NCBI GenBank assembly: GCA_003024785.1
Contig: PUQB01000156.1
Coordinates: 372,001-436,000, forward strand
DNA length: 64,000 bases
From: Selaginella tamariscina
Taxonomy: Eukaryota; Streptophyta; Lycopodiopsida; Selaginellales; Selaginellaceae
Direction: 5' to 3'
Shown here: positions 1-64,000 of the stretch, one piece after another
Position numbering within the stretch: the first letter of the stretch is position 1
How the letters are laid out: every line of letters begins with the position of its first letter
Translations under genes and position numbers: made by a program
Notes under the pieces: generated by a model
Database searches by the model: none
What the model was told of the DNA's origin: nothing
Seen by the model: the letters and a program-made list of their open reading frames with translations, nothing else

Positions 1-85
1 ATATACATGTGTTATGCTGCCAGGCACATTCTTTTTAAGTATTGTATCAACACTTAATCAATACAAGTTAATCCATATAACTAAA

Positions 86-1729
<1,644 letters not shown>

Positions 1730-2029
1730 GTCTCACATAAAAAACTGTCGGTATATGTGATTATTTATTTTGTGTTCTCAGGTTTAGATAAAAATCTATT
1801 TGTATAGAAAGTCTTTGAGTTTATCACACACACACGATAACTATTGACCCATTAACTTCTGTAGGAATCTCAGAATCTTTGAAACGATCAGTTTGTCATT
1901 TACCCGTCCAATATCAATACATTTGTGTGTCTTCAAAGGCGGCACAACAAGACATTAAAGTTGATATTTTTAATCTTATCATTATCATGTAAAGTTGAAT
2001 ATTGGATTAGTAGACTTCAATTTTGTATA
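1730..2029. other. spacer between ADH and PPR gene
   Basis: The upstream region of the ADH gene and downstream region of the PPR gene. It is AT-rich with no coding potential that I can support. It must contain the ADH promoter, but I see no motif that I would call. Confidence 0.5.
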
Positions 2030-3808
2030 CTAAAAGTCATTTGCTAAACTACGTTTGTCATTACAAGGGGACAGAGCTTTCAAGAGTGTTCCCCAGTCAG
2101 AGACATCTGGGACAAAAGGCATCTCCTTAACTCCTTAGCCTTATCGGATTGACCAGCCCGGGCAAGCGTATCAACTAACGAACAGAACTGCATCCGGCTT
2201 GGAGCAATCCCATACTCATCCCATATCAACCAAAGTGCGAAACTCCCTCCTCGACAAGGCCGATATGGTTACATGCAGCTAGCAGGTGCATCATTGTGGT
2301 GTCGTTCGGGGGACACCCTCATTCTGCATTCTCCAGAAGCTGACTATCGCCTGTCTCCCACAAGCAAACCGTCCACAAGCTGCAATCATTGTGTTCCATG
2401 TTGCAGTGTCTTGCTGGGGCATTCTATCAAAGCAGTTCTTTGCCTGTCTCTCATGTCCATTGTGTATGTATGCAGTAAGCATGGTGTTCCATGCGATTGT
2501 GTCTCGGTGTGGCATTTTATCGAAGAGCTCCTTAGATTTCTCTAAACGCCTCATCTGGGCATATGCTGAGATCATTGTTGTGCATGACAGAATATCTTTC
2601 TCTGGTAAGTCATTGAATGTGTTCTCTGCTTTCTCAAACTCCATGTTTTGAACAAATATGCACAGCATTGTGTTCCACGACTGTGTGTCCCTCGCTGGCA
2701 TTCTGGAGAAGATCACTTCAGCTTCCTTGATATGCCCTTTCTGGGCATATGCAGTAAGCAATAAAAGCCAGCTTACTACATTGGAAACAGGCATTGAAGT
2801 GAAGTGTTTCTCGGCGTCAGAGACATACCCAGACTGGCCATAAAGGTGTAGAATAGAGTTGTACGAGGTTATGTCTCGCTCGGGCATTCTATGAAAGAGG
2901 TTTAGACCTGGTTCAATATGCCCTGCTTGGGCATATGCTGAGAGGAGTGCATTGAAAGAAACTAAATCTCTTTCTGGCATTGAATCGAATACTGCTTTTG
3001 CTTTGCACAATTCTCCACTCTGTACATACGCACCTATCATGGTGGTGTACGTAAAGAGGTCGCGTTCCGGCATAATCTCATAAGTACGCTCAGCCGCTAT
3101 GTAATGTCCTCTCTGAGCATCCGCAGACAAGATGGTGTTCCAGGAAACAATATTCCACTGTGGCATTGAATAGAACGTCTTTCTAGCTTCTTCAAAGCAG
3201 CCATTCTGTACAAAACCTGCAACCATAGCCGTCCAGGAGTATATGTTCTTCTCCTGCATATTGTCGAAGATTAACTTGGCTCTCTGCAGATGCCCTTTCT
3301 GGGCATATGCAGAGAGTGCTGTTGTCCAGGTAATATTATCCCACTCAGGCATTATAACAAAGAGTTCCCATAGCTCATCTAGCATTCCTGCTTGTGCGTA
3401 GCCTCTGATCATGGTGTTGCAAGTAATGAGACCTCGTTCCAGCATTTTATTAAAGAGACTCTCTGCCTCGGTGATATGCCCATTCTGGGCATATGCAGAA
3501 AGGAGTGTGTTCCATGATGGGCTGTTCCATTTGGGCATCCGATAGAAGAAGTGTTCAGCCTGTTGAAGACTTCCCTTGTGGGAATACACAGCAAGCATTG
3601 CGTTCCACGAAACAATGTCGCGCTGCGGCATTTTGTCGAAGACAGACTTGGCCTCGGTGATATGCCCACTCCGGGCATGTCTTGCAATCTCATTGTTGGA
3701 GGTAAAAACGAGTTCTTTGTTGATCTTACGCTGAGTAGTTCTCCTGGAACGTTTTGCGGAACCACCAACAGGATAATCCTTCGATGCTGCTATACCCACA
3801 TCGGTCAT
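2030..3808 (-). CDS. intronless PPR protein with short ~31-residue repeats
   Basis: Pentatricopeptide-repeat protein. The family binds organelle RNA for editing, splicing or stability. The first 505 residues are one open frame of about fourteen ~31-residue repeats of the type 'FDKMPxRDxVSWNxMLxAYAQxGH', that is, S-type repeats in tandem. No E or DYW domain is seen. The open frame stops at 2291, but the adjoining frame continues a coherent repeat tail (MMHLLAACNHIGLVEEGV, then SLVDTLARAGQSDKA, then DWGTLLKAL) to a TAG at 2030-2032. Reaching it needs three single-base corrections: a C-run near 2310, a T-run near 2200, and a G-run near 2120. The N-terminus MTDVGIAASKDYPVGG is basic further in but is not a clear transit peptide. 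The gene is divergent from the carboxypeptidase, about 0.6 kb away. The repeat style is the main clue to a Selaginella-like plant. Confidence 0.9.
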
Positions 3809-4392
3809 ATGGATACATATGCTTATACTAGATGTTTAATAAACACATTAATAAAACAGTAAGGTATACATTAAAATGAATAAAAGTTAAATAAAACCAA
3901 GTTAATATTAATTATTTAAATTAAAAAGGTTTATTAACTTTTCTTAAATTAAATTATTACTAGGTTTTAGTAATATTTTGTAAATTTATTATGCTCATGT
4001 AATAAGGGAAAGGGATAACTAAGATGAAATTACACGTCACGTTACTGTTACTATATGCTTTTTACCAACCGCGCGTGTGTGTGTGCGCGCGCGTGCGTGT
4101 TAACAATAGCATAAATATTAAGTTACAGCTTTACCAAACACGAGTGCATGCAAAGAGTGTTAGTAGTTGCCAGCATTTAGCAAGCATGCATTCTCTGTTT
4201 ATTTTCTTAATATTAAACAATAGAATGATCTTTAATATGTGTTATCAAGTATGCTTTACGCAGTGACTCAGAATAGCGTGTAGTCTAAGAGAGTTAAGAA
4301 ATCTCAAGTTAATTCTTTCACGCTATACTTAGTTTATAGCGTGAAAGCTTCATTCTCGGAATATGACTGAAACCTTATAAAAGATTAAAACC
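3809..4392. promoter_or_regulatory. divergent upstream region of PPR and carboxypeptidase
   Basis: This AT-rich spacer separates two start codons on opposite strands, so it should hold both promoters. It contains a short (GT)n tract near 4076-4098 and a perfect 13-bp stem hairpin at 4315-4347, close to the carboxypeptidase start. No TATA box is called with confidence. Confidence 0.45.
4315..4347. promoter_or_regulatory. 13-bp perfect inverted repeat upstream of carboxypeptidase ATG
   Basis: Arms CTTTCACGCTATA (4315-4327) and TATAGCGTGAAAG (4335-4347) are perfect reverse complements around a 7-nt loop. It lies 45 bases before the ATG at 4393. A further partial copy, ATAGCGTG, sits at about 4273-4280. 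It could be a dimeric protein-binding site or a 5' UTR hairpin. The sequence does not say which. Confidence 0.5.
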
Positions 4393-6718
<2,326 letters not shown>

Positions 6719-6864
6719 AGCGGTTTATTTCTATTCTTTTTTTAATATGAATTTTTATTTATATTCTGTATATTTTCTTTTCCATTTCATAAACTTGTCA
6801 CATTTAAACTAGGCAGTTATAACTGAGTATATAGTAGAAAAACGCGAAAGAACTTATATGTTCA

Positions 6865-8440
6865 TCACCTATCCCTGCTGTCATCGTCTTTCCTCTTATA
6901 ACCTCTATCATCCCTTATCTTCTCTTTGTCAAGATTCCTATCAGAATATTCTCGGTCAGATCTCCGGTCGCGGCTTGACTTCCTATCAGAATGTTCTCTA
7001 CGGTCCCGGTCAACGTCCCTTGACTTCCTGTCGGAATAACGGTTGTCCACCCTACCGTCTCGTCGTGATTCCTCGTCATATTCTCTGCTCCTTTTTCTGC
7101 CTTGGGGATCTTGTCTATCGTGCTTCCACTTTGATTCGTCCCTTGGTCCCCATCCAGTGTCCTTATGCCTCTGAATACAATATAAGAATCAATACATATG
7201 TATAAGAGCTGGAACGAGTGTTAATGCCTATATGTGAATTCTATCCATGCATACCAAAAATAGATGAGTAAACTCTCTAAACGTACAATCCCATCTCTCT
7301 CTACATAATGTAGCATGTCTATATATATATATATATATAGATGTGATAACATACACTTTCGTCGTGTGAGAATTTGCACGAGTCACCACGGTTGCATTGG
7401 CCACGTTGAAAGTTGAAGCAGACACCGTTCTCTTCACGCTTCCTTTGCCACTCCCCTTCGTCTTCCTCCTCCTTTTTACGGTATTTCCTCACATGGTCTA
7501 CACGTATTGTACGCGAAGCTACCGTGGCCCCATTCAGATTGTCTGCAAACAATTAACATTAGTTAACCCGTGAGACTAGTATACATACACACACATGCAT
7601 GTGTGCATATAACATTAATAAACCATGTTCATAATGATATTTCGCGCACGCAGCACACGTACGTATATGGATAGAAGGCAGTGACAAAGAAATCCACCGT
7701 AACACATTCTATCAATATTAAAACATACGAAAGCAACGAAAACTTACCTACATCTTGCCTCTCATATATGTAATGATATAACAAAAAAAACCACAGTAAT
7801 AGAGTTTTATAAAGCATCCCAAAGCAATAAAAAAAGATCACTTACCACATATTGATAGCTACTACGAATATATGGTCGTCAATCATATACACTAAATATA
7901 CCATTTAAACTTGCTTTATATATATACTGTTTTATGAACTATAAACTTGCTATTGAGAATCAAAACACCTACCGACAGCAAGAATCGTGCTCCTTCGATC
8001 CTCATAAGCAAGAAACCATAACCCTTCGATTTCCCAGTGGCTTTATCTCGAATTAAGTTCACATCCACAATTTCGCCATATCTAAAGCAAAACCCACATA
8101 TTTATTTTCCAACAACGACCTTGTGTGTGTGACATTCACATATCTAAAACAATCCATCAAACTCACAAACGACCTTGTGTGTGAGTACATCCACCCCAAC
8201 ACATTGTGATACATACTATAATGGTGTACATACAATTTCGCAACAAATCCATACGTTAAACACTTACTGGGCAAAGATAGATAGGACATCGCCCTCAGTG
8301 AGTTCGTAAGACAGGCCGCCGAAGAAAATGTATGCAGAATCCTTGTACTCAGCGTGCCACGACGCATCCTCCGATATGCCTGCCGCTGTTTCCCGCTCAG
8401 TGATCTTCTGGATGTTCTTCACCTGCGTGAGCGGATTCAT
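6865..8440 (-). CDS. RRM + CCCH zinc-finger + RS-tail splicing protein (RBMX2/C3H25 type)
   Basis: Nuclear RNA-binding protein of the RBMX2 / plant zinc-finger CCCH protein 25 type, whose yeast relative (Ist3/Snu17) belongs to the U2 snRNP RES complex. Exons: 8440-8268, 8081-7973, 7542-7355 and 7170-6865. The protein starts MNPLTQVKNIQKITERE. The RRM carries RNP2-like AYIFFGGLSYELTEGD and RNP1-like GKSKGYGFL, then DNLNGATVASRTIRVDHV. The zinc finger is CFNFQRGQCNRGDSCKFSH (C-x7-C-x5-C-x3-H). The tail after HKDTGWGPRDESKW is an Arg/Asp/Ser-rich RS-like domain ending DSRDR. One G appears to be missing in exon 2 (GFLAYEDRRS region, about 8013), which shifts the frame between RNP1 and the exon end. 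Single-copy housekeeping function is expected. Confidence 0.93.
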
Positions 8441-11400
8441 CCCTAAATCCGAAGAACCGTAAACCCTAAATCCGAAGAAGTTTCATTAATTTATAAATTT
8501 TATTATTAAACATAAGGCTGCGTTATATTATAAAGGGAAAATTATCAAATTGACCCTCTAGAATTTAAAAAACTGCTCAAATTGACCTTGAGTTAAATTT
8601 CACACACACACACATATATAGTAAATAAATAATAATATAAGTACGCTTGTGTTTGTTATTAAGTTCATCAATGCAATTTAGACAATTTGGTAAATATATA
8701 ATATTAAAGGGTCAATTTTCTATTACCTATTATAAATCTTTTTAATTATATGAATTAACTATTTTGATCATTCGGTGGATCTTTGTACACATTACTGTAG
8801 CCTAGTTAAAAAATTATAAATAGATCAATTAATTTATACATGTATGTATCTGTTTTATTCACACATCTATCATATAATATACATATAGGTTGCAGATGGA
8901 TTTGTATACATTGATTTATATATATTTATCAGCAACATCCATGTATGGTAAATAATAATAATAATGTTTTGATTTAATATCCATTCCATCCTCCAAGCTA
9001 ATAGTTAATTTAATAATAATAATAATAATAAAGAATTTTATAGTTGCCCACCAAACTTATTACAAGAACAATATATGGAATTAAAAAATCCTAAAATGAT
9101 AAACCTTTCTTATACTTTATTTAAATAACAAATACACACAATAAAAAGTGCAACATATCTTTATTTTTTTTATATAAGACAATTTTTACATTTATTTAAA
9201 TAATATAAAGAAAATAGGAAGAAAAGTCGTACTTCTTTAATATTCTATTGTATGTTTAAAAATATCATACACATACTTATAATAACTATGCACATGTATG
9301 TTCGTACTAAAAATTTAAGAATTTACTTAATAATTTAAATAATACATATGCACCACATATACATTTAAAATTGAAGTAAAATTGAAGTTATCTTGTTAAT
9401 GCATATCTTTAAACTATATTATATTGTTGATATGTGAATCTCTTTACTTTAAACATAAAATATTATTAAATATGTTTTTTCTTTTTTTAAGAAGGTTTAA
9501 GTATAGCAAACAAAATATAATATTAGAATATTCTAATAGTTTGACATTAATTTAAAGTCTAATTTAAGGATATTGATGATGAGTATATGTCATAATACCA
9601 CGTACGATGAATCTTTTTAAAAATTAAATTTTTAAAAAAAGTTGTGTTCAGCCCCAATTCTTGACCTAATCTTTCACTGTAATCATGACCTAGTTATATT
9701 ATGCCATAGCTAAAGAAAATAAATTTTATTTCAAAGTGAAAAATAAAGTTAACATCTTAGCCACTTCAAAATAACTTGTTTTCTTAAATTATATTTAATT
9801 AATAAAAAGTAAATAATATTAGCAATATAAGTTTACACAATGATAGTAATAATGAATTAAAAAGCACCTTAATTGAGTTTTGAACTGCTTCTAGGACTTT
9901 CATAAGATAATTTTTTAATAAGATTTATAAAAAAATATTTGTGTTGTGGTGTATATTAGATAAAGAGTGATGTGCATATACTTTCATATTTAAATTTAAT
10001 TGGGATTAGAATGCAATTGTAAGTTTATTAATTAATTTATTTTTAATTTTAAAATTAATATAAGAAATGCTTTTTAATTTGTTGTGTGTAAAAATTTTTA
10101 AATGTATTTAAATTTATTGAACATAACATTATCTTATTTAAAATTATAATAATTTTTAAATTATAAAAACATACAAGCATGTGTGTATTTCGTATCTGCA
10201 TTTGTGAGTGTTTTTTAGTTATGTTATTAATTAATTATAAATAGTAATTGGAATATGTATAATATATTAAGGTTTTAAAATTACAAATTAAATCTTTCTT
10301 ATGAATATTGTTTATGTATAATTAATCTTGAATGATCATTGACTTATAATACCATCGATATATTAAAGATATTCTCAATTCGATTACCTTAAACAAGATA
10401 TTATGACGTTTTTTCATTGTAACATATATTAAGAATATATTATAATTGTATATGAAAGAAAATGTAATTTACAAAACTATTAATATCTTATATTATGAAA
10501 ACCCTATTTATATTATAAAGTCCCTACCACATGGCACTAACATAGTTACCACCCATGTATATTATATAATTGTACTTCCTCTCTATATCGATATGAAATA
10601 AATCTTTTAACATTTTTAATGGATATTTACTATAACAAACTAACATAAACAATTTCCTTTTTATAAGAGCTCATAAGTTATATTTATTTACATGAAGACC
10701 AACATTTTGAAGCATTTGGTAAGGACCCAATCACTTTATAATAAATTAATTATTAAAGTAAACTTAATGAAATTTAGAAAATGTGTCAATACTAAATTAC
10801 ATATGCATATTTTGGTTGTAAGTTTTAATGTTATATATTGTAAAAAGATTGTTTACAAACATGAACTTGACCAATATATTTAACAAACTCTACACATAAA
10901 AAAAGTAAATAACATCTAGGTGTTGAGCCTACATTATAACATCCTTATCACATGATAAATTTGATAGTAATTTCAATTCATTAAGCAATTTTGAATTGAG
11001 ATATAAAAACATATTACATATATAAACTTAAATACCATGTTAAGATAGTGGTATCTAAGTGTTTGTGTAAAGAGTTATATTGAAATGCAAAGTTATAAAA
11101 AATTTAATAAAGAATTTTTCAGAGAAATAAAAAACTTATTAAGTAAATTTTATAAGACTTGAAATCATGTGATTCAAATGTGTTATTAAAGAATACATTA
11201 TTTAAAATTTAAAAATAATAAAAAATATGCAAGAATATTATAATTTTGAGAATATGTTATAGTTGCCAATATGAAAAGGGAATTGCATAAAGTAAAATAT
11301 AAATAGATTTTCTATGTTTGTAAAAAAAATTATAAAATTAATCAAATCTTGCTTTAAATTAAACATTGCCAATCTAAATAAACATGACATATGCATCATT

Positions 11401-13067
11401 CATATTATGGGGTTTAACACGCTTAATAATGAATTTAATTAGATTGATCTTTATAATTTTAATTAATTTTGCCATAATTTCATTAATTTTTACATTTGCA
11501 TATATGAGTTTAAAGATTACAATGTGTTGTCCACAAACATAAGGACAACTTTAAAAGGGCAATTACATTAACATATATATTGTAACATTTCTATTCATAA
11601 CAAAAAAATAAACATAAGTAATAATAATTTAAGTGAACATGATCATCATCATTAGGTTATATCTAATTACATAATAGGTTTTTTACCTCGCAAAACATAT
11701 GTAACATGAGTATTGATATATGAAGCTCAAGTCACCATCCCTGTGTTATATACTAATATACATACATAATATGCTACTTTATAATTCATTTCAAAAATCA
11801 AAATTAGAATAAGGTCTAAGATATTTATATCTTTAATTTACAATATATAATGCATCTTTAGTATTATAAGATATTCTATTTTTATTTATTTTTTATTTAT
11901 TAAGCAAAATTTAAAGCTAAAACAAAAACTAAATCATTATATCCTTAAACTATACTTTATCATTAGATTTTAAAACTAGTTTTATCACTTACATATGAAA
12001 TAATAGAATATATAGTAATATCTTTAGTAATAATTTTAATGCGAGGTGATGAGTTTGGATACTAATGATGAAATATATGGTAAAAATATATTTCATTCAA
12101 TTAACCTTAAATTATACTTTAAGATTTTAATTATACAAAACTTAATGTAACTAATGTTTGCAATTAGGAGGTTAGTTATTGACGATCTAAATAGTGAACT
12201 TAATTTTCTTATAATATATATGTATTAATAATAAATCTAATAAATAAAATAAAAGTATATTTAAATATTATAAAGATATAAGATTCAATATACATATTAA
12301 TTTTTGTATTATTTAAAAGGTTATTATATAATTTAATTTGAAAATGTCATTACCTAAACTTAAGTCGATATTTAAATGAATCTTATCCATTTTGATTGGA
12401 CATAGTGTATATGCATGCGTGCTTGTTTAAATTCAAGTTATGTGTTAAAGTTACCTCACTTAAATTCTTAATATAAATATATATGTGTGTATTCTATTTA
12501 TCTTTAACTATATTAATATGTATGAATTTAATATGGAGCTAGCTTATGCTTTATCATTTAAATATACACATGCATAATTTAATATGCATATATTATCTGC
12601 TGAACATAACTAATGCATATTAAATTATGCATGTGTATATTCATATTAAAATTTAAATGATAAAGCATAAGCTAGTTCCATATTAAATTATAATAATCAT
12701 AATAATGAAAATAGTATTAATTTAAGTTTTACTGTATATTCTAATTGTTTTTTACTATTAATATTTTAAAATAAAGTTTAAAATTAAATAAAATTTAAGG
12801 TATACAACATTTTAATAATAACTTTTAATAACTTCATTTTTTATATTAAATTCTTTAATGGTGAATTTAACGAAATTTAAATAATAATAAAAGTTTATTT
12901 ACTTAATAATCTGAGTTAAAAGTACAATGCTCTAGTCAAAGATCGAATCTTTGAAACTTCTGCACTGAGTAGAAGAGTGGAAGCTGACATCATCAGGACG
13001 TAATACAAAGTGCAATTTATTAATTTAATTCTTAATCAAGGGCTTATTGATAATTAAAACTCCATGC
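8441..13067. other. 4.6-kb AT-rich gene-free region
   Basis: Strongly AT-rich, with poly-A/T runs, (AAT)n patches near 8960 and 9010-9035, and no exon-like segments that I can support. Long open frames are absent. A ~165-bp foldback lies at 12526-12690. Around 12900-13065, just downstream of the first peptide gene, I see nothing else. Confidence 0.6.
12526..12690. repeat. long inverted repeat (foldback / MITE-like hairpin)
   Basis: The left arm runs from AATTTAATATGGAGCTAGC at 12526 to about 12590, and the right arm from about 12612 to 12690 is its near-perfect reverse complement. The arms differ by one mismatch (GAGCTAG versus GAACTAG) and one ~12-nt insertion in the right arm, with a ~20-nt central loop. 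It could be a MITE, a foldback element, or a miRNA/siRNA-type hairpin. No clear target-site duplication was recognised. Confidence 0.75.
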
Positions 13068-13436
13068 TTAAGGATTCCTTACGTTGTGAGATGGATCGTC
13101 GTAATCATTTGGATGAAGCAAACTCCCAAGGTTCCGTTGTTTTATAGTCATTTCTTCAGCCTATAAGTGAGTTTAATTAAATTAAAACTTTACATATCTT
13201 ATCTATTTAATTTTGAAAATTAAAGATCAAAACTGCAAAAGTAGCTGCAGTTTTGTTTATAAATTTATATAATGTATCTCACCTTGAGTTTGCGAGGCTC
13301 CACAGCTGCAAGAAATTAACAATTAGTAAATAAAACTTCTAAATTAGATAGATTAATTACCTGATAATGCACCAAATATCATTGTGAGGAAAACCATGAA
13401 GAAGACAAGAGCACGGAGGAGCCGTGTGAAACTCAT
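13068..13436 (-). CDS. PSY-like sulfated-peptide precursor A, 3 exons
   Basis: Small secreted-peptide precursor of about 63 residues. Exons: 13436-13361, 13305-13283 (23 nt) and 13160-13068. The signal peptide is MSFTRLLRALVFFMVFL then TMIFGALS, followed by a short basic/acidic spacer. The C-terminus reads HPNDYDDPSHNVRNP-stop. The Asp-Tyr followed by xxPSxN matches the start of the PSY (plant peptide containing sulfated tyrosine) mature peptide, whose Tyr is sulfated in the Golgi by TPST and which is perceived at the cell surface. The gene shares intron number, phases and the 23-nt middle exon with the next gene, so they are tandem duplicates. GTAAGG directly after the SHN codons could be a further donor site, in which case the C-terminus would differ. 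Confidence 0.7.
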
Positions 13437-13985
13437 AATGTAAAACTAAACAAGACTGATTGTGTGAAAGTGTGCAGAATGACACATGGGCAAAGTGGTG
13501 AAAGTTTGTATTTAAATTGGGTGGTATATTAGTTTAATCTATTAGTTTATAGTTTTTCCTACCAATGAACATATTTTATATTAATTAGTTACATGGTGTA
13601 TAATTTTATGTCCATTAATATATGGTATCTTAAAGGCCAGCCAGCCAAATCCCACTGCCTTTTGCATTGTAGGAAGCCACCAAGTCAGCTATCTATTTAA
13701 TTAATATCTTAATCATTTATATGCATCTTATTTATATAATTTTACAATTTGCTTAAGAATATTTTCATTGTCAATGCTTACCAGCTCAGTTACAGCTTGT
13801 TACTGTACATACGACTAACTCCGACACGTTTTGAGGACCATGTGTTCGAAATTTTAAATAATTATAAAAATATTTAATATGTATTTTAATTGAAATGGAT
13901 TTAAATACTGAAGAATGATGTATATATCTCAACACACAAATAATGTACAGACACTTTGGTTAGTTAAGTTAACCAGATAGTTAAC
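13437..13985. other. spacer between two peptide genes
   Basis: AT-rich intergenic DNA that should include the promoter of precursor A on the minus strand. No coding or RNA feature is recognised. Confidence 0.5.
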
Positions 13986-14341
13986 TTAACCTGCTCTTGG
14001 AGCTCCATTCCTCGGATCTGTATTATGAGAGGGCGCGTCATAGTCATTGAGGTTCACTAAGCTTCTTTTCCCCCGTAATTTTCTGCTCTCCATCTTGGAT
14101 AGTATTTTCTCCATTTCACGATCCTGTTAAACACCCGTTAAACTTTGCAAAACTTTGTAAAATAGACACTTACTCTAGCTGCAAAGTAAGTATTTCCTGA
14201 AAAGAAATACACAAATAGATAAGAAAATAGAGAAAATATATATAACTATTTTAATTTACCTTCGTTATCAGATGCAGCACAAGTAAGCAGTAGCAACATC
14301 AGCAGTATCGAAGTAGCCACTAACACGCGAAAAGAAGGCAT
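13986..14341 (-). CDS. PSY-like sulfated-peptide precursor B, 3 exons
   Basis: Small secreted-peptide precursor of about 76 residues. Exons: 14341-14260, 14196-14174 (23 nt) and 14123-13986. The signal peptide is MPSFRVLVATSILLMLLLL then TCAAS. A charged spacer follows (DREMEKILSKMESRKLRGKR), which could include a basic processing site. The C-terminus reads NLNDYDAPSHNTDPRNGAP then RAG-stop. This C-terminal block resembles PSY peptides: Asp-Tyr, Pro at +3 from Tyr, Asn, then Asp-Pro-Arg-Asn. Both introns match precursor A in position and phase (first exon ending in phase 1, second exon of exactly 23 nt). The open frames are free of frameshifts. The PSY assignment rests on this motif and architecture. 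The receptor and activity are not visible here. Confidence 0.75.
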
Positions 14342-15275
14342 TTTTTTTCCTGTTGCACGCGGAGTGAACTGTAACAGCACTCAGAAGTCGTGAAGATCAA
14401 AACGATCAAAGTGGAGTGAGGGGCCACTCCACTAAAACTATACATGATTTATCTAGCCAGCAGGTCCAGTTAAAATGTCACACATCATTTTAATTGTTAA
14501 ATAATAATATCTCGCCAAAAAAAACACTTACGTAATGCTCCGCTCGGCTGCCTTGCATTCTTATGAGTGAATTAATGTTAGAATTTATCAGTCAAATATA
14601 AACTATTTCATATGTGTACAAGTCAACAGTCAAAAGGCATTTTAAATACACACCCTTGTGTGTGTGTGATGTATTCACTAACTCTTGTTTCTTAGCGTAC
14701 ACGCACACACACACACACACATGCATGTTTTAAAGCATTCATTGTAACGCTTTCGTGATTAGAAACACACACACACATGTTATGCATAAAGAACACGTAT
14801 AAGTACACATGTGACCAATACTCAATGCAAATAGACTAGTCATCGTATATACTCGTAATACACATATATACATATCTCACACGTAATGTATGCGAAACTC
14901 AGACTTTCTTTGATTTGTGTGTATATACATACGTATATGCCTATATGTGTATAGGTATGTTGTGTGAAACGTATCTTCAGTATCTGTATTTTGTGTAAGC
15001 TCCTCACAAGAGATTTATATGTCTGATTATGTGTGTGTGTTGTCCAGATGTGTGGTGTATATGTATGTAACCAGTATACGTTAGCAGTGTAATGTAAAAA
15101 TGTGTATCATAAGCGTGCATGTTATATGTGTATGCTTTATATATGTACTCAAATTATAGAGCCCGTGCTTATAGAAATATGAAGGTATAATCACACACAA
15201 CATTTAAGTAAAAACCATGTGGAATTCTTAATCATCTGCTCTGTTTTTAGGGTTAGGGCAACTGAAAGGACAACG
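14342..15275. other. upstream region shared by peptide gene B and the membrane-protein gene
   Basis: Divergent spacer of 0.9 kb between start codons on opposite strands. It has several (CA)n tracts (about 14700-14722 and 14764-14776) and scattered ACGT-type cores, but no coding segment that I can support. Confidence 0.5.
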
Positions 15276-16579
15276 ATGAGCGCACTCTGCTGGACGGCGA
15301 TCTGGGTGACGATCAGCTATGTTATCTTCCCATCAGGTTCCCTCTCTCTTTCTCATACACACACGCTAAAATCTTAGAATTCTTGTAGGAGTATATGCGC
15401 AGGGAAATGTTACACTCGAATCTCTCACAATTTACCGAACACATGAATGGCTTGGGAAAACCCAGTGTGTATTTCCACTGTAAGGATGAAAAGAAGGTAG
15501 AATTGCCCGATATCAAGGAGAAGAGCCATGCTTACACCTTCTCTGGTCATGAATCCTGGCAGGTATAAGCGTATGTATATGCATATATGCTTGTTATACA
15601 CAAACTTACATACATGTACACGTACAGCCATTGACAGCGTTACAAGGTGAGAAATGTAAACGGTGTGGGTTATACGAGAGAATGAATTGGCTAAAGATGG
15701 AGTTTTTGATGAGTGGGAGCTTTGTCCTGATGGGTTCTCCAAAGACAGCGTGTATACGCACTTTAAAGAAGGAGAGTTTACTGCTACCTTTCTTGCTTCA
15801 GATCGACAATCGGGTGAGTCACATGTATTCATGTGTAAGATATATACACATATATGTACATCCTAAGTACATGCCATGCATAAATCGAGCGAGAGCCTGT
15901 ATAGTACATTATACACACACGCATATGAAAATCCAATGTACATGTTTTCATTGAGCTCTATTAAATAAATTCATGCCTTAATTAGTATGCAAATGTGTGT
16001 GCATGTTCATACGTGTTTGGATATATACATTGCTATATCGACAATATTATAAATACAGACTTGAGATACATAAAAACACAATATTATGCTTGTTTATATT
16101 TATATAGATGCATAGATTGTTTGTGTGTGTGTGTACGTGCGTGTAACTATACGTTCTGTGTGTATGTAATCCTTGTAGACGATTACACAGGTATTGAACA
16201 GAGATGTTGATGGCTAGATGGCTATGACTATCTATGTGTGTACGTCTACATGATCTATGGTCACACACACACACACCACACACACAACTCGTGCACACAA
16301 ACACACACTATGTATATATAGAATTGTATAAGTGTGTTAATATTTTGTTATGACAGATACAAGCCAACTCCAAGTTCCAACAACAAAGAGAACGTACGGA
16401 AGGGTGGCCACGGTAGAACAGCTTTGACCGTACTAGTAGTAACCTTCAGTTTTTTTGGTAATAGGGATTGGTGTAGTGGGTTACACAAAGTGGCAGCAAA
16501 AGAAACGGGAGAACAACAGGCCAGATTTATTAAACTGTTTGAAGAAGATGATGACTTTGAGAGGGAATTTGATCTCTAA
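15276..16579 (+). CDS. conserved plant secretory-pathway single-pass membrane protein, 4 exons
   Basis: Exons: 15276-15336, 15389-15562, 15628-15813 and 16357-16579. An N-terminal signal (MSALCWTAIWVTISYVIFPS) precedes an ectodomain with GNVTLESLTIYRTHEWLGK, then VYFHCKDEKKVELPDIKEK, SGHESWQ, CKRCGLYE, and VFDEWELCPDGF. One transmembrane helix follows (about LTVLVVTFSFLVIGIGVVGY) with a short acidic cytosolic tail ending FEREFDL. I recognise this as a conserved plant family of unknown function; the paired CKRC and C in ELCPDGF may form disulfides. Five single-base corrections are needed: about 15466, 15680, 16421, 16448-16454 and 16507. All lie at short homopolymers. The conserved blocks line up in order, so this is one gene rather than debris. 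Confidence 0.72.
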
Positions 16580-16655
16580 AGTTTGTATTAGATCTTTAAT
16601 TTCTGTACATTAATATGAAAAAAACTTAAACTTAAGAGCCCTTTTTGGAAATTTG

Positions 16656-16964
16656 TTAATTCCCAGGTCTCATAGAAGCTACAGGTCCAGGAACAGTGAA
16701 GTCTTTTGATTCGAAGTTGGTATTGTATAATCATCTTCTTCTTCTAGCTTGATGTATCTTGTATATTGAATTGGAGATTCACTATTATTGACATTTAAAT
16801 CTGACAAACAACAATGTATGCTAAGAACACATATATACACACACACGCACGCATGCACACACACAATTCATGTGTATACCTTCTGAAAGTGGTCGATATG
16901 TGTGTATAAAACCGACTTGAAGGAGAAGAATTGCGAAGATGAAGAGTTTGTAGCGATTCTTCAT
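16656..16964 (-). CDS. candidate secreted-peptide precursor C (DY motif), 2 exons
   Basis: Exon 1 (16964-16880) encodes a signal peptide, MKNRYKLFIFAILLLQVGF then IHTYRPLSE, ending in phase 1 like precursors A and B. Exon 2 begins at 16800 and gives an acidic segment with LEEEDDYTIPTSN. In the straight frame it ends at 16679 (QKTSLFLDL). With one base added near 16712 it ends SKDFTVPGPVASMRPGN at 16656. The second reading keeps the PSY-like spacing DYxxPxxNxK and adds a Pro/Gly-rich tail typical of processed plant peptides. The acidic residues before Tyr suit tyrosine sulfation. The intron contains (CA)n. Assignment to the PSY, CIF or another sulfated family is not settled. Confidence 0.5.
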
Positions 16965-17356
16965 GTTGTTCTTGTGAGTGTTTGTGTGTTTAAGTGGGTT
17001 TTATTTAGTAAATGCTAGACGCGTTGAAGTATATAGTCTTTAAAAAAGTATCACTTTCATGATCATGCTATATAGTCTTTAAGTCAATATTGCCTTTAAT
17101 AGTATGAAATATTTTATAATATTCCTTTAATATCATAATATTTATACTGGTATATTTTTTTAATTGACAATAAATATTACATTTACATTTAAACGTCTTC
17201 ATGTGAAACTGTCGGCCTGTTCTCATGGCAGTAACCCCGCTCTGCATGTTCGAATCTTGATCGAAGTTATTAACGTTCCAAGCCACTTATAATCTAATAT
17301 ATACACATCAAGAGCATACGTAACTATAAAGAAATATTTTGACACGATGACAACGC
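16965..17356. promoter_or_regulatory. divergent upstream region, peptide gene C and GT61
   Basis: 392-bp AT-rich spacer between two oppositely oriented start codons. It should carry both promoters. No specific element is called. Confidence 0.4.
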
Positions 17357-18874
17357 GTGTGCAGCACACAATTTTTGAACAAGAGCAGGATGAAGATGAA
17401 GCATCCATCCGTCACGAAGATCCTTGTCTTTCTCTTGGTAGCATTCTTGTTGAGTCAGATCGTGGTAGACAGGTTGCTAGTTAAAAATCCATTGGGCAAA
17501 TGTTCTCCAGTGCATCTCTCCAGCAACAGTGAGATTAGCGAGATTAACCAACGGTTTAACATAAGCGGGCGAATGCCAGTGACGGAAGCCTTCCAAGGTA
17601 AACTTGTCGATGCATCTCAGGTGAAAGCGTTAGCTCCCAAGGGAATACGCAGCGAATTCGAAGTGAACAGAAACATAGGTGGGTACGGTCTCACCGTGGT
17701 AAGGAACATATGTTTCCGTCCGGGAGGCGAGGTTGTTCTTGTAAACATCACAGATGGGTATCTCAACGAGACGCTATCAACGTCCCCGGAGTTTCGTAAG
17801 CTCTGGAATGCAGGTTACAACTCGACATGTGGATGGTGCCAGAGGACAACCACAGGGCTTACTAGGGATACACCTTTGGGAGCGAAATGGATCAGTGGTA
17901 ACACCGCACACATGATACCTTACTTAGGAAATGTTTTCCATAACTTTGGGGAGCGTATCTGGCCTCATCTCGCCTCGAGCAACCTACCTCTGAATGCCAC
18001 GACGATGCAACCTGTGAATCACTTCCTCATACACAGCTTTACCAAGTGGATCCAACAAGCGGAGGAAGGGAACCACGAGCGAGAGACTTTCATGGTACAG
18101 TTTAGGGTTCTATCCGAGGTCTCCCCAGGCTCGGACTTTATAGTGATCGACTCGGTGGGTCAGGACGCTACGGTATGTTTCGAGAGGTTAACTCTAGACT
18201 GTTCCTCATGCGACCGCATGTCTGGTTTGCTGGGGGAACAGGCATTCTCTGCAGCGATTCTCGCTTACAGAGAGGCTGCATTTAGGGTTTTCGGTCTCGA
18301 ACCGAGGCCGGAGGTCTCAGTACCGCCAAGGAAACTGCATGTCGTGTTCTACGGTCGGAGTGATACTCGCAGGAGGCGGGTGGTTAACACTCGGCAGGTG
18401 GTGGAGTATCTGCACGCAAAGAAACTCCCACCGTTGGAGGTTTTGTTTATTGACGAGCTGCTCGTGGGGCAAAAGTACAACCAGACTATGGCAGAGACGG
18501 TGTCACTCTTTTCGCAAACGGACGTCCTTGTAACGGTTCACGGGGCAAACACGTGGGCGGCTATGTTTCTGCCGCGCGGTGCAGCTGTGATTGAGATATA
18601 CGGTCCGTGCGGACCGGGGACGTGGTTAGGTGACGTGGTTAAGGTGTTGGATTTGAAGCATGACACGGAATCGAACCCGTGGAAAGATAGAGTGGCGTCT
18701 CCGGGAAATACTACTGAGTGTCAAGGTTTTGATCACACCCCAGATTTTACGTTGGATTTAGTTAAGCTTGACCATGCTTTTAACAAGCTGGCGATTCCTA
18801 CTGGACCGCTTGATACTATTCCACTTCATTGGTTGTATGACTGGGAAAAACAAAAGATATGCCTACATTTCTAG
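17357..18874 (+). CDS. GT61-family glycosyltransferase, type II Golgi membrane protein
   Basis: Single open frame of 505 residues without introns or frameshifts. Family GT61 (DUF563) includes plant xylan arabinosyl- and xylosyltransferases, the N-glycan beta-1,2-xylosyltransferase and EOGT-like enzymes. A short cytosolic tail is followed by a signal anchor (ILVFLLVAFLLSQIVV, about residues 21-36), fitting a Golgi type II enzyme. The catalytic domain shows VVFYGRSDTRRRRVVN, then SLFSQTDVLVTVHGANTWA, then FLPRGAAVIEIYGPCG, all typical of the GT61 C-terminal half. Several N-x-S/T sequons lie in the lumenal part. An in-frame ATG at 17390 (MKMKHPS) fits a compact anchor better than the first ATG. 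The precise sugar and acceptor cannot be told. Confidence 0.88.
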   Translation: MCSTQFLNKSRMKMKHPSVTKILVFLLVAFLLSQIVVDRLLVKNPLGKCSPVHLSSNSEISEINQRFNISGRMPVTEAFQGKLVDASQVKALAPKGIRSEFEVNRNIGGYGLTVVRNICFRPGGEVVLVNITDGYLNETLSTSPEFRKLWNAGYNSTCGWCQRTTTGLTRDTPLGAKWISGNTAHMIPYLGNVFHNFGERIWPHLASSNLPLNATTMQPVNHFLIHSFTKWIQQAEEGNHERETFMVQFRVLSEVSPGSDFIVIDSVGQDATVCFERLTLDCSSCDRMSGLLGEQAFSAAILAYREAAFRVFGLEPRPEVSVPPRKLHVVFYGRSDTRRRRVVNTRQVVEYLHAKKLPPLEVLFIDELLVGQKYNQTMAETVSLFSQTDVLVTVHGANTWAAMFLPRGAAVIEIYGPCGPGTWLGDVVKVLDLKHDTESNPWKDRVASPGNTTECQGFDHTPDFTLDLVKLDHAFNKLAIPTGPLDTIPLHWLYDWEKQKICLHF

Positions 18875-19691
18875 TTAAAGACAGTATATATATATATAAA
18901 ATATATGTGTGTGTGTCCATTACTAATTTGTCCAATGTATGATATTGTTATTACATAATTTATGATAAAACAACCATTCATTATATTTTAAAAAATGAAA
19001 TGCAATATAACATAATTGTCTCTTCCCATTGAATATGTCAATTGGGACTTATTATTATTTGTAACTTACAAGAATTAAATTCATAAACTATCCTCTACAC
19101 CCAGTTGAAAACGATTCCTTTATTGGCATAATAAACTCAATATACATTTTTATATTCTCTTTTTAAACTTATTAATCATTAATTAAAACCCCAAGCTGTT
19201 TGTTTATAATTTATTATTAAATATAAGACATTTCCCCAACATTCAAAATGAGTTTGATATATAAATTATTTAAAATAGTAATCATAATTTTAAAAACTTA
19301 TTGGCAGTTACTTATTAAATATAACCCGCTTGAAAATTTTATACTAGTTTAACCGTCTAACTAAAATTTGATTACTTTTACGGAGTACAAGTTTTTATTT
19401 GTTACATATATCGGTTAATAATATGTAAGTGTAAACGAGAATATTATAAACTTGTTTTAATTTTTCTATTAAATTTAAGTTTAGTATATTTATAAAGGCA
19501 TCAGTTCCTCGTTTACTAATCAGAAAAATCAATATATTTTGAATTTTTATATACATTAACATGCTTATAAATTTTATTCTATAAACATGGAATTGAAAAA
19601 TGAAAGTGAACAGATGATAACACCATTTATCTATTAGATTCTTCAATTAATCTTCTAATTATCGCAACAAAAAATGCTTATATTAAAAGAA
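18875..19691. other. AT-rich spacer between convergent GT61 and PPR genes
   Basis: Shared 3' flank of two convergent genes. A (TA)n/(TG)n patch lies at about 18888-18915. No other feature is seen. Confidence 0.5.
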
Positions 19692-21912
19692 TTATGAACC
19701 ATCTCTGGCTCTGAGCAACTTAGTTGCATCCTCTTGTCTACCACTCATCACAAGGCTCTCTACAACAGCCTTATAAGTCTCCTGCTTGAGAACAACACCT
19801 CCACTAGCCTCCCTAATTATCTCATAAGCCTTCTCAACTCTCCCCGTCTTACACAACCCAGTAACGAGCGCGTCGCAGCTGACAGCATCAAGAACATACC
19901 CGACTTCCTCATCTGCTCGTACACGTCCACTGCCTCATCCATCATAGAACCTCGACACAAACCCGATATAAGTATCCGGAATGTACACGTATCCGGTTTA
20001 ATCCCCCTTGAGTGCATCTCCTTAATAACTTCATTAGCTCTACCAAGCTTACCAAGCTTGCAGAAACCATCAACCACCGTGTTGAAAGTTACCACAGTTG
20101 GCTGCACTCCCTTCTTGAACATGTCTCTGTATAGCTCCTCAGCCGTCTCCATCTCACTCTTCTTACAGTAGCCCGAGATGAGAGAGTTATAAGCAACTGC
20201 ATCCGGGACTATACCCAGCTCGGACATCCTCCGGAAGAGCTCCCTTGCCTCGGACACCTTCCCGGCTCTACACAGACCAGAGACAAGTGTAGTGTATGTA
20301 TACTTGTTCCCCTTACAACCTGCCCGAGACATGTCTTCAAAGAGCTCCATAGCCTTGGTTAACTCCCCCTTTCGACACATTCCATATATCAATGTGCTGT
20401 ATGTCACAACATTCGGAACATACCCTGCAGCACGCATCTCCTCGAAGATCTTCAAGCCTTCTTCAACCCGTCTGGCTTTGCATACAGAGTCGAGCAGAGT
20501 GTTATAAGTCACCAAGTCAGGAGAGCAACCTTTCTCTTTCATACTTACCAACAAGGACCTGGCTTCCTCAAACTGAGCATTATGACACAATCCACGGAGA
20601 ACCACGTTGTAATCTGCTACGTTTGCCCCAATACCACTCTCTTCCATCTGCTTAAACCTTTTGAGAGCATTGTTAACCTTGTTAGCTTGGCACAGTCCGA
20701 GTATAAGCTCGTGGAAGACAAGCCTGTCCGGCTTGCACTCTGTTTCGAGCATCTCATCGAACAGACGACTTGCATGCTCGACTCTCCTCGCCTTACACAA
20801 GAACTTGACGAGTGTCGAGTATGTAGAAACCGAAACCTTCATCCGTCTCATTGTCATCTCCGACAGGACCCGCAATGCATCGTCCAGTTTACTAATCCTG
20901 GCATAACCATCCACAAGCATATGATATGAGAATGTATCTGGTGCATACCCCGCTTCGACCATCTCATCAAAGATCTCTCTCGCCTTCTCCATGTTGTTGA
21001 TCCTCACAAAGCCTTGTATAACACCGTTAAACGCAAATATATCTGGTGGACACCCTGTTCTGGTCATCTCCTCAAGGATGAAGCAGCTCTCCTGTGTCTT
21101 GCCTTCTCTGATAAGACCCTTGATCAAGGAAGTGTATGTAAAGACATTGGGAGATATCTTCTTCTTGTCTTTCATCTCAGTGACAAGCTTCTTTGCCTCG
21201 TCCGTCCTGCCTGAGTTGCATAGGCCCGCAATCAACGTGTTGTATGTCCATCTGTCGGATTCCACATTCATCTCCGTGAAGACTTCCACGCCTTTCCCAA
21301 CCCGCCCAGCATTGCAGAACCCGTTAATGACCACGTTATATGTGAGAGTGGCAGGTTTGTACCCGTTCTTCTTCATCGTTTCGAGAACTTCGAGTGCCCG
21401 ATCTACATATCCGGCCCTTGAAAGCTTCTGTATGATCACATCATAGCTGTCTGGATCAACCATCTTCATCTTGGATAACACCATGTCTGCATCTACGCCT
21501 TTCCCTGCCTTTCCTAGCTCCGAAGCCACGCTTGAGAGGGTGTCCATGTCCAGATACGTACCTTGAGTGTTCACGTACTCAAGGAGCTTATCAACTTCTG
21601 AAGTCCGTCCGAGCTCTCCCAAACGCTGTATGAACAGCTCCAGTGTGCGAACTCTGGGTGTGTGTCCTGCAGATACCATTGCTTCGAATGCTGTAAACGC
21701 CTCGTCCAGGGATCTCCTTGTTACATATGCGTGTAACACCAAGTTTAGACTGTCTGTGTCCGTGACCTTCAGTCCCTGAGATTTCATCCGCTCGTAAACC
21801 TGGATTACCGCCTACAAGAAGTATGCATGGGCTTCAGCAATCTCGTCTGTGTGTATGTGTGTTAGATTACGTGACTTTCCCAGTAACTAATTGGTATGTT
21901 CTCTATGTTCTA

Positions 21913-21957
<45 letters not shown>

Positions 21958-22449
21958 TTCTGCGTGTCTATCTCTTGCTGAACTTTCACAACTTTATATA
22001 CGTATACAAACGGTACATGTTTCTTATATGTGCGTGCGAATGCGTATTCTTCTATATGGGTGTATATGCCACTTATCAATGCCTTATGGTTACAGAAGTA
22101 CACAAGCACCTTGAACTTGCGTGACTTGCCCAGGATTTGGATAACAAGTTTGGTATGTTTCTTGGTCGCCATTGAAGCTGGGACTCTGCATTTTCCCTTG
22201 AAGATCTAGAGCCGTTCGAAGAAATGCATCCATAGATTCCTCTGTGTTGATGTATCCCTGCTGAGTTTCTACCATCTCAAGAACTTGAGAGCCACTGTGT
22301 GATCTTACGCATTTGGCAATCTTCACTGCACAATGAGGATCGAAATGTGCATTGAGTTTGGGTGAGTGATCCCCTGTTTCTTGAATTCCATCCCTGTTTA
22401 AGAATCTGAAGGACTTGCTTGTTGCTCTCTTTGTTGAATTTCGAGGCAT
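19692..22449 (-). CDS. P-class PPR protein with about 17 tandem 35-residue repeats, 2 exons
   Basis: The long exon 21820-19692 (start estimated from the acceptor TTCTTGTAG at 21812) encodes P-type 35-residue repeats such as TYNTLLDSVCKARRVEEGLK and YNVVINGFCNAGRVGKGVEV. P-class proteins usually stabilise, cleave or aid translation of organelle transcripts. Exon 1 (22449 to about 22103) starts MPRNSTKRATSKSFRFLN, a basic Ser/Thr-rich leader compatible with organelle import. The donor could be CAA|GTCACG or TGT|GTACTT, both phase 0. The open frame ends at 19817 after KSGMFLMLSA, but adding one T near 19893 continues the repeats (VTGLCKTGRVEKAYEII, then AVVESLVMSGRQEDATKLL) to a stop at 19692. 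The intron holds (GT)n-(GA)n repeats near 21914-21957. Confidence 0.9.
21914..21957. repeat. compound (TG)n(AG)n microsatellite in PPR intron
   Basis: A TG dinucleotide run followed directly by an AG run, inside the intron separating the PPR leader exon from the repeat exon. Confidence 0.9.
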
Positions 22450-24357
22450 GGAGTGCTCTGTGGGAAGCTAATCTAGCTACAATGCGAACACAAGGCTGTT
22501 ACCTTGTCGTTCCATCCGATCATTGCTCGCTATACATTCAACATCCTCATCGTTCTTGGCTGTGACAATGCAATCCGCTGCTCACCTGTGAGAATTAGGG
22601 TTCTTGGTACAAATAACCCTCGAATTGTTAAGTTTTATATATGATATCATTTTATTATTTAAATTATTTATATTGTTCATTTATACTTGTATTAGGCAAG
22701 TACTTACATACATATATATGTTTTATAAGTGTGTGGCAGGTGTATGCTTTGTGTATGTGTTTGTACATGGCAGGTGTATTCTTGGTTGTATATATGATTT
22801 GTGTCTCTCTATATATATATGCTTTCCACTTATGCTTTGTGTATATACATGTATATGCTTATGTGTACTTATGTGTGTACTTTGTGTTATATGCGTGGAA
22901 TTTTTAAAAATTAACCTTGTTGTAACAAATTCCAGAACGTTTGAAATAGTAGAATAAAAAAAATACTCACACCATTTAAAAAGTAACCATAGAATTAGTA
23001 AACTAACATTGAAAATTTTAAAATATGAAAATAATTTGTGACAAACGTCCAACCGTTAGAAAATGTTTAAATAATAAAATAAATAATAATCACCCCAATA
23101 CATACATTTATTGCTACAATGAAATGGAAAAAACATCTTCTGATGATTTTCTTTTAAAGTCCTCCGTATAAAACAAAACTACAGTTTTTTTATATTATAT
23201 TATTATAATAAGCTTTTAATGAATAACAATCCTTAACATATTTACATAAGCATTCCCGTTTATATAAAAATTACAACTGTAGCACGAGAGTAAGGAATAT
23301 CCAATTCAAACAAGTAAATGTACATTATCAAATTTATAACTCAAATATGCTCTCTACCCATCACTTATATCTTCATTAATAATTATATTACAAAAGAATA
23401 TTATAATATCAACGATATTTGAAGCTTTTTTTATTTAGCACAAGGGGTATTTCACATTAAATTCGTATACTCTAAAGTGCATTGGTCTTCATTTCTTTAA
23501 TTATAAAAAATGTCTTTAATTGTGGACTATAATATTTAATATTAAATATTATTAGTGCATCTTAATTCAAGCAATCGTGAGTTTAAAAGATTCTGTAACA
23601 TTAGAAATATTAGAATTCATAATGCCATTCTTAAATTTATATATAACTTACCAATTAAGTTCATTAACATAAGTTAAGTATCAAATTAATATGAAAGGCT
23701 ATTGGTGTAATGAACAACACAATTTTTTAAAAATATATTGTTAACCATATAACAACAAGCAATTAATCATTTAGAATATTCTTAGTGAATATTAACATTA
23801 AATTTTTATTATAATGTTTCACAAATAAAAAAGCATTAATTAGATTGTTTGAAATAAATACATATCTTAATAAAAATGTGTTGAAGGACATTTAAAAATA
23901 TTAAATTAAAAAATCAAAACTTAAGCAAATTCTAATCAATTTTAACATTTATTACAATAAAAGTTAATGAGAAAAGGCATCATTAACACCTACACTTATT
24001 GTATTAAAGTATTTACTCTTAAGATGAATTTCATTTAGCTTAAACAAAGGCCTATAAAACTTAAACTCCTTAACACATACATTATAATAAATAAACATCT
24101 TAAAAATTTATCTTTTGTAATGCACTCAACAAAATCATATTATCAAAGTTTGTTAATAAGACATGATAATCTTTATTTTATGTGAATATTTATTTTAAGT
24201 TCTTTAGGCTGATATATTAAACAGTTCTTAATTTTGTTTTTATACTTATTTGCAATTTAAGAATAAATAACTTTTTATTATTTACATGTTTATAATTTGA
24301 ATAAGTATGTAGCACCATCATAATTTTAATTTCACAAGTTAAACCACAAGAAACTAT
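22450..24357. other. AT-rich spacer upstream of the PPR gene
   Basis: About 1.9 kb. The first 150 bp should hold the PPR promoter. (TG)n-rich DNA lies at 22720-22890, then plain AT-rich sequence. No exon or structured RNA is recognised. Confidence 0.5.
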
Positions 24358-24727
24358 GGCACTGTCCCTTAAAACCTTTAAGTGTAGTATTACTTTTATG
24401 TAGTATTACTATCGTATTCACCCTTAAAAATGTAATGATAGTTCAATTTTTAAGGGTTTTTAATGTTGCATCATGTGGATCTCAATGCTACGATTTGTCA
24501 ACACCTTTAAGAGCTAGAGAGTAGTTGTTTAGATCATGTGTTTTGTTTTGAATTTCCTTCATTGATTTTAGTTTATTAAAACTTATTTGTTTTCATAGTT
24601 GAACAATGCTTCAGAAGGTGAACACGTGTCGGCCTAGGACAATGCAGCTCATTGGCCAAGCTTTATTGCTAGCAGTGGAGGGGTTTCGAAGATTTCACCA
24701 GGAGTTTGATATAAGTCTGTATTTGAT

Positions 24728-25992
24728 TTGTTAGAAGACCAAGATGACAACTTCGACTACACTATCATTCTACAACAGCAAATGATGGCTTGCCTAGTTA
24801 GTAAAAGCTTAGGAGATTGGTGGGTGAGGCCAAGAAGCTATACTTGGTGGGACAAGTTCATGAACAAGTTCTACGATGATGACAGATGGTTTCGCAAGCT
24901 ACGAATGTCAAAGCACACCTTCTTTTGGCTTTGTGAGATGCTCGACCGGACATCCAAAAGAAGAATACAAACTTTCGACTTGCAGTTCCAGTTCCAATCC
25001 GGCTTGGTGTGACGTTGTACAAGCTGATGAGAAATCTTGACAGGGACACGTTGAGATGTTTGCAGTGGGAGAAAGCACAGTTCTTGAAATCATCGACAGC
25101 ACAACAGCGGCAATAGTTCACCGGTTTGGTTTTCTCTGCAAATACCCTTCAAGGAGCAGCAATCGCAAAATCGCTTTGGAGTTTCAAGTGTTAACTGGAA
25201 CAACTTTGCCAAACATTGCAGGAGCGATTGACTGCACGCACTTTGAGATTATTCAACCTTCAAGGACTGACGGCGAGGACTTTTTGATAGGAAGCAGCGT
25301 TACAGTGTAATCATGCAAGCTGTTTGTGATGCGAAGAAGGTTTCTTAGCATCTATTGTGGTTGGCCAGGTATGTTGTTGTTGAAACTTGTTATGTTATTA
25401 ACATTTTTTTAGGAAGTACACATGACATGCGTGTGTGGCGAAACTCTCCTTTGTCCAATATGATTCGAGGTGGCCATGTACTCCATGATCCTATAGTGGT
25501 TGTTGCTAGGGAGAACGTTAGACCGTACATGGTCGGTGATAAGGGTTATCAGCTTATCCCTCAGCTCATGACTCCTTACACAGGTATTTTTGCTATTGCT
25601 TTTGTTTTTCATTTTTATCTTTAGATTAGTTGAACATTATGCAAATAGAGTTCAATCGTCAACATCACAAGGCACGAGTCGTTATCGAACAGGCTTTTGG
25701 ATTGCTCAAACAGAAGTTTCGGTGTCTTGATCAGAAGTAGAAGATGAAGCTTGAAAACCTTCCCAATGTTTGGGCGAGTTGTTGTATCCTCCACAACTTG
25801 CTCATTACCTGAACGAGACAGACATAGAAGTGAACTTCAGGACCTTGAGCACAAAGTTGATCGTAGAAGAAATCTTGGAATTCATGTGGAGTACGATGAA
25901 GCAGTAATAGCTAGTGAAAATCTCACTCCAACAGAGTTGGGAAATGCAGTGAGACGTGCTTTAACGGAGTATGTTTGCATTATTTTAAATTT
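24728..25992 (+). pseudogene. PIF/Harbinger (HARBI1/ALP1-like) DDE transposase, degenerate
   Basis: Recognisable blocks in order across shifting frames: WWDKFMNKFYDDDRWFRKLR then MSKHTFFWLCEML (24840-24950); GESTVLEIIDSTTAAIVHRF (from 25060); GAIDCTHFEIIQP with the first catalytic Asp (25220-25255); GSTHDMRVWRNSPLSNMI with the second Asp (25410-25465); MVGDKGYQLIPQLMTPYTG (25530-25585); and ARVVIEQAFGLLKQKFRCL with the catalytic Glu (25676-25730). At least three frame changes and one probable intron (around 25350-25412) interrupt it. These nucleases cut at TWA-type targets. Domesticated relatives (ALP1, HARBI1) exist, but the breaks here argue for a dead copy. Confidence 0.85.
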
Positions 25993-26101
25993 TAAAATTT
26001 AAATCTTAAAAGTGTGAAGCAGTGTGACAGTAATCTTTGCCCTTAAATTTTCTGTTTTAATAGTGGACAGTGTCACCCTTAAAGATGAATATTTTTATGT
26101 T

Positions 26102-27601
26102 TTAAGTGTTTAACGACTTGGCAAATAACTCGCTAGAATCTGCATTTCTAGCAAGCAAGTCCGTAGTGTGGGAAGCCAAAGTATAGGAGCGTTCATACTG
26201 CTGCATCCTCAGGTCAAACTGCTTTCCCATCATCTGGTTCGATTCCTTCATGCATTGGATCATTGAAGCTGAGGTTTTCTTGTTCTTCTTCTTGCCATTG
26301 TTTCCAAGTGCTCCATCACTATCTATCCCATCAAAAGCATCAGGTAAAGATGCATCTGTTGTGTTTGCCTCGCTCGCAACTAAACTTGGACTAGGGTCGG
26401 AACCTTCAGAAGCAAACACTAAGGTTGGTGTCGTTGTAGCTCGAGCTCTAGAGAAACTATCCAGGGCATCGTACCAACCCTGCTCCATGTTTTTTGAAAG
26501 TTCCAGTGACACTCGCTCATCCTGAGTGAAACTGAAGTACTCAACAGCTCCAATCTGTCTTGAATAATCTTTGATCTTCTTGTACATCGTCCAAATATTC
26601 TCCAACATCGTTTAACTTGATGAAGGTCTCTCTCGAACCCAGTCTTCTCAGCGAGCTGCTTGGTTATCTTAGTCCATCGAGAAGCTATTGTTTGGGAGGA
26701 GTGTTCACGGCTTGTGAGCTCCCCACGTCCTAGAAACTCCTGCCTTTTAAGCTCAATCAACTCCATAGTTTCTTCAAATGTCCAGTTGTTTTTGTTGTCG
26801 TTTAAACATCTGTTCATTCTAAATGCAAAAGGTTGCATGTAGTTAACATAGAACAGAATGCTCACCTCATTTAGAACATCATCTTCCAAGTCAATAATAT
26901 TGTGTCCTGCTCCACGTCATCGACCTCTACCTCTGACTCTCCCTTGACCTCAGGTACCATGTCCTCCACGAGTTGTCCCCTCAAATGCCAGCCCAAAGTT
27001 GATATCCAAGTTGGCTCCTTGAGAAGCCGCTCCAAATGCTAGCCCAGAATTGATATCTAGGCTGGCTCCATGTCCAGCCCTGAAAACACTAACCAAGTTG
27101 ATATCCAGGCTTGCTCCACGTCCAACCCCTAAAAATGCCAGCATGGAGTTGATGTTTAGGTTGGCCCCTTAACTAGCTGCTCCAAATGCCAGGCCGAAGT
27201 TGATATCTTGGCTAGCTCCACATCCAGCCCTTGAAAATGCCAGCCTAGAGTTTGGTATTCAGGTTGGCTCCACGTCCAACCCCTGAAAACTCCAGCCCAG
27301 AGTTGATGTCTGGGCTGGCCCCCTCGACCAGCTACTCCAAACGCCAACCCAGAGTAGATATTTGGGCTGCTCCATGTCCAGCCTCCAGCCCATAGTTGAT
27401 GTCTAGGCTAAAAACTCTGCGCTGGTTTCTAAAAATAGAGACAAACCTCCATAGCCAATTCCACTCAATGAGTCGCCTGTCACCTCTTCCTCCTCTAGAT
27501 GACATACCTCTTCCTCCTCCAGTTGACATACCCAAACCCAGCTCTTCAGCACCATCATGCTCCATTGCTATCAATCGTGATTCTCTACCCGCCAAAACCA
27601 A
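26102..27601 (-). pseudogene. PIF/Harbinger ORF1: Myb/SANT-like DNA-binding partner, degenerate
   Basis: On the minus strand, convergent to the transposase. From 27601: MEHDGAEELGLGMSTGGGRG and further GGRG-type glycine/arginine-rich sequence, then a degenerate tandem repeat region (about 26930-27420), then a trihelix/SANT-like domain: NNWTFEETMELIELKRQEF, SSQTIASRWTKITKQLAEKT, DLHQVKRCW (26550-26800). A coiled-coil-prone acidic tail with NGKKKNKKTSASMIQCMKES lies at 26200-26330. In this superfamily the Myb-like protein brings the transposase to the element and into the nucleus. Several frame breaks are present, and introns cannot be placed with confidence. Confidence 0.75.
26930..27420 (-). 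repeat. degenerate ~60-nt tandem repeats inside Harbinger ORF1
   Basis: Successive units resemble each other at about 57-66-nt spacing, each with CTCCA(C/T)GTCCAGCCC..AAA..CCAGCC..GAGTTGAT-like sequence on the plus strand. Read on the minus strand they encode repeats of the form GLAFxGxxxGASLDIN with Gly-rich linkers. About seven to eight units are visible. Units vary by small indels, so the frame drifts. Confidence 0.7.
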
Positions 27602-28001
27602 ATAAAAAATAAAAAAAAATTAGTATAAAAAAAACTATCGGCCAGTTTTATCACCAGTTCCACTCACCCCAATTTGCTCCTCTTCCTCTCCAAATCACAT
27701 ACCCCAATTGTCCGCTCCTCTCCTCTCCAAATCACATACCCCAATCCAGCTCTTTAGCGCCACTATATCAACCAACTCTACCCCCAAAACCAAAAGAAAA
27801 ATCTAAGAAAAGAAACCTGCCAACAATAAATAATGTTTTTTCTTTTAAGGGTGTTTAAAGGACTTGTTTTCCTACCCTTAAATTATGTGGAAAAAGTGCA
27901 TTTTTTTTGTAGTGACATCACAAGTTAGACTTGAAGTACCCTTAATTTTATGTATTCTTAAGGGTGCACTAAGGGTTTTAAGGGTCAGTGCGACCCAGCC
28001 C

Positions 28002-30309
28002 TATATAGCTTTTAAAAACATAACAACCGCCTTTTTATTTAAACTTTGAAAAACATATATCTTATCAATATTTTTTAACTCTTTAAGTGAAACCAGATCT
28101 CCCTTGATTCTATATATTAATATTAATTTTATATTATTATTATTTTAATTAATATTTAATATTTAAGATGTTTTTGATTTGCTAATTTAATGATATTTGA
28201 GTTTAATTTCCAAATTTTTCCTTTATATATTTTGTATATATATCTTTTCTACTACGTCATGTGCACATATGTGTAATATCTTGGATAGCTTGGTAATTTA
28301 TATGTATGTCTTGTGGTAATGTGTGTGTGTGCACATGCTGTGTGCTTTTTTTATACCAAACTAAATTAGATTTGTTAGTACACTAAAAATTTCAAATTTA
28401 TATATGTATGTCCATTTTAACCAAATTTCTTTGTTTTTAATATTTAAACTTCATTTCAAACTTTATTATGTTATTTAATTTTACATTTCAAAGTATAACT
28501 TCAAATTTAAATCTTAAACATTAAAATTTTAAATATATATAATACATAAATTTATAAAGTATATAAATACGTTCATGTAAAATATAAATATAAATATATA
28601 TATTATATATTATAATTTTTGATTTGAAGTTGTAAACTTTTAAATTTTATAGTTTTGAATATAAAATAAACATTTTAAAAGGAGTTAGATTAAAACAAAG
28701 GGGTGGTGTCCATATTACATATATTATATTGCAAGCCTTTAGTGTGTATCTAGATGTTATTTCATTTAATGCATCAAAATAAATATAAGATCAACATATG
28801 TTAATAATAATTATAAGATCAAAATATATAATATTATGTCTTATGTGTACAAACCTAAACCATTTAGAGTGCATCAATAATCAAAATAATATTAGTGTAT
28901 TCAAATTAAAAAGAGAGTATTTTTTATTTTTAAATCATATGTTACATAATTTAATTTTAAAGATTATATATTACATTATATTAAAAGTACATTACTAATT
29001 TTAAAACTAAATTAATAAATTATATATTTAAATATCTTAATTATAATTTGAAAATTAGTAGGGATTTTCATTCTCAAATTAATTCTAGTGCTAATTTAAA
29101 CATTCAAATAAATAAACAATAAAGTTTATAAATTAACATTTTAAATTTAAAATTAATAATATTAATGTCAAATGAATTCATTGTTATTACTTTTGACTTT
29201 ATTTTTTTGGTATTGTGTAATTTCTTTTTGATTTGTTGTTTTTTTTTAATTCTTGTAATAATATTAATTACATATTAACCTCATATATTTATTTATAAAC
29301 TTTATAAAAAAAATTTCTTCAATATCAACTTGAACTTTATTATACTTATGCTGGAGTCCTTAATGAATTTAAAGAGCATTTGGGATAACGAACGTTGTGG
29401 GCACGTACTTCAAATCATTTATTTAAATCAAAGATACATTGCATGCAATATCCTAAATAATATATATACTTAAATCACGTTTAGAGAATAATTATCACTA
29501 AGTCAAATCATAACGAGCCATGATCTTGAAAATCGTCTATGTTCAATGTCATATACGTGTATGTATGTATATAACACCAAAACCTTAAACCCTACACCCT
29601 AACGTCACGGTGACGTTTATATACACGCACGCACACTTACACACGCATATATTCATGACATATATATATGTGGCTGTCCGATTCCGGATCAATATGATGG
29701 ATAAAAACGTCCAACTAACCCACTATACAAAGTGCAAGCACCACTAAACTCGGCAATGACATCATCATTGCGAATCATGACATCACCAACATATACATTA
29801 TGTAATTCTATGCCTATATACGTACATAAGTTGACTAATGTCCCACTTTTTTAATATATACAAACCAAATTATATAATATACAATTATTCGTGGCTATAA
29901 CATGCAAAATATTCCCCTTTGTTTCTTCAACGGCACCATGTGAGTCTTTTCCTGTTCTCGTGTCTAAGATTTCTCTAACTAATGAAGACTTAACATGTAA
30001 CGTCCAAAAGAGACGGTCCTAGCACGTCTCCATTTTCGTTTTCATGGGCATCCAACTGAAAAATGGTTCTGTAGTAAAATATATAGAATTATTTCTATAA
30101 TGGCACGGGCAATAGGAATTTGTAAGCATGCCTATTATTTACAGGGACGAGTCAAGGGTGGTGGGGTGTCATTAATTAAATTTGGGGCAAACCCTGGTCC
30201 CAAATTTGGTATGATCTAAGGTTGCATCATCAAAAGATCATCTTCACCCTGCATTCATCCACGGGTCTCTCTATAATGAATCTTTAGAAAGTCAAAGCGT
30301 GGGGACACA
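28002..30309. other. 2.3-kb AT-rich spacer
   Basis: Flank between the transposon and the DUF688-like gene. Most is very AT-rich. The last 700 bp is less so and likely contains the promoter of the downstream gene. ACCTTAAACCCTACACCCTAA near 29581-29602 resembles interstitial telomere-like (telo-box) sequence. No gene is recognised. Confidence 0.5.
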
Positions 30310-31451
30310 ATGGGAAAAAGTTCGCTTTCATTCCTTCGTAATCTCTTCTTTGTTTTCCAAATGGAAACGACCAATCATCATTGTCATCACCGACCTGTAA
30401 AGCTCGGTACTAGTGCTCCCAGTGATGATTACTGTACAGATGCTTGTCACGGATTACTTATTGCGGTGCCTTTCAAATGGGAGACACAACCGGGTGTTCC
30501 CATACAGACGTTGCTGCTTGAGACAGATAGCAGTTCTCACACGGACAGATACAGGGAACAAGAATCTGACAAGGATCAATCGCTTCCTCCCCCGCCGCGG
30601 CTAACCATGAGGAAGCTCAGTAACGACGCACAGAGTGCGAAGAAGAAGAATGGGGCATCCATGGATTCTCCACGCTCTCTCTCCATCTCCAAGAGATGAA
30701 AAGCCTGTTCCAAACCAGGCTGGGACTGTCCTCCTCCTCCTCCCCGAGGAAGGCTACCTGTACTTCAGCAGCCCCCCAGAATCTCGATTACGTGTCGGAG
30801 GAACCCATGCAGCAGGCGCCTGTTCTGCCCTTCCAGAACATGTCTAGCATGGGAGTTATGGTACGGTGACGGCAGCAAGGCCAAGCTCAGTGATTCCTCT
30901 CTTGACTTGGAGAGCCCTACAAGTAGCAGTACTGATAACTCGGTGAGCAGCTTCTCAAGTGATTCATCCTCTTCGTCTACGGAGAGGCGTACCTCTTGCT
31001 ACTATGATTTTGAAGAAGATAACGACGACGATGAGGACTTCAGTATGGAGTTTGTGAGCAGCTCATCGAGAGAGTTCTTTGCAAACAAGTTCTATTCCAA
31101 TGCAACAAACAGGTTCCACGTCGACTCCTCAGAGTCGGCCTCCCTTCTGGGTGGAAGGACCCAGCGGCTTCCCAGTGCTCTGAAGAAGGTGCACCGCAAC
31201 AAGGTCTCCAAGTGTCTGAAGAAGGTGAGGTTTGCCGAGGACGATGAGGAACAGAATGCAGGGTGCGAATCTCCCTCGGATGTTGATACGAATCCTGTTC
31301 TTCTCGGCATTCTTCGAGGTCTGCACCAAGGTATGTTACGGAGGACACCGAGGTAGAAGAGGAGTTTGTGGAGGATTTCAGCCCTTCACCACGGACTAAG
31401 AGGGACTTGTCCGAGCTTCTTATGCAGATTATTCAAAATGATATTGAATAA
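30310..31451 (+). CDS. DUF688-like plant protein, in-frame stop and frameshift
   Basis: The N-terminus has KLGTSAPSDDYCTDACHGLL then AVPFKWETQPGVP, the 'VPFKWExQPG' signature of plant DUF688-type proteins, whose function is unknown. A proline-rich block (WDCPPPPPRGRLP) follows, then a Ser-rich stretch (SSFSSDSSSSSTERR), an acidic patch, and SALKKVHRNKVSKCLKKVRF. A TGA at 30697-30699 interrupts the same frame, which is otherwise open on both sides of it. It either reflects sequence error, or the segment 30635-30700 is misread. A single-base shift near 31330 moves the frame into RYVTEDTEVEEEFVEDFSPS and DLSELLMQIIQNDIE-stop at 31451. No intron is needed. Probably one nuclear-type, low-complexity plant protein. 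Confidence 0.65.
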
Positions 31452-32025
31452 CAAGAAGCACAGCAAAAAGGTACACAACACACACAAGTATATGAGTTAT
31501 ATGTTCTAATGGAATGTTTGTCTTTTCAGTCTATGTTTCGTTCAAGGTGGTAACGGTGGTTGTGAGGTTCAATTTTGATGCCAGGGCGAATAACCAGATA
31601 TCATACATGCCCATACTATACTCTGTTATATGCAGTTTAAGGAATTAATATTTAAAAATATTCGAGAATATGCTCCAAGTATAGTAAATGAATAATATTC
31701 AAATTCAACACGTTTGCATGTTCCAAACTTTTGACTAAACATTTTAACTTATACGGTCGTCTAAGCACGTACATGCACATCCGTCACCTTCTTTGACTAG
31801 CAAACTAGGCTATAAACATAGGTTTAATAATATTACATATATGATTCTTTAAGGTTGGTACAGAGTCTACTTCGAAAACAAGTAAACGTCACTAATATAA
31901 TCCAAAGTATTTTAATAATATTATAGATGATATTTGTAATTAAAAGATAAGGTTCGGTACTTGAATGAACAATCTGTATGTCTGGTATTATGGAGTGGAA
32001 GTCTAAATGAATGCATCAATAAAAA

Positions 32026-32068
<43 letters not shown>

Positions 32069-32300
32069 TGCCCCAGGACTTATATCAGATAAGTTTACAG
32101 ATGTGTCAAAGTTATATTATAAGTCTATTACATATCTAATATCTACGACACACTCGCGAGCGCGCACACGGGATAAGATAAGAGGAAAGTAGCTTAGAAT
32201 TTCCATATGGTTTATACAGGGAATTATATTCCCATGATGTTTCTGTACAGAAATAAATAATAAAACGCTATAATATATATATGTTCACTTACTGGGATGT
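31452..32300. other. spacer between convergent DUF688-like and FtsH genes
   Basis: 3' flank of both genes. It contains a (GT)n(GA)n microsatellite at 32030-32068. No coding evidence is seen. Confidence 0.55.
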
Positions 32301-36715
<4,415 letters not shown>

Positions 36716-37071
36716 AGCTGGGAGCTCGAGATTTTTGCCGACCTACTTAGTGGCTGGCAAAATGCCGTGCTTTGCTTCCTATCCAAGGAATCCTTAGCGC
36801 CAAAGCAGATGATTAATAAATGTCGCCCTAACCCTAAAAACAGAACATAATTAGTTAATGATTTAGTGTTTAATCCTAAACTCAATATATACTCAGATTC
36901 TGTATTTATTTCATACGAGGTTATTAATGAATACACAAACCGATTCCAACGCGTATAGCCACAAACATACACACGCCCACGCACGCCACCACTACACGTT
37001 ACATCTTAAGGGTTTAGATATATACAGACAGATCGTTTTCCCTTTTTTTATTCGACATAATCCCTTCTTTC
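36716..37071. promoter_or_regulatory. divergent upstream region of FtsH and beta-expansin A
   Basis: Only 356 bp separate the two start codons, so the promoters share this stretch. CCTAACCCTAAAAAC near 36826-36840 is a telo-box-like motif, common near plant housekeeping transcription starts. An ACACACGCCCACGC patch lies at 36967-36983. Confidence 0.5.
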
Positions 37072-37532
37072 ATGTCGAAGTCTTCAGCAATAATAATCAT
37101 GTACATATATACTTGTGTCGTCCTTGCTGCTGCTCAGATCGAATGGCTACCAGCTACAGCATCTTGGTATGGAACCCCCAATGGAGCTGGGAGCGATAGT
37201 AAGTGAGAGAGAGAGAGGGAGAGGGGGAGAGGGGAGAGGGAGAGAGAGAGAGGGAGAGAGATTGTGGGGAAGCGAGGGAGAGTAAAAATCCCTCGTTGGC
37301 CCTTGTAAACAGATGAATCCATGTAAATTGGAACTTATTCAAGACACACGCACGTGCACACACACACACATTCTTGTGTAGTTTGATAAACTGTTGGTTT
37401 CTTCTATAGGTGGCTCTTGTGGCTATGAAAACCTGGTCAATACACCATATGGTTCAGATGTTGTAGGTGTAAGTCATCTGCTGTTCAAGAATGGAATTGG
37501 ATGTGGAACGTGCTATGAGGTTTGCATTACAC

Positions 37533-37568
<36 letters not shown>

Positions 37569-38012
37569 CATATACATACAAGTGCAACACAGGTGAAATG
37601 TACGGAGAATGAACTGTGTGCGAGGCAACCCGTTAGGGTAGTTGTTACAGACGATTGCACAGGCTATTGGTGCTCGGGGAGAAGAATACATTTTGATATG
37701 AGTGGGAGTGCATTTGGAAACTAGCAACCGGGGCGGGGAGAACAAGCTCCGTAACCATGGTTTCCTCAACATCCTCTACAGACGGTATGTATTGCCTTCT
37801 TATACACAGTACACGCACGTACAATGTACATGCATATATAACATTTAGTGTATATGTATTTGTGATTGTGAAGTACTTTGACAGTGTGAGATGCTCATAC
37901 AATAGCCCTCTGGTTTTCCAAGTTGCAAAGAGTGCAACTCCATCTCGGTTTGAAGTACAGATACGTTATGTTGATGGACCTGGTGACCTTAACTACGTCG
38001 AACTGCAGCAGG

Positions 38013-38047
<35 letters not shown>

Positions 38048-38270
38048 TGATACTTATAAATTTGTGTAGGCTAATTCTTTGATCTGGCAACCGATGCGTA
38101 ATACCTGGGGAGCAAACTGGGTTTTGAATGGACCATTGACTGGACCAATGAGTATACGGTTGACTTCGTTGACTAGCGGTCAAAAGATTGTAGCTAAGAA
38201 TGTGATTCCTGCATATTGGATACCTGGACATAGCTACAGAGCTTCTGTATATGTGAACTTCGACAAATAA
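37072..38270 (+). CDS. beta-expansin A, 5 exons
   Basis: Secreted wall-loosening protein of the beta-expansin group. Exons: 37072-37198, 37410-37519, 37593-37794, 37885-38011 and 38070-38270. The signal peptide is MSKSSAIIIMYIYTCVVLAAA. The mature N-terminus WLPATASWYGTPNGAGS, then GGSCGYENLVNTPYG, KNGIGCGTCYEVKC, VVVTDDC and RIHFDMSGSAFG forms the six-stranded barrel domain with its Cys pairs and the HFDxSG motif. The C-terminal binding domain follows: EVQIRYVDGPGDLNYVELQQ, NTWGANWVLNGPLTGPMS, then VIPAYWIPGHSY. Exon 3 needs two single-base corrections, near 37722 (an A-run) and near 37733-37739 (G-runs). Introns carry long (CA)n and (GT)n(GA)n repeats. Tandem with the next gene. Confidence 0.92.
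37201..37262. repeat. (GA)n-rich purine tract in expansin A intron 1
   Basis: A (GA/GGGA)-rich purine run begins directly after the GTAAGT donor of the first expansin A intron. Confidence 0.85.
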
Positions 38271-38426
38271 AATTCATAATATTTTAAACCATGTTAAGGG
38301 TTAGTACACAGGCCCACGCACGCACGCCCACGCTACGTGAGCACGTGCACATATGTACTATATAAGGGTGAAAGGAGTGAAAAAATATAGGTCATTCTAT
38401 ATTTTCCCTTTTCTCGGAAGCAAATC

Positions 38427-38591
38427 ATGGCAAGGGCATTAGTAGTAATCGCTTTAGTATGTTTTTTCTCCTTGCTAATGCTAAACGCAATCCCTGGGAG
38501 CCAGCTACCGCAACATGGTATGGAGATCCCTATGGAGCTGGCACTGACGGTAAAGTGATCTCTCTCTCTCACGCACTCTCACTCACAATCA

Positions 38592-38628
<37 letters not shown>

Positions 38629-39599
38629 TCACACACACGCAAGTAGCTTCGATCACATTGAATGAGTTTTACACACACACACTCAAAGAACGACTGCATG
38701 ATTTGGTTTTTTCAAGGTGGAGCTTGTGGATACGGAAGCCTGCCGAATACACCGTACGGATTAGATATCGCAGCTGGAAGTCCCGTGCTATTCAAGAACG
38801 GAATGGGATGTGGAACTTGTTACAAGGTTTGTAAAACACACACGCACACACACTTTAATAAATGTGCAGGTGAAATGCGTGGAGGACGTGGATCAACCAA
38901 TGTGTTCTGGCTTCCTGTTAAAGTAGTCGTTACTGATGAGTGCCCAGGTGGTCCGTGTGCGGGAGATGCAGTACATTTTGATCTGAGTGGTACTGCATTT
39001 GGAAAGCTTGCACTTCCTGGCAAGGACTCCATGCTTCGTAACAGTGGTTTTATCCACATTCTCTACAAACGGTGTGTGTGTGTGTGTGTGTTATAATCTA
39101 CAACATTAAAACATCGTTGTGATATAATATGGGATAATATGAATTATAATACAAGAGTTTATATTCATTTCTGATGATGACATATTTGATAGTGTGCCAT
39201 GCAATAATAGCCCAGTGGTTTTCCAAGTTGCACAAGGTTCAAGTCCGTACTGGCTTGAAATTCTCGTACGCTACCTTGACGGTCCTGCTGACCTTGCAAG
39301 TGTTGAGCTTCAGCAGGTGCGCGCGCGCGCGTGCGTGCGTGCGTGAGTGTGTGTGTGTGTGAGAGAGAGAGCACGTATTAATGTTGTATATTCAGGCTGG
39401 TACACCTACATGGCTACCAATGCACCAAAACTGGGGAGCTAATTGGTGTTTTAATGGAGGACCGTTGACTGGACCGTTTACTCTAAGGTTGACTTCATTG
39501 ACCACTGGTGAACAAATTGTTGCTGAGAACGCGATTCCTGAAAATTGGGTAGCTGGACAAAGCTATACTGCTGCTAGACCTGTCAACTTCAATCCTTGA
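38427..39599 (+). CDS. beta-expansin B, 5 exons, tandem copy
   Basis: Exons: 38427-38549, 38717-38826, 38870-39071, 39193-39316 and 39396-39599, in the same positions and phases as expansin A only 156 bp upstream, so the pair arose by tandem duplication. The signal peptide is MARALVVIALVCFFSLLML. Then come ATWYGDPYGAGTD, GACGYGSLPNTPYGLDIAAG, KNGMGCGTCYKVKC, VVVTDECPGGPCAGDAVHFD, LSGTAFGKLALPGKDSM, and the C-terminal domain LVRYLDGPADLASVELQQ and NWGANWCFNGGPLTGPFTLR. Single-base corrections are needed in exon 1 (about 38490, before PWEPATATW) and exon 3 (about 38908-38912, before LPVKVVV). Residues differ enough from copy A that both seem to be under separate constraint. Confidence 0.92.
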
Positions 39600-42500
39600 C
39601 CAATATATTGAATAATTTGGTGTTATTAGAGAGAGAGAGAGAGAGAGAGAGAACCGTTGTACTTCTTTGTGTAACGGTGTGGATTAATCATTAACTATGA
39701 ATATACACCCGCATGTGTACACACATATCTACGTAAATGTGTACACATACATGAATCAATTCACAAATATATACTATATCTATATAGAAATCTTCACACA
39801 CACTCATACACACACAGGGGAATAAGTATGTATATACATGTGGGTGTGTGTATGAGAGAATGTATCTGTACATATACATCCACACGATGCAATATATATC
39901 TGTATATGTATATCCTTGTATAAATACACATATATATGCACAAACAATATGTAGCCAGTTTATACGAGAGACGGGGGAGGACATACGGATTAACACTGCG
40001 TTAACCTTAAATTAACTTAAAACCTTTCAGTAATTTAAGTTGATGCAACGTTTAGTCATTTATAACTTCTAGTTTAGTAGTTTTAAATTATTAAACTTTA
40101 TATATTATATCGACTACTACTACTGCTGGACTTTCTTTTCATGTTTATCTACAGTTATCTTTGTATATACTACACTGTTATATATGAAAATTATATGTAT
40201 GTCTATATACATACACACACCCCACACACAAGAAGATGACTACACAAAATGTTTGTTTTGGTCACGTTATATATATAAACATTTGTTATATAATAAACAA
40301 CAGAATGAGAACACTTCTAATATGCAGTCCCCTTCATATTTTCCATGATTAATTTAAATTTAAATAGTCAGAAAACATTAAAAACTGATATGTTATACTA
40401 AACTGTGTTAATTTATCAAAATGCATATAAATTTAACACATTAATTAACAAGTTGAAGAAGGGGGGACATATAGAACTTGTGTTTATAGATGCCTCCTAA
40501 TCAAAGCACATGCGATGTGGACAAAACACAACAATTTAAATAGTATGCACTTGTACACTTGTCTACGTTGTTTGCATGTGCATATGTGCGCGTGCATGTG
40601 TGTGTGAGAAAGAGATTCTTCTAGGATACGGGTTAAACAAAAACATTCTAATTTGTGGATTAATTTTGAGTTTAACTCTTAAGATTTAATTTTAAAACTA
40701 TTATATGTCGGAACTTCATAATTGTTTTTATGAAAATGTAATAAAGTACCTTAAGGGTGGGAAGATACTATACGAAAATTATTAATAATTAACATTTTTA
40801 AAGAATATATAATGCAAAATATTATTGATAGATATAACAGATTATCATACGCTAAAGCATGCATACACGCGCATTTTCTTAACTGAAAACATTTTCTTAC
40901 ATAACCACGCTAGTTAACAAAACTAAGTTAATTCTGTATAAATAAGACTAAACAAAGTTTAAATTAAGCTAAAACCTCTAAAATAACTTGCCTTGTCTTG
41001 TGCACGCACGCACAAGAAAGTGTTATAAATCAGAGGTGCAATATAACTGTGTGTGTGTGCGTGTGTGCAGATTACATGTGTCATAAAGCTTTCAAGGAAG
41101 CTTGTTTTCTTATAAACTTTAAAACTTAATTTAAAATGTCTTAATTAATAATATATATATATACATATTCTATTTTCCACAACTTTGCCTTTTTATGATG
41201 TAATAAATATAAATTTATATAGACATTATATATATATATATATTTGATACCTAACATATCTACGCATATTCTAAAGGTTTGATACTTTGTTGTAAAATAT
41301 ATACACACCACATCGTCTCTTTTTCATGTTCTGTATCTTAAAGAGTGTTCTTGTGTGAGTGGAGTATGACAAGACAGATGCATATCATATCGTGTAGAGA
41401 GAGATCATAGTCTCAGCTCTGTTTTTTTTATTAAATAAATTAAATACACATAATATATAAATATATATTATAGAATATTAATTATTAAATTAAGAAGGTT
41501 ATTAATTTTATTAAGTCAAGAAAAATATATAAGTTATTAGCTTATATATTATTAAATTAGACAGGTTAAACTCTATACTCATGTATACATGCATATGTAT
41601 ATAAAAACACAATATAAACATCGTTAATCTGTACTATTATAAACATTGTTAATAATCTAAAATAAAGCACTAGAGTAACTATATTATATATACATATATA
41701 AATACATATAAATATTTAATAATTGTGATTTTAATACATATTACATATGTATTTATATAATACACCCTTGACAGCACACATACATATATATGTACATCTA
41801 TATAAACATAAACAAAAATGAAAAATCACCCACACATATAATATAATATATTTCAGTTATAATAAAACGTACGAGTTGTATAGGAAGAATATGAAAATTG
41901 ATTTATAAAGTATTAATGTTTTAATATTTAGTATATACTAATATTTTAAATTTTTATTTATAAATAGGAATGTGAAACATGAAATGTAAATTTTCAATTT
42001 TCTTTGAAGTAATATACATTATTTAATTACATCACAAAGTTGCAAATCAACGGCCAAACGGATGCCATCGTGAAGGCATGCTCCGTGAGAGTGGTGTAGA
42101 TGGATATTATAATCTTGTTTTACTTTTATTAATGTTAATTAATTAATAATCTTATAAATAGATTTGTTTAAATGATATATTCTTTAATGTTTATAAAGTT
42201 CTAATTTATTAATATACATTGTAATGTAACTACGGTAAATACGTAGGTTACCTAGTATCCTTTTTTTATTTTAGCGGGATATATCCCGCCACCCTCTTTG
42301 TCACGTGTATAACAATTATGATGTCTAATTAATTTAGGTTTTAAATTTAAATTAAATATAACCATTATTAATATATCATTTTAAAATTTAATAGCATCAA
42401 GTAACTGTTTATATTAATCTTATTAGGAACTGCTTGTGCTAGTCGGAGCGAATGTATTTCTTGTGATATTTACATGTAAATACAGTTTAATTATTAAGAA

Positions 42501-43626
42501 GTTAAATTAAATTATTTAAGTTAATAAATGGTAATTGCAAATTTTCTTATAATTTTTAGTTGTGTGTAGTTTTTAGTTTTTCTTTTGGTTTTCTTGTGAT
42601 TTAATAAAATGAAAATTAAAAATTAAATTTATAAAAACTTGCAAAACGTTTAAAAAAATTAATTCACATTTGCTGAAAGCTGATTTAATAATCAGAAAAA
42701 TTACTTTTATACCCTTGAAATTTTCATATTTTTATATTTATATATATACCTTTTTTAAAAGTTGTAAGTTTACATATATACCTTTGAAAAATTTCAATCG
42801 TAATATTTTGACTTTTAAAATAATAATATTAATTAAAAATATATTTTTAATTCATAATATATTATAAATAAAATAATTAAAGTTTATTAAATATTAAATA
42901 TTAAAAAATTATCATAATAAAAAATGGAATATTTTAAAAAAATTATATTATATTGTGATAGGTTGTATTTTAGACCTAAATATAATAAAATATAAATTAA
43001 TTATAAATTTTTATTGAATTTTTAAGAATATTTTTTATTTTTTAACTTTTTTAATTTATGAAGTTTAAATTGAAATTTGGGGGGTATATTACGCAAATAT
43101 AAAACTTGACTGTTTAGTATACGAATGTCTTGAGGTAGTGAGGACAATTTAGTGTATGTATGTATAACAGAGATACTTACGAATAGGTAATGTTTTTTAG
43201 TTATAAATAATAATAAACCAAATAATAAAGATTTTATTATTAATATGAATAAAGTTTTTCATTAGACTTATTACAAAACAAAATTTATGTTTTATAATAG
43301 AATGTAAAAGTTTTATTACAAAAAAATTTATACTTAACAATAATTTAATGGTAGATATATAATGTTTTTGTATTTCTAATTTTTTTATATAAAAAGTAAT
43401 TAAATATTTGTTAATATATTTGAAATCCTTAATGAAACATGAGAATGCACTGTTGCTTGAATAGACTTTCGAGCCTTTGCCCCTACGCTTCGCCACAAAA
43501 GTTGTCAAAAGATCCCATAGACCACATTAGAGATTCGCTGGAGATTGTGACATTGATAGAAGTAATTATTTAATCTTAAAAATATTGAATCCGATGCGGA
43601 AAAACAAAATAGACTATATTATAATG
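39600..43626. other. 4-kb AT-rich gene-free region
   Basis: (GA)n follows the expansin stop (39630-39652), then AT-rich DNA with CA/GT patches near 39710-39960 and 41050-41070 and (TA)n at 41148-41162 and 41226-41243. A 16-nt perfect palindrome (GCGGGATATATCCCGC) lies at 42274-42289. I see no exon or RNA gene. Confidence 0.55.
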
Positions 43627-45072
43627 CTAATTCAGAGGAGTAGCGAATCTCCGGAAGAGATTGTTGTCCAGTAGCCTTTCCATGGCAGCTTGTGGCAAGG
43701 CGATAGCAATCTCCCTGCTTCTGCCTCTGTCTGGTGTAGAGAGCATAAAAGCAACTCCATCACCGAAACTGGTCGACAACAGGGAATAGTGAACTGGCTT
43801 CCCGAATCCAAACTCGGTTAGATTGGGAAAGTGTACAAGCTGGTGCAATACACGTCGGTTCCCTTGTACAAGTCGCAGTTGAAGCCGACTTTGAGGCCCT
43901 TGTTCATCTGCAGCTGCATCCAGTCTATGCGGATCTGATGGTCTCCATGCTGATGGAGTTTATGTCCCGGTGGATGAGATTTGCAGCGAAGGAGAGGTGA
44001 TTGGCTTTGATATCACCAGCCAGTGCCGGCAAGCATGCCATATGAACAGCGTTCCCAAAGCTTCCAGCTGGTATTACTGGGTCCCAACGCTTAGGATTGT
44101 TGCGAAGCTGATGGCATACATGTACTTGGTCACAGATTCATCATCCAGCTGACGTGCTTCGGTCATGCACTTCCACACCAGTGCAGCCATTGCCTGAAAC
44201 GAAGTTGCTCTGCCATAGCTGAAAGGACCATCTTCAACTTCTTTCACAAGAGAAGCTACCTTATCTTCAGAGATGGTAAAGACGACACGGTGATATATTT
44301 CTCACTTATCTTCTTGTAGTTGATAGTTGCCCAGCCGGATCGCAACAGCATAGTCTCTGCGGGAATCTTCACTTGGGAGGTTTCTGGCCAAGCACACGCC
44401 AAGGTTGAAGATAGGTGGATTTGAGAGAGGTAATCCTCTATGGACTTCAGACCACGATTGCATGAACTGGAATGAGGAGACCATCCGCCACGGTTTCTGA
44501 AGCAGCGTAACCGAGTGCAATGGATCCACAGCTAAACCTTGTCACCTTTCACAGTTTGACACTAGCTTAGGAATGCAGAAAGGGCAAATGTAGAGAAACG
44601 TTACCTGGATCTGGATGAGTGGACTAGTTACACCTTCAGCAAATACGAATTCATCTTGTGTTACCAGCTGAGCTTCAATTTCGCATTTCTGGGCATTTTC
44701 AAGCCTGAGAAGAACAAAACAACAGTCAGTAAAGCTACATGAGAGATGGAGTAACGCAGGCTGAGGAAGAAACCTTGCTTCCGTGGTAGCCACGTGGAGT
44801 GGGATTCCTTGGTCATTGCAGTTGACGACCATCCGACCTCCTGCATCTTGTGCTTCTCCTGCCAAGGGATAGAAATGGACGAGAACTGAAGACAGTGACT
44901 TTTTAAGAGCATCTACAACGTCTTTGAAATCAGATGGGGAAATGTTGGACTTGTAGTAGTAGACTTGCTTGACATACGTATTTGTAATCAAGTCTAGATT
45001 GGAAAGCAACCATAAGCAAGGCTGAGCAGTTGGAACTGCTGGTACAACGGTGTGCACTTGCACTTGAATCAT
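43627..45072 (-). CDS. BAHD (HXXXD-type) acyltransferase, 2 exons, frameshifted
   Basis: Acyl-CoA-dependent acyltransferase of the BAHD family, which acylates phenolics, amines or alcohols in the cytosol. Exon 1 runs from 45072 to about 44607 (VVPAVPTAQPCLWLLSNLDL, then SLSSVLVHFYPLAGE, GIPLHVATTEARF and SPLIQIQ). Exon 2 begins near 44549 (FSCGSIALGYAASETVADG, FMQSWSEVHRGLPLS) and continues across several frames (SEKYITV, TISEDKVASLVKEV, SFQAMAALVWKCM, AGSFGNAV-like) to FGFGKPVHYSLL, PQAAMERLLDNN and the stop at 43627. The first signature, normally HxxxDG, reads ETVADG here. The DFGWG signature reads EFGFG. At least five single-base corrections are needed, so either this copy is decaying or consensus quality is poor. 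The usual substrate cannot be inferred. Confidence 0.78.
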
Positions 45073-46710
45073 ATTTCCGAATAATGCAAGCTGAATAGCT
45101 GAGTGTTGAATATATATATTCGCATGGAACGTGAGATCTTAACTTTAAAAACCATAACACAAGATTTATTTTTAAAGTTTGTTTAATATTATTGATACAT
45201 TAATAGGATATTCTAATTTTTTGAAATGAGGTTTTTCCTTTTTAATTAAATATCTTTACTCTCCCCTGTCCAACTCTTTGATTAAGTCTCCTGCTTGTTG
45301 CTTATGTTACTTATGCTGCTCAATAGAGGAGTATGTTTTTTCTGCTTACGGTGAGGAATATGCCGTTGGTATGGTGGTCATGGTTGCTCGGTGGCCCACT
45401 CCTGCTGCCCGGCCCACTTCCCTCCATCTTTCCTCGGTCCGAGCCTTCGGTGGGGCAGGGGGGGTAGGTGGATGTTAGGGTTCACTAAATCACCCGGTCA
45501 ATATTGCCACGTGTACCCAACAATATCATGACCACCACAATCGGATCTTCCAGCAGAAATTTAATGGTGAAAATGATAGACAATAACATGTTATCATAAT
45601 GTGTAATCAAAGACTGACATATTCGAGGATTGAAAATTCAGAGTTACCTATGATATACTAAATTCATACGGAATATTCTACAGCATTGATATTAAAAATC
45701 TGAACATTAAATTTAGTGTGCAGCTAGTCGATACTTTGTTAGGGTCGTTTTGCACCAGGCAAACCCTTAATCATACTTTCACTAATGCAGCCGGAATATG
45801 CAATTAATATGCCGGAAATATGTAATAAATAAAGTTAAGGGACGCTGACACGTGACTTTATAACCACTACAATAAATTATAATGTTTAATAAATATTACA
45901 CACATAACTAATATTAACAATAAGGACCACGTACAATGTATGTGTTTATAGGCATTACTTAACAATCGTAATAATAAATATATTAAAGCTTTATTTATCA
46001 GGTTTAATATAGTTCCATAAATTAATAGTAATATATTCAGTAAATATTAAATACATAGTAAATTATGTATGTATGTGTACGTGTGCATTAAATAGAAGTT
46101 ATATAAAATGTGTGTAAGGAATAATTATACAAATATTGAAGACACAGTAAAAATCCTCTTAGACAGTGCCCTATAGAAAGACAAACAACCAGAGCCACTT
46201 GTCAATGTCTTTGCAATTATCTTTATATTGTTATGAGGTGGTCCAGTGTAGAATGTCCGGGACGAAATTCGCATGTTCTTTTGTTGTTGTGTCCAAATCC
46301 ACCTGGCCATGCCCGGGTGCGGGGTCGGACAGGTGCTTCCGCCGGAGGAAAGGTGAACAAAGCAATGGGCGGAGGCTGCCGAGCACCCAAGATCGCACAC
46401 CGGATGTGGGATCCGACAGGTGCTGCCGCCGGAGGAAAGGTGGAAGGAGAGCAACCACCGTGGTCGCGTATGATTTAGAAAGTTAATTTTTAAAATAAAA
46501 TTAGAATCACGTTGTAAATTAAAAATAATAATATTAAACGAAGGACAAGTTTTGTCCCGACAGTGACAAATTTTTCCGGTGCCAATGTGTTTTTATTTCG
46601 GTTGTGTCGTCTACGTAAGTGATGTCATGTACTATGTATATCTTTAAAGTGGATTCGTATTTCCATGAGCCGTGTAGAATATTACTACCTGCTCTTACTT
46701 TATATTAAAT
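45073..46710. other. spacer with a GC-rich island
   Basis: Promoter side of the BAHD gene, then AT-rich DNA. A GC-rich island at about 46300-46445 contains two similar units. A CT/GC-rich patch lies at 45390-45470. No gene is supported in either. Confidence 0.45.
46323..46444. repeat. GC-rich direct repeat pair
   Basis: Two units, GGTCGGACAGGTGCTTCCGC (from 46323) and GGATCCGACAGGTGCTGCCGC (from 46409, shown in part), each followed by CGGAGGAAAGGTG. They are about 86 nt apart in an otherwise AT-rich spacer. Origin unknown; possibly a fragment of a repeat family. Confidence 0.65.
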
Positions 46711-46915
46711 AGGGCGTTCCGCACACACCCTTACCTCTAAGTAAAATATGGAAGTGTCATCAAAAATTTAAGGAGGGGCTTTGTTTTCACACAAAAAATC
46801 ACTTAATTCAATTTTTTTTTCAAAAATTCCTTCTCCCTTACCACAGCCACCACATCTTCCAGTTGTTCCACGACCTTATTTTTTATCAACTCTGGCTGCA
46901 AGAAGTGTCCTTCCA

Positions 46916-47390
46916 ACTTGATGGTTGAGCTCAAGCTCAACATAATTTTGTTGAAGTCCCGGCTTGAATTAGGTTGGGCTCAAGGCCACGACTTGAATTA
47001 AGGCCAAGTTGAAAGTGCCCAAATACATGTTAAGCTCAAAGTCATGACTTAATTCAAGGTCAAACTTGGAGCCATGGCTTTGATCAAGCTAGGTTGATAA
47101 CCACAACATGATACAAAGCTAGGCTCAAAGCCATGGCCTTAATCAAGGTCAAGCTTGAGCCACGACCTTGATCAAGGCCAAGCTAATAACCACAACCTGA
47201 TACAAAGCCAGGCCTTGATCAAGACTGGGCTAGAAGCCATGGTGATGATACAAGGCTAGGCTCAAAGCCACGGCCTTGTTCAAGGTTGGGCTAGAAGCCA
47301 TGGCCTTGATTAAGGATGATACAAGGTTGGGCTCAAAGCTAGGATCAGGCTACGTTAGAAGCCATGACCTAATTCAAGGCCAAGCTATTG
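46916..47390. repeat. degenerate minisatellite within the second Harbinger relic
   Basis: Variants of the units 'CAAGGCCAAGCT', 'CTCAAAGCCATGGCCTTGAT' and 'GATACAAAGCTAGGCT' recur at roughly 30-36-nt spacing over nearly 500 bp. It is subterminal in the element, close to the left end. Confidence 0.65.
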
Positions 47391-48149
47391 CAACTGCGTA
47401 GAAGCTCCCTTTTTTCCATTGATGAATGCATGTGGAAGAGATTGAAAGGCATTGAGAGAGATTGAGAGAGCTTACTTAGGTGAAAGAGCATGTAGAATGG
47501 CCATGAGACCCTGTTTGCCCAATGCCCGTAGCCAACAATTGTTGAAACCTCTTCCTATTGCTAGCACTCCCACCTCCTCTTGCTGCTATGTCCATTCCTA
47601 GCTGCACGGTTGCCAAAAACCCTAAACCTAGATATGCTAGTGCCAAACTTGGGCAAGTTTATGTGCAAAAATGTTGGCCTTAGTGGTCAAACTTGTTAAG
47701 TAACTTAAGTAAATTTTTTTATAGAAGTGACTAGTGCGAAAACGTTCACCCCATAAAATATGAAAATATGCTAAGAGTGTGTAGAAATAGCCATAATTAC
47801 ATTAAGGGGCCAATATGCCCTTAAATAAATTTTTAAAAAGATTTAAAGGGATTAGATTTCTATGAATTATTTTAATAATGAAGCAATGGTGTGCTAAATA
47901 CAAGGTGAACTTCTAAGGCTGACTTAATAGTTTGAGCATCTCTTTTACCTCACCAAGCTTGTAAGAATCTTTTGGATCACCATATTCCACAAATTTCCTC
48001 TAGCTGCGCTATTGCAATCTTCGCCTCCTTGAGCATAGTATAGCCTCATAATTAGCTTCACCTTCATTTATAAGAATGTTGTGAAGTATGAAAACACCCA
48101 TTTATGTTGTTCGATACATAATGAAACTTCACCCTTAATTTGTGTCAAG

Positions 48150-48650
48150 ACATTAAAATTAAGACCAAATGCCTACTCCACAACCATTTGTGCAACTCCA
48201 TGCTCTTTGTTAAAAGCTTATTGGCCAAGTGTCAATTGAGCATTTACAAACACCTAAATGAGTTGCAGAAAGAACTAAAAAATAATGTACCTTGATATGA
48301 GATCATCAAGAAAGTTATATAGCTGATATCCTTTGTCACACACCAAGTATTTCATGTAGTCCGTATGAGGTAGTTACACTAGAGCTTTAAGGTAAATCTC
48401 ATCAACTATCTACACACGCATAATATATCATGTATGCTCCCTATAAATTAAATCATAGCATAAGTACTAAAAACAAAAGAAAATACCTAGCCAACCAACA
48501 TGAACATTTAAGAAGAGTTTCTATGCATCCATGATTTCTTATAAAATGACATTGAACCGTTTTTTTTATCAAAGAAGTCTACCTTGTCTCGTGTAGAAGG
48601 TTGAAGTATCTCGATGGTGTGCAATCAATTGCACCCACAATGTTGGACAA
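48150..48650 (-). pseudogene. Harbinger DDE transposase remnant
   Basis: Fragments of the catalytic core in the expected order on the minus strand: IVGAIDCT (first Asp), a weak RNSS block where THDxRVWRNS is expected, YLVCDKGYQLYN, and FNKEHGVAQMVVE followed by a TAG where the Glu-Asn-Ala of other copies stands, then AFGL. Stops and frame changes throughout. Confidence 0.7.
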
Positions 48651-49559
48651 CCAAGTATGTGTCAATTACTGGAATTCATGGGAAATCTCACGCACCTGCT
48701 CTTTTGTTGACGAGAAGGACACCTTGTACAAGAACCGTGTGTATATTGTTGCTATTGTCTCGAAGAACACCTTCGCAATTGTTGACCCTCCTATAGCAAA
48801 CTTTTAATGTCATCATAGCTTCACCAATTTTATTAAAGTTGTCCCAACTCTTATATCAACTCAAACTACATTTTATAGTTGGTGTTTTGCCTAGCAATGT
48901 CGTTGTTCAATACATTGTAGAGCATATCAAACATCCTATGTGACATCTAGAGGATTCTCAACGATCTATAGTCATCATAGTAGGTCATCATAAACGTATC
49001 CCACTATGCGATGCTTTGGGGCTGCACCCACCATGCCAAACCACGTTCTACTATTGCTGCTCATTGCAAGCGTTGTACATGTTGGGCATCACCATAAACA
49101 TCCTCATTAGAATTGTTCCCTAAATCGTCATAGCTTCTTCATTAGAGTGCTTAGAGTTTGAGTCAGAATCTAACAAAAACGAAAAGCAAACTCTATAGCC
49201 ATGAACAAAACAAACCATAGTAGACAATCCCTTGTATTCTCAAATCCTTGAAAGTGACTTTTCATTAAAAACATAGAGACAAAGGAAAGAATTAATAACT
49301 AAGATCCAAAATGCAAACTACAAACTACATGGTTGACCTATTCCTTACTACCACTACTACTACAAAAGTGGTTTGCAATCTAGTTCATGGTTGCAACAAA
49401 CTAAAGAATTTGTCCCTTGACATTGCCATTTGCATGTCAATTTGCAGCTCAAATTGTGAGTTCTTGACTTCTAACTACTAGTCAAACTGTGAGTTCTTCA
49501 CATGAAGCTTTTGGTGAAATTGTTATTCTTTCATTTCAAATTCATGCAATAACAATTTG

Positions 49560-50330
49560 TTACCATCTTGCAGGGCTATGACAAGGCTAGACTGCTTCTT
49601 CTTCCACTCTTTCCATTTTCCTGTGCTCTCAGGCTTAATCATCCTTTTAGGATAGCCTATTAAAGCTGTACAAGAAGTTGGTGTTGTTTGAGGATCCTAA
49701 TCAAAGTCATTGTTGAACTGTGGAGTCATGGAGCTTTAGTTATGGATGAGTCCACTAGTTCATACAAATCCAAATCCACGATTGGAAGATTAAGTTGCTT
49801 TTGCTCTTGCCACAACAAACTTGAATAGTGAAGAGCTCCTGTCTTCTTATTGTGATCTAAGATAGTTTTGTAGTCATTGACTATGTTCTCGCATTTCTTT
49901 TGAGATTACTCTACATCTTGATTATGGAATCCTTAACTTGCATTTGGATTGCAATGTTGTTCCAATGCTATTATGTAGTGACTGAAGCTAGCTACTTGTT
50001 TGTTATTCCCATTTGAACAAAGAATTTCTATTGTTTCAACTCAACAAGCACATGCATCTTTGTCTACGTCCAGTTCCTAGATTGATGTCATTTGCCTGGC
50101 CTTCCATCATTCTCTTTGTTTTGCAAAGCTGGCCCTTGTGAAACATGCCCATGACTCAATCCTACCCCTGCCCCAACATCTTTCACTTCATTAAAGATAT
50201 GATCAATTGAGCTTAGGCCAAGGCCAAAACATAACTCAGTCGAGCTCTACCCAACATTCAAATGGGCTGAACAGAGCTCTGCTAAGCTTTGGATGAGTCC
50301 ATTGCTAATTTATTGCTATAGTCTTGATGT
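49560..50330 (-). pseudogene. Harbinger ORF1-like (Myb/SANT or trihelix) remnant
   Basis: Minus-strand segments read IGYPKRMIKPESTGKWKEWK then KKQSSLVIALQDG, and further upstream NDYKTILDHNKKTGALHYSS, which resemble the C-terminal half of Myb/SANT-like transposon partners. No intact frame. Confidence 0.5.
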
Positions 50331-50766
50331 TGCAATAGGGTCTTCATCCCTAACTTGTTCTATTGATGCAAGATGAGGAGAAAACAAAGAGAAGATGATG
50401 GAAGAGGAGAAGCTAATAAAAAAAAAGAATGTGCTTAACCCAGTCCATTCTCTAGTGCCATTTGTTGTGCCCCCTTCTCATTCTTTGCCGCGCCCTCCTA
50501 TGCCACACTGGCAAACCCTAGTGCCATACTGGCAACTCCATAAACTTTAAGTGACCTATCCCTATTTATTTAAAATTTATAAATAAATTTTGTGAATCTC
50601 ATAAAATTCACTAAGGTATGGGAATGGGTGGAAACACTCATCCCCTTAATGGTCAAACCCATAAATTTGTTAAGTATGTGGTCTTTATTTTGAATGGATG
50701 GTGGAAACTTAAAAAACCCATTAAATGCACTAGTTATGTATGTAAGGGCCAGTGGAAATGACCCCT

Positions 50767-51423
50767 AACTAATATAAACAATAAGTACCACCTATGTCAT
50801 ACACGTTCTTATTGTATTAGATACACGTATATACATGCATACGCATATTCGTCGGAATATTTGAGGTTCTTATCATATACACCGTCTATGAAGAATATGC
50901 TATCAAATCTGAAAACACACACAGCACGCACGCACGCACGCACGCACACATTTTGATTTTTATGTCTATATAAAGATGTCTCTAACACACACAGACACAC
51001 GTAAATTTACACCTCTGGAAATTGCAATAAAACAACTTTATTTTAATGTTTGATTAGATGGATTTATGTATAATTCAGATATCAAGATGTTTGTTAAAGG
51101 TTCGACAAAAAAATGAAAAAAGATATACGCAAACACACACACACACACACACACACACGTGCATGCATGATTTATTATATAACACAGATACATGTCGTTA
51201 GACTACTTTATAAATTCATATTTCATACTCAGTTGCAATTGATTATTGTATACACAGGTTTCATTAAATTGTCACTAATGGTTCTCAAATTAAATCATAA
51301 TGAAAGATATACAAATACATATTAAATGTATATAGTCGATTAAACTAGTGTGTGTGTGATGTAACTAATTAATTTGAAATTTGTAGATACTGAAAAAATT
51401 ACTATTTTCTTAACTAAAAAGTA
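50767..51423. other. spacer downstream of the peroxidase gene, with an exon fragment
   Basis: Holds a peroxidase exon-like fragment (see 50838-50910), a (GCAC)n patch at 50925-50948 and a (CA)n at 51134-51158. Nothing else is recognised. Confidence 0.55.
50838..50910 (-). pseudogene. isolated copy of a peroxidase last-exon start
   Basis: After an acceptor-like TTTTCAG the minus strand encodes RFDSIFFIDGVYDKNLKYSD, clearly related to the true last exon at 51646 (RFDNMFFKDGAKKRILFSVD). The remainder of the exon is missing. This is a partial duplication of the neighbouring gene or the relic of a tandem peroxidase. Confidence 0.7.
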
Positions 51424-53042
51424 TTAAGAGTTGACAACGTGGCAACTCTTTCTAACCTGGCCAACCTCGGGGTTAACCACGCTAGTTAATTTAACAAAAC
51501 CTCTAGAAAATGCATCAAAAAACTTGCCTTGGTCCTGTGCATATTCGGCAGCATATTCTGAAGTCCTTATATCTCCTTGCATAGCCGCATCCACACTGAA
51601 TAGAATCCTCTTTTTTGCACCGTCTTTGAAGAACATGTTGTCAAATCTAAAACACATATATCAACACACACACACAATGCTATATGCATAAAGAATACAC
51701 ATATAAAGTACAGACGTACAGATGTTTATGTATATGTACACGTCTATGTGTACTCTCACCACACACATACATTTCTTATGCATATACAGATGTGTCTATC
51801 ATGATATGTAGATATACAGATACATCCACATTATACAAGAATACAACAGTTATAACGATATACTAAATATACATGTGTCTGTATATCTGTACATATATAA
51901 CAACGGACAAATACACATAGTGGAACCTATGAAGTGATTATAGTATGTACATTACATCACATGTTACACATACACATTAAGATGATGTCAACTCATATTA
52001 TGGTTGTCAATACACACATAAAGAGGAAACGCACACCCACACGCACAACCTGAACATTGTGGAATCGTTTGGAATAGCTGTAGCATTGAGGTAGTATTGA
52101 GGACTGGGGCATAATAGTCTCAAAGCAACTGAATAAATCCCATCCAATGATGAATCGACGGTTGGATATAATCTGTTCATCACACTCAAACAGTGTCCAA
52201 CTCCCAGCGTATGAGCCCCTACAAACAATTAAAACACATACATTTAATATACATATTCGGGCTTATGTGTGTTTTGTGTGCATTAAGAACACACACACAC
52301 ACACGCACCTATGAGAGCAACAGATTCTTCTGCTGTGATGCCTATAGACTGAAAATCCTTGAGAATGGCATCAATAGAGGACGTTGCAGTTGCTAACTTA
52401 GAATCTGCAAGTGCATAGTTTGCTCTTGTGCTATCCTTACGCCCTGTTAAGATCGATATATTCGGCCCCCCCGCCTTATATAAACAAGTTCGTAATTAAT
52501 GCATTTGTAATGATCCACGTTTTGTGTGGATATACTCTTTCTGTGTATATATATCGTTACGTACACACACACACACACACACACATACAGCGTACCAGGA
52601 GAATTGCATCACGGGCAGCTAAAGCAACAATATCTGCACATGAAACAGTATTCGGGCAGCTTGCTTCTAAAGCCGACTTTATACGGTCAATGAAATCCAT
52701 ACGCCGTATTCCAAAGTTCTTGGGCGATTCTAGCTCACTCCTGAATTGTGGTGTTGTATCCAAAAGTATAGATCCATCACATCCCTGTGACACAGTGTGA
52801 GTGAGAGAATGAGAGAGAGATGACATACATACCATGATATCGCAGTCGTGAAATGCGAGCCGAAGCAATGCAGCGCCTGCAGTTGGGTCCTGGGAGAGAA
52901 GATTCATAAGCGTCTGTCTAACAATGTTTTCTGCGTTTGGGCAGCTAGAATCGTAGAAACCCATATTCAACGACAAAGAATTCACAGCCCCACAAGCAAA
53001 CAAAGCCCAGGAAACGAAAATGTACTCAAGGAAGAGTGCCAT
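51424..53042 (-). CDS. class III secretory peroxidase, 5 exons
   Basis: Secreted heme peroxidase acting in the wall on phenolics with H2O2. Exons: 53042-52833, 52784-52596, 52474-52309, 52218-52050 and 51646-51424, all joining without frameshift. The signal peptide is MALFLEYIFVSWALFACGAV. Family motifs: the mature start SLNMGFYDSSCPNAENIV; distal Arg and His in LLRLAFHDC; GCDGSILLD; SCADIVALAARDA; GGPNISILTGRKDS; proximal His in GAHTLGVGHC; RFDNMFFKD; and the C-terminus VRKSCHVVNS. The residues between the distal His segment and GCDG read DIM rather than the usual short V/Q-rich linker, at an intron junction. Divergent from the downstream membrane-anchor gene, 248 bp between starts. Confidence 0.94.
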
Positions 53043-53290
53043 GGCTGTGCACAGAGAGTACTCTTGTTGCTGCGCGGCATACTTGGGGGAATTGGAAACT
53101 TAAGAGGCATACTGCTGCCGTTGAACCTCCGATTCTTCTCACCGGCTGATTTAACTCCCAACGAACACTCCCGTCCCGCCATATCTATCTTGCCCTAAAC
53201 CATAAACCCTGGGATATCCCTCGAGAATATTCTAAGATACCGTAACCCTGCATTTTAGGGCAATTTCAGGATTTAGGGTTTTTAAAAAGG
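53043..53290. promoter_or_regulatory. short divergent promoter region
   Basis: The region between two start codons on opposite strands. It has TTTAGGGTTTTTAAAAAGG just before the plus-strand ATG (a telo-box-like motif) and ACCATAAACCCTGGG on the other side. Confidence 0.45.
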
Positions 53291-53430
53291 ATGGAGAAGA
53301 AGAGCGGATTGTCCTCGTCGATCCCGGAGCTACGTGCACGGCCTAATCTGCCGGTTGCAATTCTTGGAACAGGTCTGTTTCTTGTTTTAGTGTCTGGCCT
53401 CGGATGGCAGCGTTACAAAGCGAATCAGGT
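53291..53430 (+). CDS. exon encoding a short N-terminal membrane anchor; gene not recognised
   Basis: From the ATG at 53291: MEKKSGLSSSIPELRARPNL then a hydrophobic helix (PVAILGTGLFLVLVSGLGWQ) and RYKANQ, followed by a good donor (CAG|GTAAAT). A candidate second exon begins at 53486 after TTGCAG (GNRQKLEKNIIKVIVVSD), but its phase does not fit without a shift. The anchor might be the 5' exon of the ABP1-like gene that follows on the same strand (its signal segment is otherwise missing) or a separate small membrane protein. I cannot decide. Confidence 0.45.
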
Positions 53431-53565
53431 AAATCACACTACTCACACACACAGATACATAATGCTACATTTTTCAATTGCAGGTAATCGTCAAAAACTA
53501 GAGAAGAACATTATCAAAGTGATTGTTGTTTCAGATGTAGGTACCATATATATACATGTGCACGC

Positions 53566-53675
<110 letters not shown>

Positions 53676-54459
53676 TGTATATTAGCACAACAAAGTGAAG
53701 TGAAATGCTATGATTATGCAGAAGGACATTTTCTAGGATGGTTCACACTATTAATAAATATTAATCGATTTTAATACAATGGTATTAGATATAAAATTAA
53801 TATAATCGGAATGAAAATTTAAATCAAATTAATTAATGGAATGTAACAGTAAACGTGAGTATAACTTGCAAAAGCTGCATAACAAGACTGGTGGTGTTTA
53901 ATTTGCATCATATGTATATCTGTTTTATATCCACAAGCTTACTGACTTGTGTATATATTATCACACATATAGATAGCAGACACACACACACAGAGCAATA
54001 TAGTAGTTTATATGCAAATATATGTATGTGTGTGTGTGGATAAAAGCATATGATATGCTCTCTTGCTCTCTTTGTGTTATATGGATAAGAAATATGCATT
54101 CTTTTGGGGCATTTGCTACGAGTAATAAAATTGAACTTATGTTTATTTACGCATATAGAGCAGGTGTATCAAAAGCTATTACAATGTCAAGTGTGTTTTA
54201 CTTCATTACGCTTAACTATTTATATTTTTCTTAGTAAACATCATAGTAATATACATAGTGGTTTTGGTCGAAGTAAATGACTTTGCAGGCAATTATCAAG
54301 TGCTAAAACGTTAGTTTTCATTTACTTGGGTTTACAAGGACAACAGGTTCCACTTCTCTTCGACAGCAGGTGCATGCTTTTGTTATACTCCTATACATGT
54401 TATAATTATACAACGTTGTTATAAATCTATATGAACTTATATATTTTTGTTTTATATAG

Positions 54460-55953
54460 ATGTTTTAGTCGTTTGATATTCCTCAGGACAGCTGTGGTAG
54501 AAGTGGTTTATCACATATGACAACAGCTGGTGCTTTCCACCATGGCACGAGAGAGGACTTCATATGATATATGATATGTACGTATATGCTCAAATCTATA
54601 TATGATAGTGGCGCACACACACATAGTGCTAAAGTATTTGTTGTACAGGTTTGCGAGGGGAATCCGGAACTCCTATTCACCGCCGCGAATGTGAAGAAGT
54701 GTTTATAGTTAACAAAGGACAAGGAACTTTATACTTGGCTATAAATTCTGAACAGTCCTGGTGAAGGGACTTGCATATTCGATCTTTGAGAATTCCACCA
54801 TTACAATGCAGTCCACCAGGTGTGTGTGTGTGTGTGGGTGGGTGCAGAGACATTTATAGATTCGTATATGAATTCATGCATCTAATATGACAATATGGTC
54901 CGTTATATCTATTAAGTTTAATGTATTATCATGTTATATACACATGCATGTATATATGTATGTATGTAAGAGACATAGATTCATACACATACAAGTGCAA
55001 ATTCATGTACGTATGTAATAGAACAATATGGTTCTTTTATCTACTAATTATGATTAAACATACACATGCGTATATATTAAATATGTACACCTGTATGTAT
55101 ACGTATGCATATCATAGGTTCGGCTAGAGCCGTACAATCACTTAACTTAATTAATTATCTTTTTGAAGATATATATGAAAAAGATGTTTAGGGTAAATAA
55201 TTTTTATATACACAGGTTTCTTAATCACATATTTTCCTTGGTTTAAGTATTTTGCGACTAATTCACTTTTATATATTACATGCTTGTGTGTGTAGGTATT
55301 TGTGTGTGTGTGTGTATGCAATTCTCAAGTTTATTGTGTTTATAAAACATGCACCCACCCACCCAGCCACCACAGACACACACGCACAAACCCACACGTG
55401 TATGTATACATACGCCTATGCCTGTGTGATTATAACATTTCTTCTATAAGTTGTATTATGTGTAGATGTACCTGCATTACACTGTGAATGCTACATGTAT
55501 ACATATATGATGCAATATATATAAACATTATATAATAATATATATTTATAATTATGTTCTACCTACTTGTAAGTTATACTTCTTACTTTGCAGATAGTCA
55601 ACACGGGCGTTGTTGACGACTTGCAGTTCTTGGGGATAGGGTGTAAGTAGGATTCTATAAGCTATAAACAGATTATTATTATTATATGCAATAAATGTAG
55701 ATTTTCTTAAATAATCAATATGTTATATATATAAATAAGTGCATCCACGTGCAGATTCGTGTATAAGAATTCTGTGCTTCGTTTTCCATATCCGTGGGAC
55801 ATTGTATGCCCCAGCAATCCGGTCACGGGTCAGTATGTATATGTGTGTAGGCATTCTCTATATGTTCACAAGTCCACATACTAATACCATTTTACGTGTT
55901 GCAGTGAACCAACTAGAGCATTTGAACATCATCTAAAGGCCGACCCGGTTTGA
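54460..55953 (+). CDS. auxin-binding protein 1-like cupin, interrupted
   Basis: Exon-like pieces in order: 54460-54550 (SFDIPQDSCGRSGLSHMTTA then GAFHHGTRE), 54649-54819 (GTPIHRRECEEVFIVNKGQG then TLYLAINSEQSW, FENSTIT and NAVHQ), 55594-55640 (IVNTGVVDDLQFLGIG), 55755-55832 (NSVLRFPYPWDIVCPSNPVT) and 55905-55953 (EPTRAFEHHLKADPV-stop). The order and motifs match ABP1, the plant ER/apoplastic cupin that binds auxin. The metal-site motif, normally PIHRHSCEE, reads PIHRRECEE, so one zinc-ligand His is Arg. The conserved segment between the first two exons (normally EVEVWLQ) is not found, and the end has HLKADPV instead of KDEL. Frame shifts occur inside the second exon. It may be a diverged paralogue or a pseudogene. 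Confidence 0.68.
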
Positions 55954-56997
55954 AAAAGACTAAAGGTGGAAAATGAACACTATAAGGTGAGACTTTTTAT
56001 TTATTTATTTATTTTTAATTTTATTTTTACCTAATGATTTTGACTGTTGCTCTAGACACGCTATATTCTCATTGGAGCGTTGAGATTTGTAGAGATACAG
56101 GGAGAATAAGTGTATTTGTTTTACACACACGTGTGTATGTGTGTATAAAGTTTTAATCGGATATACATGTCAATATATGTATATACGTACAGGATATATG
56201 CATACTACACAGATGCCATTATAATATATAAAATTCATTAAGTGTTTTATGTAATTTTTATATAAACTTGCCGTTTGTGTACGCAAACTTGTGTTTTTAT
56301 CACTTACGTCTGTCAACGTATCTTTCAGTACTACATAGGATTAATTTTATTAATTTAAAGTTAATTAATAGCTAGTAATTAATATATTAATATATTAATA
56401 TTCTTACTTTTCTCTTTGATTTTGACAAGTTTTAAGAAGAAGACAACGTTTTTCAGTTCGCCGTAGCGTGGTGCTTTGCATGGGGGACCGTTGCTATGAT
56501 TGGAACAGTTGCACCTGCAGTCTATACTAAAACGTGAGTGGATGTACTTTTATATGTACACACCCACACACACATGCACACACGCGCATATACAGTTATG
56601 TATCATATCACTATATTTTGAATGTTTTATCACTTTGTCCATTGGTATAGTACAAGAATAGGGGTAGAGAGAGAGAGAGAGAGAGAGACTTATGTGGTAT
56701 CTGTCTACTAGCTGATGAAAGATATATGGTTATCTTTCATTGTACAGTATATTTTGTATGTTTAGTTTCATATCCATATATAAAGATTACACGACACACA
56801 CTCACACATACGCATACAGTTACATATTATTATTTTAACTTTCCATGCATAGCCGTAGTTATAGGTGGTGCACAATTATGAACTGTGTTGATTGGAGATG
56901 CTATTACAACGAGAGCGAAAGTTAGTTATTTTTTATTATAATATATTGTTTTATTTCTTACGTATAGTAAAAAGCTTGATAGAAACACTTGCAACAA

Positions 56998-57031
<34 letters not shown>

Positions 57032-59898
57032 GTATTCACACACGCACGCACGCACACACACGTAAGTTAAAATCTTGTACAAGCATTGATTGAAACAGTT
57101 GTAGTTTTCTTGTCTCGATCATGGTTTATATATAAATATATATCGTGTACCGTAATTATCAAATTGTGGTCTTTATATTTATAATACATTATACTAAATA
57201 AATTTAAATAAAATATTTATTTGTATGAGTTTTTAATAAAACGGTTTTAGTTTATACTATTAACAGAGTTTCCAAGATGGGTCAGGGATCGTATTCAAGT
57301 GGATGATGTGAAACTAAAATACGTAAAATTTACAACATGTTAAGAATCTCCTTCCTGACAGTTTTTGTGCATAACCCAAGCTTTCGTTTTTGAAAGACAC
57401 ACATGCAGGTATTCAGAAACCAGACCTTTATATTAATTATACTAAATTATTTAAATTAGTATATTATAATTAACTGTAATCTAATAAGTTTATAAAACTC
57501 TGAGTTATATTATTATGTATGCATTTTAAGCAATTATTTAATTAAACTAATTAATATTTTATATAATGAGAATATGAATATTAAATGTGGATATAGAACA
57601 GAAGCAGAAGCAGTATATGCATGCAGAGAAATTTCTGGTCTGTAACAAATCAAAATCAATTGAACAGCGAGGTTTGGAAAAGGATGTTTAAATTTAAATA
57701 ATACAGAATATATTGTTATATACAGACACAAATCCTGGCCATTAGATTGACAGCTAAATCTTTGCCGACACAGATCCAATCGACATCTCCCACGTGTATC
57801 ATTTTCAAGCCCTAATTTATCCCTTTTATTTTAGCCCTAACCCTCTTTAACCCTTAACCCTAGGGTTTACATTTTTTAAAAATATTTTTCAGTTTTGAAA
57901 AGATGTCTGCAGTACTTACACTTGATAATCATCTAACAGTTTCTGCATAAATATATAAAATATTGTTAATTTATTTTATTATAATTTGAAAGCTATATAC
58001 ATGATTTTCCAACAAACTATCGTCAATCAAAACCTACTGCAGTTGATCAGTCGTGACAAGAAATAGACCCAAGCCGCATTTACACGGGCGTATTAGGACC
58101 TTAATTACGCTATTTAAACCCTTGTTTTTTATATGGTACTATACAAAAATCGGCATATTATGTAACCTTATATATGTCATGGTGACAACATGAAGGAACA
58201 CTTCAAAGAGGATATCTACATATGTCAATTTCTCAATAAGATATATATTGACAAAAAGAATATATAAATGCATATAAAAAGACAAGGTAGAGAACATACA
58301 AAGAAAATGTTACGTGTTTGACTTTTTAGTAGGTTTTGATAGTCAATATTGTCATTTTTTTCAAAAGCGTCGATAGAGATTGTATATATAATAGTTATAA
58401 GAATTATAATATTTCTAAATAATCAATAATAGGGTATTTAAATAATAATTACTAAATAATTAAGTCAATTAAGATGTGTAGGTGTGTAACAGTTATTACT
58501 TGATGTGGTCAACCTGTTGAAACATTCGATATCTAGTTGACCATTGACCAGCAGCGGTTGATTCAAACACTCCCGGCAGATCCCATTGAAGACTTGTACG
58601 CCGCCAATAAGTAAATAAATATACATATTTAAATAATTAAGTTATGCACCAACATGTTTTCAAGTCGGCATGCAGGTTTTCTAGAAGAAGAACTGCATAT
58701 TATTAGTGTTAAACTCATAACATTATATCTTTGACTTGTTACTTACAGAACCGATTGGTGTAGTGAGCTTTCAATGGTGGTTGTTATGTCTCACTAAGAC
58801 AGTGATACACACACACACGTGTACATGTGTATCGCATATATACACCTGGACTGCAACTTATGCGGCCTGATGTTTGCAAACAACTAGTGAATTATGTATA
58901 TTAATATATAATAGATACACACTGTTGCATACCCGCGTCCGAAGGAAGAATATTTTAAGTTGTTGAAGTTGGTGTATATGTTAAGTTTGAAAACTATTAA
59001 TTAACGGAATTGTTGGTGTTATATGAAACTTGAGCTACCAAGTGAGTTGCGTATGACGTTAGCCCTAAGTCAACTTAGGGAACAGTTTAGGGTTAATTAG
59101 AGAGCAAACCAACCATACCAATACTAGTTATTAATTATTAATATTTTATATAATATATGTTCTCCGTGATTCTGGACTGCAAACCAAATATATTAAGATG
59201 CGGCGGATATTCTGGAGTGGAAGACAACTTGATAGATTGCCTGTGCAGAAGGCTATTAATCATTTGCATTTTGATAAAGAGGTTGACGATTTCTTAAACT
59301 TAATTTATATGTTGACTTGTTTATAACTAAATACTTGTATTTTATTTGTTAAACTCCCGACAATGGTAAACACCTTATACATTAATATATTATGGTTGGT
59401 GATCAGTTTTCTACGGCATATACGGAGGAATATTCAGTGAGATTATTAATAACTGTGTCTTAGCGGGTGGGATTAAAGCGTGATTAATGCAAGAGGATTA
59501 GTTGAAACGATGTACGACACATGAGGAAAGGATGTCGTTGAAAACGAAGGGTAGGTTAGGTCGGTACGGATTAAATGCTTAACCGCGTCCGTACTAAACC
59601 CTAAACCCTCGCCGTTGAATGGGGAAACGGCCAGATCCGACGTCACACAGGGGAAGAAATCTCCACCGTTGCGTCACTAGACACGTAAGTATATTCCCCT
59701 CGTGTTTTGATTAGCATTAATCCTGTTGATTAGTTGCTTCGGTTTATGCATGGGGTTATTACGGGACTTCCTATATAACAATGCGGTCAATTGCGTGCTC
59801 CCGAGATGAACAAGTGTGTTAGATAATCCTTCTCTGAAGAAAGAAATAGTTTGTTTTTTCTCAATAGAATTCTCCAAATGAGCAGCTGAGGAATCGAA
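55954..59898. other. 4-kb mostly non-coding region
   Basis: Contains (GA)n at 56666-56690, (TA)n at 56999-57028 and 61-kb-like AT-rich DNA. An exon-like piece at 56457-56533 (FAVAWCFAWGTVAMIGTVAP then AVYTKT, followed by a GTGAGT donor) looks like a membrane helix but I cannot link it to a gene. CCCTAACCCTCTTTAACCCT near 57835-57870 is telomere-like. The 59.6-59.9 kb part is likely the MYB promoter and 5' UTR. Confidence 0.4.
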
Positions 59899-60964
59899 AT
59901 GTGCTTGAGCTCCAGGATGAGAGCCCTCTTATCCCTCAGAAATCCCCAGAATCCCATAATGAATCTGTATCAGAATCCCATGAATCCCATGAATCTCAAG
60001 CTCTCAGAAGACGAGGATGAATCCACAAACGAGACGGGAGAGTCACCGAGCAGTCTGAGTAACCATGAAAATGGAGCACAGTCGAAACACTGTCCGAGAG
60101 GTCACTGGCGTCCAGCAGAAGACGAGAAGCTCCGTGAGCTTGTCTCTCTTCACGGTCCACAGAACTGGAACATGATCGCCGAGAAGCTCCATGGCCGATC
60201 AGGTAAGAGAGAGAGAGAGAGAGTAGCTGCTGCCCATCAGCTCCAATTCATAAAATACTTCCTTCAGGAAAGAGCTGCAGATTAAGATGGTTCAATCAGC
60301 TCGATCCCAGAATAAACAGGCAGCCATTCAGCGAGGAAGAAGAGGAGCGCCTCCTTGCAGCACACAGGTTCCACGGTAACAAGTGGGCGATGATAGCGAG
60401 GCTGTTCCCGGGAAGAACAGACAATGCGGTGAAGAACCACTGGCACGTCGTCATGGCTAGGAAGTACCGCGAGAGGACACGGCGTTCCTCGACCAATCCC
60501 TCACTGAGGAATGAAGAACAGACTGAACTGAGAGGTACCAAGCGAACACTGGAAGAACTAAGCGGGTTTCAACATATTCATCCCCAACAATCCCATTTCC
60601 CCTTGTTCTTCCCGGATTCATCCGCAGGTAACGTAAACTCGTCTGGATTGCTGGAAACGCATGAAAATATATTGATTTCTATGCAGCGACCGCGCCGAGT
60701 GGGATGAAGGTCTGTACATCTTCCCCGTTTATGGAAGAACTGCAGAGATATTCCTGCAGTACAACGAGTAGCACCACGGATTTCACTACGTGCAGCGAGC
60801 AAGTCTCACATAAGAGGCAGAATTGCTTCAGAAGGCTTGTGGACAAGGAGAAACTGACGGTCTCAGATGGGGTCTCGTGTACGAGCGTGGATCAATCCAA
60901 CGATGAACAGCTTGAACACAAGAATGCTGTCCAGTTTATAGATTTCCTAGGTGTTGGTGCTTGA
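59899..60964 (+). CDS. R2R3-MYB transcription factor, MYB52/54/105/117 group (subgroup 21)
   Basis: Two exons: 59899-60203 and 60268-60964. R2 is [20 protein letters not shown] then [20 protein letters not shown] and [10 protein letters not shown]3 is [20 protein letters not shown] then [20 protein letters not shown] and [19 protein letters not shown]. The GPQNWN and NHWHVVMAR signatures define the MYB52/54/105/117 group, which in Arabidopsis acts in secondary wall, boundary and mucilage control. The intron interrupts the GRSGKSC codons, a family-typical site, and holds (GA)n right after its donor. Upstream is a repetitive NPMNP segment and an acidic Ser-rich part. A 1-nt shift before about 60690 separates the middle from the C-terminus, which ends [13 protein letters not shown], the group's conserved C-terminal motif. 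Confidence 0.93.
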
Positions 60965-61555
60965 GAAAAACCTCTGGTTTAACTGTTAACCAACAAGGTT
61001 TAGCCTCTTAAGCATGTTCTTAATAGAAGAACATTCTCATGTGCGTCTGTGGAGCGTAGATACATGTCGGATATATAAGTATATCATAAGTGAGTTTATG
61101 TTATCCAGTTTCCATGTAATGTGGGAACTTATATTTACATAACTGACAGTCAAACAAGTATAATATTAATAGCCCACATACTAATATTGTATATTAGGCT
61201 GATTTCCTTAATTGAGTAGTCAGTAAGTCAACATTATCGATTCTATTTACATAAGTATTTCCATACACCCAAGAGCAGCACACATAAACAAAGACATGTA
61301 CATGCATATGCATGTACACATACACACACACACACGAACACATACGCATATGCTAACAAGAGCGTTTAGTTAACAGCGTTTAAAATCAATCTCTATCTTG
61401 GATTCTATACCAGTAAGACTATGAATATGAAGCTTTCTTCACATCATATTGTTCCCTTAAACAATCGTGTGACATTAACTTTTAGCCCCTGTAATAATCA
61501 AACACACTGTCTGATTCTATAAACAGTTAACATTTAATATATATGAAAATCTATC

Positions 61556-61586
<31 letters not shown>

Positions 61587-61949
61587 ATTCAACTTACACA
61601 TGTTCGACTTTGTGCTGTCTGTGCTGTCCCGTGTCCGTGTCGTGTGTTATAACAAGCAGCCTGTAATGATGACGAAAACGCCTTGACTGCCCGTCAGCAA
61701 GTGTTCTGACCGCCTTGACTGCCATTTCCCCTGCTGTTACAGTTCAACACCCTTTTACGTTACACATCTCTCACAGATATGTGTGTGTATCTTTCCTTTT
61801 GTTTTTTTCCTTATAATATATACATTAATAACTATATATTATTAACTTACATTTTATTTGGATTCTATATGCAGGCCCTGTGCAAAAATCAAGTAGAAAA
61901 CAAAACCACCTTTAGACAGCAACGGTAAAAGAATAAATATTTTATTTAG

Positions 61950-61982
<33 letters not shown>

Positions 61983-63150
61983 TATATGGACAGTACCGTT
62001 TTAGTGCAGAAGAGGCTGGCTATTGTGTAGTTTAGAAATTTGCAGTGGTGCATTTATGGTTATAGATTCCAAGGATCCTGTGCTTCATCATAGGGAATAT
62101 GTTATTAAACCACCTGCTCCCTGCAAAACAGTTTAAAACACGCCTAATTACCCTTGATTACCCTTAGCCTTAACAACCCTTTTCTCAAGCGTTACAATGC
62201 TTAACTTCATGAAAAGCTTTGAATGTTCCTTAATAAACACATGACTAATGAAAATATGATACATAAAATTCTTTACAAATATGAAGCTGGTGTTCTCTCT
62301 ATATAAATCTCCACATTCTTCATTTTCATAACATAGTTTCCTATCCGTGTGTGTGTGTGTTACATCACATACCAAGTCTGTGGAGTCAACTTTTACTCTC
62401 ACTGCTTGCCCTTAACTGTCCTTAGTCAACCTTGAAACCGTACTTAACTGCCCTTTAATGTTAGATTAATGCCTACTTACCCGTAAATGAGGAAACCTTG
62501 TATAAACCTTCTGCACAAAATACGTAAGTAATACATTGAAAGTTTATTAGATTAAGTAAGAAAAAATGTGTTAGTTACGAAGTGAAATATAGTGATTAGT
62601 TTCGTGAAGACCATGACTTCGAAGTCAGATAACCTAGTAAAGAAACACTATAGTGTCGGGGGACACTTAATACGATGAAAGCAACAAGTTAGTAAACAAA
62701 ATAGACTATATACATGTCTCTGTCTGCCTGCCTAAACACCGAACAAGCACGTAAATAGACTAGTGTAATTACACATGGATGTTGTGCGTGTGTATTTATA
62801 TCGCCTAAAAAACGAATACAAGCACGCCGTATACTTTGTATTAACACATTACTGACGAGAGAGAGAGAGTAGCATGCTAATTAGTCACTACGAGTCAAAC
62901 ATTAGAAATACAAAACAGAAGATAACATTATACATTCCCAAACTGACACTTACATATAGCATAAGTAATATGTGCGTGCGTGCGTGTCTGTTGAATCGGT
63001 TTAGCAATATATTAATTCATTTATAACAGTAGTAATGAGACATACATGATATGAAATAAAATTGGAGCAATAATTTAATAGTTCATTAACAGTAAAACTA
63101 GTATTACATACACGAATTAAGTTAAATGCTAGTTAATAAATACTCCCCTG
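60965..63150. other. 2.2-kb spacer between MYB and AGO genes
   Basis: AT-rich 3' flank of both genes, with (TA)n(TG)n at 61555-61587, (TA)n at 61961-61982, and related CCCTTAACTGTCC-like phrases around 62405-62455. No coding segment is supported. Confidence 0.5.
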
Positions 63151-64000
63151 TTAGCAGTAGAACATGACCTTCTTAACCTTGTCCTTGAGTGCAGGTAGCG
63201 GCCTGATGGAGCCGTCCGTGCGGGTAGATCGGGGAGCCAAGGTCCTGTTTACGGATCCGGCCTCGGATGCGTCTGGTTCCATGTAAAATCTCGCTCTAAA
63301 CGCTGCTAAATGAGCATAATAAGCAGGGGGCACTGTCAAAAAGTTAAATGTCAGTTATAAAACAATATACAAAGTGTACTCTCATATAACACTTTGTGTG
63401 TGTGCGCGCGCGGGCGTTAAGTAGAGCTACGTACGCATATAAAGACATGTCTCCTGTGTAACTGCGTGTAGAAATGACTATTTTCAACTGACAATACTAA
63501 TAGCAATTATATATCGTTTACAAATACATCCGTAGATAGTGCTGGGGATATTTCCAGACATAACATAAACCTTGCTGTTAAGTATACATGTTCCTAGTGG
63601 ATTGTTAATATTCACATACTAGAATAGTACCTATTGAGACAGAACGTGTACAACGAGCGTAAGTATAGCAGAGGCTGTTGGTGAGAGACTGTAACCCATC
63701 TGCTGTGAATTTGTTTTCGTCCCAAAGTACGTGATAATGTGCCGGCCTACTTGTTCCCTGTATTAAGAAATAGTTTTAAGCATGTTTAACTAGAATATAA
63801 TTTGAATATATATGCATAACTGTGTGCATGCACCGCGCACTATATATTACCTGGATCCCAGCGTGACTACAAAGGTAAAAATCAAATTCCGTTGGATGGC
63901 AGATTTTCGAATCCACCACAGTTCCTGTTAAGGAAACACATTTATAACAGCAATTCCTAAATAAAAGTGCCTTATGTGTGCATACATACATACATAGACA
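63151..64000 (-). CDS. AGO1-like Argonaute, 3' end only (runs off the window)
   Basis: Last three exons of an Argonaute of the AGO1 clade, the small-RNA-guided slicer of RISC. Exons: 63924-63851 ([20 protein letters not shown] then HAGIQ), 63757-63631 ([20 protein letters not shown] then [20 protein letters not shown]) and 63332-63151 ([20 protein letters not shown] and a Ser/Arg-rich tail ending [20 protein letters not shown]). The H of HYHVLWDEN is the last residue of the PIWI catalytic tetrad (DEDH). These pieces join without frameshift. Sequence from 63925 to the window edge is intron. The rest of PIWI, MID, PAZ and the N domain lie beyond position 64000. Confidence 0.94.

What the first reader, a model, noticed from the sequence alone, without database searches (positions are those of the whole stretch)
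13068..14341. Tandem pair of PSY-like tyrosine-sulfated peptide genes
Two unreported-size genes (63 and 76 residues) lie next to each other on the minus strand, each with a signal peptide, two introns in the same phases, an identical 23-nt middle exon, and a C-terminal NDYDxPSHN block. The pattern of Asp-Tyr, Pro, Asn and then DPRN matches PSY hormones, the plant peptides also mimicked by bacterial RaxX. Gene A's shorter tail (VRNP) lacks the Asp-Pro part, so it could be a diverged ligand or an antagonist. Genes this small are usually missed by annotation.
Basis: partly seen in the sequence, partly recalled or inferred. Interest (0 to 1): 0.75.

Follow-up and report, generated by a model that had tools for sequence, protein, structure and literature searches.

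The report
Cluster of truncated PSY-like hormone genes
A spikemoss-like plant carries what look like three small neighbouring genes for secreted peptides that begin like the plant growth hormone PSY but lack its usual ending; no RNA or peptide evidence was available to confirm them.

Summary
The two small genes are there. Gene A encodes 63 aa; gene B encodes 80 aa, not 76. Both have a signal peptide, a phase-1 and a phase-0 intron, and a 23-nt middle exon equal in length but not in sequence (2 of 23 bases). Both carry NDYDxPSHN. A third likely gene, C (16964-16679, DYTIPTSN; splice donor uncertain), lies upstream on the same strand. A, B and C are the only DYxxPxxN-plus-signal-peptide candidates in the window. 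0 of 200 shuffled windows had one, and 212.8 kb of neighbouring DNA had none. 'PSY-like' is half right. Positions 3-8 score as PSY for A (p=0.0002), B (0.003) and weakly C (0.03), better than as RGF or CIF. The defining PSY tail NxxHxP is absent in all three, so the strict PSY motif is not met; nor is the RGF motif. In the 300.7-Mb genome DYxxP[ST]HN occurs at 5 places: A, B and three without a signal-peptide model. Best reading: a local, tail-lost, PSY-derived group of secreted peptides, probably tyrosine-sulfated. Transcripts, sulfation, receptor and relatives in other species remain untested. The antagonist idea has no evidence.

The parts
13068..13436 (-). Gene A: exons 13436-13361, 13305-13283, 13160-13068; 63 aa; C-terminus HPNDYDDPSHNVRNP
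13986..14341 (-). Gene B: exons 14341-14260, 14196-14174, 14123-13986; 80 aa; C-terminus LNDYDAPSHNTDPRNGAPRAG
16679..16964 (-). Gene C (new, likely): last exon 16800-16679, one phase-1 intron; end of first exon uncertain (donor at 16879, 16864 or 16846, giving 68, 73 or 79 aa); C-terminus EEEDDYTIPTSNQKTSLFLDL in each
13361..13436 (-). Gene A signal-peptide exon
   Evidence: hydropathy rule, not SignalP
14260..14341 (-). Gene B signal-peptide exon
   Evidence: hydropathy rule
16880..16964 (-). Gene C signal-peptide exon, shortest of three possible ends
   Evidence: hydropathy rule
13283..13305 (-). Gene A 23-nt micro-exon; encodes the RxLx site RKLK
14174..14196 (-). Gene B 23-nt micro-exon, same length and phase, unlike sequence
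13083..13106 (-). Gene A DYDDPSHN core (PSY head)
14022..14045 (-). Gene B DYDAPSHN core (PSY head)
16709..16732 (-). Gene C DYTIPTSN core

Best explanation
A, B and probably C are small secreted hormone precursors of a Selaginella-lineage lycophyte, derived from the PSY family by local duplication. The likely path is: signal peptide removed; Tyr of the Asp-Tyr pair sulfated by TPST; precursor cut by subtilases (RxLx sites: RKLK and RNLG in A, RKLR and RSLV in B, RPLS just after the signal peptide in C; B's RSLV-xxx-DY has the register of the PSK4 subtilase site); release of a short peptide starting at sulfo-Tyr with core DYDxPSHN, which acts on a leucine-rich-repeat receptor kinase. Shown: gene anatomy, the core shared by A and B, the PSY-type head, absence of the PSY tail NxxHxP. 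Inferred: transcription, sulfation, cleavage, a receptor of PSYR type, and common descent with PSY.
For: Shared intron phases and micro-exon length, unique shared model. Strong splice sites in A and B (118). A and B alike over residues 26-end (0 of 5000 shuffles). Synonymous-biased changes in the core. Three DYxxPxxN candidates on one strand within 3.9 kb; 0 of 200 shuffled windows have one, 0 of 300 reach three with the looser DYxxP, and 212.8 kb of neighbouring real DNA has no DYxxPxxN candidate. Head score as PSY: A 12.0 (p 0.0002), inside the leave-one-out range of the nine Arabidopsis PSYs, 9.8-16.7; B 7.2 (p 0.003); C 2.3 (p 0.03); RGF p 0.06 or more, CIF p 0.12 or more. AtPSY2 motif DYDDPSANTRHDPSVPT from Table 1 of PMC11534595. 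RXXL/RXLX as subtilase sites: PMC4983112 passages; their places in A, B and C. PSK4 site RRSLVL/HTDY: PMC7913133 passages.
Against: The tail (positions 9-13) scores -5.9, -8.6 and -6.1 as PSY, against 7.7 to 16.4 for the nine PSYs; B and C also score below the PSY range on the head. The RGF head is so variable that A (0.8) and B (0.7) fall inside its leave-one-out range, -4.0 to 11.2, so RGF is disfavoured mainly by its tail. C is not alike A or B beyond chance in pairwise alignment (637 and 812 of 5000 shuffles reach the score, 61), has only weak donors (16879 at the 92nd percentile, 118; three options, 137) and lacks the micro-exon. No homologue was found elsewhere. PMC7913133 says the SBT1.1 site is in none of the PSY precursors, so B's RSLV points to PSK-like processing as much as PSY. 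RxLx is a loose motif. The p-values rest on 9 PSY sequences, and A and B are not independent. The scan rules were written after I had seen C.
Confidence: 0.58

Rival explanations
1. A lycophyte sulfated-peptide family that is not PSY by descent and hit on a DYxxPxxN head independently, with its own receptor.
For: Strict PSY and RGF motifs both fail (definitions; scores in 76). Tail scores low for PSY, RGF and CIF (76). No relative found in the protein searches. B carries PSK4-like RSLV-xxx-DY spacing.
Against: Head of A matches AtPSY2 at 7 of 8 positions, p 0.0002 as PSY (76).
Confidence: 0.22
2. Diverged RGF/GLV/CLEL peptides.
For: B has D1 Y2 P5 N13; lycophyte RGFs are known to have diversified (PMC8329595 section 12); A and B heads fall inside the wide range of real RGF heads; RxLx sites as in GLV1.
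Against: H8, P9 and P10 are absent in A, B and C; A ends before position 13; RGF head p 0.06 to 0.36 and tail p 0.20 to 0.98 (76).
Confidence: 0.07
3. Decaying PSY duplicates (pseudogenes) that have lost the tail.
For: Each lacks the conserved His and part of the tail; A and B appear to lack different tail residues (by eye).
Against: Open frames, strong splice sites in A and B, third-position bias in the core (28, 41, 118).
Confidence: 0.09
4. Chance open frames, not genes.
For: No transcript evidence; no database homologue; Pfam gives nothing above its cut-off.
Against: Null tests.
Confidence: 0.04

Closest known systems
[quoted passage not shown]
   Same: Small precursor with signal peptide and C-terminal motif starting DY; A shares DYDDPS-N-R with AtPSY2; wheat and tobacco PSY genes also bear introns (PMC11641228 and PMC12153210 passages).
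   Different: Position 7 is His or Ser, not Ala/Pro; no H11, no P13. A and B have a 23-nt exon whose counterpart in PSY genes was not examined.
RGF/GLV/CLEL
   Same: D1 Y2 P5; B also N13; RxLx subtilase sites as in GLV1.
   Different: No H8-P9-P10; A is too short to reach N13.
PSK precursor (PSK4)
   Same: B has RSLV three residues before DY, the spacing of the SBT1.1 site RRSLVL/HTDY; similar precursor length (PSK4 79 aa).
   Different: No YIYTQ.
CIF/TWS1
   Same: DY start.
   Different: CIF head score is at chance level (p 0.12 to 0.40).

Membership tests
PSY | Asp-Tyr at positions 1-2 | tested here: met
   A, B, C
PSY | Ala or Pro at position 7 | tested here: not met
   His in A and B, Ser in C; motif from PMC7913133 passages
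PSY | Asn at position 8 | tested here: met
   A, B, C (sequences)
PSY | His at 11 and Pro at 13 (NxxHxP tail) | tested here: not met
   A NVRNP-stop, B NTDPRN, C NQKTSL; tail scores far below the nine Arabidopsis PSYs. One soybean PSY in print lacks the last Pro (PMC7913133 passages).
PSY | Precursor 60-200 aa with the motif in its second half and a signal peptide | tested here: met
   A 63 aa, B 80 aa, C 68, 73 or 79 aa; signal peptide by hydropathy rule only
PSY | Sulfation and perception by PSYR1-3-type receptors | not testable with these tools
   needs mass spectrometry and binding assay
RGF/GLV/CLEL | D1, Y2, P10, N13, with P5, H8 and P9 highly conserved | tested here: not met
   P10, H8 and P9 absent in all three; N13 only in B (PMC8329595 section 10)
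PSK | YIYTQ pentapeptide | tested here: not met
   absent from A, B and C (sequences)
CIF/TWS1 | Resemblance to the CIF head, positions 3-8 | tested here: not met
   p 0.12, 0.13, 0.40 (5 CIF/TWS1 sequences)

The most novel reading that the evidence does not exclude
A lycophyte lineage has shortened a PSY hormone to a DYDxPSHN core ending in His-Asn, without the HxP tail that all nine Arabidopsis PSY motifs carry and that the bacterial and nematode mimics share, and kept it in a tandem set. Such peptides could be minimal PSY ligands, or could occupy the receptor without the tail's effect. That would separate the part of PSY that binds from the part that signals.
Probability: 0.3. Interest if true: 0.65.

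Novelty: new variant of a known kind. Interest (0 to 1): 0.45.

Why it matters
PSY hormones hold a growth-versus-stress switch (their receptors signal when ligand is absent, per PMC10629525 passages), and pathogen mimics carry the same NxxHxP tail. Natural precursors that keep the sulfo-Tyr head but not that tail would say which part of the hormone is needed. They would also show that searches using the strict PSY pattern miss lycophyte members.

Tried and rejected
Protein search with B: 2 candidates, none at E<=10. A search with part of B plus designed variants of the core, to widen the exact-word seeding: 31 candidates, none at E<=10. With a core this short a true relative could also miss that threshold, so neither is proof of absence, although the database does hold S. 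moellendorffii proteins. Bacterial genomes: 80 stretches matched a pattern, none a relative at E<=1e-3. Own genome with B and with A's last exon: only themselves. AtPSY2 17-mer in own genome: no candidate at all, so nothing learned; it did not even return gene A (119). Gene A has a donor-like GTAAGG just after the core. The phase-0 readings behind the four downstream acceptors within 400 nt that scored at or above the 80th percentile restore no HxP tail, so I kept NVRNP-stop. RGF was my own first preference (D1 Y2 P5 H7 N13 in B); the scoring moved me to PSY. Text search for PSHN: 98 papers, 30 listed, none opened; nothing can be said about the rest. Whether true PSYs exist in this genome was not settled.

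Full report
The window lies in a 300.7-Mb genome of 1391 contigs, at C456:372001-436000. The GT61 gene at 17357-18874 (one open frame) is 63% identical over 96% to a Selaginella moellendorffii protein and 47% to Diphasiastrum, the two best of 17 hits at E<=1e-10, with 7996 candidates scored. So this is a Selaginella-lineage lycophyte, probably not S. moellendorffii itself. Size and contig number recall the published S. tamariscina assembly; that is from memory, and one paper search for it found nothing.

Observation. Both gene models stand. B is 80 residues, not 76, and the middle exons share length and phase but 2 of 23 bases. Enumerating GT-AG models upstream of each core, within set size and donor limits and with a signal-peptide rule, gave 4 three-exon models for A and 19 for B (and 1 and 7 two-exon models). 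The only shared combination of middle-exon length and phases is 23/1/0, top-scoring in both. Splice sites of A and B score between the 86th and 99.9th percentile of GT or AG sites on that strand (the matrix is recalled). Residues 26-end of A and B align above all 5000 shuffles. Both last exons open with xxEM. Within 2 kb on one strand the window has 103 pairs of 9-residue segments alike at 8 of 9 or better, 16 of them at 21 of 27 bases or fewer identical, the A/B core among them. Such pairs are thus not unique to these genes; by eye several others lie in the PPR gene or in local repeats.

Third gene. A six-frame motif scan showed DYTIPTSN at 16732 on the minus strand. The upstream DNA holds an ATG, a signal peptide and a phase-1 intron: gene C. 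I then wrote a scan of both strands for the motif within 35 residues of a stop, preceded by an in-frame or spliceable signal-peptide exon (one or two exons only). For DYxxPxxN it returned A, B and C and nothing else. A and B came up through two-exon stand-ins that skip the middle exon. C came up through donors 16864 and 16846. The donor I had drawn by eye (16879, AAG before GT, 68 aa) scores 4.94, under the cut of 5.5. C's first exon therefore has three possible ends (68, 73 or 79 aa); the C-terminus is the same in each. Markov-shuffled windows gave 0 of 200, and the bare motif near a stop averages 0.155 per shuffled window against 3 here. With the looser DYxxP, already in the first scan, the real count is 3, the null mean 0.03, and 0 of 300 reach 3. 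In 22 stretches (212,815 bases) of the same contig outside the window there is no DYxxPxxN candidate, 1 for DYxxP and 2 for DY. For DY alone the window gave 5 against a null mean of 1.76, 2 of 300 reaching 5, so Asp-Tyr by itself says little. C's weaker points are its donors, the lack of the micro-exon, and no pairwise similarity to A or B beyond chance.

Family. With motifs from Table 1 of PMC11534595 I scored three families. I used 9 PSY, 10 of the 13 listed RGF-type motifs and 5 CIF/TWS1, cut to 13 residues. RGF4, GLV8 and GLV9 were dropped for length, and PSK was left out. Positions 3-8 as PSY: A 12.0, B 7.2, C 2.3, with p 0.0002, 0.003, 0.03; leave-one-out PSYs score 9.8-16.7, so only A lies inside. 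As RGF: p 0.06, 0.07, 0.36, but A (0.8) and B (0.7) lie inside the wide leave-one-out range of RGF, -4.0 to 11.2. As CIF: p 0.12, 0.13, 0.40. Over positions 3-13 the PSY p-values are 0.001, 0.024 and 0.052; the RGF value for B is 0.054. Positions 9-13 as PSY: -5.9, -8.6, -6.1 against 7.7-16.4. So the head is closest to PSY, best matched by AtPSY2 (A identical at 7 of 8, and 8 of 13), and the tail is gone. By eye with a gap, A keeps R-N-P and B keeps T-D-P of the PSY2 tail TRHDP; that is suggestive only. By the published definition DYXXXX[AP]NXXHXP (PMC7913133) none is a PSY; by the conserved RGF residues D1 Y2 P5 H8 P9 P10 N13 (PMC8329595) none is an RGF.

Rarity. DYxxP[ST]HN occurs at 5 places in the genome (reversed control pattern: 2): A, B, one on C125, and one sequence seen twice (C1248, C1269). 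The last three have no signal-peptide model by the same rules. C does not fit this pattern. Database and bacterial searches found no relative, but the method is weak for an 8-residue core.

Mechanism. TPST recognition is tied to Asp-Tyr and favours acidic surroundings (PMC13074997 passages); C has EEEDDY, A and B have NDYD. Subtilase RXLX sites (PMC4983112 passages) lie outside the signal peptide at RKLK and RNLG in A, RKLR and RSLV in B, RPLS in C; the motif is loose. B's RSLV stands three residues before DY, as at the PSK4 cut RRSLVL/HTDY (PMC7913133 passages). The rest (cleavage, receptor, agonist or competitor) is inference. PSY binding represses constitutive PSYR signalling (PMC10629525 passages), so a head-only ligand could either repress as PSY does or compete; sequence cannot decide.

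Papers seen. PMC8329595: outline, sections 10-12 and passages. PMC11534595: passages and section 6. PMC8708909, PMC7913133, PMC8872720, PMC10629525, PMC4983112, PMC11331138, PMC11641228, PMC12153210, PMC13074997 and PMC13091385: passages only. All others: search listing only.

Noticed in passing
window 16964-17357: Gene C and the GT61 glycosyltransferase open frame are divergent, about 0.4 kb apart.
   Followed up: partly
window 12540-12690: By eye an AT-rich inverted repeat, MITE-like.
   Followed up: no
window 13077-13082: Donor-like GTAAGG (97th percentile) directly after the core of gene A; the downstream phase-0 readings checked gave no PSY tail.
   Followed up: yes
L029 and L030, base 1501: A frame ending exactly in DYLIPTHN-stop, the same in two contigs (C1248, C1269); no signal-peptide model.
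   Followed up: partly
window 34331-34825, 38662-39096, 44542-45072, 52557-53042, 59899-60285: Open frames with Pfam matches of ordinary plant genes: AAA (FtsH-like by eye), DPBB (expansin-like), Transferase family, peroxidase, Myb.
   Followed up: no
window 2291-3808 and 19817-21787: Long uninterrupted frames: the first is a PPR protein by Pfam; the second looks like PPR by eye only.
   Followed up: no
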